Source: a bacterium (lineage in GTDB: Bacteria > Bdellovibrionota_C > UBA2361 > RFPC01). From it: DNA of 64,000 bases. Shown in pieces: positions 1 to 64,000 of the stretch. Position 1 is the stretch's first letter, and each line of letters starts with the position of its first letter. The notes under the pieces are model-generated. The model saw nothing but the letters and a program-made list of their open reading frames with translations. It ran no database searches and was not told the DNA's origin. The translations under genes and the position numbers were made by a program. Where the stretch lies: NCBI GenBank assembly GCA_030431715.1, contig JAUIIO010000008.1, positions 62,001-126,000 of the forward strand, in the 5' to 3' direction.

Positions 1-1590
1 ATGAACATTGTCGGAGACCTCTTCGGTGAAGGCAAGATGTTCCTGCCGCAAGTTGTTAAAAGCGCAAGAGTAATGAAGAAAGCGGTCGCCTATCTCACTC
101 CTTACATGGAGGAGGAAAAGCTTAAAGGTGGCGAAAGCGAAAGAGGAAAGGTGCTGCTAGCGACCGTAAAAGGAGACGTACACGATATCGGGAAAAATAT
201 TGTTGGTGTCGTACTGGCATGCAACAATTTCGAAGTTGAAGACATCGGAGTAATGGTCCCTGCCCACGTCATACTTGAAAAGGCTTGTGAAATAAACGCA
301 GATGTAATTGGCCTTAGTGGCCTTATCACCCCATCACTCGACGAGATGGTCACCGTCGCAAATGAGATGCAAGCGGCAGGCATGGACCTGCCTCTTCTTA
401 TCGGTGGCGCAACAACTTCTGAAAAACACACCGCTATTAAAATAGCACCGCGCTACAAAGGCCCTGTCATTCACGTCAAAGACGCATCTCGTAGCGTACC
501 GGTAGTTCAAAATCTCATCTCAGAAACGAATGCAAAAGCATTTCATGAAGAGTACCGGGCAAGGTATGAAGAAGTTGCAAAACAGCACCTCCAGCAGATG
601 TCACTTCGCGATTACTGTTCATACGAAGAGGCTGTTGCCAATAAACTTGACCTAGACTGGCAGAACTACACTCCTCCGGTACCTAAAAAAACAGGGGTAA
701 GTGTTTATCACGATATTCCTCTTTCAAACCTGATTGAATATATAGATTGGACTCCATTTTTCATGACTTGGGAGCTTCGCGGAGCGTATCCAGACATATT
801 CCAATCACCGAAGGTCGGTAAACAGGCCAGGCAGCTCTACGATGATGCACGTGCCATGCTTAAAGAGATCGTCGAGCACAAGCTTGTTTCTGCAAAAGGA
901 GTAGCTGGCTTGTTTCCTGCCAACGCTGTGGGAGATGATATTGAGCTTTATACCGATGAATCGCGCAGCGAAGTGCTCTGTAAGTTCCACACCCTGCGTC
1001 AGCAAACTCGAAAACGAGATGGCCAGAAAAATATATCCCTTTCAGACTTTATTGCGCCAAAAGAGTCTGGCCTAGCTGACTATATTGGAGGATTCGCCGT
1101 AACCACAGGTCTCGGCATGGAAGACGCCATCGCCAAGTATGAAGAAGATTTAGATGACTATAACTCTATTATGCTTAAAGCCGTCTCAGATCGACTTGCT
1201 GAGGCATTCGCGGAGTACTTACACGGAATCGTGCGCAGAGATCTCTGGGCGTATTCTCACGATGAAATTTTAACCAATCGCCAGCTTATACGCGAAAAGT
1301 ATGTGGGGATTCGCCCAGCTTCAGGGTACCCGGCATGCCCAGATCACACGGAGAAGAAAGAGCTTTTTGAAATTCTCGATGTTGAGAAGAACACCGAAAT
1401 CTCTCTTACCGAAAACTACGCGATGTATCCAGCTGCGGCCGTTGCGGGCCTTTATTTCTCACACGAGAAATCTCATTACTTTGGTGTTGGCAAGATCAGT
1501 AAAGATCAGGCAAAAAGCTATGCTGAGCGAAAGGCTATGCCACTTGAGGAGATTGAAAAATGGCTCGCGCCAAATTTAAATTATTCTTAG
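1..1590 (+). CDS. metH: Cobalamin-dependent methionine synthase, C-terminal part (cut by window edge)
   Basis: This is the C-terminal portion of methionine synthase, which transfers a methyl group from methyltetrahydrofolate to homocysteine through methylcobalamin. The visible part holds the end of the B12 cap, the Rossmann-like B12 domain with the DVHDIGKN motif (His61 here would be the lower axial cobalt ligand), and the AdoMet reactivation domain from about residue 240, including ELRGAYP and the [12 protein letters not shown] motif. The homocysteine and folate domains must lie upstream of base 1, so the ATG at base 1 is internal and not a real start. The last 31 bases overlap the next gene. 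Family assignment is firm. Confidence 0.96.
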
Positions 1591-2366
1591 GCATATCTTC
1601 AGGAGCTCTAGCGATCGCTCTCGCGCTTTTGTACCTATCAGAAAATCCCGATTGCCCCACCCCAAAATGCAACACACTCGCCAGTTCAGTTTCTTCATGC
1701 ACCTGCGGCACTTCTACGTACAATAAAATGCCGTGGCATATGGGCAACACCTACTGTTGTAGTAGTAACACTGGCGAATACAATCTCCAGAGGTCGCCGT
1801 GTGAGAACTCAATCGACAAACAATTTCGAATGAGAAAAGCATTCTGCCACCCTATAACAATTCGGCGAGATGAAATTTTTGAGTTTTATAAACTCACACC
1901 GGGCGTATACCTAAAGATTCATCCAGCCCTTATCCCTATACTTGATTCGATAAAGGAGGAGCTCACCCCCTACTATCCAATCATTCGACAGAAAGATTCA
2001 ATGTGTTATGCCTACCGAAAAGTTCGCACCATAAAAAATGAAAAGAAGCACATGGTAACCTACAGCGCGCACGCATTTGGAATCGCAATTGATATCAATT
2101 GGAGCACGAATCCATTCTGCCCGATATTTAAAGATGTGCCAGCATGTGTTGAATGCGAATCAGCAAAGATTAGCGATCTCCCTCCAAAATTCATCGATAT
2201 TATGGAATCGGCTGGCTTTGAATGGGGCGGCGATTGGAATATTCCTGACAGTATGCACTTTGAGCTGAAAGAAGAGTACTGGCCCGAGAAGAACTGCTCC
2301 GATTGGAGGAACGAATACAAGGACAAGCCTCACCGTAAGCCACCACCTTCTTTGTTGATTAGATGA
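1560..2366 (+). CDS. Membrane-anchored or secreted M15-type D-Ala-D-Ala carboxypeptidase-like protein
   Basis: This 268-residue protein has an N-terminal hydrophobic segment (about residues 8-27) that should export or anchor it. A Cys-rich stretch follows (about residues 32-96). The C-terminal half carries the zinc peptidase M15 signature: [10 protein letters not shown] (His171, Asp178) and, further on, GGDW then DSMHFE (His233). These match the HxxxxxxD and H ligands of the VanY/endolysin-type M15 family, which cleaves peptidoglycan stem peptides. The Cys-rich N-terminus is not a usual part of that family and suggests disulfides in the periplasm. The start lies inside the 3' end of metH, a 31-base overlap that suggests co-transcription. 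Confidence 0.8.
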
Positions 2367-2395
2367 CCAATCACTGCTATCAGTTATATACTGGA

Positions 2396-2558
2396 GGACA
2401 TTGAAAATGTCCGTAAGTCCCCCGGAGGGACAATAAATACTGCCCGTAGAAAGCTGCAAAAGCGATCAGCTTTTACCGTGAGAAGTGGCACTATGAGTGT
2501 TGATTGCCATACTACTTAGCGCAGATTAAAACCGGACATTTTGATTGGCGGGCAGTAT
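2396..2558 (+). promoter_or_regulatory. Structured RNA leader with two crossing long-range helices
   Basis: The 194-base gap before the glycosyltransferase is full of inverted repeats. Local hairpins are 2396-2402/2406-2412 (7 bp), 2417-2421/2427-2431 (5 bp) and 2450-2456/2467-2473 (7 bp). Two perfect 10-bp long-range pairings also exist: 2404-2413 with 2533-2542, and 2437-2446 with 2549-2558. The second places the bases just upstream of the ATG (2561) in a helix. The two long helices cross, so they form either a pseudoknot or mutually exclusive states, and 2404-2412 can also pair locally. This is the geometry of a translation-controlling RNA. It matches no riboswitch class I recognise; a palindromic mobile element remnant is the alternative. 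Confidence 0.5.
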
Positions 2559-2560
2559 AA

Positions 2561-3484
2561 ATGCATCAGAACGATAATAGAGCCTCCCACTTTCCCTCTG
2601 ATTTCGATCGTGCCCGTAGAGATACCACCCCTAAAAAGACCTCCTCAGCTCCTGACCTAGGGCCAGCTGAAGATTTCACCTTGGTTCAGGCTCCCCATAC
2701 TCCAGAACTCCGTGAGTCTTATCACGATCAAGATGTTCACAAGGTTCAGGGAATAAAACTTTCTGTTGTTATTCCCTGTTACAACGAATCTCGTACGATT
2801 GAAGACGTACTTGATGCTGTACAGAAACACTCACCGGTCCTAGACACTGAAATTATTGTTGTGGATGACTGCTCAGAAGATGGTTGTGCTGAGCTCCTGA
2901 AGAGCCAACCTTTGCAGGAGAAAGCTGATAAAATTATCTTTCACGACAAAAACCAAGGAAAGGGCGCTGCACTTCGAACCGGCTTCCTTGCAACATCAGG
3001 CGACGTTATTGTTATTCAAGATGCTGATCTAGAGTACGACCCTGTCGAATTCATAAAGCTGTTAACTCCTATTCTAAATAATGATGCTGATATCGTATAC
3101 GGTTCTCGTTTCGCTGGGCAAACGCAGAGAAAAGGATATTCTCTTAGCTATCTTGCAAACAGATTCCTTACAGCTCTCTCAAATTATTGTTCTGGAACAA
3201 AGATCACAGACATGGAGACTTGCTATAAGATGTTCAGGCGAGAGGCGCTAGAAAACATATCAATAAAAGAAGATCGATTTGGATTTGAGCCTGAGATAAC
3301 CGCCAAACTTGCTCAAGCGGGATATTCTATTTGCGAAGTACCAATCACATACTTCCCGCGTACCTTCTCAGAAGGCAAGAAAATTGGCTGGAGAGATGCC
3401 TTAAGAGCTATATACTGCATTCTAAAATACAACTTCGCGTCACCTAGTAAGACACCAGAAGAAAGTCTCACGTCTCAGCTATAG
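2561..3484 (+). CDS. Family 2 glycosyltransferase (polyprenyl-phosphate mannosyl/glucosyltransferase-like)
   Basis: A GT-A fold glycosyltransferase of 307 residues. The catalytic domain starts near residue 66 with LSVVIPCYNES, followed by the nucleotide-binding VVDDCSEDG (about 100-108), GKGAALRTGF (134-142) and the metal-binding QDADLEYDP (Asp154, Asp156). These motifs are typical of dolichyl-phosphate mannose synthase-like enzymes that load a sugar onto a polyprenyl phosphate. No C-terminal membrane helices are seen, as in soluble DPM1-type members. The first 65 residues are polar, probably disordered, and not part of the family domain. A GT39-like protein at 49.6 kb could be the user of such a lipid-linked sugar, which is inference. 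Confidence 0.85.
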   Translation: MHQNDNRASHFPSDFDRARRDTTPKKTSSAPDLGPAEDFTLVQAPHTPELRESYHDQDVHKVQGIKLSVVIPCYNESRTIEDVLDAVQKHSPVLDTEIIVVDDCSEDGCAELLKSQPLQEKADKIIFHDKNQGKGAALRTGFLATSGDVIVIQDADLEYDPVEFIKLLTPILNNDADIVYGSRFAGQTQRKGYSLSYLANRFLTALSNYCSGTKITDMETCYKMFRREALENISIKEDRFGFEPEITAKLAQAGYSICEVPITYFPRTFSEGKKIGWRDALRAIYCILKYNFASPSKTPEESLTSQL

Positions 3485-3521
3485 TATCATTTCGATACTG
3501 ACTTGACCGATGAATGAATCA

Positions 3522-4355
3522 CTATACAAGCCCTTGCTCTTCAATAATTCTACGAATCTGTTCTGCCTCATTGTGACTTGCGAGCCGAGGACTTTCCTTT
3601 CCTGACTTAATTCTTGCAGCTCTTGAAAGTTCTCGTACTAGGTCTGCTTTTTTAGGGGGCTTAACAAGAAATCCACTGGCGCCCGCCTGCAGGCTATCAA
3701 CAAGAACATCAATGGTTCCGTAAGCTGTTAGAACAACAATCGGAATATGTTGAAGCTTCTTATGATGACGAACGATATCGATAAACTCTACACCGTTAAT
3801 TTTTGGCATCTGGATGTCTGTGATAATACAGGAAACCGCATCTGGATTACTCTCAAGTTCCTTAAGTGCATCACTGGCTGAGCTTTTCCCTATTACTCCC
3901 CGGTAGCCAATACTTTCAACAAAGGCACAGATAATATCACGAGGTGAATCGAGGTCTTCAACAATCATCACCTTAAAGTCACTCTGAGCGAGCTCAGTAG
4001 CCTGTAGCATTCTCTCAAATAGCTCACCAAGGTCTCTAAGCGCATGCTCTCCCTGATAGAGGCTAAGCCCATTAAGGCGAGCCATTCCGGCATTCTGTTG
4101 CGCGCCTTGCTCTAAATCATATACCACACAGTGCGCTGACGGAGACTTTTCCCAGAGAAGCTGAGCGTAGTTACGCTGATCTTTCTCAGCGATAGAGGCC
4201 GGTAGCAGGAGAGCGCTAAAAGTACGCATCCCCAGCCACTCACAAAGTGACTCTTCACTAGAGCAACTTTTATAGCGAACACCTTTCTCACGAGCCAACT
4301 CAACTAGTGCCAGATCGGCTGAGGGAGTATCTGCGAATATCAGAACTGAATCCAT
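3522..4355 (-). CDS. Two-domain response regulator with C-terminal receiver
   Basis: The C-terminal half (about residues 127-250) is a canonical receiver: acidic Glu133/Asp134, phospho-acceptor Asp180 in ITDIQMP, Thr210 and Lys232 of the LVKPP motif. The first 125 residues look like a second, degenerate receiver without the acidic cluster. There is no DNA-binding or enzymatic output domain, so this is a stand-alone signalling or adaptor protein, perhaps in a phosphorelay or interacting with a partner. No histidine kinase is adjacent. It is convergent with the glycosyltransferase gene, and its promoter region is shared with the divergent gene at 4520. Confidence 0.85.
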   Translation of the reverse strand: MDSVLIFADTPSADLALVELAREKGVRYKSCSSEESLCEWLGMRTFSALLLPASIAEKDQRNYAQLLWEKSPSAHCVVYDLEQGAQQNAGMARLNGLSLYQGEHALRDLGELFERMLQATELAQSDFKVMIVEDLDSPRDIICAFVESIGYRGVIGKSSASDALKELESNPDAVSCIITDIQMPKINGVEFIDIVRHHKKLQHIPIVVLTAYGTIDVLVDSLQAGASGFLVKPPKKADLVRELSRAARIKSGKESPRLASHNEAEQIRRIIEEQGLV

Positions 4356-4519
4356 ATGAGGCTTATCGGTGGATTTTACTGTTATCTTAAGAACTTATAA
4401 GAAATACGGTTTTACATTTTTTCTGCAATCACTTTGAAGATTCAGCTGTTGCGCTACGTCCATATTAAGTATTATCAATAGGTTGAACTATACGTAATAA
4501 TGGAAGGTACTAGACTGAT

Positions 4520-5611
4520 ATGAAGAAAACACTCGTTGCACTCTTAGTCATTATTCTCGTAGGAGGAGGATTTTTTATTTTCACCGGCAAAGATGCCACT
4601 GATATTGTAAAAAATTCTTCCAAGAGCTCTGGCAGCTCTGCAACAAGCTCCTCAGAATCAGGCACAACAACACCGGGATCACCCGGAGTTGATCCAAATT
4701 CGGGATACTCAGATGGCGGAACTGAAGGATACGAAGACCCGGTTGATAAACCTGCCGCGCAAGTTTACGCGTCCGCCGATCAAGCAATCACAGCTGTGCA
4801 AAATGCGGCCAAAGATTACGACGACATCGTGCTTGAACAGTTCGTAGAACCTGGCGAAGACTGTACGTGGTGTGAGTCTTTCTATTCACAACTGACTTCC
4901 CTCATGAAGCAGCCCGACATCTCTGAGGATGAACGTGCCTACTATTCTGAGATATTAGCAATCAGTGGTAAGCCAGAGCATATCCAAACCCTGATTTCAG
5001 CAATTGAAGAATCTGGAGACTCAGAAGATGCCGATATTTATGCAGAGTCTTTAGAGCTTACCATTGGTGGAGATGACACCGTTAAACTCCTTACTCAGTA
5101 CGTTGAGTCAGATAATGAGCTTCTTCAGGAGTCTGCCGTTGCTGCCATTACGAATCAGGGATCAGAGCTAGCGGCAAGAACACTCTATGAACACACTAAA
5201 AAAGTGGGCGATCCTGATGGCTACTACTCTCTCGGTATCGGACTAGCTGAGCTTATTCCTGACCAAGAAACGCTACCATACCTGCAAGAGCTTGCTTCAA
5301 AAAGAGACGAGTATTCACACCTCTCTATGAAAGCCCTCATGAACTACGGGCATGAAGGTCTTGTTATGGTTATGGATACTTTGATCTCTTCTCCAAATCG
5401 AGATTTTGATAAGGAGGCCATCGTAGATCTCTCAGACCACTACGTTTATGAAGAATCCGATGAGGCCTATCTCGACGGAGTTCAGAAGGAACACTCAGAT
5501 AACGAGGTCATCGTAGGATTTATTGACGATCTACGAGAGATAGGTCAAATGGATAAGGAACTTGACGAAGAAGACGATCTCGATGACGAGAGTTACGACG
5601 ACGAAGAGTAA
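4520..5611 (+). CDS. Membrane-anchored HEAT-like repeat protein with acidic tail
   Basis: I cannot assign a function. The 363-residue protein begins with an N-terminal hydrophobic helix (about residues 4-23) that anchors or exports it, followed by a Ser/Thr/Gly/Pro-rich linker to about residue 80. The central part has a short CxxC (EDCTWCESF) and repeated paired helices with patterns such as LLQESAVAAI and LSMKALMNYG, as in HEAT or PBS-lyase-like repeats used for protein binding. The C-terminus is strongly acidic (runs of Asp and Glu). The architecture suggests a periplasmic scaffold. It is monocistronic by spacing. Confidence 0.7.
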   Translation: MKKTLVALLVIILVGGGFFIFTGKDATDIVKNSSKSSGSSATSSSESGTTTPGSPGVDPNSGYSDGGTEGYEDPVDKPAAQVYASADQAITAVQNAAKDYDDIVLEQFVEPGEDCTWCESFYSQLTSLMKQPDISEDERAYYSEILAISGKPEHIQTLISAIEESGDSEDADIYAESLELTIGGDDTVKLLTQYVESDNELLQESAVAAITNQGSELAARTLYEHTKKVGDPDGYYSLGIGLAELIPDQETLPYLQELASKRDEYSHLSMKALMNYGHEGLVMVMDTLISSPNRDFDKEAIVDLSDHYVYEESDEAYLDGVQKEHSDNEVIVGFIDDLREIGQMDKELDEEDDLDDESYDDEE

Positions 5612-5691
5612 GAATATTTCGTAATTCAACCACAAAATATTAAGCACCCCGGGCGATGCGTCGAATCCTCTAAAATAACGAGGAATTGATT

Positions 5692-6330
5692 ATGGCTCAG
5701 GGTGCTCACACCACCAAAATATCCCCTTCAGCCAGCGATTCATCATCTGCCGACGAGAAAGTGCGACAAGCACGAATCGTACAGGCGATGCATGTCATTC
5801 GCAGGGCACTAAGCGAAACTTCGAAGATCCAACTCGGGTCGAAGTTTAAATTCTTATTACACTTTGACGAGGAAGGGCAGTGGCCCAATATCGAACTGCG
5901 GCTCGTACGGAAGGAAAATTTTGAAACTACTCCATACATTTTGGAAGTGAAAGCAAACGACCAGATATCATCTGGACTTATCTCAATCTCACTTAAATCA
6001 GGCCCAATCTTTGGCGAAGTTCATATTACTCGCGCTGATGATTTCAAGAAAATTCCAGCTATTCTAAAATCAGCTGTTAAGGAATACCTTGACCTCATAA
6101 AAGAGTACGTTCTTACACAAAAATATAGCTCAGAGGAAGATATGAAGCCTGCTGAATCAGTAACCAAGGAACAGCCAAGGCTCAGAGCACATCCTCCAAA
6201 GGCAAGAACCTCTTATCATTCATCAGAGAACATGCTCTCTGATGAAGACATGTACCTTGACGATCTGGAATACGATAATGTGATTGAGGAAGATTCCACT
6301 TCCCAAGAACCACTAGCTATTGAGATGTGA
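5692..6330 (+). CDS. Hypothetical soluble protein
   Basis: I do not recognise this 212-residue protein. The ATG at 5692 is preferred over a TTG at 5686 because ACGAGGA lies 7 bases upstream of it. Residues about 25-145 are a mixed helix/strand domain with a periodic hydrophobic pattern (for example FKFLLHFDEEGQWPNIELRL). The last 60 residues are polar and acidic, probably disordered. No signal peptide or membrane segment is present, so it is likely cytoplasmic. It ends two bases before the convergent gene at 6333. Confidence 0.65.
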   Translation: MAQGAHTTKISPSASDSSSADEKVRQARIVQAMHVIRRALSETSKIQLGSKFKFLLHFDEEGQWPNIELRLVRKENFETTPYILEVKANDQISSGLISISLKSGPIFGEVHITRADDFKKIPAILKSAVKEYLDLIKEYVLTQKYSSEEDMKPAESVTKEQPRLRAHPPKARTSYHSSENMLSDEDMYLDDLEYDNVIEEDSTSQEPLAIEM

Positions 6331-6332
6331 GC

Positions 6333-6740
6333 TTATCTTCGGCGCTTAGGCTTTCTCGCCCTCGGATCTGAGGCGGTATCTTCTCCGTTTTCCTTCTCAA
6401 CTTCACGTAAGAAAGCGTTTACAGAAGTTCCTGTATTATTCACAGGTGGAGTCATTGATTTAGGTTTTGGAAGAGAGATCTCACCCCCCTCTTCTGGTAA
6501 CGAAAGGGTCTGTCCACTCTTCCACGTTGATACTGTGCCACTATGAAAATCAACATAGCGCTCACCATCGTAGTACCAACGCTCTTTTCGTGAGGTCTCA
6601 TAGTGCATCTTCCTTTCAGGAACGCCCCAATCTTTTGAGGATAAAACATCGCTCATCGTCATGCCCTTTAGAAGCTCCTGAGCAGATAAGGGGGAGAGGC
6701 CAACGAAAATGGTCATCAGGACAAAAAGAAAGTAGATCAC
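6333..6740 (-). CDS. Hypothetical exported protein
   Basis: A 135-residue protein that starts with GTG and has a clear signal peptide ending near SPLSAQ (about residue 21). The mature part contains a short motif, KERWYYDGERYVDFHSGTV, which resembles the strand-rich core of small periplasmic proteins that read as one Tyr/Trp-rich hairpin, followed by a Pro/Ser-rich segment and a basic tail (ARKPKRRR). No function can be given. An in-frame ATG at 6716 would remove most of the signal peptide, so the GTG is preferred. Confidence 0.6.
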   Translation of the reverse strand: MIYFLFVLMTIFVGLSPLSAQELLKGMTMSDVLSSKDWGVPERKMHYETSRKERWYYDGERYVDFHSGTVSTWKSGQTLSLPEEGGEISLPKPKSMTPPVNNTGTSVNAFLREVEKENGEDTASDPRARKPKRRR

Positions 6741-6873
6741 AACTGTTCCCTATATATTCTGCACCGTCTTGAAACCGGGCATTTTCACTACCGAGGAGTG
6801 TATTTTCATTAGCAGAGAGTATACACTACCCTAGTGTATTGTATGATGCCAGAGAGCGATTCGCCACTTTTTT

Positions 6874-8226
6874 ATGGGTAACAAAGAGGGATCTTCAAAA
6901 TACAAGGGGTTCATTCAGAAGACCTTCTTAGAGCATCGGGAGCTTTTGCTTCTCCTTGCCTGCATATGTATTCCTCTCAGGCTCTCTTGGACATACATCG
7001 TTCTCATCGCCCCTCTTCTCACGTGGTGTGTCGCCTATTTCAGCGAACTCAAAGCCACATACTTAAAAGCTGAACCCATCTCCTCCACATTCATGCTGCT
7101 TATCTCTCTATCGCTTATTACTTCAAGCTTTGGTCTTGCTCCATTAGAGAGTATTTTTGAACTCCTAAGATTTGCGTTTGTTGCCTTAACTGCGCTCTAC
7201 ATATTCGCGCTGATCCCGGAGAGTCAGACCATTAAATACATGGGGATACTTTGCATCACTCAGGCAATTGCCTCACTTCACAGTATCGCTGACAGCGCTT
7301 TCTCTGATGCCATTCCGCGATTTTTTCACGGCACCATGACTGAATCTGGCCAGCTAGCGCTGACCATACCACTTACTGCAGGCATTCTTCTTTACTTTCA
7401 TAAGCATAAGACCCATACAATTTCGCCACTATCATCAGGGCTCCTGCTCACACTTAATACTGCAATTCTATGTATTGCAGGCTTTGCACCCCGTCTTGGC
7501 CTTCCTTCCATCACACTCCTTTTGGCGGTCACGGCTGTAGTCCTTGTGTATTTCGCTGGACTCTTTATCGGCAAAAAAAAGGCGATAGCTATAGACAACC
7601 TTTTGGTGGGGATTGTGATACCGCTTCTTTTCGCAGCACTCATCGTAAACCTTAAAAGAGGCCCTTGGAGTGGCGTTTTTGCAGTGACTTTTCTCTTTTT
7701 TGCTCTGCAATCTTGGCGCTTATACATCCCTCTCCTTGCTGGAGCGAGCGCGCTCCTCTTCTTACTTGAGCCTATTCGTGAGCGACTTCTCTATTCGACT
7801 GAGCATTTCTTTATCGCTGGGGGAAGAGGAGAGATCTGGCGTGTAGGAGGAGAGCTCATTCAAAGATTCCCACTTGGGATTGGCTTTCATAACAGCAGCT
7901 TCATGCATAAATTCTCTGTTGAGATTCCACCAGAGCTTGAGCATTTTCATAGTAACACTATAAATATTCTGGTTGAGACTGGGTGGATTGGATTCCTTCT
8001 CTACCTCTCCTGTCTCATCCTTCTCGCTCAAAAAGTTATTCGAAACTATCAGGATCCAGTCGTACTTGGTTGTGGTCTAAGTCTTCTCTCGTGGCAAATC
8101 GCAGGGATTGTAGAATACAATATTGGTGATAGTGAGGTATTTATACTAGCGATGTGTATTTGCGGTATTCTCTTTAGAAGGATAGCTACGCTTGAATCCC
8201 ACAAACCGAAAGAACGTGTTGCTTAA
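6874..8226 (+). CDS. O-antigen ligase / polymerase-like polytopic membrane protein (Wzy/WaaL superfamily)
   Basis: A 450-residue protein with about 10-12 hydrophobic segments. The superfamily hallmarks are RGPWSGVF (Arg262), GGRGEIWRVGGEL (316-328) and, in a large periplasmic loop, EHFHSNTINILVETGW (His357/His359). Members join polysaccharide chains to lipid carriers, lipid A-core or proteins at the periplasmic face. Ligase versus polymerase versus protein glycosylation cannot be settled, because no other O-antigen genes are next to it. It ends with a 4-base convergent overlap with the gene at 8223. Confidence 0.8.
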   Translation: MGNKEGSSKYKGFIQKTFLEHRELLLLLACICIPLRLSWTYIVLIAPLLTWCVAYFSELKATYLKAEPISSTFMLLISLSLITSSFGLAPLESIFELLRFAFVALTALYIFALIPESQTIKYMGILCITQAIASLHSIADSAFSDAIPRFFHGTMTESGQLALTIPLTAGILLYFHKHKTHTISPLSSGLLLTLNTAILCIAGFAPRLGLPSITLLLAVTAVVLVYFAGLFIGKKKAIAIDNLLVGIVIPLLFAALIVNLKRGPWSGVFAVTFLFFALQSWRLYIPLLAGASALLFLLEPIRERLLYSTEHFFIAGGRGEIWRVGGELIQRFPLGIGFHNSSFMHKFSVEIPPELEHFHSNTINILVETGWIGFLLYLSCLILLAQKVIRNYQDPVVLGCGLSLLSWQIAGIVEYNIGDSEVFILAMCICGILFRRIATLESHKPKERVA

Positions 8227-9260
8227 GATATTTTCGACATTCGCTTTATAAAAGCGAGATCGTTTTTAATAACATTCCCAATTTCCTTAACATCACGATG
8301 AAGAGCCGTAACATCACTAGTCGTTCGAGCTTGCCCCAACAGTGCTGTGATATGTGTTAAACTCTTGCCGCTAGAGGACACAGCTCTTTTCGGATTAAAG
8401 CTTAGCTTGCCACCATTCTTCTTACGGTAGGCGATAAAATATTTATTACGCTCATCAATCAGTCGCTGAATTTTTACTATATCTTTTTTCACACTCCCTT
8501 TAAGCGAACTGAGAGCCGCATTTTGACTTGAGGAAGGAGGAGTAGAGTAGCTTCTATTAGACACCACCCTCGCGTAAGGTGGTTTCTGCTTCTCAGCATC
8601 TTTGAGTTTGAGCTCCGCTTGCTGAAGCTTCTCATCAAGCGATTGTATTTCTTCATCCTTACGCCCAAGCTCACTGCGCACTTCTTGTACCTGACCTTCA
8701 AGCACAGCAATCTTTGAACGTAGCTCCTCTTCACTCTCGCTCTGTCCGGCCTGAAGCGATTTGAACTCCTCTGATTTTGATGAGTTGGTCTGCATCAGCT
8801 TGATGTTTTCTTGCCTGAGAGTTGCAATCTGCTGATTCTTCTTTACCTTATCTTCCTGACACTGCTCGCTAAGTTTTTTATACTTTTGAAGCTCCGCATC
8901 AGACGAAGTACGAGGGGCGCTCCCTATATCCTCAAAATCAACTGGACGAACCTTTTTCGTTCCTGTACGAACCTCTCCAGTAAGCAGATCTTTCTCCCCT
9001 AGACTACTCGCGCTCAAGCTTCCACCACTCTTAACGCGAGCGATTGCTTTGTCTTTCTCCTCAACTTCAATTTCAAGACCACTGACCCGACGCTTTAAAT
9101 TTGAAACTTCAAGCTCTAGTTCAGCTATGTAATCAACAATTTGATTTCCTTCCGCATCGGTACGATATGCGCGGCCATCTTCCAGCCTTCCAAATGGAGA
9201 CTCGCCGTGTACAGGCGTAGTTAGGAGCAGAGATAAAAGAAAGAAACCTTTAAACTTCAT
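8223..9260 (-). CDS. Exported coiled-coil protein
   Basis: The signal peptide (residues 1-19, MKFKGFFLLSLLLTTPVHG) is preceded by AGGAAA eight bases before the ATG. A long heptad-rich coiled coil is interrupted by a Ser/Gly/Lys segment: about residues 45-75 (IAELELEVSNLKRRVSGLEI) and 125-225 (Glu/Lys/Gln-rich). The last 100 residues are helical and basic. No enzymatic motif is visible; a periplasmic structural or tethering role is plausible but unproven. It is divergent from the VWA-FHA gene, with 251 bases between them. Confidence 0.7.
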   Translation of the reverse strand: MKFKGFFLLSLLLTTPVHGESPFGRLEDGRAYRTDAEGNQIVDYIAELELEVSNLKRRVSGLEIEVEEKDKAIARVKSGGSLSASSLGEKDLLTGEVRTGTKKVRPVDFEDIGSAPRTSSDAELQKYKKLSEQCQEDKVKKNQQIATLRQENIKLMQTNSSKSEEFKSLQAGQSESEEELRSKIAVLEGQVQEVRSELGRKDEEIQSLDEKLQQAELKLKDAEKQKPPYARVVSNRSYSTPPSSSQNAALSSLKGSVKKDIVKIQRLIDERNKYFIAYRKKNGGKLSFNPKRAVSSSGKSLTHITALLGQARTTSDVTALHRDVKEIGNVIKNDLAFIKRMSKIS

Positions 9261-9511
9261 AGAATTTTTCCTAATGCATTTGTTAGCGAACGTTTTAAAG
9301 TATGTAGATCTCTCATATCATTTCATGAATTACTCACCTGTGAGAAGCGCTTTTTGTGTTCTTTCGCTCGAGGTTTTAAAGTATCTCTACGAGACCTCAA
9401 CAAAGACCGAAAACACGAAGCTTCGCTCTAAGTTATCAATTACAGGCTGTTTTTCCAAAAGAATGCATATGTTACGGCAACAATAATACAGGGAATAACA
9501 TTAAACATAGT

Positions 9512-11326
9512 ATGAGTAAGCTAGAAGACGTATCTGCAGTAGCAATTCGATTTGATCCTATTGAAAAGGGGCCAGAGCACTTAAGAGGCTCTCAGCCCAT
9601 TGTGATCCATACTGAGCAAGGAACAACCGGAGCCGGTAAGAAACAAGCTGCCCTTGTTGGCCCACCACAGGAGGTGGATGCTCAAGATACGCTCCTTCCC
9701 CCAGGCTCTTTTAAGGATGAGGTACGAGGCCAACTCCTAGCACCTCATAATATCAAAAATATTATCTTCGCCATCGATATCTCCAGCAGCATGACTAACG
9801 CTGCCTTTCCAAGAGGAGAATCTGCCGAATCAAAGTTAGAGTACGTGAAACGTGTTATGGAAAGATTTGCAAAGAGTGCACTTCCAGATGCGAACTACCA
9901 TATCGTACTTTACGATCGCAACGCTCAACACATGGAGGTCACTCACGGGGAAGACGATCTTAAACAATCACTCCTTAAAGAGTTACAACACCTTAAAACA
10001 GGTCGCGGAACTAATATCTCAAATGGCCTGAGAGGGGTGCTAGAAATATTAAACAAGGAGGACGTTCAACCTACAGACAGAAACCTTGTCGTGCTCTTTA
10101 CTGATGGCTATGACGAAAGCTCTTCACGAAAAACTGCATGGCAATTAACCCAACAAGTCGCTAAGAAGAACACCGCCGTGCAGCTCTGCGGTGTCGGGCC
10201 ATCATATGATGAATACAATATTTTTGATCTCGCCTCGCATGCTGGCTATGCCGGTTGGGAGCACCTGCCAGGACAACATGCTCGCGAAGATGTTATCGAA
10301 CTCTTACTCCGTCCAATGATTCAGGATCTCCAAAACTCTGAGCACTACCTAAAGCTCGATTTAAAAGGTGATTACAAAGATCCACTTGCGATAACTCCAT
10401 CAGTCAGGGCAGTTCAAGACAATCAGGTTACAATTGGATATCAGAGAGAGTCATTTAATATCTTATTTCAAACCGGAAAGAGTGTTGAGGTGAAGCTTCT
10501 TGCTGGTGACAACGTACAAAACGCCACTACACCTGTACAAGACGTCCCTATCATTGACATTAAAGATGCTGCTGCGCATTTTGAGATCGCGGAGCTCTGC
10601 AGGAACGTCATAACTCCAGCTCTTTATCACTTAAGCCTCTATCAGCACGATCCACGCGCCGCTCTTGGAAGTTTACTCGGTCAAGATCCTCGTCTTGATG
10701 GTATTATTGAGCAATTTCTTGGAACGAAAGGAGCGCAAGATCTCGTAAGTAAAAACCAAGAGAAAGAATCAATGGCACTCTCAGGTGGAACACTGGGAAT
10801 GGCTGATACGATTACAGATCGTAAGGGACAAGCGAAGACACTTGCCGGCCTTTCTGAGCTTAGCGGGCCTTCTAAACAAGAGCTTGGCCTTCATTCTGGA
10901 AATCTCGGAAGGCTTGACCAACCACCTGCAGAGTCAATAATTGCGCCAGCGAACAACCCGGACCCAGCAGCATACGGTAAACGGCCACAGTATGCCTACT
11001 CAGCTGTCTTTTCTGAGCTCACCCGTAGCCCGAGAGGCGAGATTATCATGGCATCTGAAGACTGGGGAAAGTATTTTGACGACTTTGGAGAGCTGGTTAT
11101 TGGTCGTTCTAGCGATGCAGGTATGCAAATTTCAGCGGCCGCTGTTAGCCGCCTTCACTGCAAACTCAAAATGAGAGAGGGAGTGCTTTACATATCTGAT
11201 GTAGGATCGCGTAACGGCACACTAGTGAATGATCAACGGATAAGCTCCGAGGTTATCCTGAATAAAGGAGATACATTTACTATTTGCGATCTTAATTTCC
11301 GCTATCACGGTCCTTCTACACACTAA
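9512..11326 (+). CDS. VWA domain - FHA domain fusion protein
   Basis: A 604-residue cytoplasmic-looking protein. A von Willebrand A domain (about residues 80-285) has a complete metal-ion adhesion site: DISSS (Asp89, Ser91, Ser93), GRGTNIS and FTDGYDE. A middle region of about 230 residues is of unknown fold. The C-terminus (about 520-600) is a forkhead-associated domain with LVIGRSS, SRLHCKL and SRNGTLVND, which binds phosphothreonine peptides. VWA-FHA combinations act in Ser/Thr kinase signalling or secretion-related assemblies. No kinase or phosphatase gene is adjacent, so the partner is unknown. No signal peptide is seen. Confidence 0.85.
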   Translation: MSKLEDVSAVAIRFDPIEKGPEHLRGSQPIVIHTEQGTTGAGKKQAALVGPPQEVDAQDTLLPPGSFKDEVRGQLLAPHNIKNIIFAIDISSSMTNAAFPRGESAESKLEYVKRVMERFAKSALPDANYHIVLYDRNAQHMEVTHGEDDLKQSLLKELQHLKTGRGTNISNGLRGVLEILNKEDVQPTDRNLVVLFTDGYDESSSRKTAWQLTQQVAKKNTAVQLCGVGPSYDEYNIFDLASHAGYAGWEHLPGQHAREDVIELLLRPMIQDLQNSEHYLKLDLKGDYKDPLAITPSVRAVQDNQVTIGYQRESFNILFQTGKSVEVKLLAGDNVQNATTPVQDVPIIDIKDAAAHFEIAELCRNVITPALYHLSLYQHDPRAALGSLLGQDPRLDGIIEQFLGTKGAQDLVSKNQEKESMALSGGTLGMADTITDRKGQAKTLAGLSELSGPSKQELGLHSGNLGRLDQPPAESIIAPANNPDPAAYGKRPQYAYSAVFSELTRSPRGEIIMASEDWGKYFDDFGELVIGRSSDAGMQISAAAVSRLHCKLKMREGVLYISDVGSRNGTLVNDQRISSEVILNKGDTFTICDLNFRYHGPSTH

Positions 11327-11387
11327 AAAATTCGTTGAGGTGGTTGTCTGTTGTAAAACATTTAGACAAAAACCTCTTACAAGAAGA

Positions 11388-11456
11388 AAACTCCGCCGCC
11401 GAAGGTGGACGAAACGCTCTTAAAGCGCCTCGGACATCGAAACGGCGGCGGAGTTT
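11388..11456. terminator. Large inverted repeat between convergent genes
   Basis: Bases 11388-11400 (AAACTCCGCCGCC) are the exact reverse complement of 11444-11456, forming a 13-bp GC-rich stem. The 43-base loop contains a further hairpin (CGCT/AGCG around 11414-11426). The outer stem is flanked by A on the left and T on the right. It lies between the ends of the VWA-FHA gene and the convergent gene at 11480, so a bidirectional terminator is the simplest reading, although the large branched loop is unusual for one. Confidence 0.5.
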
Positions 11457-11479
11457 AGTGAAGTCAGATGTCACTCTCC

Positions 11480-11971
11480 TCAGGTCGCAGGGGTTTTTTC
11501 CCGGTAGTGGATAGAACCGCCACTCCCGCTAGATTTGGGGTTTCCAGGCCCCCCATTTACGAACCTAGGATCTGCCACGGTGATAACGCCAGACGAGTGT
11601 CCAAGCTCCATTACAGTTAGGAGCATGGCTGCACTCTGGCCTACCTCGCTAAGCGGACCGGAATGGAACGCTTCCTTCACGCACTTCAGATCAAGTCCCA
11701 AGTACGGAAAGACGACCTCGCTCCCAGCCGGGGCGCGCCTAACTAGAATCAACTTCTGTTGATCGCTAAGACCTTTGGTGAGCCTCTTCGCAACTCCTTC
11801 TTCAATGTGCCTTGAAAGCTCCTTTCTGGCACTGAGCGCTTTAAGAAGCGCATTCGTGCAATCTGAGAATAAGTTTAAGAAATCGGTCGCGGCCTGAGCC
11901 CGTACAGTTCTGTCGCTCGACTTGAGCTTGCGACCGATCTCATCCATCCAATCAGCGATATCAATGGTCAC
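11480..11971 (-). CDS. Hypothetical cytoplasmic protein
   Basis: I do not recognise it. A GTG start at 11971 is preferred because an AGGAAA ribosome site lies a few bases before it; an upstream in-frame TTG at 12007 has none. The 163-residue product is mostly helical (DEIGRKLKSSDRTVRAQAA, about residues 9-27) with a Gly/Ser/Asn-rich C-terminus. The gene looks more GC-rich than its neighbours, which may mean a different origin. It stands alone between a convergent terminator-like repeat and the ketosynthase pair. Confidence 0.5.
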   Translation of the reverse strand: MTIDIADWMDEIGRKLKSSDRTVRAQAATDFLNLFSDCTNALLKALSARKELSRHIEEGVAKRLTKGLSDQQKLILVRRAPAGSEVVFPYLGLDLKCVKEAFHSGPLSEVGQSAAMLLTVMELGHSSGVITVADPRFVNGGPGNPKSSGSGGSIHYREKTPAT

Positions 11972-12135
11972 ATCTTTCCTTTCCCTTGTTAGACAACCAC
12001 AGCTCAACGCCTGATAGCCAGCTTGCTAACTGACAGCAAGACTCTCAGAACTTGAGCCGTAAAACACCCTCTTCTACCCAAATATGAATGTAAGTCTGAA
12101 TTGTAGCGAATAACAAAAACTAAAGAAATAAGGTG

Positions 12136-13119
12136 CTAGGCTTCGAGTAATATCGAGCCCCAGCTAAGCCCTGCGCCTACTACAGCTACAACTATCTGCT
12201 GTCCTGGTTCAATTTTATCCCAGTTCATGGCAAGTGTTGCCGGGGCCCCGGCACCGGCCTGATTTCCGATCTCTTCCACATTGTGCCAGTGGTTAGAGTC
12301 CGGGATCTTACGGTTATTGGTAATCTGGGCTAGCATGGTACGGTTGGCTTGGTGACCTATAAAGATATCTCTATTCCAATCGATATCGTGGTCTTTCTCA
12401 ATTTGTTTAATAAGACGCACCGTTTGTCTCACAGAAAAATCTCTTACAGCTCGACCATCTTGGTGAAAATGACCAAAGCTATCAACGACGACAGCATCAC
12501 ACCGTGTAGGGTCCGCGGTAAAAAAGCTATCTCGAACCTTGAGTTTTCCCTCGTGCTTCGCTGATACGATCCATGCCGCTGCCCCATCACCCCAGATAGC
12601 ACTATCAGATCGATCGTTATAGTTTACGCTCTGGGTAACAACAGCTGAGGAGATACAGAGAACGTATTCCGGGAGCTCTTCCTCTCTAAAATTTCTTAGA
12701 TAATCAATATGAAGAGCAAAAGCCGGACAAGCGCTACAAACATCATAGGCGAGGCATTCAACGCCTAACGCATCGGCAATACGTTGCGCCTCCGACGGGG
12801 AGAGCTCCTCAGGGGTACAGGTGTTACAGATAATGAGGCCGAGCTTCTCTTTGGGGATTCCCGCTCGCTCACAGGCCATCTCAGTCGCCTTGACGGCCAG
12901 ACCTGTTGTATCGATCTCGCGCTGCTTACGTGCATGTTCGGGGGACTCGTTTCGACTCTCTTTGATGTAATCGATAGGGAGCGAAGTAAGTCTGGATCGA
13001 ATACCGATCTTTGAAAGTATCCACTCTTCGTTCGTACCAATATCTAGATCTTCTATAAACTGATTATCGATAACGGTGGAAGGGTGAGCATACCCCATGC
13101 TGAGAATAGATAATGTCAT
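12136..13119 (-). CDS. FabH-like beta-ketoacyl-ACP synthase III, catalytically complete
   Basis: A thiolase-fold condensing enzyme of the FabH/OleA/PqsC type, 327 residues. The triad is visible: Cys131 (CSACPAF), His256 (GHQANRT) and Asn286 (EIGNQAG). The Gly-rich C-terminus VVGAGLSWGS is typical of the family. It would decarboxylatively condense an acyl-thioester with malonyl-ACP or a related substrate. It starts directly after the stop of its divergent paralogue (TAAATG, no gap), so the two are translationally coupled and probably form a heterodimer. The lack of fab or PKS neighbours argues against housekeeping fatty-acid synthesis. Confidence 0.85.
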   Translation of the reverse strand: MTLSILSMGYAHPSTVIDNQFIEDLDIGTNEEWILSKIGIRSRLTSLPIDYIKESRNESPEHARKQREIDTTGLAVKATEMACERAGIPKEKLGLIICNTCTPEELSPSEAQRIADALGVECLAYDVCSACPAFALHIDYLRNFREEELPEYVLCISSAVVTQSVNYNDRSDSAIWGDGAAAWIVSAKHEGKLKVRDSFFTADPTRCDAVVVDSFGHFHQDGRAVRDFSVRQTVRLIKQIEKDHDIDWNRDIFIGHQANRTMLAQITNNRKIPDSNHWHNVEEIGNQAGAGAPATLAMNWDKIEPGQQIVVAVVGAGLSWGSILLEA

Positions 13120-14109
13120 TTACTCTACCCCCAGTGTCACGTAGCCAGTACCCGCGCCAAGTCCGGCAACGGAGAGAAGCACCGTGCTTCCCGCAGGTAT
13201 TTGAGCCTTACTCTTAGAAAAAGTAATAAACGGAGCGGTTCCCAAAACAGAACCTATCTTATCAAAATGTGAAATATGCCGGTCTCGGTGTACACCGAGC
13301 GAATAGAGCGCTTCCTTATCTAGGTTTGGATAATGATTATCTATAAAGAAGAACTTATCGCTCTCTCCGGTGTTAGAAGATAGCAGCGTGCGGACTATCT
13401 CTTGCTGCTGCTCCGAGAGGTATGAAAAGTACTCTGCGTCATCTATATGGATATGTCCGTATATCTCGACTCTGGTCTTTGAGGATCTCCCCGCTGAGGT
13501 CTTGTAGTCGGCAGAACCTACTCTAATCGGCCCCTTGATACGCGGCGAAAGCAGAAGAGCTACAGCTCCATCACCAAAAAGATATCGCTCTAGTCCCTTA
13601 CTGTAATCAAGTCTCGCAGTTGGCGTATTAGTAGATACACACAGTATATAATCCGGCAGCCTTTCATCTTTCCATTTAAGGAGATTTGAGAGCAGCAGAG
13701 AGAGCTCTCCTGAGGAACCGTTAATATCATACGCGTTTGTTTTTAAAGAGAGTGCTCCGGCCACACGCTGCGCCTCAGAGGGGATAGTTTGAAGTGGGGT
13801 AGCAGACCCTCCAAGCACAAGTCCAATTTCTTTCGCGTCGATCCCAGCCTCTTCAATGGCACTGCGAGCAGCTTGCGCTGCGAGGCTTGAAGGAGTATCG
13901 GAGGCGATCTCGATTGCTTCTCGGGGGTTCTTATTTAAACTACTGCTAATGTACTCCAGCGGGAGTACCGTGCGACGCTCTGGAACAGCTGATGCGATAT
14001 ACTGTTCCATCTCTGAAGGTGTCTGACCTGAAGAGGCTTCGAGCTCAAGCACGTGCGAACTCTTAAGTAGCCCCTGTGGCTCAGCAGCAGCAATAGAAAG
14101 TAGATACAA
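13120..14109 (-). CDS. FabH-like paralogue lacking the catalytic Cys and Asn
   Basis: This 329-residue protein is a paralogue of the next gene (shared LPLEYI/LPIDYI block, SEAQR, FGDGA/WGDGA). The catalytic Cys aligns with Ser133 (DINGSSGEL) and the Asn with Ser287 (KIGSVLG); His259 in NHYPN may align with the active His. It should therefore be inactive or altered, as PqsB is relative to PqsC. It is the upstream gene of a zero-gap pair, which favours a structural partner produced 1:1 with the active subunit. Other possibilities are a thioesterase-like or acyltransferase activity using Ser. Confidence 0.8.
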   Translation of the reverse strand: MYLLSIAAAEPQGLLKSSHVLELEASSGQTPSEMEQYIASAVPERRTVLPLEYISSSLNKNPREAIEIASDTPSSLAAQAARSAIEEAGIDAKEIGLVLGGSATPLQTIPSEAQRVAGALSLKTNAYDINGSSGELSLLLSNLLKWKDERLPDYILCVSTNTPTARLDYSKGLERYLFGDGAVALLLSPRIKGPIRVGSADYKTSAGRSSKTRVEIYGHIHIDDAEYFSYLSEQQQEIVRTLLSSNTGESDKFFFIDNHYPNLDKEALYSLGVHRDRHISHFDKIGSVLGTAPFITFSKSKAQIPAGSTVLLSVAGLGAGTGYVTLGVE

Positions 14110-14192
14110 CTTCGAACCTCTAATAAAATAGGTAGTGTTTAAACTCAGTTAGCATAACTCATCTCCTCAAAAATACAAATTATCGGGCTTCG

Positions 14193-14273
14193 AAAATAAC
14201 ACCTCGTGCCCGCAGGTCGACTTTTCTCTCGACATGTTTTCAGGCACTTACGGGCATCAGGTGCTATTTTTTT
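14193..14273 (+). terminator. Attenuator-like hairpin with T-run before SURF1
   Basis: Bases 14193-14212 pair with 14251-14270 (17 of 20 positions), enclosing a small hairpin (14216-14220/14229-14233), and the right arm runs into TTTTTTT (14267-14273). On the plus strand this is an intrinsic-terminator shape placed 24 bases before the chosen SURF1 start and within a divergent promoter region. It could attenuate SURF1 transcription. A small palindromic repeat with no function is the alternative. Confidence 0.45.
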
Positions 14274-14296
14274 GTGGAGGGCATAGTATCAGCACC

Positions 14297-15124
14297 ATGC
14301 GAATTCACTTCAGGTTTTCCACGAAGATCACGGTTACATGTCTTATTCTGATAGCGCTCATGATTCGTGCCGCCGTCTGGCAGTGGGAGCGGCACCTTGA
14401 GAAAGAAGAGATCGTAGCTGCCATGCAGCGCAGGATCTCACGCCCTGTTGCCGACATCCGCAAGGTTCTAAGAGACGGCAATCCCGAGGAGTGGGCTTAC
14501 CGTCGAGTTGCTCTACACGGCACGTTTGATTTTGATCACGAAATGGTACTCCGAAATAGAAAACATCCCGAACACGGGCCAGGCGTTCATGTGCTCACGC
14601 CTCTTAAAGTATTTAAAACGGATGAATATGTTTTAGTTGATAGAGGCTTTGTACCCTTTCACTATAAAAGCAAAGAAAAAAGAGCAGCTTTTCAACAGGA
14701 AGGTGAGCACACCTTTGTGGGACTTATTAAACCTCAAAATAAAAAGAAATTTCTTAGCCCTCCCGATCCACCAACTGGCACAAAGTGGGTAGATGAATGG
14801 CTTCGTGTAAATGTTAAAAAGATGAATACCCAGCTGCCCTACTCTCTACCAGACCTCTATATCGAGATCATGAGTGACACCAACCCTGATTCCGCAATTA
14901 ATAAGGTTGTTAGCACCTCATCAGGACGCCAAGATATCTTCTTTATCACTGATGAATCTCGCAGGGTAAGCACCGGGGAGCTTATTTCGGGGGAATCCTA
15001 TCCTATCCCAGCACACAGCACGCTTATACCTTCGGCAACCCACCTTAGCTACGTGTTTGAATGGGGTGCTATGGCTCTTATGACTCTTCTTATCGGAATC
15101 ATCTTGCAGCTTAGACGGCACTAA
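14297..15124 (+). CDS. SURF1 family cytochrome oxidase assembly protein
   Basis: A 275-residue protein with one N-terminal and one C-terminal membrane helix around a periplasmic domain, the SURF1 layout. Recognisable family blocks are AVWQWERHLEKEE near the N-terminus, YRRVALHGTFD, VLVDRGFVP and the final HLSYVFEWGAM. SURF1 helps insert heme a into cytochrome c oxidase subunit I. The ATG at 14297 is preferred to the one at 14234, which lies inside the palindrome just upstream. The structural oxidase genes are at 53.9-57.9 kb, so this assembly factor is unlinked from its target operon. Confidence 0.85.
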   Translation: MRIHFRFSTKITVTCLILIALMIRAAVWQWERHLEKEEIVAAMQRRISRPVADIRKVLRDGNPEEWAYRRVALHGTFDFDHEMVLRNRKHPEHGPGVHVLTPLKVFKTDEYVLVDRGFVPFHYKSKEKRAAFQQEGEHTFVGLIKPQNKKKFLSPPDPPTGTKWVDEWLRVNVKKMNTQLPYSLPDLYIEIMSDTNPDSAINKVVSTSSGRQDIFFITDESRRVSTGELISGESYPIPAHSTLIPSATHLSYVFEWGAMALMTLLIGIILQLRRH

Positions 15125-15152
15125 TCATATTTAGACAAGCAGCTGAACGAGT

Positions 15153-16217
15153 TTAAGAATTTAATTTCTTAAAGCCGCTATCTGTTACAACTTTTATGGT
15201 AGCAGGAAGAGAGAAACGATTATCGCCAGTCGCTGAAAATGTTCCCATTGCCCCTTTAAAATTCTTAACAGAGGCAAAATAATCCTTCATTCCTGCTTTT
15301 ATCTTCTTTTGTTTAACAGCTTCTGCAAACAGCAAGAGAGCATCGTGACAATTGCCAGCGGTATAGCTCATCGCATCCGGGTATTTCTCTTTGTACTCTT
15401 TAAGAAACACTTCTCCCGGATCGTCAGCTTGCACATACCAGTGGCCACTGAGGGCCCCATCAGATATTTCAAGCTCTTTAGTGTCCTCAAAACTTTCAAT
15501 ATTAAACATCGGAAGATCCGCCCCCAGATCCCTCATCTGCTTTGCGAAAAGTCCTGTCTGTCCAAAGAAAAGCTCAACAAAGACAGCGTCTAAACCATTG
15601 GTGGCCTTTAGCTTCGTGATAAAAGGTCGAAAGTCTTTCATCTCATAGGGATATTCCTCATCAAGCACAATTTCGAGCTGTCCGTTATTCATACTATCAA
15701 ATGCATCCCTAATCGCGAGTGTGCCGTCGTGAGTAGCTAGAATGCGCGCAATTTTTTTATACCCTCTACGCTTTGCCTCTTCAAAAATATGTTTCACCTG
15801 CTCCTCGGGAGTAACCCATAAATTAAAGGCATACTCGCTTCCTTTTACAACCGCCGGGTCAGATGCAATGGCAATGAGCGGAATCTGCCTACGGTCAGCG
15901 AGTGGAGCGATCGCCTTTGATGTACCGGAAGAAAAAGTCAGGACTGCATCAATATTATCTCTGGTTGCAAGCTTGTTAAAAGCAGAGATAGTGTTCTTCG
16001 TTTTTAGCTCATCGTCTTCGTACAAAACAGAAATTGAAGATTTCATATCTGCGTCTAAGCTCTCTACCGCCATGTCGATGCCATTCTTACAGGCCTCACC
16101 GATATTTGCGGTTTCTCCTGTAAGAGACAGAATTGCGCCTAGTTTATAGCTCTCTGCATACAGCGTCTGAGAAGCAAAGAGAGACAGGACGAGGAAACAT
16201 TTAAGAGTGTGGGTCAT
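15153..16217 (-). CDS. Periplasmic substrate-binding protein, branched-chain amino acid (Leu/Ile/Val) type
   Basis: A 354-residue type I periplasmic binding protein with a signal peptide ending near LYAES. The LivJ/Peripla_BP_6 pattern is clear: KLGAILSLTGETANIGEACKNG at the mature N-terminus, then ALTFSSGTSKAIAPLADRR-like and SYTAGNCHDALLLFAEAV segments. Substrates of this family are branched-chain amino acids, amides or aromatic acids. No permease or ATPase gene is nearby, so it is either an orphan component or a sensory binding protein. It is convergent with SURF1. Confidence 0.85.
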   Translation of the reverse strand: MTHTLKCFLVLSLFASQTLYAESYKLGAILSLTGETANIGEACKNGIDMAVESLDADMKSSISVLYEDDELKTKNTISAFNKLATRDNIDAVLTFSSGTSKAIAPLADRRQIPLIAIASDPAVVKGSEYAFNLWVTPEEQVKHIFEEAKRRGYKKIARILATHDGTLAIRDAFDSMNNGQLEIVLDEEYPYEMKDFRPFITKLKATNGLDAVFVELFFGQTGLFAKQMRDLGADLPMFNIESFEDTKELEISDGALSGHWYVQADDPGEVFLKEYKEKYPDAMSYTAGNCHDALLLFAEAVKQKKIKAGMKDYFASVKNFKGAMGTFSATGDNRFSLPATIKVVTDSGFKKLNS

Positions 16218-16380
16218 ACGGCATCCTAAAGCTAAATAAAGTGAGATTATCTTACAAGCCGTGAGGCAAAAGGCAACAAATCTTATCAGCCATAGGCAAC
16301 ACCAAAGCCCTGCATTTAATTGAATGTGATTAGCATGTTAGAGCAACGCTACGTCATGCTCTCCGTAATGCATAACAACT

Positions 16381-17127
16381 ATGATTCAAAAAGGTTTTAT
16401 ACGCATGCTCATTTTCACACCTTACTCACTATTTAAAACACTTACACGACTAATCCAATTACTCTTGGCTGCTTCTCTTTACACTGCTCAAGCCTATGCT
16501 TTTGACTGCTTTGATACCGTTGGCACCTGTAAGCCAATTCAAGAAAACTCTGCAACACTAGCGCCTCCTCGCATCATGAGCTCTCAAAATTCGAGAAGTG
16601 TTTCAAATTTATTTGGTGGCGAAAAAGAAGATGCCAAAAGTGAGGAAGATGAAGAATATTTCGGTTCTGAGCAATCCTGCCAGATGAATAAGGACAAGAC
16701 TCTTGTTTACTGCTCATTTTTTCAGTGCGATGCATCAGGGAAAGTTCTCATGAGCGATTCACAAGAATCTAGCTATGATTTTCCCTTCTTCTTCGTCGGA
16801 GGAGATTCTATCAATAAAGGAATTGCCCGTGTCTTAAACTCCAAAGGGAAAGATATCGTATGTTACGCGAACTGCTGCTACGAAGAGGGAGCGTGTGGAA
16901 AGCTTCTTGGTGAATTAAACACACAACCTGGATGTCGAAACAGGTGTTGCCCAACGCACGGTGGATTTTTAAATAAAGACTGTTCAGACACCTGCACCGA
17001 TGCCGAACTTTCAGATGATGAAAACGGAACACTCCCTGACTTTCCTGGTGACGGAGATGTTGAGGTCGACTACAACTCTGATGGGTTTACAAAACCTTCG
17101 ACAAAATCAAGCTCATTCTCCTTTTAA
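16381..17127 (+). CDS. Secreted Cys-rich protein, family member 1
   Basis: Unknown function. The N-terminus has a hydrophobic export signal ending around AQAYA (an ATG at 16405 is a possible alternative start with AAAAAGG upstream). The mature protein has about 16 cysteines arranged in blocks: YCSFFQCDASGKVLMSD, CYANCCYEEGACG and CRNRCCPTHGG. The same blocks recur in the protein encoded at 18866-19624. A Ser-rich, acidic C-terminal tail follows. Disulfide-bonded, exported and probably structural or binding; no known domain recognised. Confidence 0.65.
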   Translation: MIQKGFIRMLIFTPYSLFKTLTRLIQLLLAASLYTAQAYAFDCFDTVGTCKPIQENSATLAPPRIMSSQNSRSVSNLFGGEKEDAKSEEDEEYFGSEQSCQMNKDKTLVYCSFFQCDASGKVLMSDSQESSYDFPFFFVGGDSINKGIARVLNSKGKDIVCYANCCYEEGACGKLLGELNTQPGCRNRCCPTHGGFLNKDCSDTCTDAELSDDENGTLPDFPGDGDVEVDYNSDGFTKPSTKSSSFSF

Positions 17128-17230
17128 TAAGCATAGAGCTCAGCCACCACACCTGCACAGCACCTCACCTTGAAGAAACAAGTGTAATCTTAACAAGTTA
17201 TCTTTAGATCCTCATCTCTGTTAAAATCTT

Positions 17231-17261
17231 ACCTGAGGAAACTCTTCGGTTCAGGTTTTTT
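17231..17261 (+). terminator. Intrinsic terminator
   Basis: The arms ACCTGA (17231-17236) and TCAGGT (17251-17256) are complementary and the right arm is followed directly by a run of six T. It lies about 100 bases after the Cys-rich gene and 28 bases before the next start, so it ends the former's transcript or attenuates the latter. Confidence 0.6.
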
Positions 17262-17288
17262 CCCATCACTTAAGAAAGGAGGTACGAC

Positions 17289-17981
17289 GTGGCAGGCTTA
17301 CTGCTGCTGGCGTCGCTTATCGGCTATTTCTTAAGTGAAATAGCCAGCATCAATTGGCAAGGAGTTACAGGAACTGTCGGCATGGTGTGCTTCTGGTGCC
17401 TCTTTTTTGGTCTTTTTGACCAATTTAGAAAAACCATGAAGGCCGGACGCACAGGAATTGCAAAAATCGATTTGCAGTTTCTCGTTGCAAGATGGTGCCT
17501 CTGGGGAGCTTTCGCTATGGCGTGTGTTCCCTTCGACGACATCACCTTCTTCTCGCGTGTTCCGGGCATACCAATTTTGCTGCTCCTGCTAAGCCAAGAA
17601 TGTAACCCTCGGCCAAGTTTACGTGAGGTGCTTTGGACACTCTTTAAGGGGATTGTTTTGGTACTCCTTTACACCTTGGCCCTGTGGCTGCTAAGAGATG
17701 CGCTCGTAAGCATTGCAAAGGTTATCGAAGTTGTGGTCTTTGGCGTGGTGCTACCCTTCGGCCTAATTTCGACGTACAAGAACTACCGCAAGTATGTTCT
17801 GGAAACGACAGAGGCTGCTTCGCTTCTGTTTGTCGCTGTACGCCTCTGCGCCTTTGCAAATATGGCCGTTTACTACGGCCTGAGTGAGCGCTACTTGGCT
17901 TCGCTACTCTATGCAGTGCTGACAATGTGCCAGCTCTTGCTTGCGACCCTGTTTTTCCGCCCAAAAGCGAAAGGAGGTTAG
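17289..17981 (+). CDS. Polytopic membrane protein of unknown function
   Basis: A GTG start with an ideal AAAGGAGG site six bases upstream. The 230-residue product has about six or seven hydrophobic helices, short loops and no recognisable transport or enzymatic motif. A Lys/Gly tail ends it. The coding sequence is visibly more GC-rich than adjacent genes and the ribosome site is stronger than most in the window, which hints at a separate origin. It is not clearly linked to either neighbour. Confidence 0.6.
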   Translation: MAGLLLLASLIGYFLSEIASINWQGVTGTVGMVCFWCLFFGLFDQFRKTMKAGRTGIAKIDLQFLVARWCLWGAFAMACVPFDDITFFSRVPGIPILLLLLSQECNPRPSLREVLWTLFKGIVLVLLYTLALWLLRDALVSIAKVIEVVVFGVVLPFGLISTYKNYRKYVLETTEAASLLFVAVRLCAFANMAVYYGLSERYLASLLYAVLTMCQLLLATLFFRPKAKGG

Positions 17982-18044
17982 AGAGGACTAAAGGTTTCAC
18001 ACCCGAAGAGTCCTCCGCTTTACTTATGAGAAATAGCATAAAAT

Positions 18045-18869
18045 ATGAGACTTACAACCAATACTTCTACACGAACAAACGGCCAAGACCCACTTTCAAA
18101 CCTTGAGCCTCCTGATAAAGCGCTGCACTCAGATAGGCTTACTGAGATAGCTCTCCGAGCTTTTCTTGAAAACTATTTCGCAAGACATCCTGAATGTCAG
18201 AGTATTCATTTGGAAGCCTTCTGCAACAAACTTCAACAGCTCCCGGATGATCCTGACGCAGAATACGCACATGCACTTCTTTCTGAGCTCTTTCCTGAGA
18301 ACATTGAGTCGTGGCGCGCTCTTTTCGCCGAAGAGGAACTCGCCTTATTTGTGCTTGAATCAGTGACTATTGACAAACACTCTCCGGTCAAGCTCTGTGG
18401 TTGGCTCTCGCAACTTGAAGAATTTGAGAAGCGTTTCGTTACCGCCGTAATCACGGATCATAGCGTTGTACTTCCTCACGTTCAGAGGCCACAAATAAAA
18501 ACGTACCGCGAAAAATTCCACCGCGTAGATCAATCTCTCCCAGAAGATAACCTAGAGACCGAATCAGAGCTCACCGCTCAGTATAGAAATGCAAGTACGT
18601 ATGTGCAGAACCTCCTTCAGAGAGACACATCTCTTTCAATTTTAGATATCAAAGCGCTTGAAATGAAAGATGTTGACATCGATGCACGGGAGATTTACGT
18701 CCTCATACCGTCATCGGTTAACGAGAAGAAGGTGAGTAGAACAATATCAAGAGAAGCTGCTGACGCTCTGGCAGATTTCATACCGCTTCGTTATCATTTC
18801 CTTACTTCTCAAGCACCAGACATGTGGAGAAGCCCTTTTCTCTTTTATGCTGGAAAGATGAGTTCTTAA
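18045..18869 (+). CDS. Hypothetical protein with tyrosine-recombinase-like C-terminal segment
   Basis: Unknown function, 274 residues. The N-terminal two thirds are helical (for example LTEIALRAFLENYFARHPEC). From about residue 190 the pattern SILDIKALEMKDVDIDARE, then a basic hairpin VNEKKVSRTISREAADALAD, then a PFLFYAGK strand resembles the first half of a tyrosine recombinase catalytic domain. The catalytic Arg position is not Arg, and the protein ends before any HxxR and Tyr boxes, so it could not act as an integrase. It has a 4-base convergent overlap with the next gene. Confidence 0.5.
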   Translation: MRLTTNTSTRTNGQDPLSNLEPPDKALHSDRLTEIALRAFLENYFARHPECQSIHLEAFCNKLQQLPDDPDAEYAHALLSELFPENIESWRALFAEEELALFVLESVTIDKHSPVKLCGWLSQLEEFEKRFVTAVITDHSVVLPHVQRPQIKTYREKFHRVDQSLPEDNLETESELTAQYRNASTYVQNLLQRDTSLSILDIKALEMKDVDIDAREIYVLIPSSVNEKKVSRTISREAADALADFIPLRYHFLTSQAPDMWRSPFLFYAGKMSS

Positions 18870-19624
18870 AATAGTGGCCTATCGATAGAGATAACATCAC
18901 GACCACGTTTTGTAGGTGCCGCTGATATGGTGTGTGCCTGATTCGATTCAAAAAAGTGATTAGGTTTTTTTGTAGCTTCGGTATGTGTTTTTCTAGCACT
19001 TACCGGGGAATTGCCAGAAACAACTCTCTGACTTCCCTCAACCACATCCTCTTCTATACTGCCGTCCCCAATAAGATCTCCAACAGTACCGTTTCCATTC
19101 TGATCGCCTCCGACTACCTGCTCCATCTCTTCAAGAAACTTATCGTCCAATGTACAGTCTGCAGCTTTATATGCTGCAAGCGTTTTACAGCAAAGATTTC
19201 TGGCGGGGCCATAGTTAATCGAGCCACTAAATTTACCATCTACGTAGCAACAATTTGAATAACATCCATTCGTAGTTGGAGTTCCATCCGTATAGGCTGG
19301 TCCAAAATATCCACCACAATTCTTCATCCCTTTTATTGCCGGTTTTTCCTCGATATAGGCACCTATCGAATTGTCATGTAAGAGAACGTTTCCATCAGAA
19401 TCGCATTGAAAATATGGGCAGTAAGTTACACCTGAAGTAAGATCATCTTTATCGAGCAGGTAGTTGTAACAGGTAAGTGCCGGGTCACTAAAAGCGGCAT
19501 AAGATGAGTTTTCGCGCTCTAGATTTCGCACACATGTTCCAGCCTTAATAGAGCCACACTCCCAAGCAAACGCATTTAGTGGGAAAAATAGGCCAAATGT
19601 TACAAAAAAGGAGACAAACCTCAT
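18866..19624 (-). CDS. Secreted Cys-rich protein, family member 2
   Basis: The ATG at 19624 is preferred over a TTG at 19636 because a GAGGTG site lies just before it. A signal peptide (about residues 1-20, ending LNAFAW) is followed by a Cys-rich domain with YCPYFQCDSDGNVLLHD and CYSNCCYVDGKFSG, blocks shared with the protein at 16381, then RNLCCKT. An acidic Gly/Asn segment and a long Ser/Thr/Lys-rich tail complete it. The two relatives are on opposite strands about 1.7 kb apart. No known domain recognised. Confidence 0.65.
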   Translation of the reverse strand: MRFVSFFVTFGLFFPLNAFAWECGSIKAGTCVRNLERENSSYAAFSDPALTCYNYLLDKDDLTSGVTYCPYFQCDSDGNVLLHDNSIGAYIEEKPAIKGMKNCGGYFGPAYTDGTPTTNGCYSNCCYVDGKFSGSINYGPARNLCCKTLAAYKAADCTLDDKFLEEMEQVVGGDQNGNGTVGDLIGDGSIEEDVVEGSQRVVSGNSPVSARKTHTEATKKPNHFFESNQAHTISAAPTKRGRDVISIDRPLF

Positions 19625-19708
19625 ATAGCACCTCAAACATCCGTGTCATTACAACCACCTTATGAACAGCAAAAATACAGTTGTTACTTAAAGGTGGCGA
19701 GAAAAGTG

Positions 19709-20818
19709 CTATTTTTGAGGGGAAAATGTGTGAATTCGTGTAGGGACGTCCTTATGAAAGCACTTAGATCCAGCAGCTATACCAAAGTCATTATCTTCAA
19801 TGACATACACCTCATCAGGTGAAGCGACGGCTAACCCTTCCGGCTTTGCATCCGCGGCAAATGCAGTAAAAACATGTATCGTTTCCCTACTGACTGGCAA
19901 TACTTTTTGGCCAAAGGGTGATTTTTTAAACTCATATTCCTTTTTCTTCTTCTTTTGTTTAAGAGGAGTAGCATTCTTAACTTGCATAAGCTGTAACGTG
20001 AACTCAGCTTTTCCTCCCGACAAAATCCGCTCTAAAACATAGAACCGGCCTGCTCCTAGAGATTCAATGGCACTGAGCTTTACCTCATCAGCCCCCTTAT
20101 ACCTCTGCCCTGAGATATCGTAACCAAACATCTGACTCTCTTTTGTGCGGAGATCATACTCGAGCACTCTTATAAGTTTGGACTTTGAGTATGTCTTTCC
20201 TTTGATATCAAGTGGCGCTTGAAGTACAGCGTACATTTTTCCTGATTCACTAATGGTCAGTCCCTCAAAGCCCTTTCCTCCCTTACGCTCCTTAAGTATC
20301 TCAGGAATCCCATCACCGGGAGTAAGTCTTTGGAGCACCTTACCTGTATCGATCTCTATCTGTAGGAGTGATGGTTCTTGCTCTTCAGCTATCCAGAGCG
20401 TTCCGTCCGGTGCGAGCGCAATCCCTTCTGGATCTATACCCTTTTCAACTCGGAGGGGGCGTAGCCATTTTACCTGAGCCCGGCCGCCTTTAAGTTCAAT
20501 AAGCCCATAAAGAGGAATGAAATTCTTCACAGCATTCACTACTTCGATAGAACATGCAGCAGGTGCGCTTGATGGACCACTATCAGTGAGCGCATAAAAG
20601 AGTTTTGCTCCGTCCTCTGTGGTGCCTGCATAAGCAAGGCCTGAGCCTAGGGCTATTGGGAAGGAATTGGCGAATTGAGTCCGAATGTCTTCAGGAAAAA
20701 AAAGTGAAGTGGTACTGCTGTCATCGGCTACACTGATAGTAGCATGAGCATAAAGAAAAACCGCAGAGACAATGAGTATAACGCAAAAGTTCCAGCAATT
20801 ACTCTTGCGATGACTCAT
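19709..20818 (-). CDS. Secreted phytase-esterase-like beta-propeller protein
   Basis: A 369-residue exported protein (signal peptide about residues 1-31). It matches the 'esterase-like activity of phytase' family by its layout of propeller blades: LGSGLAYAG, YALTDSGPSS, DPEGIALAPDGTLWIAEEQ, KGFEGLTISE and KPEGLAVA with VYVIEDNDFG near the end. The family is named for a reported phytase-associated activity, but many members are uncharacterised. A Lys-rich insertion (KKKKK, about residue 290) is unusual. It is the last gene before nrdB on this strand, 33 bases downstream of it. Confidence 0.75.
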   Translation of the reverse strand: MSHRKSNCWNFCVILIVSAVFLYAHATISVADDSSTTSLFFPEDIRTQFANSFPIALGSGLAYAGTTEDGAKLFYALTDSGPSSAPAACSIEVVNAVKNFIPLYGLIELKGGRAQVKWLRPLRVEKGIDPEGIALAPDGTLWIAEEQEPSLLQIEIDTGKVLQRLTPGDGIPEILKERKGGKGFEGLTISESGKMYAVLQAPLDIKGKTYSKSKLIRVLEYDLRTKESQMFGYDISGQRYKGADEVKLSAIESLGAGRFYVLERILSGGKAEFTLQLMQVKNATPLKQKKKKKEYEFKKSPFGQKVLPVSRETIHVFTAFAADAKPEGLAVASPDEVYVIEDNDFGIAAGSKCFHKDVPTRIHTFSPQK

Positions 20819-20850
20819 AAACGTCTCTGCGGTCGGAGCTCTACCTGTTC

Positions 20851-21948
20851 TTACCAGGAGAGCGAACCAGCGGTCTGATATTCAGTCACTCTGGTTTCAA
20901 AAAAGTTTTTCTCCTTTCCAAGGTCGATGGTCTCACTCATCCACGGGAAAGGGTTCTTTGAGTTGTACTGCTTTGGAAGACCAATTCTTTCAAGTCTTCT
21001 GTCAGCGATGTACTGTACATACTCGCGGAACATTGGAGCGCTCAGGCCAAGGATACCACGCGGCAGACAATCCTCCGCATACTGGATCTCTAACTCGACA
21101 GCTTCTCTAATGAGACTTACGAGGTGATCTTGGAACTCTTGAGTCCACAACTCAGGGTTCTCAGACTTAATACCGTTTATCAGGTCGATTCCAAAATTCA
21201 GGTGAATTGTTTCATCGCGTAGAATGTACTGGAACTGCTCTCCAATACCTGTCATACGGTTTTGGCGGTGAAATGAGAGAATCATCACAAAGCCGCTGTA
21301 GAAGAAGATCCCTTCCATAATCACATAGAAGCCAACGAGGTTCTCAACAAACTTCTGCATTCCTTCAAGCGTATCAGTGGAGAAATTCGGATCAAGAATC
21401 TCTTCAGTGAGTTTCATCTCAAAGTTATCTTTGGCATGTATCGAGTTAATCTCATTGTACATGTTAAAGACTTCACTTGGATTGAGCGCGAGAGACTCAA
21501 CGACGTAGTGAAACGTGTGAGTATGCACGGCTTCTTCAAACGCTTGCCTGAGTAAGTACTGGCGACACTCTGGGTTCGTTACATGCTTAAAAATAGCAAG
21601 TACGATGTTATTTCCCACAAGGCTTTCAGCAGTACTGAAGAAGCCCATGTTTCTCATGATAACGAGTCGCTCGTCATCTGTGAGCTTATCAGACTTCCAA
21701 AGCTCAATGTCTTTTGACATTGGAACCTCAGTCGGCAACCAGTTATTTGCGCAACCGTTCAGGTAGTGCTCCCAAGCCCACTTATACTTTAGTGGCATAA
21801 GCTGGTTTACATCGACACGCTTGTTATTAATAAGCCGTTTTTCACTGGCTTTAAAGCGCATCTTCTTTCCTTCTTGGGCGAACTCTCCGCTTTCTTCTCC
21901 GGACTCATCACCACCGTTTGGGGCATCGTTGTCGTCAAAATTAAGCAT
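20851..21948 (-). CDS. nrdB: Ribonucleotide reductase small subunit, class Ic type
   Basis: The metallocofactor subunit of the aerobic ribonucleotide reductase, 365 residues. Metal ligands are visible: Glu108 (TAESLVG, where class Ia has Asp), Glu139 and His142 (EEAVHTHTF), Glu212 (VIMEGIFF), Glu246 and His249 (RDETIHL). The radical-tyrosine position is Phe146, as in Chlamydia trachomatis R2, which uses a Mn(IV)/Fe(III) centre instead of a tyrosyl radical. Both the Asp-to-Glu and Tyr-to-Phe changes point to class Ic. GGAG precedes the ATG. It follows nrdA by 65 bases, so the two are an operon. Confidence 0.95.
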
Positions 21949-22013
21949 ATCTTTACTCCTACATTTATCCGTTAGAACTCTAACCTACTACTATTCAGAC
22001 TACCGTACTTGAA

Positions 22014-25000
22014 TTACTGACAGCTCTCGCAATCACCATCAAGATTACAAGAAGCTACCGGCATCTCCGGCTTAGCCTCAGCAGTTACTGCTTCGGCTGC
22101 CGCAGCTACCTCTTCTCTTGCGACGTTCACATCCGACGAAGCTGACTTATTTTTCATCCAACGAGGCTGAAGTCCTCGTTTATTGATGTCCATAGTCGAC
22201 TTCTCAATCTGAGTAGCTCCGAGAGAACGCAGATAGTACGTCGTTTTAAGCCCTTTCTTCCACGCCATGAGATACATGCTGTTAAGCTTTTTCCCGCTTG
22301 GCGTACCAAGGTAGAGGTTTAGTGACTGACCCATATCAATCCACTTCTGCCGTCTGCTCGCACATTCTATGATCCACTCGGGCTCAATTTCAAATGCGGT
22401 GAGATATACACTTTTAACATCGTCAGGAATTCTCTCTATCTCAAGAATTGAGCCGTCAAAATACTTGAGATCGTCGATCATTTCCTCATCCCAGAGCCCA
22501 AGTGTCTTAAGCTTCTCAACGAGATACGTGTTACAAATAGTGAACTCTCCTGAGAGGTTAGACTTCGCAAAGAGGTGCTTGTACGAAGGCTCAATTGATT
22601 GGGTCACACCAGAGATGTTTGAAATTGTAGCCGTTGGCGCAATTGCCATCGTGTTACTATTTCTCATGCCATGCTTTTTGACAGACTTTCTAACCACATC
22701 CCAATCAAGCTGCGCAGTAGTATCAACGTCTATCCACTCACTGCCTCGCTCTTCAGCAAGAACACCAATGGTATCAATAGGTAGAAGCCCTCTATCCCAT
22801 TTTGACCCTTTGTAAGTCTGGTAAGCGCCTCTTTCTCCGGCGAGCTCACTTGAAGCAAGGATCGCATAGTAAGAGATCATTTCCATGCTTTCGTCGGAGA
22901 ACTGAACTGCTTCCGGGCTAGCGTAGCTAATGTCTCTTTCATAGAGCGCATCTTGAAATCCCATAAGACCAAGACCAACTGGACGGTGACGTAAGTTCGC
23001 ATTCTTTGCTTCATCAGTCGGATAGAAGTTAATATCTATCACGTTATCAAGCATACGAATGGCTGTACGAACCGTTGAAGCGATAAGCTCTCTATTAAGC
23101 TCACCATCTTTCATGTGCGCCGGCAGGTTAACAGAACCAAGGTTACACACCGCTGTTTCTTCTGCAGAAGTATTGAGAAGGATCTCTGTGCAGAGGTTTG
23201 AGCTATGCACAACACCTGTGTGATCCTGAGGAGAGCGAACGTTTGACGGATCCTTAAAGGTAATCCACGGATGCCCTGTTTCGTAAAGCATGCTGAGCAT
23301 CTTTCTCCAGAGATTTACCGCTTCTACTTTCTTATGGAGCTTAAGCTCACCACTCTCAGCCATTGCTTCATACTCAAGATAACGCTCTTCAAAGGCCTTA
23401 CCGTAGAGATCGTGAAGGTCTGGGACATCACTTGGGCTAAAGAGGGTCCACATAGCACTCTCTGAAACACGCTTCATAAAGAGGTCTGGAATCCAGTTTG
23501 CCGTATTCATATCGTGTGTACGACGTCGCTCATCACCAGTGTTCTTTCTAAGCTCAAGAAAGTCTTCAATATCAAGGTGCCACGTTTCAAGGTAAGCACA
23601 CATTGCGCCCTTTCTCTTACCACCTTGGTTTACTGCAACAGCTGTATCGTTTGCTACTTTTAAGAAAGGAATAACTCCTTGGCTCTTTCCGTTCGTGCCT
23701 TTAATCCACGATCCAGTAGCACGAACATTTGTCCAGTCGTTCCCAAGCCCGCCGGCCCATTTTGAGAGCTGCGCATCATCAGAAACAACCTTAAAGATGT
23801 GCTTAAGATCATCCATTACCGTAGAGAGGTAACAAGAGCTTAGCTGCGGGTGAAGCGTTCCAGCGTTAAAGAGCGTTGGAGTACTTGAAACAAAGAGAAA
23901 GCGAGAAAGGACGTTATAGAACTCAATTGCTCGCGCTTCCTTCTGCGCACCTTCTCCGATAGCAAGCCCCATGGATACACGCATCCAAAAGATCTGAGGA
24001 GTTTCAAGACGAACCTCTCTCTCATGGATAAGGTATCGATCGTAAAGGGTCTGGATACCGAGATAAGTAAAAGACTGATCACGTTCAAGCTTGAGCGCTC
24101 CTGCAATCTTATCGAGATCGTACTCCTTAAGCTTCGGATCAAGTCGCTCGTACTCAATGGCCTTTGTAAGATAGTCTTTAAAGTACTCCTGATGACGCTT
24201 TTCAAGGTTCGGATCGTGAGCATCGACTCCCATTGTTTCGCGGTAAATAACATCAAGAAGAAGCCTTGAGGCAACGTAGCTATATGCCGGCTCTTTCTCG
24301 ATCTGAGACTTAGCCGCCATAACGTTAGAAGCATCAACTTCATCAAAGCGCACACCTTCATAGAAGTTACGAAGAGAGCTCTCAATGATCTCCTCCACAG
24401 ACACGACATCCTCATAACCACGACATGCGTATGTGATTCGAGTTCTAAGCTCTCCTTCAGAGATAGTAAACGTTGAGCCATCACGCGCAGTGACAGTGAA
24501 AATCTGACCGGTCTCTTGTACGGCAACTGGCTTATGCTCAACTGGCGCCGCCGCAGGAGCCTTAACTTCTAATCCTTTTTGCTCTCGAAGAAGCGCGCGG
24601 GTAGTGCGGTAAATGATGAAGTCTTTGGCAACTTGGTAGTATCCTTCGGCCATCATCTGACGCTCGATCTCATCTTGAATGAGCTCTACATGAAGGTCCT
24701 TTCCCTCTCTGGCGATCTGCACAGCGCTGGCTATGACACGGTTCGTAAGCCGGCTTACAGCATCGATAACTCCCTGTGGGCTCTGCCCCTCTATCTTAAG
24801 AGACGCGCGAAAAGCCTTCTCGATGGCCGAAGCTATCTTGAGCGGCTTAAACTTAACAAGTGATGTGCCATCGCGACGAAAGATCTTAAGATTTCGTGGC
24901 GAATCCTCGCGGTGAAGCTTACGCTCCTCGCGGTAAACAATGTAGTGACGTCCAACATCATGGTGGCCAAACTCAAGAAGTTTCTCTTCAACGATGTCTT

Positions 25001-25373
25001 GAATACCCTCAACGGTAAGACACTCTCCGCTTCGCGCTTCCTCAAAAGCCGTGGCAGAAACCGCAGCTGATACTTCTTGTACAGCGGCGTGCATCTCACG
25101 TGGAAGTGGTTCGGTAACTGGAATTTCGTGAGTAGCACGGAAGGCCTTGGCGATAGCGCTGGTGATACGCTCGGCGCGATACGGGACAAGTGCGCCGCTT
25201 CTCTTAACGACGGTACACTCATCGATACTCTCTGGTACCCGCCCAGGGGTGTTTATCATTTCGGATCCTCCAATACCTAATTCTACTGTCTTTACTTGAA
25301 TTTTGTTGTTTTCGACCTGATTAGCTCCTGTTTTGCCTGCCAGACCTTCTGAAGCGGATCCTGTTGCCTCCAT
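22014..25373 (-). CDS. nrdA: Ribonucleotide reductase large subunit with tandem ATP cones
   Basis: The 1119-residue catalytic subunit reduces ribonucleoside diphosphates. Catalytic residues are Cys514 (LSSCYLS), Asn726/Cys728/Glu730 (NLCTE) and Cys743 (AVCNLG), with the redox pair in the C-terminal DCESCQ. The N-terminus has two ATP cones, about residues 53-152 ([11 protein letters not shown]) and 162-262 ([12 protein letters not shown]), and a further cone-like segment near 291-380. E. coli NrdA has about 760 residues and one cone; the long multi-cone form resembles chlamydial enzymes. Tandem cones imply more complex allosteric control of overall activity. The upstream region carries NrdR boxes. 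Confidence 0.95.
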
Positions 25374-25855
25374 TTACTTCCCCCTGAAAAATGGCACACC
25401 GCCTCTCAGACCAAACAAACCACACTTGGCTGAAATCGCAGCTAGCCTACTATAAAATAACGATGTTTTGAAATGCGTAAGGTGTTTTTAAGGTTGTTTC
25501 TTAAAACACAAGATATTGTGCCTCACTTTACCCACTTCTACTACATATACGAGTATTAGATGCAGGCTGGCAAACATATTCCGCGGGCTTTCTTTTATTT
25601 TTTTATGCTGTTTCACTAAGAACCCGGAAAGATTAAAAGTCGCATTTTGAAACCGTATTCTAGTAACTCCGCTAACTACCCGTCCCCTCGAAATAGAAAT
25701 TAATCCACAAGATTCCACAGGAAGCATGTATCTAAAAACACTCATTTTTTCCTGTTGAGGCTATGTTACGGCCTGTGATACCTCTGACATAACATATCTA
25801 GGGGGAAGAGCTTCTTCCACAGGTTACCTATCGGTCAGAACAAGACAGGTTTTAT
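25374..25855. other. Divergent promoter region of nrdA and the 25856 gene
   Basis: A 482-base non-coding stretch. On the nrdA side it holds two NrdR boxes (annotated separately) and, on the minus strand near 25455-25480, an AT-rich TTATTTTATAGTAGG segment that could be a -10 region. The part from about 25750 to 25855 carries a GGGGGAAGAG purine run but no clear promoter or ribosome site. An 85-codon minus-strand open frame (25488-25745) lies across the NrdR boxes and is not credible as a gene. Confidence 0.6.
25506..25553 (-). promoter_or_regulatory. Tandem NrdR boxes upstream of nrdA
   Basis: Bases 25506-25521 (ACACAAGATATTGTGC) match the NrdR consensus acaCwAtATaTwGtgt at 14 of 16 positions. 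A weaker box at 25538-25553 matches 9 of 16, including most of the CwAtATaTw core. Their starts are 32 bp apart, the three-turn spacing known for paired NrdR boxes. NrdR with bound nucleotide represses ribonucleotide reductase genes. The boxes lie about 130 bases before the nrdA start. The first box is convincing, the second moderate. Confidence 0.75.
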
Positions 25856-26845
25856 ATGTTCGATTTAACAAGCGATCTTGAATATTCTCACTCATTCTTA
25901 AACTTGCTCCATTCACTTGAGCAGGGAGAATTCGCGTTTAATAACGTTGTGCTCCAACTTCACCCCGATGCTCCTCCAATTATCAGAGAGAATATCAAAC
26001 TCAATCAGGAGAATTTCGAGTTCCAGAATACAAATCTCGATCTCCTCTGGGAAAATCAGCCGCTCTTTAAGCTCAACTGGAAAGGCCCTGAAACAGACCA
26101 AGCAAAAAGTGCTTTTGAACAACTCATAAGACAGAGAGAGCATCTTGTTGAGCTTAGCTCTGAGATGATCCGCATATTCTCAAGCGAAGAGTTTGGAAAC
26201 CTCTCAAGAGATGATGTTGTACTGCTCCTAGCGGCACTCGCTCGAAGTACCTATTCCTACGATAACTTTGTAAGAGGCCAACTTGAGCTGGCTAAAGCAA
26301 CTCAAAAAGAAGAGCAAGAAAAACAGTTCCAAGAGCTTCTCACCAGAGCTGATACTGACATCAAGGCCATGCATTCCCTCCTAGATATCTTTAAACAAGG
26401 CGAGCAAGCAGGAAACGCTTTTGCGAGCGCTCTCTTTGCCGAGACAGTATCGCTAGCTGGCGCATTCCGTGCTCAAATACACGACACCTGCCAGCTGCTT
26501 GCTATATTTGATGGACCCTTTTCATTTACTCATGCCGGCATTCCAGAACCAGAGGCTGCAGATTGGCACTCGGTTAACATCCAGGCATTTGAAGCCGGTT
26601 ACTGGCGTGCTTACCAGATAGGCCCAGATGAGATATTTGAGTGGAAACAATCCGGGATCAACAACTACGCCGTTGCCGGAATGTGGCGTGGCTGGGGCTT
26701 TCCAGCCAACGTTGCCGCTGAATGGATCGTAAACGAGTTCACTCCATCTGAAGCCTCAATATGGGCCAATTCAGGCATCTCCTCTGAGGAAGCCGCTGAC
26801 TATAGAACACGTGGCATCAACTCTCCTGCTGAGATTAAAGAATGA
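25856..26845 (+). CDS. Hypothetical protein with seven 13-residue Trp repeats
   Basis: Unknown function, 329 residues, no signal peptide. Residues about 75-190 are helical and Gln/Glu-rich. The C-terminal 100 residues (about 230-321) consist of seven consecutive units of 13 residues (one of 14) of the form xxxEAxxWxxxGI/F, for example PEPEAADWHSVNI, TPSEASIWANSGI and SSEEAADYRTRGI, ending in NSPAEIKE. The invariant Trp/Tyr every 13 residues suggests a compact helical solenoid. It is divergent from nrdA. Confidence 0.65.
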   Translation: MFDLTSDLEYSHSFLNLLHSLEQGEFAFNNVVLQLHPDAPPIIRENIKLNQENFEFQNTNLDLLWENQPLFKLNWKGPETDQAKSAFEQLIRQREHLVELSSEMIRIFSSEEFGNLSRDDVVLLLAALARSTYSYDNFVRGQLELAKATQKEEQEKQFQELLTRADTDIKAMHSLLDIFKQGEQAGNAFASALFAETVSLAGAFRAQIHDTCQLLAIFDGPFSFTHAGIPEPEAADWHSVNIQAFEAGYWRAYQIGPDEIFEWKQSGINNYAVAGMWRGWGFPANVAAEWIVNEFTPSEASIWANSGISSEEAADYRTRGINSPAEIKE

Positions 26846-26891
26846 GCAAATTTTGATTAGCAATATCCTCCGGGCTGCTTAGGCTATCTTT

Positions 26892-27446
26892 TTAGCGCAC
26901 TCCAAAGGCTGGAAAGGTCACACTCGTCTTACGGTTTTGTCCTCGCTCCTTCATCGCTTCAGTCAACCAGCTAAACTGCGCGATACTCGTTTCAGAGCGT
27001 TGAACCGTGGAATTCAGAACGCGATCATTCCCAATGACAAGCGCTGCTTCGAGTAAATCAACATGATTCTTGATACGATCGTATAAACGTTTCGTAGCCT
27101 TGTAGTCGTTAAATCGTACACCATGTAACTTCTTCACTAGCCCGTCGAGTTCAGCAATGCTTAGAATTTTGTCCGTCGAAAGTATTTCAAAGACCGCATG
27201 TTTTTGATCCTCGGTTGGATTTATAATCGTACTAAGGATCGTTTTCTGCTGAATCTGATGTTCGGATGCAGGTGTCGTTAATTGCTCCAGAGCCAACTTT
27301 GCTTCTTCGGTGAGCTCAATATTATCTCTTCTTATACGCTCTGCGATAAGAGGCAAAAGATCTGACACTTCTATGGTTGAAAGTTGATTAATACTCTCTA
27401 TCACGTCTGGGGTATTTGAAGTTGCTTGCTTTTCTTTTTGTACCAA
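26892..27446 (-). CDS. Hypothetical helical protein
   Basis: I do not recognise this 184-residue protein. It is predicted mostly helical (LLPLIAERIRRDNIELTEEAK and later RLYDRIKNHVDLLEAALV), without signal peptide, membrane helix or catalytic motif. The start is a TTG with AGGATGAG close upstream; no better in-frame ATG exists near the N-terminus, so the exact start is uncertain. It is convergent with the Trp-repeat gene. Confidence 0.5.
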   Translation of the reverse strand: MVQKEKQATSNTPDVIESINQLSTIEVSDLLPLIAERIRRDNIELTEEAKLALEQLTTPASEHQIQQKTILSTIINPTEDQKHAVFEILSTDKILSIAELDGLVKKLHGVRFNDYKATKRLYDRIKNHVDLLEAALVIGNDRVLNSTVQRSETSIAQFSWLTEAMKERGQNRKTSVTFPAFGVR

Positions 27447-27645
27447 TTCTCATCCTACATGACACGACTTGAGACATAGCTACACCTATGAGTTATTGCC
27501 AGTTATATGACCTGAAGTAGCATAAGCGAATAGTCATTCGAGACGTTACAATTCCCTTAAACCAATAGCCAGTATCAGAATCCTAACTCTGTAGGGTCAG
27601 GCGCTCTAAGGCGCAGTCTGCGAAACTCCATGGAAGGGGACAAAG

Positions 27646-28089
27646 ATGAAAGGAAACAGAGCATTTATTGTCGGCGGTGTCGTAGGTAGCGCACTCTCTG
27701 TTGTATCTCTTGTGCTCCACATGTCTCGCATCGCACTTCTCTTTGGTACTCTAAGCATTCTTGGTACTTTCTCAGCTATCTCGATACTTCTCTTTACCTT
27801 ACGTGGCTGGCCGAGGCGTCATATCCTATCATTTGATATTTATGACTTCTTTCGACTGCTCCTTGGCGGCACCTTCGCTATTATCACCGTGTGCTTTATG
27901 ATAACCGCGATTGAGCAAACAGCCAAAGCGCTCTCAATAAGCTTTGCTCTCGCTGGACTCTTCTCCGCTATTGCAATCAGCAGCTACTTCCTCGTGCTCT
28001 ACATCGTCATAGACTACCTACGGCGCGGAAGACGCACCGTATACCTTCCCTCCTATCGCCTCAACCCCCCAAAAAGACAAAGATTTTAG
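27646..28089 (+). CDS. Small integral membrane protein
   Basis: A 147-residue protein with four hydrophobic helices (about residues 5-27, 32-50, 68-88 and 100-125) and a basic cytoplasmic tail (RRGRRTVYLPSYRLNPPKRQRF within the last 25 residues). A GGGGAC purine site precedes the ATG. No family is recognised. It may be co-transcribed with the next small gene, 117 bases downstream. Confidence 0.6.
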   Translation: MKGNRAFIVGGVVGSALSVVSLVLHMSRIALLFGTLSILGTFSAISILLFTLRGWPRRHILSFDIYDFFRLLLGGTFAIITVCFMITAIEQTAKALSISFALAGLFSAIAISSYFLVLYIVIDYLRRGRRTVYLPSYRLNPPKRQRF

Positions 28090-28205
28090 AAGCAGCCCCC
28101 TCAATCAATTGTTACCGAAAGACCGTCTTCTAAAAATCGCTTAACTTTATTGCCCGCCATTACGACCCCTATAACTGCAGTAAAAAATAAGCAGTAAGGA
28201 TGTAT

Positions 28206-28475
28206 ATGCGGTACTTATTATCAATGTTCATATGGGTTGTGATCGCCAGATGGGGCTACGCAGAGCTCACCCTGATGGCACCTGAAGCCATTCCGGCTAT
28301 TGATTCAGCGCTAGAGGTCGTACAGATTCCCACTCACGATAAGTGGGCTGATCTTGAGATCGTAAAAGTTCTAAAAGACAAAGAACTCCTCCAAGCAAAG
28401 CTTGATCATATAGCTAATGGCACCTCAGAGTCTCTCGACAGCGAAAAGCTAGAAGGGCTTCTGGAAAGGCTTTAG
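28206..28475 (+). CDS. Small exported protein
   Basis: An 89-residue product beginning at the ATG at 28206, which has TAAGGA five bases before it; the ATG at 28200 overlaps that site. A signal-like hydrophobic segment (MRYLLSMFIWVVIARWGYA) is followed by a short acidic, helical mature region. Too little sequence for a functional call. The next gene starts 105 bases further. Confidence 0.55.
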   Translation: MRYLLSMFIWVVIARWGYAELTLMAPEAIPAIDSALEVVQIPTHDKWADLEIVKVLKDKELLQAKLDHIANGTSESLDSEKLEGLLERL

Positions 28476-28579
28476 CTCAGCTCACAGCCCACTAAGAGAA
28501 ATATGCTTTCTCTTTGATTCAGCAAGGCTACTGGATTATAATTTCTCCTGAGAAAATCATCAGGCTCCAGTAGTAGTAT

Positions 28580-29737
28580 ATGGCCAATATTCACTCCTCC
28601 CCTTCCGAACAACCTGACGGGGAAAACAATAAAAAAGAAGCAAAGAAAGGAATTGTTGACCTCAACATTCGCACACAGAATGGCAGAAACCTCATTCAAG
28701 AAGACACTCCATTCGGTAAAGCGATAGCAAAAAAGTACCTTAACCGCGACGACAACAAGCCTCATACGGTAAATCTTCCTTCGGGCACGCGCGTGGCTCT
28801 CTTTAAGGATGGCGAGTCCAAACCTCTTATGGCTATCGCCACCGCGATTGTTGTTTATAAGAGTAGCGTTGGGGCAATCGCGGTACGAAAGATAGTACAA
28901 GCGAAAAAAGAGGAAAAAGAGAATAAACCACAAGCTGAAAAGGCGGCCCCGCCTCCTATCCCACAAGAGGAACCTCAAAATGTACTTAACCAGCCATTTT
29001 TTGAAGAAGCCGATACTGTTGAACAATCCGTAACTCAAAAGGAAACTCCCGAAAAAAAATCAAAGACAAGAATTAAAACAGACGAAAAAGCAGAGAGAGC
29101 TCTTGAGATGTTACTCCTTCGCCTTGCAGAGGAGCAGCGAATTGAACTTCACAAAAAGAGTCAAAACGGAAAAGGATGGGCGGATGCACTTGTAGCTGCG
29201 GCAAAAGCTAAGTATCCAGCTCCACGACACTCTCTTTCAGAGATGATCCAAGATGTTATGCACCCTCAAAACGCTACTGCTTATAAGCTAGCCGAAAAAC
29301 TACACCCGTTTTTAAGTGATGTGATTTCTGGGGCAGGTGTTCTTTCTCAGGAGGCCCGTGTAAAAGCAGACGCGAAAAGTTTTGCACAGGAGATTCTTAA
29401 GAGATGGGGAGAAGACTCGCAGCAAGAAGACGTAGGCGTAGTAAATAAGACTCTCTCCGTCGCTCAAATCGCGGCAAGGCTACAAGATAAAACGCTACCG
29501 CTCGCAGTACAGGCAAAAAATCTTGCACTCCTTGATCATGCTATAGCTAAAGAGCTCCCTTCGGCTCTTAGCAATAAGGATCAGGGACAGCGCAAATCAG
29601 CCTTTGGTGCGATCCGCGATGCGGTAAAAGCAGCGCAAACCTCAAAAGCCCACACAATGCTCACCGGACCTGAAAAGAGAGACTTTGGTGATAAGATGAA
29701 TCGTCACCTTACCAAAATCCATAGGGCAGAAGGATAG
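28580..29737 (+). CDS. Hypothetical Lys/Ala-rich cytoplasmic protein
   Basis: A 385-residue protein without signal peptide or membrane helix. A short N-terminal domain (about residues 25-100) contains strand/turn patterns such as HTVNLPSGTRVALFKDG. A Lys/Glu/Pro-rich linker (about 110-170) leads to a helical C-terminal half (RALEMLLLRLAEEQRIEL and on). No family motif recognised. Its stop codon is 4 bases before a palindromic repeat, so that repeat may act as the 3' structure of this transcript. Confidence 0.6.
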   Translation: MANIHSSPSEQPDGENNKKEAKKGIVDLNIRTQNGRNLIQEDTPFGKAIAKKYLNRDDNKPHTVNLPSGTRVALFKDGESKPLMAIATAIVVYKSSVGAIAVRKIVQAKKEEKENKPQAEKAAPPPIPQEEPQNVLNQPFFEEADTVEQSVTQKETPEKKSKTRIKTDEKAERALEMLLLRLAEEQRIELHKKSQNGKGWADALVAAAKAKYPAPRHSLSEMIQDVMHPQNATAYKLAEKLHPFLSDVISGAGVLSQEARVKADAKSFAQEILKRWGEDSQQEDVGVVNKTLSVAQIAARLQDKTLPLAVQAKNLALLDHAIAKELPSALSNKDQGQRKSAFGAIRDAVKAAQTSKAHTMLTGPEKRDFGDKMNRHLTKIHRAEG

Positions 29738-29741
29738 CTTT

Positions 29742-29880
29742 CCCTCCGCGCTCTCCGCGTGCTCCCTGTCTTATTTTAAGTTTGAGAGATCCCATAGCTC
29801 CTTGCCCGCCAAAGCGGCCATGGATAATTTGATTCTACAAAGTGAAAAAACACAGGAGAGCGCGGAGCTCGCGGAGGGGG
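29742..29880. repeat. Palindromic CTCCGCG repeat element, copy A
   Basis: The left arm reads CTCCGCG-ct-CTCCGCG-tg-CTCCCTGT and the right arm is its imperfect reverse complement, ending GCGGAGCTCGCGGAGGGGG. The loop of about 80 bases has little similarity to the other copies except a GCCCGCC...GCGGCC segment near the middle. Copies B (40025) and C (63830) share the arm pattern and near-identical length. GGATAGC flanks both sides (29732-29738 and 29884-29890), which might be a target duplication. Confidence 0.8.
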
Positions 29881-29899
29881 AATGGATAGCCTGTTATTG

Positions 29900-29916
29900 T
29901 CATTGCGAGGAGCTGA
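29900..29916 (+). repeat. Single arm of the CATTGCGAGGAG repeat
   Basis: TCATTGCGAGGAGCTGA here matches one arm of the palindromic element at 49355-49468, without a partner arm. It may be a relic of a decayed copy. A G-rich run (GGGGGGGG, around 29931-29938) follows. Confidence 0.5.
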
Positions 29917-29971
29917 CACTTTTTTTGAGCGGGGGGGGACAGGACAAAGAGCAGGATGAGGAGCGTTTAAA

Positions 29972-31102
29972 CTAGTATCCTGACATTGAGGGATCTACCT
30001 GAGTTCGCCACAAGAGAATCCCACCTTTTAAATTTGTAACATCGGGGTGACCTAGCTCTGCTGCAAAATAGGTCGCGGCATCAAAGCTTCTGCCACCCAT
30101 CTTACAATAGAAAACAACAGGCTTATCCATAGGAATCTCAACAGCACGCTCAGTGATCTGCCCGAGGGGAATATGAAGACCTCCTATCTTACAGATCTGA
30201 AGCTCACTCTCTTCTCTTACGTCAACCAGAGTAAAATCTTCCCCGGCATCGAGCATCTTTTTTAAAGCTATCGGGGTAATTTCCTTAACATCACTCATGG
30301 CACACGTTCCTCCACAAAAATCTTCATAGTCACTCATCGCCGGTAACACTTGTATAGACTTTCCAGCAACAGGATGAGCGCTATAATCTACACGGCGAAT
30401 AGACCAGTCTAAAGCATTAACGATTAAGAGCTTTCCGACAAGAGGCTCACCGAAACCGGCCAGTATCTTAATTGCCTCCATGGCTTGAATCGAGCCTATC
30501 GTTCCGACAAAGGCTCCAATAACCCCGGCTTCAGCACAGTTTGGAACATTGTGGGGGGCCGACGGGAAGAGATCTCGGTATGAAGGACTTCTCTTGCCAG
30601 AGGAGATCTCGGCATTATAGACAGAGAGCTGACCCTCAAACTTTGAAAGGGACGCCCCAATAAACACTTTATCTGTAACAGTACAGACATCGCTAATAAG
30701 ATATTTCGTTGGAAAATTATCAGTACCATCAATTATCAAATCATATTCAGGAAAGAGCTCTAGGGCCACGCCGGGTGACAGCCTCTCAACAATCGAATTA
30801 AAGTGAACATCCGGATACAGTGACTGCAGTTTTTGTGCGGCTATCTCGCTTTTCGATTTTCCAACATCTGACCTCCCGTAAAGAACCTGCCGCTGCAGAT
30901 TAGATAGCTCGACGCTATCTGCATCTACGATTCCAACTTTTCCCACACCGGCCGCAGAAAGGTAAAGTAGGGCCGGACAGCCCAGTCCACCAGCACCTAT
31001 AACAAGAACGCTCGCTTCTCTAAGCTTCTCCTGACCGAGTACACCGATCTCAGGCAGTGCGATATTTCTACTATATAAAAGCTGCTGTTCTTCGGTAAGC
31101 AT
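29972..31102 (-). CDS. E1-like adenylyltransferase with C-terminal rhodanese domain (ThiF/MoeB type)
   Basis: The first 250 residues are a ThiF/MoeB E1-like domain: ATP-binding VIGAGGLGCPAL, IVDADSVELSNLQRQ and the catalytic NCAEAGVIG Cys. The rest is a rhodanese domain with its own active-site Cys in VVFYCKMGGRS. Such fusions adenylate the C-terminal Gly-Gly of a sulfur carrier (ThiS, MoaD) and hand it a sulfur atom. One of the usual CxxC zinc positions is YRDLFP here, so the zinc site may be incomplete. With the thiS gene at 45.1 kb in the same window, ThiS is the most likely partner, but MoaD or CysO-type carriers are possible. Confidence 0.85.
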   Translation of the reverse strand: MLTEEQQLLYSRNIALPEIGVLGQEKLREASVLVIGAGGLGCPALLYLSAAGVGKVGIVDADSVELSNLQRQVLYGRSDVGKSKSEIAAQKLQSLYPDVHFNSIVERLSPGVALELFPEYDLIIDGTDNFPTKYLISDVCTVTDKVFIGASLSKFEGQLSVYNAEISSGKRSPSYRDLFPSAPHNVPNCAEAGVIGAFVGTIGSIQAMEAIKILAGFGEPLVGKLLIVNALDWSIRRVDYSAHPVAGKSIQVLPAMSDYEDFCGGTCAMSDVKEITPIALKKMLDAGEDFTLVDVREESELQICKIGGLHIPLGQITERAVEIPMDKPVVFYCKMGGRSFDAATYFAAELGHPDVTNLKGGILLWRTQVDPSMSGY

Positions 31103-31287
31103 ACCTATCTCTTAAAGCATATAGCACGAATAGACCAGAATCCGCCCATTCCTCCTACATATCTCCGCATAATCTTCTAACGTTCGACGCTTGTTTTTTT
31201 GATACTATATAGATTCCAGAGCGATCGATAAGCACACCAGTCGTGCTAACTAGTCCATTTGACTACACATCTAGCCGTCTGTCCATT

Positions 31288-31314
31288 TAAGCAAATCCCG
31301 TAAACAGCCGATTA
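31288..31314 (+). promoter_or_regulatory. Possible sigma-28 (flagellar) promoter
   Basis: TAAG (31288-31291), then 15 bases, then GCCGATTA (31307-31314) fits the FliA/sigma-28 pattern TAAA-N15-GCCGATAA with one mismatch in each box. It lies 62 bases before the flagellin start, the expected place for a late flagellar promoter. It is a pattern match only. Confidence 0.55.
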
Positions 31315-31330
31315 TATGTAACGTAGAAGC

Positions 31331-31351
31331 TTGTTTCGAATATCGAAACAA
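31331..31351 (+). promoter_or_regulatory. Perfect 9-bp hairpin in the flagellin leader
   Basis: TTGTTTCGA (31331-31339) is the exact complement of TCGAAACAA (31343-31351) with a 3-base ATA loop. It lies between the putative promoter and the flagellin ATG at 31376. It could stabilise the mRNA or control its translation. Confidence 0.55.
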
Positions 31352-31375
31352 AACATGGATGTTTAGAGTTGTAGT

Positions 31376-33238
31376 ATGCCGTTAACCCTAGGTAGTAATA
31401 TCTCGTCGCTGAGGAGCCAGAGAAGGCTTTCGCAGAGCAGCGAACAGCTGGGGCTTGTCTTTGAGCGGTTAAGCAGTGGGCAGCGAATTAATAAAGCAAG
31501 CGATGACGCAGCTGGTCTAGCGATAGCAGACAATTTACGCACTGATAGCCGGGTATATACACAAGGTATACGAAATCTAAACGACGGACTTTCCGTACTT
31601 AATATAGCCGATGGTGCCCTCTCTGAACTCTCTGGTATCACAACTCGTCTATTAGAACTCGCCGAACAGTCTGCTAATGGAGTCTTTAGCAAATCGCAAA
31701 GAGAATCTCTAAACGCCGAAGCTCAAGCATTAAAAGATGAATTTTTTCGCATATCCAAGAGCACCGAATTTAATGACAGAGTGCTCTTCAGTGGAAGCTA
31801 TGGGGAATTAAGACTACAAGCCGGCTACGGCGCTGAGGGCTCAATTGTTAATGGGCTTGGAGGTGCTATTGGAACAGGGCAGCTTGAGGACGCAAGTACA
31901 TACACTGTGGCATCTGGAACCTCTGACGTTACCACAGGCGACTTTAATGGAGACGGTCATTCAGATTTGGTCATAGCTAACTCGGGAAGCGATAATGTAA
32001 GCATACTCCTTGGAAATGGTTCAGGTGGCTTTGGTTCTGCTACTGATTATTCAGTTGGGAACAATCCTCGTTCGGTTGATACTGGTGATTTCAACAACGA
32101 TGGCATTTTGGATCTCGTAACAAGCGACAACAGCGATAACACTGTAAGCATACTGCTGGGTAACGGTAATGGCACATTCGGCACAAACGCTACCTTTAGT
32201 ATAGGAAATGGCTCTCAATCTGCTACCGTTGGAGACGTAAACAATGACGGCAACCTAGATATCGTAAGTGGTAACTCTACCGATAGCACCGTAAGTGTGC
32301 TGCTCGGACAAGGGGATGGCTCATTTGCTACTGCAATATCTTATGCGGCGGGAATACAGGCCTCAAGCGTTGTTATTGGCGACTTTAATAACGACGGAGT
32401 TACCGATCTCGCTACACGCGCAACAAGTGCTATAAGCATCCTTTTAGGGCAAGGTAGTGGCAGCTTTGGCTCTGCCTCTACTTTTACAGTAGCTGGAGTG
32501 GGTATTGGCGAGGCAGAGCTTGTTGCAGGAGATTTTAATAATGACGGGGCTTTGGATCTTGCCGCGAACAAAGGCGATCTTCCCGGATCGATAAGTATAT
32601 TTTTGGGTCAGGGTGACGCAACCTTTGGCGCTGCGATTTCAGTATCTACCGGGGCAGCCCGGCCGGATGATCTAGCGACTGGAGACTTTAATGGTGACGG
32701 GATATTAGATATTATTTCAGCAAATGCGTGGAGCACACAGGTAAGTGTGCTGATAGGGCAAGGAAATGGTCAGTTTGATGCATCCACATACTCCGCGGGA
32801 ACAGGTGAAAACGTAGCGGCTGATGACTTTAATGGCGATGGCGTGCTCGATGTTGTAACCATAGCAGACTCAGGAACATCAGCCTTTGTATTGCTAGGCT
32901 CGACAGCCGACGGCGTAGCACCACTACTTGATTTTTCTCTCGAAACTCAAGCATATGCCCTACAAGCTCTTCCAATATTTTCTCGTAAGCTTAACAGCAT
33001 TGCCGAACAGAGAGGACAAATAGGTGCCTTTATGGCAAGAGTAAGTACAGCAAGGGACGTACTTACGGTATCTACTGAGAACTATACCTCCGCTGAAGGA
33101 CGGATTCGTGATGTGGACGTATCTCAAGAAAGTGCAAACCTCACTCGGCTAAACCTGCTCCAGCAAGCAAGTGCCGCTGTACTCGCACAAGCAAATCAGC
33201 AACCAGCTGTAGCACTTCAGTTACTACAGCAAAGCTAA
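31376..33238 (+). CDS. Flagellin carrying a seven-bladed FG-GAP propeller
   Basis: The ends are classical flagellin: residues 1-165 (LGSNISSLRSQRRL, QRINKASDDAAGLAIADNL, LNDGLSVLNIADGAL) and 518-620 (RGQIGAFMARV, ENYTSAEGRIRDVDVSQESA, ASAAVLAQANQQP). Between them, about residues 180-515, sit seven FG-GAP/VCBS units of about 47 residues, each with a DFNGDGxxDL-type calcium loop (the first at 189-194) followed by VSILLGxGxGxF. Seven units is the count for a closed beta-propeller, which would be displayed as the D2/D3 domain on the filament surface. No other flagellar gene is in the window. The GC and codon style are like the neighbours. Confidence 0.93.
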   Translation: MPLTLGSNISSLRSQRRLSQSSEQLGLVFERLSSGQRINKASDDAAGLAIADNLRTDSRVYTQGIRNLNDGLSVLNIADGALSELSGITTRLLELAEQSANGVFSKSQRESLNAEAQALKDEFFRISKSTEFNDRVLFSGSYGELRLQAGYGAEGSIVNGLGGAIGTGQLEDASTYTVASGTSDVTTGDFNGDGHSDLVIANSGSDNVSILLGNGSGGFGSATDYSVGNNPRSVDTGDFNNDGILDLVTSDNSDNTVSILLGNGNGTFGTNATFSIGNGSQSATVGDVNNDGNLDIVSGNSTDSTVSVLLGQGDGSFATAISYAAGIQASSVVIGDFNNDGVTDLATRATSAISILLGQGSGSFGSASTFTVAGVGIGEAELVAGDFNNDGALDLAANKGDLPGSISIFLGQGDATFGAAISVSTGAARPDDLATGDFNGDGILDIISANAWSTQVSVLIGQGNGQFDASTYSAGTGENVAADDFNGDGVLDVVTIADSGTSAFVLLGSTADGVAPLLDFSLETQAYALQALPIFSRKLNSIAEQRGQIGAFMARVSTARDVLTVSTENYTSAEGRIRDVDVSQESANLTRLNLLQQASAAVLAQANQQPAVALQLLQQS

Positions 33239-33253
33239 CGGTACGGACTCTCA

Positions 33254-33274
33254 GAATAATTATATAGATTATTC
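33254..33274 (+). terminator. Hairpin after the flagellin gene
   Basis: GAATAAT (33254-33260) pairs with ATTATTC (33268-33274) around a 7-base loop, 16 bases after the flagellin stop. It is AT-rich and lacks a T-run, so it is a weak terminator or mRNA-end structure. Confidence 0.35.
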
Positions 33275-33446
33275 CTACATATGATATGAGATCTTGCCCT
33301 CGCTTGCTTACATCAATGAAATCGCGATGATGTATGAATGGATCAACAAGGAGATAAGTGCGCTTTGCTCAGCGGTCCAAAATCATTTATCCTATCAGGC
33401 CAAAGGTTCTGGCTTATTCTTAGCAACGTTAACATATGAGGTTAGT

Positions 33447-33878
33447 ATGGGTACTCAGCAGAAAGTGACTGCGGGTGATAAAACGTGCTGTGTAGTTCCG
33501 GCGAAACGGAACTTCATGAGGACGATAGACTATCCTTGCGAACACGCCGGTCCGGTCAGGTACCGGATCATGCTCTACGGACGCCTTTCTCGAACGATAT
33601 TCACACGGGGAAAAGAGTGCGGTGAATGCTTTCTCCTTAAACAAAAGGAAGCTTCTATTCAGTGTGCATTCTGTGATGAGCATATCGTTCCTGGCGACAC
33701 CGTGGCTTACTACTTTCCAGCAGATGAGAGCATGGTCAAGCCGCACGCCTTCCGTAGGGAGGATGGGGCTGTGGTCGCCGGAAAGTGCTGCGCCGACTGG
33801 GAAGCGCTGAGCGGCCGCTGGAACGGTACGGGCTCAGACCCGATCGACTGGTCCAAGCACGTACGTCACGTACTGTAG
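33447..33878 (+). CDS. Hypothetical Cys-rich, zinc-ribbon-like protein
   Basis: The ATG at 33447 has TGAGGT just upstream and is preferred to a TTG at 33294. The 143-residue product has paired cysteines typical of zinc binding: CC near residue 13, GKECGECF, IQCAFCDE and GKCCADW. No signal peptide, so probably cytoplasmic. Codon use and strong ribosome site look different from the flanking genes. Function unknown; DNA- or RNA-binding is possible from the metal-site spacing. Confidence 0.55.
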   Translation: MGTQQKVTAGDKTCCVVPAKRNFMRTIDYPCEHAGPVRYRIMLYGRLSRTIFTRGKECGECFLLKQKEASIQCAFCDEHIVPGDTVAYYFPADESMVKPHAFRREDGAVVAGKCCADWEALSGRWNGTGSDPIDWSKHVRHVL

Positions 33879-33905
33879 TCACATGACGGTTTTCAAGATA
33901 CTTAC

Positions 33906-33930
33906 GCCGCCTCGATTAACATCAGGCGGC
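33906..33930 (+). terminator. GC-rich hairpin after the Cys-rich gene
   Basis: GCCGCCT (33906-33912) pairs with AGGCGGC (33924-33930) across an 11-base loop, 28 bases after the stop codon. It is followed by ATTTATCT rather than a long T-run, so termination is likely but not certain. Confidence 0.5.
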
Positions 33931-33933
33931 ATT

Positions 33934-33961
33934 TATCTGTCTACTATTATCTGTCTACTAT
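33934..33961. repeat. 14-bp tandem duplication
   Basis: TATCTGTCTACTAT occurs twice in direct succession (33934-33947 and 33948-33961), just after the terminator hairpin. It looks like a recent slippage duplication and sits near the putative promoter of the next gene. Confidence 0.6.
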
Positions 33962-34072
33962 GCAAACTCTGGTTATGAATAAAGTACTCTACAAAAGACT
34001 TGACCTTTCTTTTGTCTTGCTTTTTAAAGTTTGTGTGCTAGTAGAAAGATAATTCTTTTTGTGCAGTACTCT

Positions 34073-35263
34073 ATGAACATTCACAGCCACTCTCCCGCAA
34101 ATACAACCACTATGCATGAACTCGTACCAGGAGTAGAGCTAGATTTTGAACCAAGTCATAAATGGCTCTCACGCATAGCCGATCTTCCCAAAAGCCCAAT
34201 TGCGCACGAAGTCGAAGAACGATTAAGCAGTGAACTCCTTCTGTCACGCACCTCTCCTGACTTTTCAAGACAACTTGTTGAAGTAACCAGTACATATGGC
34301 TTTGCTGTCATTCATAATCCTGAGATTGATGACTCCCTCTTTGATGAAACGTATTCGGTGATGGAAGAACTCTTTGCCCAAGGCCCTGAGTACCTTGAGC
34401 AATTTGGCCGGCCAGGAGTGGGAAGAGATGATGGCTATATTCCTCCAGCTACAGAGGTATCAACTTCTGCTTCCGGAAAAACACAGGCGAATGTTTTTCA
34501 GTTTATTCACCGGGTTGCTGACCTTTCACGTAATAAACGGATTAACGATGAACTGGGCCGTACATTCCAAGAAAAATCGGATGCGATGATAACTGCACTC
34601 TATAAAGAACTTGAGGAGACTTGCAGGAGCTTGGCCATCGGCTTAAGGGATAAAAACTTTCGCGCTCCTGATGGCAACTCTATACTTCCAGATGATTTTT
34701 TTACTGATCTTATGAGGGGTCATGATGGATCACCTTCTGAGCTCACCCTTGCTCGATTAACCCACTGCCACGCCGTAGACCTCGCCGATAGAGAGATCAC
34801 CGGCTGCTCCATGGCACACACAGATCTTAATTTTGTTACCATTCTTCCTCGTCCAACTTCACCGCTTCAACTCTGGTATAACGATAAGCAAAATCCAGAG
34901 AATTCCGGATATGTCGAGCTAAAGACCCCACCTGCATCTTTTACTCTCAATATGGGAGATCAGGCGGAGATACTTACCGGCGGTTATTTACAATCAACTC
35001 CCCACCGCGTGATTGCACCTGTTGGTGTCGATAGATATTCAATCATTCTTTTTGGTGGGCTAAGAAAAGATGTCGATCTCTTAAAAAACAAACTCACTCA
35101 ACCAGATGGGAAAGAGAGATGTTCAAGATTTGAGCAAGAGACCCTCCCACGTATTTCCAGCCTTTTAACGGCAGAGATATTTACAGAACTTAGAAAGTCA
35201 GATATCGGTCTGATTAGCGCTGAGGAAGCAGCAAAGCTTGGATTTAAAGCCCTAAGTCGTTAA
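34073..35263 (+). CDS. 2-oxoglutarate/Fe(II)-dependent oxygenase (isopenicillin N synthase-like)
   Basis: A 396-residue double-stranded beta-helix oxygenase. The iron ligands are visible as the HTD motif (MAHTDLNFVTIL) and the distal His in STPHRVIAP, followed by RYSIILF, whose Arg and Ser bind 2-oxoglutarate. The N-terminal helical part (VVEVTSTYGFAVIHNP-like pattern) fits the DIOX_N region. The substrate is unknown. An upstream TTG (34031) is possible, but the ATG at 34073 gives the usual family N-terminus. It is an isolated gene, followed by a small lipoprotein gene. Confidence 0.85.
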   Translation: MNIHSHSPANTTTMHELVPGVELDFEPSHKWLSRIADLPKSPIAHEVEERLSSELLLSRTSPDFSRQLVEVTSTYGFAVIHNPEIDDSLFDETYSVMEELFAQGPEYLEQFGRPGVGRDDGYIPPATEVSTSASGKTQANVFQFIHRVADLSRNKRINDELGRTFQEKSDAMITALYKELEETCRSLAIGLRDKNFRAPDGNSILPDDFFTDLMRGHDGSPSELTLARLTHCHAVDLADREITGCSMAHTDLNFVTILPRPTSPLQLWYNDKQNPENSGYVELKTPPASFTLNMGDQAEILTGGYLQSTPHRVIAPVGVDRYSIILFGGLRKDVDLLKNKLTQPDGKERCSRFEQETLPRISSLLTAEIFTELRKSDIGLISAEEAAKLGFKALSR

Positions 35264-35292
35264 TATAGAGCACTTCAATATTGGAGCTTCTT

Positions 35293-35730
35293 ATGAAAAA
35301 GCAGATACTCATTTTCATACTATCACTCTTCCTATTATGGGGCTGTGGAGGTTCTAGCAGTAGCGATCCTACTGGCCTAAATGGTTTCTGGAAAGGAGAG
35401 CTCCTGCAAACATCACTCTCCTGCGGTGGTCATTTCATTGCTGCATGTTCAGGGTGTAAGCAGAGAGATATCTTACTCTATGTGACCGGGGCTACTGACA
35501 CTGTTGGTTCAGAGATTGAAGTCGAAGATGGCGAATGCCTTCTAAACGGCACTCAAACAGAAGAAGGATTTGAAGCTATCCCAGCCGAAGGCTGCTCTGA
35601 TTCCACAAAAATGATGCGATTTAGCATGAGCGAAGACGGCACAGCGTACGTCAGTATTTCTTTTGATACGAACACTGAGGAAGTTGTAGGCTGTATCGGT
35701 ACATACGGTGCGAATTTAGAACGAGACTAG
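35293..35730 (+). CDS. Small lipoprotein
   Basis: A 145-residue protein with a lipobox (LFLLWGCGG, lipidated Cys about residue 18) after a typical type II signal. The ATG at 35293 is preferred to a TTG at 35281 because GGAG precedes it by six to seven bases. The mature domain has paired cysteines (CGGHFIAACSGC and others) and a beta-rich pattern. No known domain. It sits 29 bases after the oxygenase gene and may be co-transcribed. Confidence 0.7.
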   Translation: MKKQILIFILSLFLLWGCGGSSSSDPTGLNGFWKGELLQTSLSCGGHFIAACSGCKQRDILLYVTGATDTVGSEIEVEDGECLLNGTQTEEGFEAIPAEGCSDSTKMMRFSMSEDGTAYVSISFDTNTEEVVGCIGTYGANLERD

Positions 35731-35761
35731 TATCTCTCGCTTTCTATCTGGCTCAAACAAC

Positions 35762-36313
35762 ATGACACAGAGAAAGACTCTACACATCGATGCGCTAAGC
35801 GGCTATGAACCAGAGATTGGTCGTTGGCTGTGTGCGCTGGAACAAGTCCGCGAGCGGACTCTTCATCTTATAAGTGATCTTGACCAACGCACACTTGATT
35901 GGAGAGGTGAAGCAGGCAAAGAGAATTCGATTAGCTCCCTCCTTTATCACGTCGCGCTGGTTGAAGTATCATGGTTATTTTATGATATCTTACTTCAAGA
36001 CTTCCCTCCTGAGATTGCAGATAACTTCCCATATCCGATGGCAACAAATAACGCCGTGACTCACATTGAGGGGCTTACGCTAGAGGATCACCTGACGAAG
36101 CTCCAGAGCTCACGCTCTACTTTCCAAAAACACTTTAAGAATATGACACTTAAAGATTGGAGATCTTTTCGCAGCCCACCTGAGGATGACTACAGGGTAA
36201 CACCCGAATGGGCTGTATTTCATCTGATAGAGCACGAAGCAGGCCATGCTGCTCAAATCAGCTCACTTTCAAAAAGAGTGAAAAGACAGCTGCTTAGTGA
36301 AGAAAAATCATAG
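35762..36313 (+). CDS. DinB-like four-helix bundle metalloprotein
   Basis: A 183-residue protein matching the DinB/YfiT helical-bundle fold: an N-terminal helix with LIS and DQRT, the histidine-bearing LYHVALVEVSWL helix and the C-terminal HLIEHEAGHAAQISS helix, which together supply a three-His metal site. Members include mycothiol- and bacillithiol-dependent transferases and stress proteins; this one cannot be assigned further. It lies 31 bases after the lipoprotein gene. Confidence 0.75.
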   Translation: MTQRKTLHIDALSGYEPEIGRWLCALEQVRERTLHLISDLDQRTLDWRGEAGKENSISSLLYHVALVEVSWLFYDILLQDFPPEIADNFPYPMATNNAVTHIEGLTLEDHLTKLQSSRSTFQKHFKNMTLKDWRSFRSPPEDDYRVTPEWAVFHLIEHEAGHAAQISSLSKRVKRQLLSEEKS

Positions 36314-36379
36314 GCCGCTCAACTTTCATCCTCACACAAGACACTTTAGCCCTGCACTCTTCCAGTCGATGAATATGAA

Positions 36380-37975
36380 ATGCTCTCACAGTTCTATAAA
36401 TCGCTCATAATCCTATCAGTACCCCTCTTTCTGCTCGCATCATCCGCTGCTGCTCAAAAACGAGAAGGAGTGATTGAGCATCTGCGAGTTGATACCATGG
36501 AGAACAGCGACTCAACTCTTATTCCTCGCATTCGATCAGATGACAACAGAATCTTCGAACTTCCATCAGCGTTTGCTGAGAGCTTCTCTCCGCGTACTCG
36601 CGTTGAATTTTCACTTTCAGATTTTAGAAATAGCGATCTTAATGCAGAAGCACTCGAAGATAACATCACAATCATTAAAAACCCGGGCGAGCTTACCGAT
36701 CTTCAACACCGAGCGCTTATAGTAAAACTCTCTTTCAACGATGGCGACGTGGCTTGCGGGAACAAGAAGCTCAGTAAAATCCTCTATAAAGCAAAGAAAA
36801 ATGTTCGTGACTGGTTTCTTGAAACAAGCTTTCAGAATGTAGATTTTAACTTTGATGGCGATCTCGATGGAAACCTAGATATAGCTTCAGTAAATATTGA
36901 TCAATCTGTATCTGGTGAATGCGACTATGATAGTTGGGCATCAGAAGCTGATAGTGCCTTGGAAGAAGAGGGCTACGTATTAGATGACTATGAGCACATT
37001 ACCTACCTAGTGCCGGAATCTACCGCATGCGATTGGGGCGGGCTTGGCACTGTATCCTGTGGTGATGCTTGCCGAATCTGGATTCGGGGCTGTAAAAACA
37101 AATCTCTCTATATGCATGAGTACGGTCACAATTTGGGATTTGATCACGCCTCTCTGGATGAAGACGGAGACGAGGAATCAGATAGCGAATATGGTGACCT
37201 ATCATGTCCTATGGGCACAGCACTTGAATCATATAGACATTTTAACGGACCGCATAAGGCTCAAGCTGGCTGGATCCCGGATGAACAGATTGTTGAATAC
37301 GATAACGATACCCACATTCAACTGTCTGCTGTTGAGCTAAGTCCCGAATCCCTGACCGAAGAAGCCCTTACTGCACCCGTAACGGAGTCTGGACAAGTCG
37401 CAAAGCTCCCTATAGCCGAGAGTAAAGTTGGTTTTGTCGTCCTCGAAAACTACTATGCATCGTTCCGTAGAAAAAAAGGAAAATACTCCAAAAAACTTTC
37501 TAAAAGTTACGTTAATGCTATCACCATTCATAAAAAGCACGTGCTTTCTGGCCAAACAATAGAAGTCGCAACACTAACAGAACCTGACCAAAGCTTTATC
37601 GCCGAAAACGGCTCTCGTATTACCTACCTCGATCGAAACAAGGACAATGCTGTCATTTGGATGTCAGAAGCAGGCAATGCTGCTGAAACATTTACGCTAA
37701 GTGGCGATATAAAGCTTAAAAATGATTCTCCTGTCTCAGAGCAAGATCTTGAAAAAATGAGTATTGTTATAAAGAAAAAATATGTTCGAAACGGAGAAGC
37801 AATTACAATCATACCTGATAGCTCAGGGGCTTTTAATGCATCTCTGCCTTACGGCACGTATATTCTTAAGTTTCGCTATCCCAAAAAACGCTACAAGTTA
37901 GCGAAAGGCAAAAAAAGGCAGTCCATCTTGGTTCAACAGAGCAATGAGCCTATTGCATATCGATTAAAAAAATAA
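36380..37975 (+). CDS. Secreted zinc metalloprotease, gametolysin (M11)-like
   Basis: A 531-residue exported protein (signal peptide about 1-25). A propeptide-like region precedes a zincin catalytic domain with HEYGHNLGFDH (His246, Glu247, His250, His256) and a downstream SCPMG that supplies the Met-turn. The third ligand after HExxHxxGxxH and the Cys pairs nearby suit the M11 gametolysin family. After about residue 330 come beta-rich C-terminal domains and a basic tail. A secreted protease acting on extracellular proteins is the likely role. Confidence 0.85.
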   Translation: MLSQFYKSLIILSVPLFLLASSAAAQKREGVIEHLRVDTMENSDSTLIPRIRSDDNRIFELPSAFAESFSPRTRVEFSLSDFRNSDLNAEALEDNITIIKNPGELTDLQHRALIVKLSFNDGDVACGNKKLSKILYKAKKNVRDWFLETSFQNVDFNFDGDLDGNLDIASVNIDQSVSGECDYDSWASEADSALEEEGYVLDDYEHITYLVPESTACDWGGLGTVSCGDACRIWIRGCKNKSLYMHEYGHNLGFDHASLDEDGDEESDSEYGDLSCPMGTALESYRHFNGPHKAQAGWIPDEQIVEYDNDTHIQLSAVELSPESLTEEALTAPVTESGQVAKLPIAESKVGFVVLENYYASFRRKKGKYSKKLSKSYVNAITIHKKHVLSGQTIEVATLTEPDQSFIAENGSRITYLDRNKDNAVIWMSEAGNAAETFTLSGDIKLKNDSPVSEQDLEKMSIVIKKKYVRNGEAITIIPDSSGAFNASLPYGTYILKFRYPKKRYKLAKGKKRQSILVQQSNEPIAYRLKK

Positions 37976-37984
37976 GCGCACTTC

Positions 37985-38018
37985 AAAAAAGCACCACTCC
38001 AAGGGGGTTGGAGTGGTG
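37985..38018 (-). terminator. Intrinsic terminator for the SYLF gene (bidirectional position)
   Basis: CACCACTCCA (37992-38001) pairs perfectly with TGGAGTGGTG (38009-38018), 10 bp with a 7-base loop. On the minus strand the hairpin is followed by TTTTTT (37985-37990 read in reverse). It lies between two convergent genes and should end the minus-strand transcript. Confidence 0.8.
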
Positions 38019-38049
38019 TCATCGTTAAGCACTGTATCGAGTTCACAAC

Positions 38050-38805
38050 CTAAGACACTGAATCTTCTTCAGGAAGAAGTATCATAAGCTCTTTAACAAC
38101 TGTCTCAGGCTCCTCAGACGGTTCTGCGCTGAGCGTTTTATAAATGGTTTTCGCTTCATCCTGATAGAAAGCTTTCATTTCATCATCATCAGAAGCTACG
38201 TACGATCCAGTAAGACTCGCAGAAGCAAAGGCTCCTTCAGAATCACTATATACTTCTACATCGATACCTTCATCTTCACGAATCTCTGCACCATTTTGCT
38301 TTGTTCCAAAGACATAGTTCGACTCTGCAGTAAACATCATCTTACCTTTTTTAAGCTGCTCAACGGCGTCTTTATCTTTGACAAGCATTACCACACTTGA
38401 ACTTTTCACCCCAAGTTGTGCTCCCAGACTAGCGCCTCTCATATCTACAAAGGCAACGTTACTCCACGACTTTCCGTTTTGTTTACAGGACGCTACGCCA
38501 TCACCGTGCTTCCCACCAACAACAAGCGCAGCTTCAGTTACTTCAGGAAATATCAGTACGCACTCAGCAGCCGTAAGTCTTTCTTTTGCGATCGCCGGAG
38601 ATGAACCTGATATATATTCTTTAAGAGTGTCTCTAGAGGCAAGAATGAGCTCTGTCAGCTCTCCCTGAGCGACAGTTACCCCTTCTTCTGTCACTTTCAT
38701 CGACTTACTTTCGGGGTTTGTAGGAGCTGCATGGAGCGCAGCTGGAAGTGTAATAAGCGCACCAAGTATAAAAGGAAGATGCTTCAAATGCTTTTGTAAT
38801 GTCAT
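38050..38805 (-). CDS. SYLF (Ysc84) domain exported protein
   Basis: The ATG at 38805 (GGAG eight bases before it) gives a clean signal peptide ending LHAAP. The remaining 230 residues show the SYLF/Ysc84 lipid-binding domain: ERLTAAECVLIFPEV, GGKHGDGVASCKQNG, WSNVAFVDMRGASLGAQLG and GSYVASDDDEMKAFYQ. SYLF domains bind phosphoinositides in eukaryotes; bacterial members are exported and poorly characterised. It is convergent with the M11-like protease and close to thiH without sharing its operon. Confidence 0.85.
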   Translation of the reverse strand: MTLQKHLKHLPFILGALITLPAALHAAPTNPESKSMKVTEEGVTVAQGELTELILASRDTLKEYISGSSPAIAKERLTAAECVLIFPEVTEAALVVGGKHGDGVASCKQNGKSWSNVAFVDMRGASLGAQLGVKSSSVVMLVKDKDAVEQLKKGKMMFTAESNYVFGTKQNGAEIREDEGIDVEVYSDSEGAFASASLTGSYVASDDDEMKAFYQDEAKTIYKTLSAEPSEEPETVVKELMILLPEEDSVS

Positions 38806-38892
38806 ATTAAATTCTCCAAATGTTAATGTACTACCATTAGCATCTGTCAGAACCAGCGCTATGAGCGCGATCATAATAGTGAAAAAAACACC

Positions 38893-40020
38893 CTAAATAG
38901 CTACAGAAAGCGCGCTATCCCAGTTTTTCCAGACAGGTTCAAGTCCTTTTCTCTCCAGCATCTTAATAACTTGAGAGGGACTTCTCTCATCGGATGTTGA
39001 AAATTGTTCAAGTGCTCTCTTGGGGTTTGTGTATCCACCAGGCTCAGTTTTTGAACCTGCGCTCATAGTAGTCGGGCCAAGTGTGACGACATTATCACGA
39101 TAGTACTGGCTTTCTCGCGTTGAAAGAGAGAGCTCAAGATCTTCATCAAAAATTCGAAAGGCGCATATAAGCTGCGTAAGCTCTCGCTCTCCAACATCAG
39201 AGGGGCCGTGCGTGACACCTTCTGCGGGACGCAGTCTCGGGAAAGAAATACTATAAGATGTCTTCCAGTACTTCTTACGAAGATACGTGAGATGAAGCGC
39301 TGTAAATGTTGAATCAACTCTCCAGTCTTCAAGACCGAGAAGTGCTCCGAGTCCAATCTTATCAATCCCAGCTGCCCCTAACCTGTCAGGTGTTTCAAGA
39401 CGGTACACAAAATTTGATTTTTTACCTTTTGGGTGGTGAATACGGTAGTTTTTTCGGTGATAGGTTTCTTGGTACACAAGTACGGCATCAAGCCCTTCGG
39501 CAATCAGCTCCTCGTACTCAGGCTGATCCAGAGGTTGAACTTCTAACGAGAGGTGAGAAAATGTATTGCGACTGAGTTGGAGCACATTTTTAAAGTAATC
39601 CACACCAACAGTCTTATTTGCCTCACCACTAACAAGGAGCAGGTGATCAAACCCGAGCTTCTTAAGTGCTAACAGCTCCTCCCCGAACTCTATATCACTT
39701 AACGTCTTACGCTTTAGCTTATGATCGTAACTAAATCCACAGTAGGTACAGATATTCTGACACTCATTTGAAACATAAAGCGGAGCATAGAGCTGAATTG
39801 TGTTTCCAAAGCGCTTCCGAGTAAGAGAGTAACTAAGCTTGGCCATGGATTCCAAGTACGGTGCAGCCGCTGGTGATACTAGGGCCATAAAATCGTGAAG
39901 ATTACGGCCTCCACTCTTTGTGAGAGCAAGCTCTACATCACGATCTGTTTTACTCGCAATACTGGTTTTAAGCTCTTCCCAGCTAAACTGCTCAAATACT
40001 CTTGTGAACGTATCCTTCAT
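38893..40020 (-). CDS. thiH: 2-iminoacetate synthase (radical SAM)
   Basis: ThiH cleaves tyrosine to dehydroglycine for the thiazole moiety of thiamine. The 375-residue protein has the radical SAM cluster motif CQNICTYCGF (CxxxCxxC) and the downstream ELTQLICAFRI and SAGSKTEPGGY segments of ThiH. It is the last gene of the thiamine operon and is separated from thiG by the palindromic repeat B, whose edge provides the purine-rich GAGAAGGG before the thiH ATG. Confidence 0.93.
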   Translation of the reverse strand: MKDTFTRVFEQFSWEELKTSIASKTDRDVELALTKSGGRNLHDFMALVSPAAAPYLESMAKLSYSLTRKRFGNTIQLYAPLYVSNECQNICTYCGFSYDHKLKRKTLSDIEFGEELLALKKLGFDHLLLVSGEANKTVGVDYFKNVLQLSRNTFSHLSLEVQPLDQPEYEELIAEGLDAVLVYQETYHRKNYRIHHPKGKKSNFVYRLETPDRLGAAGIDKIGLGALLGLEDWRVDSTFTALHLTYLRKKYWKTSYSISFPRLRPAEGVTHGPSDVGERELTQLICAFRIFDEDLELSLSTRESQYYRDNVVTLGPTTMSAGSKTEPGGYTNPKRALEQFSTSDERSPSQVIKMLERKGLEPVWKNWDSALSVAI

Positions 40021-40024
40021 CCCT

Positions 40025-40165
40025 TCTCCGCGCTCTCCGCGTGCTCCTTGTTTATTTTAAAGTTTAATAACCGATTGCCATTTTTCGCAAACGCGGCCTG
40101 AGGTTTTTGTTTCCATAAGAACGATTAAAACACAGGAGTTCGCGGAGAGCGCGGAGAGCGCGGAG
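40025..40165. repeat. Palindromic CTCCGCG repeat element, copy B (inside the thi operon)
   Basis: The left arm is CTCCGCG-ct-CTCCGCG-tg-CTCCTTGT and the right arm is the complement with one extra CTCCGCG unit (three instead of two). The loop of about 75 bases has GCAAACGCGGCC in its middle, similar to copy A. It fills the 171-base gap between thiG and thiH, so the operon transcript should contain a long hairpin here. Confidence 0.8.
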
Positions 40166-40191
40166 ATTAGGTGACCGGGGTAGCACATTGC

Positions 40192-40959
40192 CTACTCCAA
40201 AAAGCTTGTAAGGGGGCTACTTGCTGAGGCGGTCATCTGAATGGCGCCCGGTCCGGCTTCGTATGCGGATCTTCCAGCTTGAACTGCACTGGCAAAGGCT
40301 CCTGCCATTCTTACAGGATCGCTTGCAACCGCAATGGCGGTATTAACCAGTACCGCATCTGCCCCCATCTCAAGGGCCTGTGCTGCGTGTGATGGCACTC
40401 CAATACCAGCATCAACCACAACAGGAACCGATGATTGGTCTATAATAATCTCAAGCATATCTCTGGTGGTAAGCCCTTTATTGCTTCCAATAGGTGCACC
40501 AAGTGGCATAACGGCGGCTACGCCAACGTCTTCAAGGCGTTTGCACAGTACCGGATCGGCGTGCACGTATGGCAGCACAACAAAACCTTTCTTCACAAGC
40601 TCTTCAGCCGCAGCGAATGTTTCAACAGGGTCGGGCATCAGGTATTTGGGATCGGGATGAATTTCAAGTTTTAGCCAATTTGTTTGAAGCGCTTCTCTAG
40701 CAAGTTCTGCACTAAACACAGCTTCTCGCACAGACTTTGCTCCCGAGGTATTTGGGAGTAAATCAACCCCCGGCACTTGAAGCGCCTCAACCATATTGTC
40801 TCGTTTTTCTTTTAGCTGAATACGTTTTAAAGCAAGAGTAACAAGATTTGTCTCTGAAGCGATAACGCTTTCCCTCATAACGTCTACCGATGAGAACTTT
40901 CCTGTTCCTAAAAACAATCTGGAAGCAAATTCCTTACCGGCAATAACTAGCTTACTCAT
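40192..40959 (-). CDS. thiG: Thiazole synthase
   Basis: ThiG forms the thiazole phosphate ring from deoxyxylulose phosphate, dehydroglycine and ThiS thiocarboxylate. The 255-residue TIM-barrel protein shows [64 protein letters not shown] and AVLVNTAIA. Lys96-equivalent positions lie in the KLEIHPDP segment. It overlaps thiE by 4 bases (ATGA). Confidence 0.95.
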
Positions 40960-41600
40960 AGAACCTCACTATTCATGTTCACAGGAGTTGAATACGAAAT
41001 AGACTGTGAACTCTTTAATCGATTAATTATATCTGCTGAGATCGCAACGCTCTGTACACCAAGCGCACAGACTTCACTTATCTCATCAACTAAGATTCCC
41101 CCTACGGCTACTACTGGCACCCGATCCTCTCTTTTCTCCAATGCAGAAGCTATACTTTGAACACCCATCGGGCCTAGAATTGGACTTAGTTTTTTCTTTG
41201 TATTCGTAAAGCGGTAAGGTCCCAAACCGATATAATCTATGGAATAACTCAAAAGCTGTAGCACATCTTCTTCCGTATTCGCCGTACAACCAATAACTGC
41301 TTCTGATCCAAGGATTTCTCGTGCTTTTTGAGGAGACATGTCGTGCTTACCGAGATGGACTCCATCTGCCCCAACTTCTCGTACTACGGTCACATTGTCA
41401 TTTATTATGAGCATTACTCCATACGCTCTGCATATGTCACGAGCTGCGAGAGCAGCGTTCACATACTCTGTGTACGAAGCCTCCTTCATTCGTAATTGTA
41501 TGGCTTTTATTCCTGCCTGACATGCACGTTGTACCTGCTGAACATGAGAGAGAGAGGAGTCTTCTCGAGTAATGAAATAGAGCGGTGGCAGGATCATCAT
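40956..41600 (-). CDS. thiE: Thiamine phosphate synthase
   Basis: ThiE couples HMP-PP and thiazole phosphate. The 214-residue TIM barrel has [61 protein letters not shown] and VVAVGGI. Its [12 protein letters not shown] loop is a good match to the pyrophosphate-binding region. It overlaps thiD and thiG by 4 bases on each side, so it is translationally coupled. A second ThiE-like protein is encoded upstream. Confidence 0.93.
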
Positions 41601-42376
41601 ACGAGTGGCGCACGCATTGAAAGGGGCTCGGGCAGTTCAAAATCTTCCCCATTATGAAAACCAAAGAGTTGCTGCATATATGAAAAGGCTTTCTTTGAAG
41701 CATCAAGCAAGCTATCGCCACACGCAAGATAGGTGGCCAATGCACTAGAATGCACACACCCCGAACCGTGAACGCTCACTCCGCGGAACCGCTTGGAGCG
41801 AAAAACTTCAACGAGTTCTTTGTCATAGAGTTTGTCTACTACCATATCTCCTTGATCGTGACCTCCCTTTAAGAGAATTGGTGCATGCTGCGAAAGTCTT
41901 TCAGCCGACTTATCAGGACAGCTCATTCGAGAAAGCAGTGCGACCTCTTCTCTATTTGGAGTAGCTACCGTGCAATGCGACAAAATGGTCTTTAGCTCAC
42001 TTTCAGAGATGAGATCGTGAAAAATATAACCACTACTCGTTTTTAAAACTGGATCCCATACAACTGGCACAACACCTAGGGCTCCTCGAATGAGGCGCAG
42101 TGTCTCACAGAGATCGTAAATACAAGGGAAGAGCCCAATCTTAACAGCTTTGATAGGATAGTTTTCAAAAAGAGGTAGAAGCTGTTGTCGTAAGTCCGAG
42201 AGACTCACAGACCGATACCCCCTACAGGAGTTCTCGGTCTGATAGGTTAGCGCAGTACATACCGAAAGTGCGCGTGAGCCCAAAGACTCGATAGCACGCA
42301 CGTCTGCAAGTATACCTGCACCACCAGAAGGATCGTGTCCTGCTATGGTAAGCACATATCCTGTTGTATCTGACAC
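41597..42376 (-). CDS. thiD: Hydroxymethylpyrimidine phosphate kinase
   Basis: ThiD phosphorylates HMP and HMP-P. The 259-residue ribokinase-fold protein shows AGHDPSGGAGILADVRAIES at the N-terminus, TALTYQTEN, PVVWDPVLKTSSGY and the ATP/anion-hole motif GSGCVHSSALATYLA. It overlaps the preceding thiE-like gene by 34 bases and thiE by 4 bases. Confidence 0.95.
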   Translation of the reverse strand: MSDTTGYVLTIAGHDPSGGAGILADVRAIESLGSRALSVCTALTYQTENSCRGYRSVSLSDLRQQLLPLFENYPIKAVKIGLFPCIYDLCETLRLIRGALGVVPVVWDPVLKTSSGYIFHDLISESELKTILSHCTVATPNREEVALLSRMSCPDKSAERLSQHAPILLKGGHDQGDMVVDKLYDKELVEVFRSKRFRGVSVHGSGCVHSSALATYLACGDSLLDASKKAFSYMQQLFGFHNGEDFELPEPLSMRAPLV

Positions 42377-43014
42377 TCCGACTTAATCTCCTTAAACGCA
42401 GCTACTGGATCAGATTCGTTCCAGACAGCTCCTAACACAGCTACTCCATCAAAGCCCATATCAAGTACTGGCTTGATTCTTTCAGAGTTAATTCCTCCAA
42501 GAGCTACCACAGGATTTCTCACATGCGGAAGCGTTGCTTGTAAATCTTCAAAAGAGAAAGAGGCTCCATTATATTCCTTGGAGATACTGTCATAGACCGG
42601 GCTGATAAAGACATAGTCGTATCTAGCTGGTGAGAAACGCAGCTCATCAAGCGTATGGTAGCTTGCACTGAGTTGCATCTTTGGGTTCTTGTCTATGAGA
42701 AATTCAAGTTGTGCCTGACAAAACGAGTTTGAAGAGTGTAGTTGAGTAGAAGTAAGGTGTACTCCTTTCAAATTATACTCAAGGGCCAGATCGTAGAAAG
42801 AATGAACAACAATGTGTTGATGGTATCTCTCAGGAAGAGCATCTAACCATGCTCTCATCTGATCGATCGAATAAGTAGGCTTACGTAGATGGAAGGTTGT
42901 TAAGCCTTCATCACATATTTTTGCCACGATTTTTTGTTCAAGATTTTCTGTAGCTTCAGCACCCTCAACAGTAGTAGGGAGTTGGGCGTGTGGTGAAATG
43001 ACTATTAGCTTCAT
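42343..43014 (-). CDS. ThiE/TenI-like protein, second copy
   Basis: The ATG at 43014 has GGAG eight bases upstream, unlike the 43110 start. The 223-residue TIM-barrel protein shares LTTFHLRKPTYS, VHSFYDLALEYNLKGVHLTS, YDYVFISPVYDSISKEYNG and PVVALGGINSER with thiamine phosphate synthase and TenI families. The phosphate- and pyrophosphate-loop residues of true ThiE are less well conserved here, so TenI-like thiazole tautomerase is as likely as a second ThiE. Confidence 0.8.
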   Translation of the reverse strand: MKLIVISPHAQLPTTVEGAEATENLEQKIVAKICDEGLTTFHLRKPTYSIDQMRAWLDALPERYHQHIVVHSFYDLALEYNLKGVHLTSTQLHSSNSFCQAQLEFLIDKNPKMQLSASYHTLDELRFSPARYDYVFISPVYDSISKEYNGASFSFEDLQATLPHVRNPVVALGGINSERIKPVLDMGFDGVAVLGAVWNESDPVAAFKEIKSECQIQQDMCLP

Positions 43015-43161
43015 ATGTTCGTCTCCAAAATGGCTCTCAACAAATACATCATCAACAGTTGAGAGATCAGCTAGACTGGCAAGTACGCTGCTAAGTTTCA
43101 GACTTAGCACAGCGCACTGCTATAACGTTATGACGGCACACTGGCATTACAACGCATAATG

Positions 43162-45054
<1,893 letters not shown>

Positions 45055-45258
45055 CTATCCTCCCTGGGTTGCGGTAATAATCAGGACCCGATCGTGATCG
45101 CAAAGCTCTAAGGACTGCCACCCTTCACGAGGAATGACGGTGTCGTTTATAGCCATTGCCATTCCAGCTGTGTCAGATATTTCAAGGGTACTTAAGAGAT
45201 CTGGGAGCGTTGTCCCGTCTGGAATCTCTAATGGTTCATCATTGATGAGAAGAATCAT
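45055..45258 (-). CDS. thiS: Sulfur carrier protein
   Basis: The 67-residue product beginning at the ATG at 45258 is a beta-grasp protein ending in Gly-Gly (ITATQGG), the site of thiocarboxylation. The pattern MILLINDEPLEIPDGTTLPDLL is typical of ThiS. An upstream in-frame start at 45333 lies inside the riboswitch and is rejected. It is the first gene after the TPP riboswitch and abuts thiC with zero gap. Confidence 0.93.
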   Translation of the reverse strand: MILLINDEPLEIPDGTTLPDLLSTLEISDTAGMAMAINDTVIPREGWQSLELCDHDRVLIITATQGG

Positions 45259-45261
45259 ATT

Positions 45262-45348
45262 CGTAACCTGTTCCTTCGACAGTATCAGCTGTATCAGGTT
45301 CAAAGGGTATGCTCTCAGCCCACACTCGGGCACCCCCCGGTTTCACCC
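45262..45348 (-). promoter_or_regulatory. TPP riboswitch (THI element)
   Basis: Read on the minus strand, the conserved THI features are present in order: CCGGGGGGTGCCC, then GGCTGAGAGC (about 45311-45320), then ACCCTTTGAACCTGAT (about 45293-45308), then CGAAGGAACAGG. These match the pyrimidine- and pyrophosphate-sensing helices of TPP riboswitches. It lies directly before thiS and should shut off the operon at high thiamine pyrophosphate. Confidence 0.95.
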
Positions 45349-45512
45349 AAGTACCGTACCACATCTAAGAAAAACTACCAGCACCAGCGATCCACTTCCG
45401 AATGCATTAGAATGAACATTCTAATACGCTTAAATGAGAGCCGAGATCTACAAAATCTGCCCCCACACATCGATTTCTTCTAAACGCAGTAAACGTTGTA
45501 CGGAGAGGTTGG

Positions 45513-47216
45513 ATGTTAAAAGGAAAAGTATTTAAAGTTTCAGGAGTTCTTCTCGCACTCCTGCTACTGGGTTTTCTCACTACGGCTCAAGCCGAAAAAC
45601 TACCAGGATTATTTCAGAAAAAACAAAGTAGCTCCCACCAAAGAGCACTACGCAATCAAAAACCAAAGCATAGCTGGGTAAAATCAGAACAAGAAGTATC
45701 TTTAAACCCTGAAGCTTTCCAAACAGGTGCATTTAACGTATCTCTTGAGGGAAATTCCTACCGAGCGCTCCGAAGCAATGCTCGCAAGAGACAAGCGTTG
45801 TATACTGAACATTTCGCAAACACGACACGAGGACCACTCCTTGATGATCAGAACAACATTCAGGGAAATTTTATTATTTCACGTGCGATTGATAATAAAG
45901 GGGAAGAGGCTGTTTCAGCTCTTTTTGAATTAAAGAATGGAAAAACCTTTAACTTGCAGTATCTTCCTGATGGCTCATATACCCTTGAAGAGATAGATCA
46001 CGATGCGTTTCCAAATTGTCCTATTCATGATGTAGAGCCCTTTCAAGACTACTCTGGAGAAGCCGCACCAACTTCTTCAACGTCACGTGCTGCAGATGCA
46101 GCAACACAAATAGATGTTCTTGTCGGATACACACCAGAGGCTCTTGCATATGAAGGGAGCGAAGCTGCTATGCTTGCAAAGATTGACCTTGCGATTAGTA
46201 ACGCAAACGAAGCTTACTCAAATAGCGGGGTGAGTCTAACACTGAACCTAGCGCATGTCGTCGCGCTAACAGACAACGAGAGTGTTACCGTTGGCAATGA
46301 CTATGGAATGTCAAAAGACCTCACATATCTTGCGAACCAGAACGACGGAAAATTCGACGAGGTTCATACCCTAAGAAACACCTATGGGGCAGACATGGTA
46401 TCGCTTATGACAGCTCCCGGAGATTTTTGCGGAATTGGCTACCGCCCATACAACTCAACACTCCTTTCTTATGACTACTATGCTTTTAGTGTGACGGCAG
46501 CCAACTGCGTAAGTTATCACTCGTTTGCGCACGAACTGGGACATAACATCGGACTAAACCACGACTCTGACAATGCAGGCGGCACACCATTTTATGCGTA
46601 TGCCTACGGTCACCGATGGACCGGGAGTAACGCCACGCAGTACAGATCTGTTATGGCATATGCACCAGGGACTCGCGTTGCTTACTTTTCAAATCCCGAC
46701 GTATCGTACATGGGTGCAGCAACAGGCGCCGATGGAGTAGCGAACAATGCTCTTACCTTAGCTAATAATATAGCAGCCGTTGCTGATTATCGTGAATCAT
46801 TAGGCTATAACGCTGGCGGAGGCGGAGATGGGGGTGAATCTGGTGGCGGCGAAGAGTCCGGTGGCGGTGAAGAATCCGGCGGCGGCGAAGAGTCCGGTGG
46901 TGGTGAATCCGGTGGTGGCGGTGAGGGATCATCACTGTATGAAAACATGCGCGTGCGTGTACGCAAGAAAAACAATCGCTACATTGTGAGAGCGAAGTTT
47001 AAAGATGAGTTTACCCTGCCCGTAAGCGACGTTCCTGTTACCATCATCCGGAGCAGAAAGAACGGTGCTCTAGAAACACTCGTCTTTAACGGTGTCTCTG
47101 ACAGCAGAGGTAAGGTCATTTACCGCGAACGGGCAAGAAAAGGTAAAACGACATACCTCGTCACTGCTAATGACAGTGAAACGAGAAGCATCTCTAAGAG
47201 AAATAGACGTAGGTAG
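45513..47216 (+). CDS. Secreted reprolysin-like (M12B) metalloprotease with Gly/Glu/Ser linker
   Basis: A 567-residue exported protein with a signal peptide (1-27), a propeptide region and a Cys169 in NCPIHD that could act as a cysteine switch. The catalytic domain (about 195-430) has HELGHNIGLNHD (His340, Glu341, His344, His350, Asp351) and a SVMAYAP Met-turn (Met381), the metzincin pattern. A repetitive Gly/Glu/Ser linker (about 435-475) connects to a beta-rich C-terminal domain. A ribosome site (GGAGAGG) precedes the ATG. The second secreted zinc protease of the window. Confidence 0.88.
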   Translation: MLKGKVFKVSGVLLALLLLGFLTTAQAEKLPGLFQKKQSSSHQRALRNQKPKHSWVKSEQEVSLNPEAFQTGAFNVSLEGNSYRALRSNARKRQALYTEHFANTTRGPLLDDQNNIQGNFIISRAIDNKGEEAVSALFELKNGKTFNLQYLPDGSYTLEEIDHDAFPNCPIHDVEPFQDYSGEAAPTSSTSRAADAATQIDVLVGYTPEALAYEGSEAAMLAKIDLAISNANEAYSNSGVSLTLNLAHVVALTDNESVTVGNDYGMSKDLTYLANQNDGKFDEVHTLRNTYGADMVSLMTAPGDFCGIGYRPYNSTLLSYDYYAFSVTAANCVSYHSFAHELGHNIGLNHDSDNAGGTPFYAYAYGHRWTGSNATQYRSVMAYAPGTRVAYFSNPDVSYMGAATGADGVANNALTLANNIAAVADYRESLGYNAGGGGDGGESGGGEESGGGEESGGGEESGGGESGGGGEGSSLYENMRVRVRKKNNRYIVRAKFKDEFTLPVSDVPVTIIRSRKNGALETLVFNGVSDSRGKVIYRERARKGKTTYLVTANDSETRSISKRNRRR

Positions 47217-47246
47217 TTACTCGCACTCTATCCAGCATCCCACAAC

Positions 47247-47265
47247 ACTCCTTATTTCAAGGAGT
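47247..47265 (+). terminator. Hairpin after the M12B gene
   Basis: ACTCCTT (47247-47253) pairs with AAGGAGT (47259-47265) around a 5-base loop, 30 bases after the stop. No T-run follows, so it is a weak terminator candidate or an mRNA 3' structure. Confidence 0.4.
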
Positions 47266-47382
47266 TAGGGCATCCAAGGCGATTCTGATAGGAATTATCT
47301 AAAAAAATAAGGTTGTAAAGTACACATTTCGCCCAGCACTTCATAACACCATTGAACATATACATGTATCTACGGTTTTATT

Positions 47383-49344
47383 ATGAAGTTTACAAAAGTT
47401 TTTCTCCTCCTACTGAGTATTGTCCTTTTCAGTATCCCACAAAGTATTCTAGCCCAAACTATCTGTGTTTCCACCGGCACTCAAGCGGTCTATCTGACAA
47501 CTCCAAGAGACGACAGTACTGTTACGGGCATGGTCAATGTCTATGCACAAACAAGCCCCGGGGTTACGCCATCGTATTGTCAATACAACGAGATCTTTAA
47601 AGTAACGGTTAAGGGTGGGCCCTTTCAGGAAACGCTCACCTATAACGGCAACTATCAGTCATTTGATTCAGGGCAGCTTACTCCGGGTGAATATCGGATT
47701 ACCGTAACGTACATCGTGAATAACCGCGCTGTGTATGACTCTGCGAATGTTACCATTTACCGCGATGAAGAAGGGCCGGAGATCTTTCTACCGGGAACAG
47801 TAGACAACGCTGAGTGGGATGGCATCGAAACAGTACAAATTGATGCATACGATCCATCTGGCATTCAAGATGTTCAAATCCTCCTCGGCAGCACTGAAGT
47901 TGGCTATGTCGACAATGAAGGGGCTAAGTATATCGACGCTCCTCTCTCTATAAACACTACAGCTGTTCCAGACGGCGACTACGAGCTCATTGCTCGAGCC
48001 ACTGATACAGCAGGTAACATCAGCGAATATACCCTGAACGTAAGTGTGAACAACGTTGACGACGCCCCGGTGGTCAATATTCTCTCTCCCGCAGCAGGAT
48101 CTGAGGTTTCAGGAACCATACGTATTCGTACAAACTCTACTGACGATAACGGCATCAAGTCGCTCTCGTGCTATATTGGAGGCGTACTTGTATCAAGCAC
48201 TACACGAACACCATATGACTGTGTAATCGATACTCGTAGCTACGAAGATGGGCCGTATCAGGTCGCGGTTGTTGCAAAAGATACAGCGAACAAAGGTGAT
48301 ACAAAGTTTCACTTTCTACACTTTAAGAATAACGCAAACGATGCTCCAACTATTACACTTCTTTCCCCTACTCAAGGTCAGACCTTAAGCGGTACGTCAA
48401 ACGTACTTGTAGATGCTCAGGATGACCTTGCGGTCAAAAAAGTGGACTACTTCCTTGGGGAACTTTTCATCGGTTCTGCAACAACAAGTCCATTTACCTT
48501 TAGCTTCAATTCAGCCAACGTTGCTGACGGTGTTTATCAACTAAAAGCAATCGCTCACGATTTTGGAGATCTTACCGATACCGACTATGCCATCATATCT
48601 ATAAGAAATGGTGACGATGAGAAACCAGGCGTTTTTATTACCAAACCGGCGGAACTAAGCATCCTTTCAGGTACGGTAACCGTTGAGTCACTTGCCGTGG
48701 ATAATGTCTCAGTAAAAGAGGTTCGTTACTTTTTAGACGATAACCTCCTCGCGGTAAAAACAATTGCTCCCTACGCCTTTAAGCTTGAAACCGGTCTCTA
48801 TCCAGATGGAGATCATGCACTCACTGCTACTGCAGTAGATTATGCCAACAATAAGACGAGTCATACAATTCAAGTCACTATTGATAGTTTTAGCCCACCA
48901 ACTGATGGAAATCCAGATGATGGAACAGACGACGGAACAGATAACGGCACTGACGACGGGACCGACAACGGCACAGGCGATGATGGTAGCAATACCAACG
49001 ACGACGATGATGAGACACTTGATGACACCGTTGCTTCCCTTGCAGAGAACCTTAACAATCTCATTAGCACAGTAGATACGCTCTCTGAAAACCAGAGTCA
49101 GATCCAGGAACAGATCGCTGCCATGCAGACCATGCTGAATCAACTGCTTGAGATCTTTGCCTCTGCCGCGACAGGTGAGTCTGCCGCAATGAAAGCTAAC
49201 CCACGCAAGGCAAAAAGGCTCACTCGGAAGGCCAACAAGAAGGTCCAGAAGATGATCAAGGCCAAGAGAAAAAGAGCATTCAAGAAGAGAAAACGAAGCG
49301 CTCGAAGAGCCATAAGAAGGCTTAAGAAGTTTCTTGCTTCGTAA
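47383..49344 (+). CDS. Secreted multi-Ig-domain protein with DGTDDG linker, coiled coil and basic tail
   Basis: A 653-residue exported protein (signal peptide about 1-25). It has about five Ig-like/cadherin-like beta units in a row, marked by repeats such as PVVNILSPAAGSEVSGTIRI, PTITLLSPTQGQTLSGT and ADGVYQLKAIAHD-type ends. Then comes an Asp/Gly/Thr linker (DDGTDDGTDNGTDDGTDNG region, about 505-540), a coiled coil (about 550-600) and a strongly basic tail ending KKRKRSARRAIRRLKKFLAS. Large repetitive adhesins have similar architecture, but there is no cell-wall anchor motif. The basic tail is unusual and could bind surface polyanions. Confidence 0.75.
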   Translation: MKFTKVFLLLLSIVLFSIPQSILAQTICVSTGTQAVYLTTPRDDSTVTGMVNVYAQTSPGVTPSYCQYNEIFKVTVKGGPFQETLTYNGNYQSFDSGQLTPGEYRITVTYIVNNRAVYDSANVTIYRDEEGPEIFLPGTVDNAEWDGIETVQIDAYDPSGIQDVQILLGSTEVGYVDNEGAKYIDAPLSINTTAVPDGDYELIARATDTAGNISEYTLNVSVNNVDDAPVVNILSPAAGSEVSGTIRIRTNSTDDNGIKSLSCYIGGVLVSSTTRTPYDCVIDTRSYEDGPYQVAVVAKDTANKGDTKFHFLHFKNNANDAPTITLLSPTQGQTLSGTSNVLVDAQDDLAVKKVDYFLGELFIGSATTSPFTFSFNSANVADGVYQLKAIAHDFGDLTDTDYAIISIRNGDDEKPGVFITKPAELSILSGTVTVESLAVDNVSVKEVRYFLDDNLLAVKTIAPYAFKLETGLYPDGDHALTATAVDYANNKTSHTIQVTIDSFSPPTDGNPDDGTDDGTDNGTDDGTDNGTGDDGSNTNDDDDETLDDTVASLAENLNNLISTVDTLSENQSQIQEQIAAMQTMLNQLLEIFASAATGESAAMKANPRKAKRLTRKANKKVQKMIKAKRKRAFKKRKRSARRAIRRLKKFLAS

Positions 49345-49354
49345 CAGTACGCCA

Positions 49355-49468
49355 TCATTGCGAGGAGTTGAGCTCAGCGAGCCGAATGACGAAGCAATCC
49401 CCCTGTTGAATGGCCCCTCGGGGAGATTGCTTCGTCGTTCGGTCTATGACCTCAGCTCCTCGCAATGA
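49355..49468. repeat. Palindromic CATTGCGAGGAG repeat element
   Basis: The arms TCATTGCGAGGAGTTGAG (from 49355) and the complement of CTCAGCTCCTCGCAATGA (to 49468) pair nearly perfectly, and an inner arm (GAAGCAATCCCC...GGGGAGATTGCTTC) pairs as well. This kind of repeat is found widely in bacterial genomes as dispersed palindromes. It lies between the Ig-repeat gene and the GT39 gene. A single arm occurs at 29900. Confidence 0.75.
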
Positions 49469-49555
49469 CATTTTACACCTTTGTGTAAAATGTCACCTTT
49501 CCTCACCCCGTACACCTTGACGTGAAGTTCAATCTCGCTGACACTTCACAGTGCT

Positions 49556-51088
49556 ATGCAGAGTACCTCTAACACCACTCACCGGACTGAGACGCTTATC
49601 CTATTCATTCTGATGCTTACTGCTTGCATCCTCTTCTCTCTTGAGAGGTTTGTCGCTGCAGATGAGGGGTTTTACCTGCTCGCCTCGAAGCTGGTCATGG
49701 AAGGAAAAGGGCTCTACACCGACTTCTTTTATCCTCAGATGCCGGGACTTCCATATGTTTATGGGCCAATTCTTAAAGTAACCGGGTATAGCTGGATAGC
49801 CGCCCGAGTGATTGCAGCATTTTTTACTGCCCTTATTCTCGTTTTCTTTTTTCTTAAAATCTTAAATCTATCCGGAAAACGTATCCTTGCTTACTCAGGC
49901 CTTATGCTCTTACTGACCAGTGGGCTATTTATCGGCTGGAGCCCACTTGCTAAAACCTACTCGGCTTCAACTCTCTTTACTCTCTTAGCGCTACTCCTCT
50001 TCGACAGTGAAGCCAGAGAGAAGAACCCGATGTATATGCTTTTGTGTGGCATAGCCGTAGGCGTTGCCGTTAATGTTCGTCTCTTTTATGTAGTTCTTAT
50101 CCCAATATTCTTAGCAACTATTTTACTTGAAGAGCGGTCAAAGGGCGTAAGAATGAAAACCGCTGTTGCTTTTTTGGCAGGAGGCTTTCTTACATTCATA
50201 CCTCACCTCTACTATATGTATATCGATTTTGACAGCTACTGGTTTAACAACGTTGGCTATCACCTTGAGCGGTCCCACCGTTCACCAATCGTCGATGCAC
50301 GGTCACGAGCAAAGCTTACAAGAATACTTTTTGGAATTCAGACAGACCCACGAGCAGACGGTTACCAATTTCCTTTCCTGATATACACCACCCTGATTTA
50401 TGTTATTTTCCAGCTAATACGACGACATAAGGTACATATCTCGGCTTGGATTGCTATCGCGCTCTTTGTAATCCACATCCTACCCGATCCAATTCACTAT
50501 CAGTATTTTACGGCGGTAGTTCCATTCGCTCTGATGGCGTTTCTCCTTTTTCTCAATGAACTTTTTAAAACTCAGCGCACATCTACACGAGCGCTTGCAC
50601 TGGTATTACTCGCCTTAATCGTTGGCCATCATCTCTATCTAGCCCCATATATTTACAATCGCTTTACCGTCACTGGAAGAGGTGTTAAGGGAATTTCTAA
50701 AAGAAATAGAGACCAAGCAACGCTTGATGCTACCTCGCAAATATCTAAAAAGATCGATCAGTTCGCCGGGAAAGACGACTACGTTCTCTCCTTGTGGCCC
50801 GGCTATCTGCTTGAAAGCAAAGCACAGATCGTGCCTGGGATAGAGAATCAGTTCTGGCTACGAGTCTCGCATAAAATCACTAAGGATGAGCGAAGAAAAT
50901 ACCATCTTCTAAGCTCAAAGGAGATCGCAGGGAGTCTTTCAGACCCAAAAGTAAAAGTACTTCTAACAACCCCGCAGCGGATGAAGAGATATTTTTCAAA
51001 AGTAGACCTCAGCGCTCTCGGCTATAAATTTGAAGAGGATATTTATGGAATGCAAATCTATAGTCGTACTCTCAGACACGCACGATAA
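49556..51088 (+). CDS. GT39-like membrane glycosyltransferase
   Basis: A 510-residue polytopic protein with about 12 hydrophobic segments, resembling the dolichyl-phosphate-mannose-protein mannosyltransferase/ArnT family (GT39, GT83). The first periplasmic loop carries the acidic ADEGFYLLASKLV pair (about residues 36-37) followed by YPQMPGLPYVYGP, the expected catalytic region. A soluble tail of about 100 residues follows the last helix. Such enzymes take a sugar from a polyprenyl-phosphate donor, possibly made by the GT2 enzyme at 2.6 kb. It overlaps the next gene by 44 bases. Confidence 0.8.
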   Translation: MQSTSNTTHRTETLILFILMLTACILFSLERFVAADEGFYLLASKLVMEGKGLYTDFFYPQMPGLPYVYGPILKVTGYSWIAARVIAAFFTALILVFFFLKILNLSGKRILAYSGLMLLLTSGLFIGWSPLAKTYSASTLFTLLALLLFDSEAREKNPMYMLLCGIAVGVAVNVRLFYVVLIPIFLATILLEERSKGVRMKTAVAFLAGGFLTFIPHLYYMYIDFDSYWFNNVGYHLERSHRSPIVDARSRAKLTRILFGIQTDPRADGYQFPFLIYTTLIYVIFQLIRRHKVHISAWIAIALFVIHILPDPIHYQYFTAVVPFALMAFLLFLNELFKTQRTSTRALALVLLALIVGHHLYLAPYIYNRFTVTGRGVKGISKRNRDQATLDATSQISKKIDQFAGKDDYVLSLWPGYLLESKAQIVPGIENQFWLRVSHKITKDERRKYHLLSSKEIAGSLSDPKVKVLLTTPQRMKRYFSKVDLSALGYKFEEDIYGMQIYSRTLRHAR

Positions 51089-51542
51089 CACAGAGATTGT
51101 TCAAAAAGCCCTGCTTCAGATTCAAACTCTGGATTTTGTTAAAGTACTTCACTGCGGAGACGTTACAACACCTGAGACCTTAAGACTTTTTGAAGGTCTG
51201 CCACTAGAGATTGTATTCGGTAATTGTGACTACGATACGGCATCACTTCAGGACACAGCGAAAGAACTCGGCCTTGCCCCCTTTGACTATACAAAAGAGC
51301 TCAATATCGCCGGCAAAAGGATCGCTTTTATGCACGGTGACAACCAATCAACGCTCTCGCATATCATCTATTCTGGAAGCTTTGATTACGTCTTTCACGG
51401 TCATATTCATCAAAAAAAAGACATCCTAGTTGAGAACACACGAGTCATATGCCCCGGCGCTCTCCAGAGAGCTGTACCATACTCATTTGCCTATTTTAAT
51501 CTGGAAACAGATACGCTCGAATATCACGAGGTTGAGCCATAG
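51045..51542 (+). CDS. YfcE/MJ0936-type metallophosphoesterase
   Basis: A 165-residue calcineurin-like phosphodiesterase. Metal-binding motifs: DTHDN, CGDVTT, GNCDYDT, HGDNQS and HGHIHQKK. The ATG at 51045 has GAAGAGGA close upstream; an in-frame TTG at 51030 is less likely. Family members hydrolyse phosphodiesters of unclear physiological substrate. It overlaps the upstream glycosyltransferase by 44 bases, so the two are co-transcribed. Confidence 0.88.
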   Translation: MECKSIVVLSDTHDNTEIVQKALLQIQTLDFVKVLHCGDVTTPETLRLFEGLPLEIVFGNCDYDTASLQDTAKELGLAPFDYTKELNIAGKRIAFMHGDNQSTLSHIIYSGSFDYVFHGHIHQKKDILVENTRVICPGALQRAVPYSFAYFNLETDTLEYHEVEP

Positions 51543-51579
51543 ATTTGAGTAGCGACAAGTTCTCAAATACAATTTTTTC

Positions 51580-52596
51580 GTGCTTGAAACCAATACTACA
51601 CCAAATAGCCAAGATCATTTTAGTAAGTTCCAGTGTGTTCCAGATGCTATCTGTCAACACAAGTGGCAGCGTGAGTTACTAAATCGTATCTATGTGTGTG
51701 ACATAGAGACATCCTCAAGCGTTATATTTCTACACCATTCCGGATCAGTAGTAGATATTCCTTGCCTAGCAAGCATCGGAGTACCCTTGCATCTCGTTGC
51801 TCCTGGTAATGAACGATTCCTCTATAGTTTCATCTCTCAGGCTCAAGATGATGAAAAACTCACCCTTTCCTCTCTTGATGAGGAGACGTTTGAGCAGATC
51901 CTTGCTGAGTGCCGTCAGTTTGCCACAGAATCAAGACCTGACGGGTACACCTATTCACTTACCCCTGAGGAAGAATCACAAATTTTAAAGCTCTACCTCT
52001 GGTTATCGCAGTGCCCTGCTCTTTGCCACAGCATCATAGAAAATGACAATATCTATTGGCTAACGCCACAACCAGGCAAAATGCTTGAGCACATATATCC
52101 ATTTAGCGAAAATTGGAACGGCTACTTTACAGCCGGGAAAATTAAAACTGTGGCGCTTGGCGACTGGGAAGGCCCCAAGATGCAGGCGGCAGTACTGGAG
52201 GAACTGTGGCACGCGGTTGACCACGTGCACAAACTCTCAGACACCTATTTTCGTATCACCGAAGGTGACATCCTCGAACTCAGAGGTCTCTGTGAAAAAC
52301 TTTCTAAAGAAGCACTTAAGGAAGGCGAACTTAGAGAGCTGCACTATATGAGCATTCCTGCACGCTTTCAGGATCAGAAAACCTATAAGGATCTTCCCCT
52401 AGACCAAATTCAAACAGAATTCCTAGCAAAATCAGCGATGGTTCTTTCAATAAGGGCTCGCGAGCTTGGCTCATACGCTGATGGCCTTACCGAAGTTAAA
52501 AAAAGCCGTCTTTTCGCGCAGAGTACGTTCATGATGCGTCTCTGTGACTATATGATTGATTTTAGAGCGAGCTATAGCCGTTCATTTTCTCTTTAG
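51580..52596 (+). CDS. Hypothetical protein with EELWHAVDH motif
   Basis: Unknown function, 338 residues, GTG start without a clear ribosome site, no signal peptide. The notable motif is LEELWHAVDHVHK (Glu207, Glu208, His211, Asp214, His215), close to the HELGHAVD motif of anthrax-lethal-factor-like zincins but with Glu where the first His would be. The preceding GDWEGPKMQAAV helix and the helical C-terminal region fit a degenerate or altered zinc site. Otherwise Glu- and Leu-rich helices. Could be an inactive or differently coordinated metalloprotease-like fold. Confidence 0.55.
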   Translation: MLETNTTPNSQDHFSKFQCVPDAICQHKWQRELLNRIYVCDIETSSSVIFLHHSGSVVDIPCLASIGVPLHLVAPGNERFLYSFISQAQDDEKLTLSSLDEETFEQILAECRQFATESRPDGYTYSLTPEEESQILKLYLWLSQCPALCHSIIENDNIYWLTPQPGKMLEHIYPFSENWNGYFTAGKIKTVALGDWEGPKMQAAVLEELWHAVDHVHKLSDTYFRITEGDILELRGLCEKLSKEALKEGELRELHYMSIPARFQDQKTYKDLPLDQIQTEFLAKSAMVLSIRARELGSYADGLTEVKKSRLFAQSTFMMRLCDYMIDFRASYSRSFSL

Positions 52597-52707
52597 ACCA
52601 GATCTACCTCTCCTCAAATATAAGCCTCCTCTAATCAAAACTACATTTGACTGAGCTCGCGGTTATAGTACATTCAGGCTTAAGAAGTTACCCGTGGAGA
52701 GTGGGAG

Positions 52708-53898
52708 TTGATAGCTGTAGTACGCGGATCCGGTTCATTTTACAACCTTAAGGAGCAACCTGACGCCATTACCGTGCTTGAAAGAACACAGCTCGCATCT
52801 TCTAGCTTGCCCGCTTTTCCAATCTTATCAGAATCAATACAGAACCAATCTGAGGAGCATCATCGCGGAAACTCAGAAGATGAATCGCCTTACGCCCCTT
52901 CAGTACCTGAAGGGTATAACTTTCTGAGCGACGAAAACGTGGAGGAGGACGAATACCGTGAGGTCGCTGTTCTTGAAGCAGCGATGGGTATCTCACCTAC
53001 TCGCTGGCATGACTTCTGCAACCACCTCTCAAGCCTTGTTCTGGATAAACTTGAAGAGCTTGATATGACTGTTGGAGAGCTTGCTTTTAAGATTGATGTA
53101 CCGGAAGAATTTCTTCACGATTATCTCGATTTAAATTCACGATCTGTTCTTGGAAGCTGCTTTCTAAGAATTGCTGAAGAATTAGAGATTCATCACTATA
53201 CCATTTTTCCACGAATTAGCGCCCAAAAATTCGACTACGCTTTCGAATATCTTCAATTCCTTATGATGTCTGTTGAGGAATACACAATTGCACACCTTTT
53301 GCAGCACGCCCCCGGAAAAGAGTACGAAGCGTATTTCTGCGAACGCTTTCAAAAGGCATTGGATCTCTTCTGCGCTCAAAGGGGATTAACTCAGGATGAG
53401 GGTATCGACTTTTTGATTGATGAGCACCAAGAGGACCTAATAGAATTTTCCCTAGCTGATTTCTTTAAGGCTCTTGAAAAGAATCAGATCACTGGATTTT
53501 TAAATACACTGCACGATCCTTGGCTCGATTTTGAGGAGCTTTGCGATATCATAGGGACTTCGATGGATACATTCATCCCCATTAAGCCGATATCTCAGGC
53601 AGAGCTTTTTGAATTGGATATGAGATATAACTTGCAGGCAGCTATTCGTGGAGCTTCTTCTCTTGAGTCTGAGGAGATTGACCTTGATGAGGACGACGAT
53701 CTTAATTACACCCCCCAGCTTTCACTAGATGATCATGAAGCCATTGCAAGCATCAACGGTGAATACAATCCGGAACAGTCCTTCTATGAGGAAGACGAGG
53801 ATCAGATGGAAATGCGAGAGGTACTGCAAGAGCAGCTAGCTCCGTACATCTGTAACCTTATCACCGGTAAGCTCCCGTGGATATCTGATCAATCGTGA
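52708..53898 (+). CDS. Hypothetical acidic protein
   Basis: I do not recognise this 396-residue protein. A TTG start is chosen because GTGGAGAG precedes it by about nine bases; it is not certain. Helical central part with a helix-turn-helix-like run (ELAFKIDVPEEFLHDYLDL, about residues 125-143), suggesting an Xre-type DNA-binding fold, followed by other helices. The C-terminus has a Glu/Asp-rich linker (EIDLDEDDDLNYTP). No signal peptide. It is convergent with ctaF, seven bases apart. Confidence 0.55.
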   Translation: MIAVVRGSGSFYNLKEQPDAITVLERTQLASSSLPAFPILSESIQNQSEEHHRGNSEDESPYAPSVPEGYNFLSDENVEEDEYREVAVLEAAMGISPTRWHDFCNHLSSLVLDKLEELDMTVGELAFKIDVPEEFLHDYLDLNSRSVLGSCFLRIAEELEIHHYTIFPRISAQKFDYAFEYLQFLMMSVEEYTIAHLLQHAPGKEYEAYFCERFQKALDLFCAQRGLTQDEGIDFLIDEHQEDLIEFSLADFFKALEKNQITGFLNTLHDPWLDFEELCDIIGTSMDTFIPIKPISQAELFELDMRYNLQAAIRGASSLESEEIDLDEDDDLNYTPQLSLDDHEAIASINGEYNPEQSFYEEDEDQMEMREVLQEQLAPYICNLITGKLPWISDQS

Positions 53899-53904
53899 GA
53901 AGAC

Positions 53905-54261
53905 TTACTCTTTTGCTTTGAGCGTATCGACAACCTCTACCGGCTTAACTTCCATGCGTGTCGGATTATCAAGGAATATCCCGCCCATAAGGAGAAACAA
54001 AAGCACTATTGGAAAGCCGGCATAGAGCCATGTAATAGGATCTTCAAACTTAAGGTGCATAAAGAAAAGCGCTACAAGACTCGCCTTAACAGAAGCGATG
54101 AGCATAGCAACAACGATATTCCAGCTGCCAACATCTACTGTTTCAGCGACAACAACAGTAATAACGGTAAGAACCATTAAGCTGATACATACCGCGAGGT
54201 AAACTTTAAAAGGGACAATGTGTCCGAGCTCGCCGTGTTCTGAATTGTCGTGTCCACTCAT
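53905..54261 (-). CDS. ctaF: Cytochrome c oxidase subunit IV
   Basis: A 118-residue protein with three membrane helices of the caa3-type subunit IV: VYLAVCISLMVLTVITVVVA, VVAMLIASVKASLVALFFMHL and WLYAGFPIVLLFLLMGGIF. The central KASLVALFFMHLKFE motif is typical. It is the last gene of the sco-ctaCDEF operon, two bases after ctaE. Confidence 0.88.
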   Translation of the reverse strand: MSGHDNSEHGELGHIVPFKVYLAVCISLMVLTVITVVVAETVDVGSWNIVVAMLIASVKASLVALFFMHLKFEDPITWLYAGFPIVLLFLLMGGIFLDNPTRMEVKPVEVVDTLKAKE

Positions 54262-54263
54262 AG

Positions 54264-54938
54264 TTAATCCACCAGATAAAGTAACGGGAAGAGATAGATC
54301 CAGATAAGGTCAACAAGGTGCCAGTAAAGGGCACCCATCTCTACCGGTGTGTAATAGTCAGTTGAGTAACGGTTCTTTTTCGCTTTTAAGAGCGCCCACG
54401 TCAAAATCCCCATTCCGATAATAACGTGAAGGGCGTGAAGCATGGTCATGCAGTAGTAAAGCCCGAAGTACATCTTAAATTCGTTCTTAAACTCTACACT
54501 ATCCCAACAAAACTGGGCGTGATCATTACACTCAATAAACGGGAAGAGCCCGATATGAGCCTTATGGCTATATTCTAGATACTTAACGATAAGAAAGATA
54601 AAACCACAGGCAACAGTGACGCAGAGCCAGCGAAATGTCTTCTTGTTATCTCCGTGCTGCGCCGCATCTACTCCAAGAACGGCAGTAAAACTACTAAAGA
54701 TAAGAACCGCCGTGTTAATCGCTCCCATCTTCCAGTCAAGATACTGGCTCGCATGGTGAAACTCCTCCATGTAAAGGTAGCGAAAGATTGCAAATGCGGT
54801 AAAAAGAACACCGAAAAGCAGGATCTCAGTGGCGAGAAAGAGCCACATGCCGAGCTTTGAGCCGTGATAAGCCGTTACAGGGTCCCAGTGGTGGGCGTGC
54901 GGAGGTCCGCTTACAGTAGCTTCATTACTTGAACTCAT
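54264..54938 (-). CDS. ctaE: Cytochrome c oxidase subunit III
   Basis: A 224-residue polytopic subunit III with the seven-helix fold. Recognisable blocks are SKLGMWLFLATEILLFGVLF, ILIFSSFTAVLGVDAAQ and TMLHALHVIIGMGILTWALL, ending with YWHLVDLIWIYLFPLLYLVD. It overlaps the upstream ctaD by one base (TGATG), which couples their translation. Confidence 0.93.
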   Translation of the reverse strand: MSSSNEATVSGPPHAHHWDPVTAYHGSKLGMWLFLATEILLFGVLFTAFAIFRYLYMEEFHHASQYLDWKMGAINTAVLIFSSFTAVLGVDAAQHGDNKKTFRWLCVTVACGFIFLIVKYLEYSHKAHIGLFPFIECNDHAQFCWDSVEFKNEFKMYFGLYYCMTMLHALHVIIGMGILTWALLKAKKNRYSTDYYTPVEMGALYWHLVDLIWIYLFPLLYLVD

Positions 54939-56605
54939 CAGTGGTGACCTCCTCCTTCTACTGGTGTTCCATAAGCATACGGATAATCATCAACTTCCGG
55001 ATCCTCATCAAAGTTGTGGTGTGACGGTGGTGAAGCCGTTTTCCACTCAAGAGAAAGAGAGTTGTAAGGATTACGTGGCGCCTTCACACGGCCAAACACA
55101 GCAGCGTAAAGTAAGTTAAGCAGCGCAAACGTGTACCCAAATCCGTTAATAAACGAACCGATAGTTGATAGACGGTGCATTGGTTGAAACTCTGGGAGAT
55201 AGTCAAAGTACCTGCGCGGCATACCTTCCATTCCAAGCACAAACTGCGGCAAGAAGGTGAGGTTAAACCCAACAAAAACGAGAAACCATGCAAGCTTAGC
55301 TACCGGCTCGTTGTACATTTTTCCGGAGATCTTCGGGAACCAGAAGTGAAGAGCCGCAATTAATCCAATTACCGCACCACCCTGAATCGTGTAGTGAAAG
55401 TGAGCTACAACAAAATACGTATCGTGGTAGTAGACGTCAACGGCAAGAGTTGCGAGGTAAACACCCGTTGTCCCGGCTACCATAAAGAGAAAGATAAAGG
55501 CCATAGCGTAGAGCATCGGCGTCTCAAAGCTGATTGAGCCCTTATACATGGTGCTTACCCAGTTAAAGACCTTAACAGCCGTGGGTATTGCGACACCAAA
55601 TGTAGCAACAGAGAAGTAGATCGCAGTCCAGTCAGAGATCCCTGAAGTGAACATGTGGTGAGCCCAGACGAGAAACCCTACTGCTGCAATGGCAACAGAT
55701 GCGTAAACAACCATCTTATATCCAAAGATCGGCTTTCGTGAGAACACGGGAATAATCTCACCAACAACCCCAAAGGCAGGAAGTACCATGATGTACACCA
55801 CCGGGTGAGAGTAAAACCAGAAGAAGTGCTCATAGAGTACCGGATCTCCACCCATCGACGGGTCAAATATCCCAACCCCCATGACTCGCTCCATGATAAG
55901 GAGCACTAGGGTCATACCAACAACAGGAGTCGCGAGAGTCTGAATAACACTCGTTGCATAAAGCGCCCAGACAAACACCGGTAAACGATTCCACGTCATT
56001 CCCGGACATCTAAGCTTATGAACCGTAACTATGAAGTTAAGCCCAGTAAGAATAGAGGAGAACCCAAGAACAAACGCAGCTCCAGTCATCCACACAACTG
56101 CCGAGCCAGACTTAACACTATACGGAGCATAGAAGGTCCACCCGGTATCTGCCGGATTAAATGCCTGCTCCGCCGAAAAGCCAGAGAGGATATAATCAAA
56201 GGGGTTAAAGATAGCGATAAGCGCCATAGCGGCACCAACTACATAGATATAGTAGCTAAGCAGGTTAAGCCGTGGGAATGCCACATCCTTGGCGCCGATC
56301 ATAAGTGGCAACAGAAAGTTCCCCATCGTTGCCGGAATCCCCGGAACGATAAAGAGAAAGATCATTATCGCACCGTGAAGCGTAAAGAGGACGTTATACT
56401 GATCAGGCGTTAAAAACTGAGCGCCTGAACTAAAGAGCTCAATACGGAAGGTTAACGCGGCAAGGCCACCTACGATAAAGAAAGCAGTTATCGTAAAAAG
56501 ATACATAAGCCCGATGCGCTTATGATCTACGGTACTTATCCACGACCAGAGAGTGGTCTCGCAGTTTAAGTAGTTCTTATCATCTCCATCAGCATGCGCG
56601 CTCAT
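54938..56605 (-). CDS. ctaD: Cytochrome c oxidase subunit I
   Basis: The catalytic heme-copper subunit, 555 residues. Twelve membrane helices with the low-spin heme ligand His in YNVLFTLHGAIMIFLF, the Cu_B/Tyr site in FWFYSHPVVYIMVLPAFG, HHMFTSG and the binuclear His in DTYFVVAHFHYT. The Glu- or Tyr-lined proton channels cannot be judged by eye. It is the aa3/caa3 type, reducing oxygen to water and pumping protons. Confidence 0.96.
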   Translation of the reverse strand: MSAHADGDDKNYLNCETTLWSWISTVDHKRIGLMYLFTITAFFIVGGLAALTFRIELFSSGAQFLTPDQYNVLFTLHGAIMIFLFIVPGIPATMGNFLLPLMIGAKDVAFPRLNLLSYYIYVVGAAMALIAIFNPFDYILSGFSAEQAFNPADTGWTFYAPYSVKSGSAVVWMTGAAFVLGFSSILTGLNFIVTVHKLRCPGMTWNRLPVFVWALYATSVIQTLATPVVGMTLVLLIMERVMGVGIFDPSMGGDPVLYEHFFWFYSHPVVYIMVLPAFGVVGEIIPVFSRKPIFGYKMVVYASVAIAAVGFLVWAHHMFTSGISDWTAIYFSVATFGVAIPTAVKVFNWVSTMYKGSISFETPMLYAMAFIFLFMVAGTTGVYLATLAVDVYYHDTYFVVAHFHYTIQGGAVIGLIAALHFWFPKISGKMYNEPVAKLAWFLVFVGFNLTFLPQFVLGMEGMPRRYFDYLPEFQPMHRLSTIGSFINGFGYTFALLNLLYAAVFGRVKAPRNPYNSLSLEWKTASPPSHHNFDEDPEVDDYPYAYGTPVEGGGHH

Positions 56606-56611
56606 GTAAAG

Positions 56612-57922
56612 CTACTCCTTTAGTGTCTTAAGGTACTCAATTACTCCCTGAACATCTTCATCACCGAGCTGCTGTGCATACGGTGGCATCAGGGGTTGAT
56701 AGCCTTTCACTATCTGGGAAGCCGGGTCCATTATCGACTTCTGGATGTATTCATCGTTCGCAACGTAGGTAGAGCCATCATTTAACTCACCCTCTCTTCC
56801 GTAGAGACCTTTAAACGAAGGTCCTACAAGCTTACTGCCATCAAGGCTGTGGCAGGTAATACAAAGCTTATTCTCATAAACCCACTTTCCTCTTTCTACA
56901 GGAGATAGTGCAGAGAGATCCTCTCCCTGACCTTTCTCTTCGTCAGCTTCGGGTTGTTCTGGCGCAGGCGCACTGCCATCAAGGCCACGCAAGAATTCGA
57001 TAATGCCAGTTATTTCGTTGTCGTTTATCTGACCATCAAACGAAGGCATTGGAATAGCATCGTATCCTTCAACGATCTGACTCTGTGGATTTAATATAGA
57101 GTTCTTGATGTAGTTCTCATCCGCGGTGGCTTTTGAACCATCAGAGAAAACTCTTTCTGTTCCAAAAAGCTTAAGGAAGGTTGGTCCGACAACTTTAGAA
57201 CCATCAAGGCTATGACAGGCATTACAGCCCTTTTCGTAGTAGAGCTTCGCTCCTAGCTTCGCCGGACTCATCGAAGCTTTCATAAGCTCAGCGCTTCGGT
57301 CATTCACCCATCGATCATACTCGGCTTGAGAGACCACCTTTAGCGACGCCAACATGTATGAGTGATCTTTTCCACAATACTCAGTACAGAAGGTGTGGTA
57401 TTCGCCTTCTTTGACTGGGGTAAAAGAAACATAAGTATACATTCCGGGAACGACGTCTTTCTTAACTCGCATGGCAGGCAAGAAGAAGCTATGGAGCACG
57501 TCAGTAGAAGTTAGAACGACTCGGATCGGGCGATTCACTGGGACAACGAACTCATTCGTCGTCACTTTGCCGTTCTGGTACTGAAAATCCCATGCCCACT
57601 GCCGGCCACGCCCGTTAATAACAACTTGGTCGGGATCTTCGGAAACCTCTACCATGTCCCGGTAGATGACCACTCCATAATAAGCGACGAAAACACAGAT
57701 AATAGTAGGGACAACCGTCCAAACAATCTCTAAAAAATTGTTTCCCTCAATACGAGGCGTTTCGTGATCAACGCCGTCTCTCTTCCGGTAACGCACCGCG
57801 AAGTAAAGCATCGCACCGCAGATAGCCACGGTGAAAAATACTGAAAGGTCTGTAATCCAATGATGTAGCCAGTCGACTTTCGGGGCTACTTCTGAAGCCT
57901 GCTCGGGGAGGTAACGAAACAT
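56612..57922 (-). CDS. ctaC: Cytochrome c oxidase subunit II with two fused cytochrome c domains
   Basis: Residues 1-95 give two transmembrane helices, then the Cu_A domain with His144 and FCTEYCGKDHSYM (Cys179, Glu181, Cys183, His187, Met190). Two c-type heme domains follow: CNACH at 233-237 (possible distal Met292) and CITCH at 354-358 (possible distal Met412). The two domains are clearly related (SLDGSK-VGP, SQIV-GY, I-EYL repeated), so one arose by tandem duplication. Typical caa3 subunit II has only one such domain. Electron entry would pass through two extra hemes. Confidence 0.93.
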   Translation of the reverse strand: MFRYLPEQASEVAPKVDWLHHWITDLSVFFTVAICGAMLYFAVRYRKRDGVDHETPRIEGNNFLEIVWTVVPTIICVFVAYYGVVIYRDMVEVSEDPDQVVINGRGRQWAWDFQYQNGKVTTNEFVVPVNRPIRVVLTSTDVLHSFFLPAMRVKKDVVPGMYTYVSFTPVKEGEYHTFCTEYCGKDHSYMLASLKVVSQAEYDRWVNDRSAELMKASMSPAKLGAKLYYEKGCNACHSLDGSKVVGPTFLKLFGTERVFSDGSKATADENYIKNSILNPQSQIVEGYDAIPMPSFDGQINDNEITGIIEFLRGLDGSAPAPEQPEADEEKGQGEDLSALSPVERGKWVYENKLCITCHSLDGSKLVGPSFKGLYGREGELNDGSTYVANDEYIQKSIMDPASQIVKGYQPLMPPYAQQLGDEDVQGVIEYLKTLKE

Positions 57923-57965
57923 ATGAAAGATGAAATCCTAACTAAACTATTCAGCAACACCCACA

Positions 57966-58793
57966 TTACTGATTCGATGAAGTCTCACGCCGACGCAATA
58001 CAAAGATAAGCAGACCCAAAAGAATTAAGGTGATCGCCCCACCTATTCTCATAACTCCGGTCGCTACCCAAGTGTACTTACCCTTCGTCGGATCAAACCT
58101 GAAACAGTACAGTAGCACGTGGTCTATAGCGCTGCCAATGCTTCCCTGTGAGGCTTCAACAAGCGCTAGCTTAAAATCCCACGCTGGAAAATTAATGCCA
58201 GTAAAATATTGTGAAATTTTAAAGCCAGGTGTCAATATCATGATGACAGCTGTGTGAGCAAACTCATCTTTATCCTCCTTAAAATAGAACCCTATTTGAT
58301 CCATTAGGGCCTTCACGTTCTCCTCACTCCCCACTAGAAAATGCCAACCATGCTTGGCGTCACCCTGACCGGTGAACTTACCGGTAAAGAGTTCCTTTTT
58401 TTCTGCTGCTAGCTCCGGAGTCTCCGTGTGGTCAAAACTCACCGTAATTACCTGGTAATCGCTACCAAGCTTTAGATCCTCTACCTTATTAAGTAGCTTC
58501 GTCAGACCATTTAACAGGAGTCCGCAGAGCATCGGACAGTCGTAATATGCGGGCACAATAACCGTTGGCCGATCCGCGCTAACTAGCTCCCCAAGCGTTA
58601 CCTTCTTGCCACTCGAATTAGTGAAAGTGAGAGAACTATCAACCTGAGCTCCTAATTCTGTGGCAAGCCCCACGTCCTGAAGCTCTTCGCCGGGCTTCTC
58701 AAGTGCGCTTAAGGCTCCGGGAGAAAGGAGAGTAATAACATAACATGCTGTTATTAGTAGATTATTCAAACTCAGGGACTTCGATTGGCTCAT
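57966..58793 (-). CDS. SCO1/SenC family copper chaperone
   Basis: A 275-residue exported, membrane-anchored protein with a signal peptide (about 1-30), a thioredoxin-like domain and a C-terminal helix (ITLILLGLLIFVLRRR). The copper site is YYDCPMLCG (Cys86, Cys90) with His180 in DEFAHTAVIM, all present. SCO proteins assemble the Cu_A site of subunit II. It is the first gene of the ctaCDEF operon and divergent from the DtxR-like gene. Confidence 0.9.
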   Translation of the reverse strand: MSQSKSLSLNNLLITACYVITLLSPGALSALEKPGEELQDVGLATELGAQVDSSLTFTNSSGKKVTLGELVSADRPTVIVPAYYDCPMLCGLLLNGLTKLLNKVEDLKLGSDYQVITVSFDHTETPELAAEKKELFTGKFTGQGDAKHGWHFLVGSEENVKALMDQIGFYFKEDKDEFAHTAVIMILTPGFKISQYFTGINFPAWDFKLALVEASQGSIGSAIDHVLLYCFRFDPTKGKYTWVATGVMRIGGAITLILLGLLIFVLRRRETSSNQ

Positions 58794-58930
58794 GAACGTT
58801 TCTTATAAGCAGTATAATATTTCTTTGGCACCCCAAACATCTTATTGTTTATTGCAGCAATCTTGAGTATATTACTGTACATTAATCCACACGACTCATG
58901 CTGAGAGTCGAACATACCTGCGAGAGCCCT

Positions 58931-59341
58931 ATGGAAGACGTCTGGAAAAAGTTTGAAGAGAATAACATTACTCACAGCGCTGCGCACCACCTGCTTGCTG
59001 TACAGGAACTTAGAAACGAGCGCGGATACGCGAGAGTTACCGATGTGGCCAAGTACCTCAATATTACAACAGGTAGTGCCTCAACAAACCTTAAGAACTT
59101 AAAGCAAAAAGGCCTTATCGAGGAAGATGACAACCGCTTTTTAAACCTCTCAGAACAAGGGGCTGCTCTAGCTGAGGCTGTTGTAAACCGTAAGAAGCTT
59201 TTCTTTGAATTCCTGACTGATATACTCGGCGTAAACCCAGAACAAGCAGAGATTGATGCCTGCAAGACAGAGCACCTTATCAGCGGTGAAACCGCCGGCA
59301 AACTCAAAAGCTTCTTAAAGGACTATAAGGCTGCTGCCTAG
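58931..59341 (+). CDS. DtxR-family metalloregulator with altered primary metal site
   Basis: A 136-residue metal-dependent regulator. Winged-helix DNA-binding domain: VTDVAKYLNITTGSASTNLKNLKQKGLIEE (about 36-65), followed by the dimerisation helix. The primary site Cys111/Glu114/His115 in ACKTEHLIS matches DtxR/IdeR (Cys102, Glu105, His106), but the position of DtxR Met10 is His19 here. The MntR-type Asp8/Glu11 and His77 positions are not conserved. There is no SH3-like C-terminal domain. Divergent to sco, so regulation of oxidase assembly by iron or another metal is plausible. A start at 58898 is less likely. Confidence 0.75.
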   Translation: MEDVWKKFEENNITHSAAHHLLAVQELRNERGYARVTDVAKYLNITTGSASTNLKNLKQKGLIEEDDNRFLNLSEQGAALAEAVVNRKKLFFEFLTDILGVNPEQAEIDACKTEHLISGETAGKLKSFLKDYKAAA

Positions 59342-59406
59342 TGTACTCCGATCCGACTTGATGCGAACTCCTTTGCGCTCTTCTTGGTTACTTAAAAAGG
59401 GAAACT

Positions 59407-59838
59407 ATGAAAGACCAGCTTAAAACCGAAATGAAAAACGCCATGCGGGCAAAAGACAAACTTGCCCTTGAAACTATCAGATCGCTCCTAAGTGCGATCC
59501 AATACGAAGAGATGGCTAAAAAAACGGAAAGTCTCTCTGAGGCTCAAACGCTTGCCGTTATGAAAGCAGAGCTTAAGAAACAACAGGAATCTCTAGAGTA
59601 CGCCGAGAAAGACAATCGCGAAGATACAGTGACTGAAATAAAGTCTCGAATTGCCTGTATAGAGAAATTTCTTCCGCAACAAATGTCAAAAGAAGAGCTC
59701 ACCTCTGAGATTGAGAAAATTAAAGCAGAAAATCCTGAGGCAAATCTCGGCATAGTCATGAAAGAGCTCGGCTCAAAGCATGCCGGCCAATACGACGGCA
59801 AGCTCGCCAGCCAACTAGCCAGAGACATCTTAGGCTAG
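59407..59838 (+). CDS. yqeY: YqeY/GatB-like domain protein
   Basis: A 143-residue GatB/YqeY domain protein: MKNAMRAKDKLALETIRSLLSA, EAQTLAVMKAELKKQQES, CIEKFLPQQMSKEE and the C-terminal GIVMKELGSKHAGQYDGKLASQL. These are the alpha-helical YqeY features, found free-standing in many bacteria and homologous to the tail of the amidotransferase GatB. The ATG follows AAAGGGAAA. Function not firmly known. Confidence 0.9.
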   Translation: MKDQLKTEMKNAMRAKDKLALETIRSLLSAIQYEEMAKKTESLSEAQTLAVMKAELKKQQESLEYAEKDNREDTVTEIKSRIACIEKFLPQQMSKEELTSEIEKIKAENPEANLGIVMKELGSKHAGQYDGKLASQLARDILG

Positions 59839-60038
59839 CCCCCTGCTCTTGGTCCTTGTCCTTGTCCTACCCCAACAAAAACAGGAGCAGAACAAAACCG
59901 CTTTTATAAGAAAAAATCGTACCTAATTCTCTGAAAAACTCTCACTCCCATAGTATTTTTTCGCGCTCAACACTTCAGCACTCTCAGCTCATCGTCGACA
60001 AAGAGTAAGACTTGCAGGCCCCGAGCAATGTTAGAGTT

Positions 60039-60377
60039 ATGAAAAGTAGTCAAAAACGTCCCCTGATCATCACCGCATTTTCAACGCTTATGTTGGGAAC
60101 AGCAGCCCTTGCTGCTGAGTGCCTTACCACTGAACAAGACAAATTCTTTAGCGAACGCAACTGCAATAGCTTCGTAATGCACGTTTCCAGTCTTATGTAC
60201 AAAGAGCGCACAGCTAAGCCAATAAGCAGATCTGGAAACAAAGTTGAGCTAATGAAGCGTTGCAGATCCGAGTCTTTTTCTTATACAAAGATCGACTGCA
60301 GCCTAAATGCCACCACTCTAGATCAGGTACACTCCTGTATTTACACCTCCTACAGTAGCTTTGCTGTCTCTCTCTAG
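60039..60377 (+). CDS. Small secreted Cys-containing protein
   Basis: The ATG at 60039 gives a 112-residue protein with a signal peptide (LIITAFSTLMLGTAALAAEC, cut near LAA). The mature part has five cysteines (ECL, NCN, RCR, DCS, SCI). No known domain. An upstream TTG at 60012 is possible but has no ribosome site. Confidence 0.6.
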   Translation: MKSSQKRPLIITAFSTLMLGTAALAAECLTTEQDKFFSERNCNSFVMHVSSLMYKERTAKPISRSGNKVELMKRCRSESFSYTKIDCSLNATTLDQVHSCIYTSYSSFAVSL

Positions 60378-60397
60378 TTATCCGTCTTAAAAAGAGA

Positions 60398-63300
60398 TTA
60401 AATAACTACAGGATTTCTACCTATAAATCCTTGCTGACTATTTAAGCTTGCATCCTTGAGCGATCGGAGCTTCTCCTCGGTCATTGCAATTCTCTGAACA
60501 AGCGTTTCGCTCATCTCATCAGACAATTCTTTTTGATGCTTCTCTTTGAATGCAAGAAGCCTCTTAAGTGCATCCTGAGCCTTTTCTTGGTCAAACTGTA
60601 GCTGAGCGCTAAGTCTTTGCGTATACCACGTGCTCGTGGTTACCGTTTCATAGGAAAAGAGATCTCTAAATGCCGGCGAATCAGAGGTCCAAGTTTCTCT
60701 CGGGCTTGGTCGATACTCACCTTCAGCCATAATTGAAAGTAACGCCTTAAGAGGAGGCACGGCATATTCAATTGTTCCATCCTCTATGTAGGACTGCGCA
60801 ATCTTTTTCCCGGTACCAAGAATGTTATCCATCCCTGCTTTAAACGCATCTGCATCTTGAAGCTCAGGGCGTAACATATCAGGTTCAAAAATCTGATGCG
60901 GCTCAGAGAACACACGACCAAAGAATCGGTTTACAAAGTGATCTGTTATTCGATACCCAAGCCTTCCGTGATCATCAGCATAATCAGAAACCTTTTCAAG
61001 GAATCCCTTGTGAATGAGGTAGTCAGGCTGTCTCTCTTCGGTAGTCATCCTCGAGAATACCTCTGGAGCAATAAAGCTGATATCGTGATCAATTCGATAC
61101 TTTGGGCCTATAAAACCGGTTGGAGTTGAATATGCCGGGATACCAGTGAGGACTGAGGCAACAAGGAAATCATTAAGATCGTAGATGGCAGGAAGAGCAT
61201 TAAAAGGGCCTTTCGTCAGCGCCCCTTCTGATCCTGCTCCGGTTGTAGAAGGAGATTTACCACTCAGGCTGGCAACATAATCCATTATGAGCTCTGGTAA
61301 CTCCTGATAATGAAGAGGTGAATACACCGTTAGAGGTGGATAACCGTCTCCCGGTGGATTGAGCCTTCTCCCCGGTATAGCTACATCAATACAGCGCCTA
61401 AGAGGCGTATGAGCAGAGATTCCTTCGTATATCCTTGAGCATCGTTCAGCAATCTGACGGCGCTCTGTGTTTGGAAGATCTCTGCGCGCTTGTAGGTAAC
61501 GCGGATTCATCGAGACTCCCCCTTCTTTGTAACGCCTAAACCTACTGGACACGACAAGATACGTACCATCATCAACTTTCCGTTCAGCAAATGCCTTGAT
61601 CTTCATCCTCATTTCAGGAGTAAACTCCTCAAGGAGCACCACATCGGTTGCAAGCTTTCTTGCTTCTTTAAAATCCAGAGGCTCAAAGTTCACAAGGAAG
61701 AGCCCCTTGCTTGTAGCGATATCTACCTCGGACTCATACTCAGCTCCCGGATTGATACAGCCATCAGGTCTCTGAAAGAGCTTCTGCTCAACATTAAGTG
61801 AAATCTGAGAACTTCCCTTCTTCGCAAGTTGAAGGAGGGTATTTGGTATTATTGCAGAAACGGTAATGTCATCCTGATCGGAAAATTTGGCGGCTGAATT
61901 ATAATCCCACCTGAGCGAGAAAGTTCGGATAGTCCCCGACTCTTTAAAGCCAATCCTTGCGTAGCTCAGAATAATCTTCTTTCCGTGAAAATAGAGCTCC
62001 CGACCTAATTGACCATCACGCTGCTCGACACTGTACTGTAGATGCCAATCTTGCCCGTATTCTTCTTTCCAAACTGACTTTAAGTGAAAAATCCACTGCT
62101 TAATGTGTGTAGGAATCGTATGAAGGTAGTCATTGAACTTATCAGTGTACTCATGAGATGGAGTAAGCAGTTTAATAACCGACCCAAGCCCTCTTTCTCG
62201 GCTTAGAATTGAGCGTCCTCCCGTTTTCCTCCCATGAGCAAAACGCATCGAGAAGTCGTTCTTAAAAATTGTTCTAATGAGCTCAACATCTTCAAGAAAG
62301 CTATCAATAACAAGCGGACCACTTCCCTGCACATCAACAAAGCTCTTTGAAACTTCAGACTTCCCTCCCCCTGATACCGTACACGGTTTATGGAAGATCG
62401 TATTACGTCCACGCGAGGTAACAAGCTTCCAACTTCCGGTAACAGCTCCTTTTACAAGTTGAAGCAGCTGTCCATTTGGTAGAATGTATTTTTCGTCTGT
62501 CGAAAGCTCTCTTGAATACGTTTTGTAATTGTGTGTCCAAACAACTTGCTGATTTGAGAGATCGATCTGAATATTTGTTGGCACATAGATGACATCTGGA
62601 AACTCCTTATCGAAGTACACCCCTCCATTATTCTCTATATGGGGCGCCAGAAGCTTCACAGTGTCATCAAGGGTACGCTTTTTGGCCAATACATCACTTG
62701 GTAAGTGATTCTCCCCAACAAATACATTCCCATAGTTGTATCTGGCAAACACCGTAGCTCCACCTGAGTGTTCCTCAAGAACGAGGCCACGCAGATTCGC
62801 CGCGTAAGAAAGATCTGCTTTTACCGTCTTTTTTCCATATCCAAAATAGTTGTCGGCAATGATCGTAACAGTTATGCCTTTATCATCTCTGGCAACGAGC
62901 TTAAAAGGAACTCCGTCGTTATAGAGTTCCTCTTCGCGCTCCCAATACATCCCCTCTGCCATCTGTCGCTCAGAAGCATCTTTTTTTGATGGCAAGCCAA
63001 GAGCCTTCTTGGTGAGGGTGCATAAATGAGGCGCGAAGATGATGCAACTCGAGACGCCAGTGAAGTTTTCAGGATCAAGACCGGGATCGTTTTCAAGCTT
63101 TAAAACATTTCCGGCATTCCCAAATATCTCCTCAAGAAAATCGAGATTGCTAACTAACCCACCCGGAGCAAGCACTCGACACTCCAGATATTCAGGACCA
63201 CAAATCCCTTCAATATAGGGCACTACGGGGACCTTGAGCGCAAGTGATGCCATACATGCTAGGGCCTCGTCTTCTCCCTCAGAACAGGTATATGGAATGG

Positions 63301-63763
63301 TATTAAGATCATCAGGTGGCGTAAGCGCAGCTTGTAGTATGTGATCAAAAGCTACCTTAGGCACCTCAAGTTTATCTGAAGGAACGCCCGGGCCACCTTC
63401 AACAATATGGAAAGAGTTTTTCGTTGTGCGCCTATCGTGTTTCGGATTGTGTAAGATTCCCTGCTCACCGAGCCCGTACGATTCTACAAACTCATTTTTA
63501 TAGTACTGCTTACCTGCCGGTAGAGAGAGTATTCTTGCCATCCCGGGCTTTGTTAAAGAGAGAACCTCAGCTTCGGCCGGAATGAGGGCCTCGTCGGACG
63601 TATCACCCTTACCAAGATAGCTTTTTAAAAACTCGTGAATTCGCAAATCAATAGCCAACAGATCCCCTTCGGGGCTCCGACCGGGCATTTCTCTACGTGT
63701 CTGCTTTCGCTCTGCGATCTTAAGCTCGCAAAGCTCTTCTAGGTGGTGTCTTTCATCTGTCAT
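60398..63763 (-). CDS. Probable PPi-type phosphoenolpyruvate carboxykinase
   Basis: A 1121-residue protein without signal peptide, close to the usual length of the PPi-dependent PEPCK family (about 1100) and much longer than ATP or GTP PEPCKs. Segments I recognise as characteristic of that family: NSFHIVEGGPGVPSD near residue 117, IIADNYFGYGKKTVKADLSY and GLVLEEHSGGATVFARYNYG near residue 300-345. The reaction interconverts oxaloacetate and PEP with phosphate and pyrophosphate. Assignment rests on memory of the family, not a search. It is the only strongly metabolic gene in this corner of the window. Confidence 0.6.
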   Translation of the reverse strand: MTDERHHLEELCELKIAERKQTRREMPGRSPEGDLLAIDLRIHEFLKSYLGKGDTSDEALIPAEAEVLSLTKPGMARILSLPAGKQYYKNEFVESYGLGEQGILHNPKHDRRTTKNSFHIVEGGPGVPSDKLEVPKVAFDHILQAALTPPDDLNTIPYTCSEGEDEALACMASLALKVPVVPYIEGICGPEYLECRVLAPGGLVSNLDFLEEIFGNAGNVLKLENDPGLDPENFTGVSSCIIFAPHLCTLTKKALGLPSKKDASERQMAEGMYWEREEELYNDGVPFKLVARDDKGITVTIIADNYFGYGKKTVKADLSYAANLRGLVLEEHSGGATVFARYNYGNVFVGENHLPSDVLAKKRTLDDTVKLLAPHIENNGGVYFDKEFPDVIYVPTNIQIDLSNQQVVWTHNYKTYSRELSTDEKYILPNGQLLQLVKGAVTGSWKLVTSRGRNTIFHKPCTVSGGGKSEVSKSFVDVQGSGPLVIDSFLEDVELIRTIFKNDFSMRFAHGRKTGGRSILSRERGLGSVIKLLTPSHEYTDKFNDYLHTIPTHIKQWIFHLKSVWKEEYGQDWHLQYSVEQRDGQLGRELYFHGKKIILSYARIGFKESGTIRTFSLRWDYNSAAKFSDQDDITVSAIIPNTLLQLAKKGSSQISLNVEQKLFQRPDGCINPGAEYESEVDIATSKGLFLVNFEPLDFKEARKLATDVVLLEEFTPEMRMKIKAFAERKVDDGTYLVVSSRFRRYKEGGVSMNPRYLQARRDLPNTERRQIAERCSRIYEGISAHTPLRRCIDVAIPGRRLNPPGDGYPPLTVYSPLHYQELPELIMDYVASLSGKSPSTTGAGSEGALTKGPFNALPAIYDLNDFLVASVLTGIPAYSTPTGFIGPKYRIDHDISFIAPEVFSRMTTEERQPDYLIHKGFLEKVSDYADDHGRLGYRITDHFVNRFFGRVFSEPHQIFEPDMLRPELQDADAFKAGMDNILGTGKKIAQSYIEDGTIEYAVPPLKALLSIMAEGEYRPSPRETWTSDSPAFRDLFSYETVTTSTWYTQRLSAQLQFDQEKAQDALKRLLAFKEKHQKELSDEMSETLVQRIAMTEEKLRSLKDASLNSQQGFIGRNPVVI

Positions 63764-63829
63764 AAGCAGAAAATACTAAAGCATATACTTCTGAGAGTAA
63801 AACAAATAGATACCCACTCACATCAAACT

Positions 63830-63968
63830 CCCCCTCCGCGTTCTCCGCGAGCTCCTGTGTTATCTGGCTCTTTCCACACGCCACATCCTGTGCCCGCGAG
63901 GCGGCTAATAGGTTCTTGGTTCAAGAAGCAAAAAATAACACGGGAGATCGCGGAGAACGCGGAGGGGG
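63830..63968. repeat. Palindromic CTCCGCG repeat element, copy C
   Basis: The left arm reads CTCCGCG-tt-CTCCGCG-ag-CTCCTGTGTTAT and the right arm is its near-perfect reverse complement ATAACACGGGAGATCGCGGAG..., ending GGAGGGGGAATGG like copy A. The total length, 139 bases, equals that of copy A. The loop contains GCCCGCGAGGCGGC. It lies 66 bases before the probable PEPCK start (63763, minus strand), so it would be in its promoter region. Confidence 0.8.
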
Positions 63969-64000
63969 AATGGGGGACATAACCTATGTCCTTCTGGCTC

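Follow-up and report, generated by a model that had tools for sequence, protein, structure and literature searches.

Can a bacterial flagellin carry a complete integrin-like propeller in the place of its outer domain, and if it can, what would a filament built from such subunits do? The question is raised by a gene in the 64,000-nucleotide stretch of DNA analysed here (the window), which belongs to a draft genome of 3.97 Mb in 56 contigs (94.6% complete, 1.2% contamination). An initial annotation described the gene as encoding a 620-residue flagellin with seven FG-GAP units in its variable region, and the open reading frame at this position does consist of 620 codons and a stop.

A flagellin with an FG-GAP insert

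The features of the locus are as follows.

31288..31314, + strand: sigma-28 (FliA)-like candidate promoter, TAAG-N15-GCCGATTA (pattern match; starts 88 nt upstream of the start codon)
31376..33238, + strand: propeller flagellin gene, 620 aa (ORF, Pfam, NCBIfam)
31394..31798, + strand: Flagellin_N, D0/D1 N-terminal helices, residues 7-141 (Pfam; predicted helices 7-33, 45-100, 106-129)
31877..32914, + strand: predicted seven-blade integrin-like beta-propeller, residues 168-513 (AlphaFold2, loop spacing)
31940..31966, + strand: calcium-type loop DxNxDGxxD, blade 1 (motif, residue 189)
32087..32113, + strand: calcium-type loop, blade 2 (motif, residue 238)
32234..32260, + strand: calcium-type loop, blade 3 (motif, residue 287)
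32381..32407, + strand: calcium-type loop, blade 4 (motif, residue 336)
32531..32557, + strand: calcium-type loop, blade 5 (motif, residue 386)
32684..32710, + strand: calcium-type loop, blade 6 (motif, residue 437)
32825..32851, + strand: calcium-type loop, blade 7 (motif, residue 484)
32984..33226, + strand: Flagellin_C, D1/D0 C-terminal helix, residues 537-617 (Pfam; predicted helix 525-619)

That the product combines flagellin and FG-GAP domains is near certain. The two flagellin domains proposed for its ends are both matched in Pfam above cut-off (Flagellin_N, PF00669, residues 7-141, E 7.2e-33, 114 bits; Flagellin_C, PF00700, residues 537-617, E 4.5e-19, 69 bits), seven stretches match FG-GAP_3 (E 1.4e-57) and five match FG-GAP, and this domain match is far beyond chance. 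All seven DxNxDGxxD loops are complete, 47-51 residues apart, so that the annotation's count of seven units, each with its own loop, stands. AlphaFold2 predicts a seven-blade propeller flanked by the D1 helices, in agreement with the HMM matches; the closed propeller that the annotation had proposed is thus a prediction we make with confidence, and a second, divergent paralogue has the same predicted fold. The propeller may also bind calcium, which would fit the composition of residues 170-512, where 42 acidic residues stand against 4 basic ones.

Like the integrin alpha propeller, the predicted domain has seven FG-GAP blades, and its first and last aligned residues coincide with where the integrin propeller begins and ends. 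It differs in sharing only 16-19% identity, in lacking thigh, leg, and beta subunit, in sitting on flagellin D1, and in having a calcium-type loop in all seven blades. The fungal lectins PVL, AAL, and PAL are also propellers, sugar-binding ones (Foldseek E 4e-11 to 9e-10, TM-score 0.52-0.55 of the target), but they are free-standing, and the comparison with the window protein is one of fold. Flagellins also appear among the Foldseek matches, with low TM-scores (about 0.3 of the query) since the alignment is confined to the helical ends; among the matches to solved structures (best 60 of 122 and best 60 of 77), none is described, judging by names, as a propeller flagellin.

The closest precedent for such an architecture may be the flagellinolysins, in which a foreign functional domain occupies the flagellin hypervariable region and is displayed along the filament (PMC5595980). 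There the insert is a metallopeptidase, in 86 sequences from 74 species (PMC5595980), whereas here it is a propeller, in 21 genes of one genome; the gluzincin metallopeptidase by which flagellinolysins are recognised is missing from the window protein, in which a Pfam scan (E 0.01) found no peptidase family, the insert being FG-GAP, and Pfam matched no enzyme family. The same paper counts 61 types of domain inserted in the hypervariable regions of flagellins; FG-GAP is absent from its table of the ten commonest and may be mentioned in its full 61-domain table (PMC5595980). A search of the open-access literature (titles and abstract openings) found no earlier description of propeller flagellins, in keeping with the annotation's impression that none had been described.

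The gene stands alone, between an opposite-strand ThiF-rhodanese gene and an ORF without a Pfam match. Elsewhere in the window, positions 22014-25373 (- strand) encode the large subunit of a ribonucleotide reductase (1,119 aa), seemingly with repeated ATP-cone-like N-terminal domains (by eye), and 38893-45054 (- strand) hold what by eye is a thiamine biosynthesis cluster, with ThiH-, ThiG-, ThiE-, ThiD-, and ThiC-like genes, the ThiE-like gene occurring twice.

The flagellin repertoire, its expression, and its distribution

Flagellin_N has 36 matches in the draft genome, 34 of them above cut-off, and when FlgL is set aside 33 flagellin genes remain. Propellers, with differing repeats, are found in 21 of these. 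Seventeen of the 21 are nearly complete, with 6-7 DxNxDG motifs (two are slightly clipped at a contig end); the other four hit contig ends inside the propeller, and the remainder of one of them probably lies on another contig, to judge from an overlap with 1 mismatch. Six of the other 12 flagellins are 286-306 aa long and six are 415-459 aa. The N-terminal parts of the 33 are distinct, the closest pair being 90% identical over 150 residues in a comparison that left out two without the anchor motif. A 2020 review put the record for bacterial genomes so far at 14-15 flagellins (PMC7175107), and 33 is more than double that 15. Those numbers belong to the magnetotactic cocci MO-1 and MC-1, with 14 and 15 flagellins, most in a tandem array, and all 14 of MO-1 are reported in filaments (PMC7175107); the present genome is unlike them in its 33 genes and in the 21 with propellers, the excerpted text of the review mentioning no propeller for either strain (PMC7175107).

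Several of the genes form tight arrays: four lie 1 nt apart, three overlap by 4 nt, and two pairs overlap by 8 nt, with start codons chosen mechanically. Such tightness suggests that the arrays are co-transcribed and their translation coupled. Upstream of the window gene, TAAG-N15-GCCGATTA is a candidate sigma-28 (FliA)-like promoter by its match to the consensus. Across the genome the strict pattern is present at 10 sites, against 4 for a reversed control, and three of the 10 start 88, 177, and 178 nt upstream of propeller flagellins. Under loose scoring, 9 of 22 leading flagellin genes reach 10 matches out of 12 (mean 0.8, maximum 3, in 30 base shuffles), while 13 of the 22 are without a strong sigma-28-like box; nine downstream array genes and two with too little upstream DNA were excluded from this set. 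Classical sigma-70 sites around the window gene were considered and set aside (2 found, 4.1 expected). A filament system is encoded alongside the propeller flagellins: FlgK, FlgL, CsrA, and FliW adjoin on one contig (FlgL by NCBIfam, the others by eye), and FliD has two Pfam matches in the genome.

Some other genes deserve mention in their own right. Three flagellins of 451-459 aa (L018:3676-5031, L015:3622-5001, and L023:2640-4001) have 1-3 FG-GAP stretches each, too few for seven-blade closure, and are possibly intermediates or partial propellers. At L020:3810-6334 two flagellin genes of 426 and 415 aa overlap, with neither insert matched in Pfam; the insert of the second contains, by eye, a dockerin- or EF-hand-like stretch, DYNGDGRVSPGDL. 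A giant protein of 3,892 aa at L122:6770-18445 (- strand; contig C14:14767-26463) has 64 FG-GAP blades by a local HMM and, close to the N-terminus, a Flagellin_N match too weak to reach the cut-off (22.5 bits), and is adjoined by glycosyltransferase-like genes (by eye); a 4,585-aa frame in the relative H1_MAG_00014 matches the same profile. What looked like a huge open frame ending as a flagellin does was discarded as read-through of an N stretch.

Propeller flagellins are not confined to this genome. In the source phylum, at least 17 of 45 genomes have a full-length match, with up to 17 per genome among the matches listed; in the phylum to which a genome deposited as Bdellovibrionales belongs, at least 4 of 368 have a full-length match and at least one more a partial match, a lower bound with three candidates scored per genome. 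The relatives with long matches are uncultured: HKST-UBA19, 20, 25, and 28 (deposited as Bdellovibrionales; HKST-UBA20 is tied by matching coordinates to the source genome's own family), UBA2409 and mag.25 (as Deltaproteobacteria), H1_MAG_00014 (as Proteobacteria), and SZUA-149 and Co_bin.267 (merely as bacterium). The search for further examples that the annotation had called for was productive, since 86 of the best 120 of 7865 protein database matches carry both Flagellin_N and FG-GAP, 8 of them from the source genome. A propeller flagellin also occurs on a contig labelled Saprospiraceae (L045, OFTM40); because all three matches of that 7-Mb genome share one contig, L045 is probably misbinned.

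Divergence of filament bodies and propellers

Over the 136 pairs that the 17 nearly complete genes form, mean identity is 72% for the bodies and 33% for the propellers (maximum 44%), and in the array of four on contig C33 the figures are 90-95% and 31-36%. The relative G046 shows the same contrast (bodies 86%, propellers 42%); one pair in G017, at 97% and 90%, is a counter-example. We extended the comparison to 97 propeller flagellins from 12 genomes, namely the 17 from the source genome and 80 of the 90 full-length relatives among the matches listed, the ten left out having stops, cut matches, or, in five genomes, a single full-length match. Body identity is 63% within and 53% between genomes, propeller identity 33% and 31%; each of these differences is larger than that in 2000 of 2000 label shuffles, and the propellers are therefore slightly more alike within a genome. 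Four best-matching pairs between G051 and G052, genomes of one genus (pairs picked among the top between-genome matches listed), have bodies 78-90% and propellers 46-65% identical, and because that much propeller identity is kept, the propellers seem to be inherited and fast-diverging rather than reshuffled.

In these four pairs dN is 0.26-0.48 for the propeller and 0.09-0.18 for the body, a 2.5- to 4.5-fold faster divergence. Synonymous sites are saturated in most flagellin pairs. The one pair with unsaturated dS consists of two copies in G017, which, given 9% contamination, are perhaps two strains of one gene; its dN/dS is about 0.04 for the body, 0.14 for the propeller, and 0.25 for the top loops, values that, for this one measurable pair, indicate purifying selection on the propeller, relaxed on the outer face. 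Positive selection on the propellers is unsupported, with dN/dS about 0.14 in the sole measurable pair and the other dS values mostly saturated. The longest propeller DNA shared is 26 nt between flagellin genes and 22 nt with the giant FG-GAP protein, compared with a maximum of 14 nt for codon-shuffled partners; this is slightly above chance, and only conserved loops may be behind it. Filament-body DNA is shared between flagellin genes over up to 126 nt, a pattern suggesting that bodies, and not propellers, are homogenised. We reject recent propeller exchange, as well as the giant protein as donor, on these lengths of 26 and 22 nt; the shared-DNA comparison of the flagellin genes and the giant found no donor.

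Seven blades are the rule, with a six-blade minority: across the 97 proteins, 81 have seven blades, 10 have six, 5 have eight, and 1 has five. By a local blade HMM, 83 aligned flagellins (74 of alignment A1 and 9 more from the source genome) have seven blades in 80 cases, six in 1, and eight in 2, with all seven loops complete in 52, six in 25, five in 4, and four in 2. Twelve flagellins outside A1 have seven blades (6), six (5), or five (1); the six-blade proteins among them, P0015, P0036, P0046, P0059, and P0081 (569-586 aa, shorter by roughly one blade), are likely a six-blade variant. By comparison, 34 non-flagellin FG-GAP matches have 11-21 blades. Variability in the 17 paralogues is 2.71 bits for the top loops (BC, DA) and 1.19 bits for the bottom loops (AB, CD), and the 34 non-flagellin proteins, taken as a control, give 2.97 and 1.36 bits (240 of 445 blades sampled). 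Since blades outside flagellins vary likewise, top-face variability is a trait of the FG-GAP fold in which orientation alone is flagellin-specific, and we have demoted it as proof of ligand binding.

What a propeller filament might do

We think it reasonably probable that the propeller replaces the usual outer domain and that the filament, showing thousands of propellers, binds surfaces, particles, or cells. The seven FG-GAP repeats would close into a calcium-stabilised integrin-like head in place of the flagellin outer domain, and the filament would display thousands of these. Because the arrays appear to be translation-coupled, several propeller types would be produced at once and share a filament. 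The propeller would have both its ends on the calcium-loop face, the side at which an integrin is attached to its leg, so that the opposite face, with the most variable loops, would point into the medium. The outward heads would serve attachment or recognition; the annotation had suggested adhesion, prey recognition, or enzyme display. Diverse outer domains can also originate where there is no ligand, for example under phage pressure.

One alternative is a mechanical outer layer, in which calcium-stiffened heads pack round the core and adjust how stiff the filament is or what waveform it takes, without any ligand, as in the outer-domain sheaths of some enteric and soil bacteria. Sheaths of outer domains that alter motility are known (PMC8931119), the seven-blade size is well kept, and in the single pair that could be measured the propeller is under apparent purifying selection. 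Lateral contacts ought to be conserved in a packed layer, yet the outer D strands of the 17 paralogues are about as variable as the top loops (2.54 and 2.71 bits), and neighbours within a coupled array share just about one-third of their propeller residues; we regard a mechanical layer as unlikely. Less likely still is evasion, by which varied heads would be moving targets or decoys for flagellum-binding phages, predators, or host defences, with no useful binding. The 2.5- to 4.5-fold excess in propeller divergence (four pairs, two same-genus genomes) speaks for evasion, as does the absence among the 17 nearly complete propellers of any more than 44% identical to another; but propeller counterparts persist between those two genomes at 46-65% identity, no positive selection is seen in the one pair (dN/dS about 0.14 overall, rising to 0.25 in the top loops), and the arrays look co-expressed, not switched. 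That the window protein is instead a hook-associated (FlgL-like) or secreted flagellin relative outside the filament, as the label "flagellin-like hook-associated protein FlgL" given to relatives in some databases might imply, is very improbable: it scores up to 188.8 bits with NCBIfam flagellin models and 98.8 with the FlgL model, short of a cut-off of 127.2 that the genome's own FlgL passes with 149 bits, and a junction protein is ill-suited to 21 copies. None of the flagellin models' own whole-protein cut-offs is reached (25 of 27 matches listed), because the propeller insert is foreign to the models.

Returning to binding, we would offer, tentatively and as something that may well prove too bold, a wider reading, in which the flagella of this uncultured lineage are mosaic recognition brushes. 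Each cell would have as many as 21 flagellins whose integrin-like calcium propellers, all different, face outward from a closely similar shaft; together they would be the largest known flagellin repertoire and a bacterial counterpart of integrin-type recognition for the capture of prey, host, or particle. Foreign outer domains on flagellins are already known; an integrin-type propeller in that position, mostly of seven blades and in 21 genes of one draft genome, did not turn up in the literature searched. The filament would also be a natural scaffold that holds a propeller of about 345 residues. If the reading is true, flagella may act as a multi-specific binding surface, and the long-standing puzzle of why many bacteria retain multiple flagellins becomes testable.
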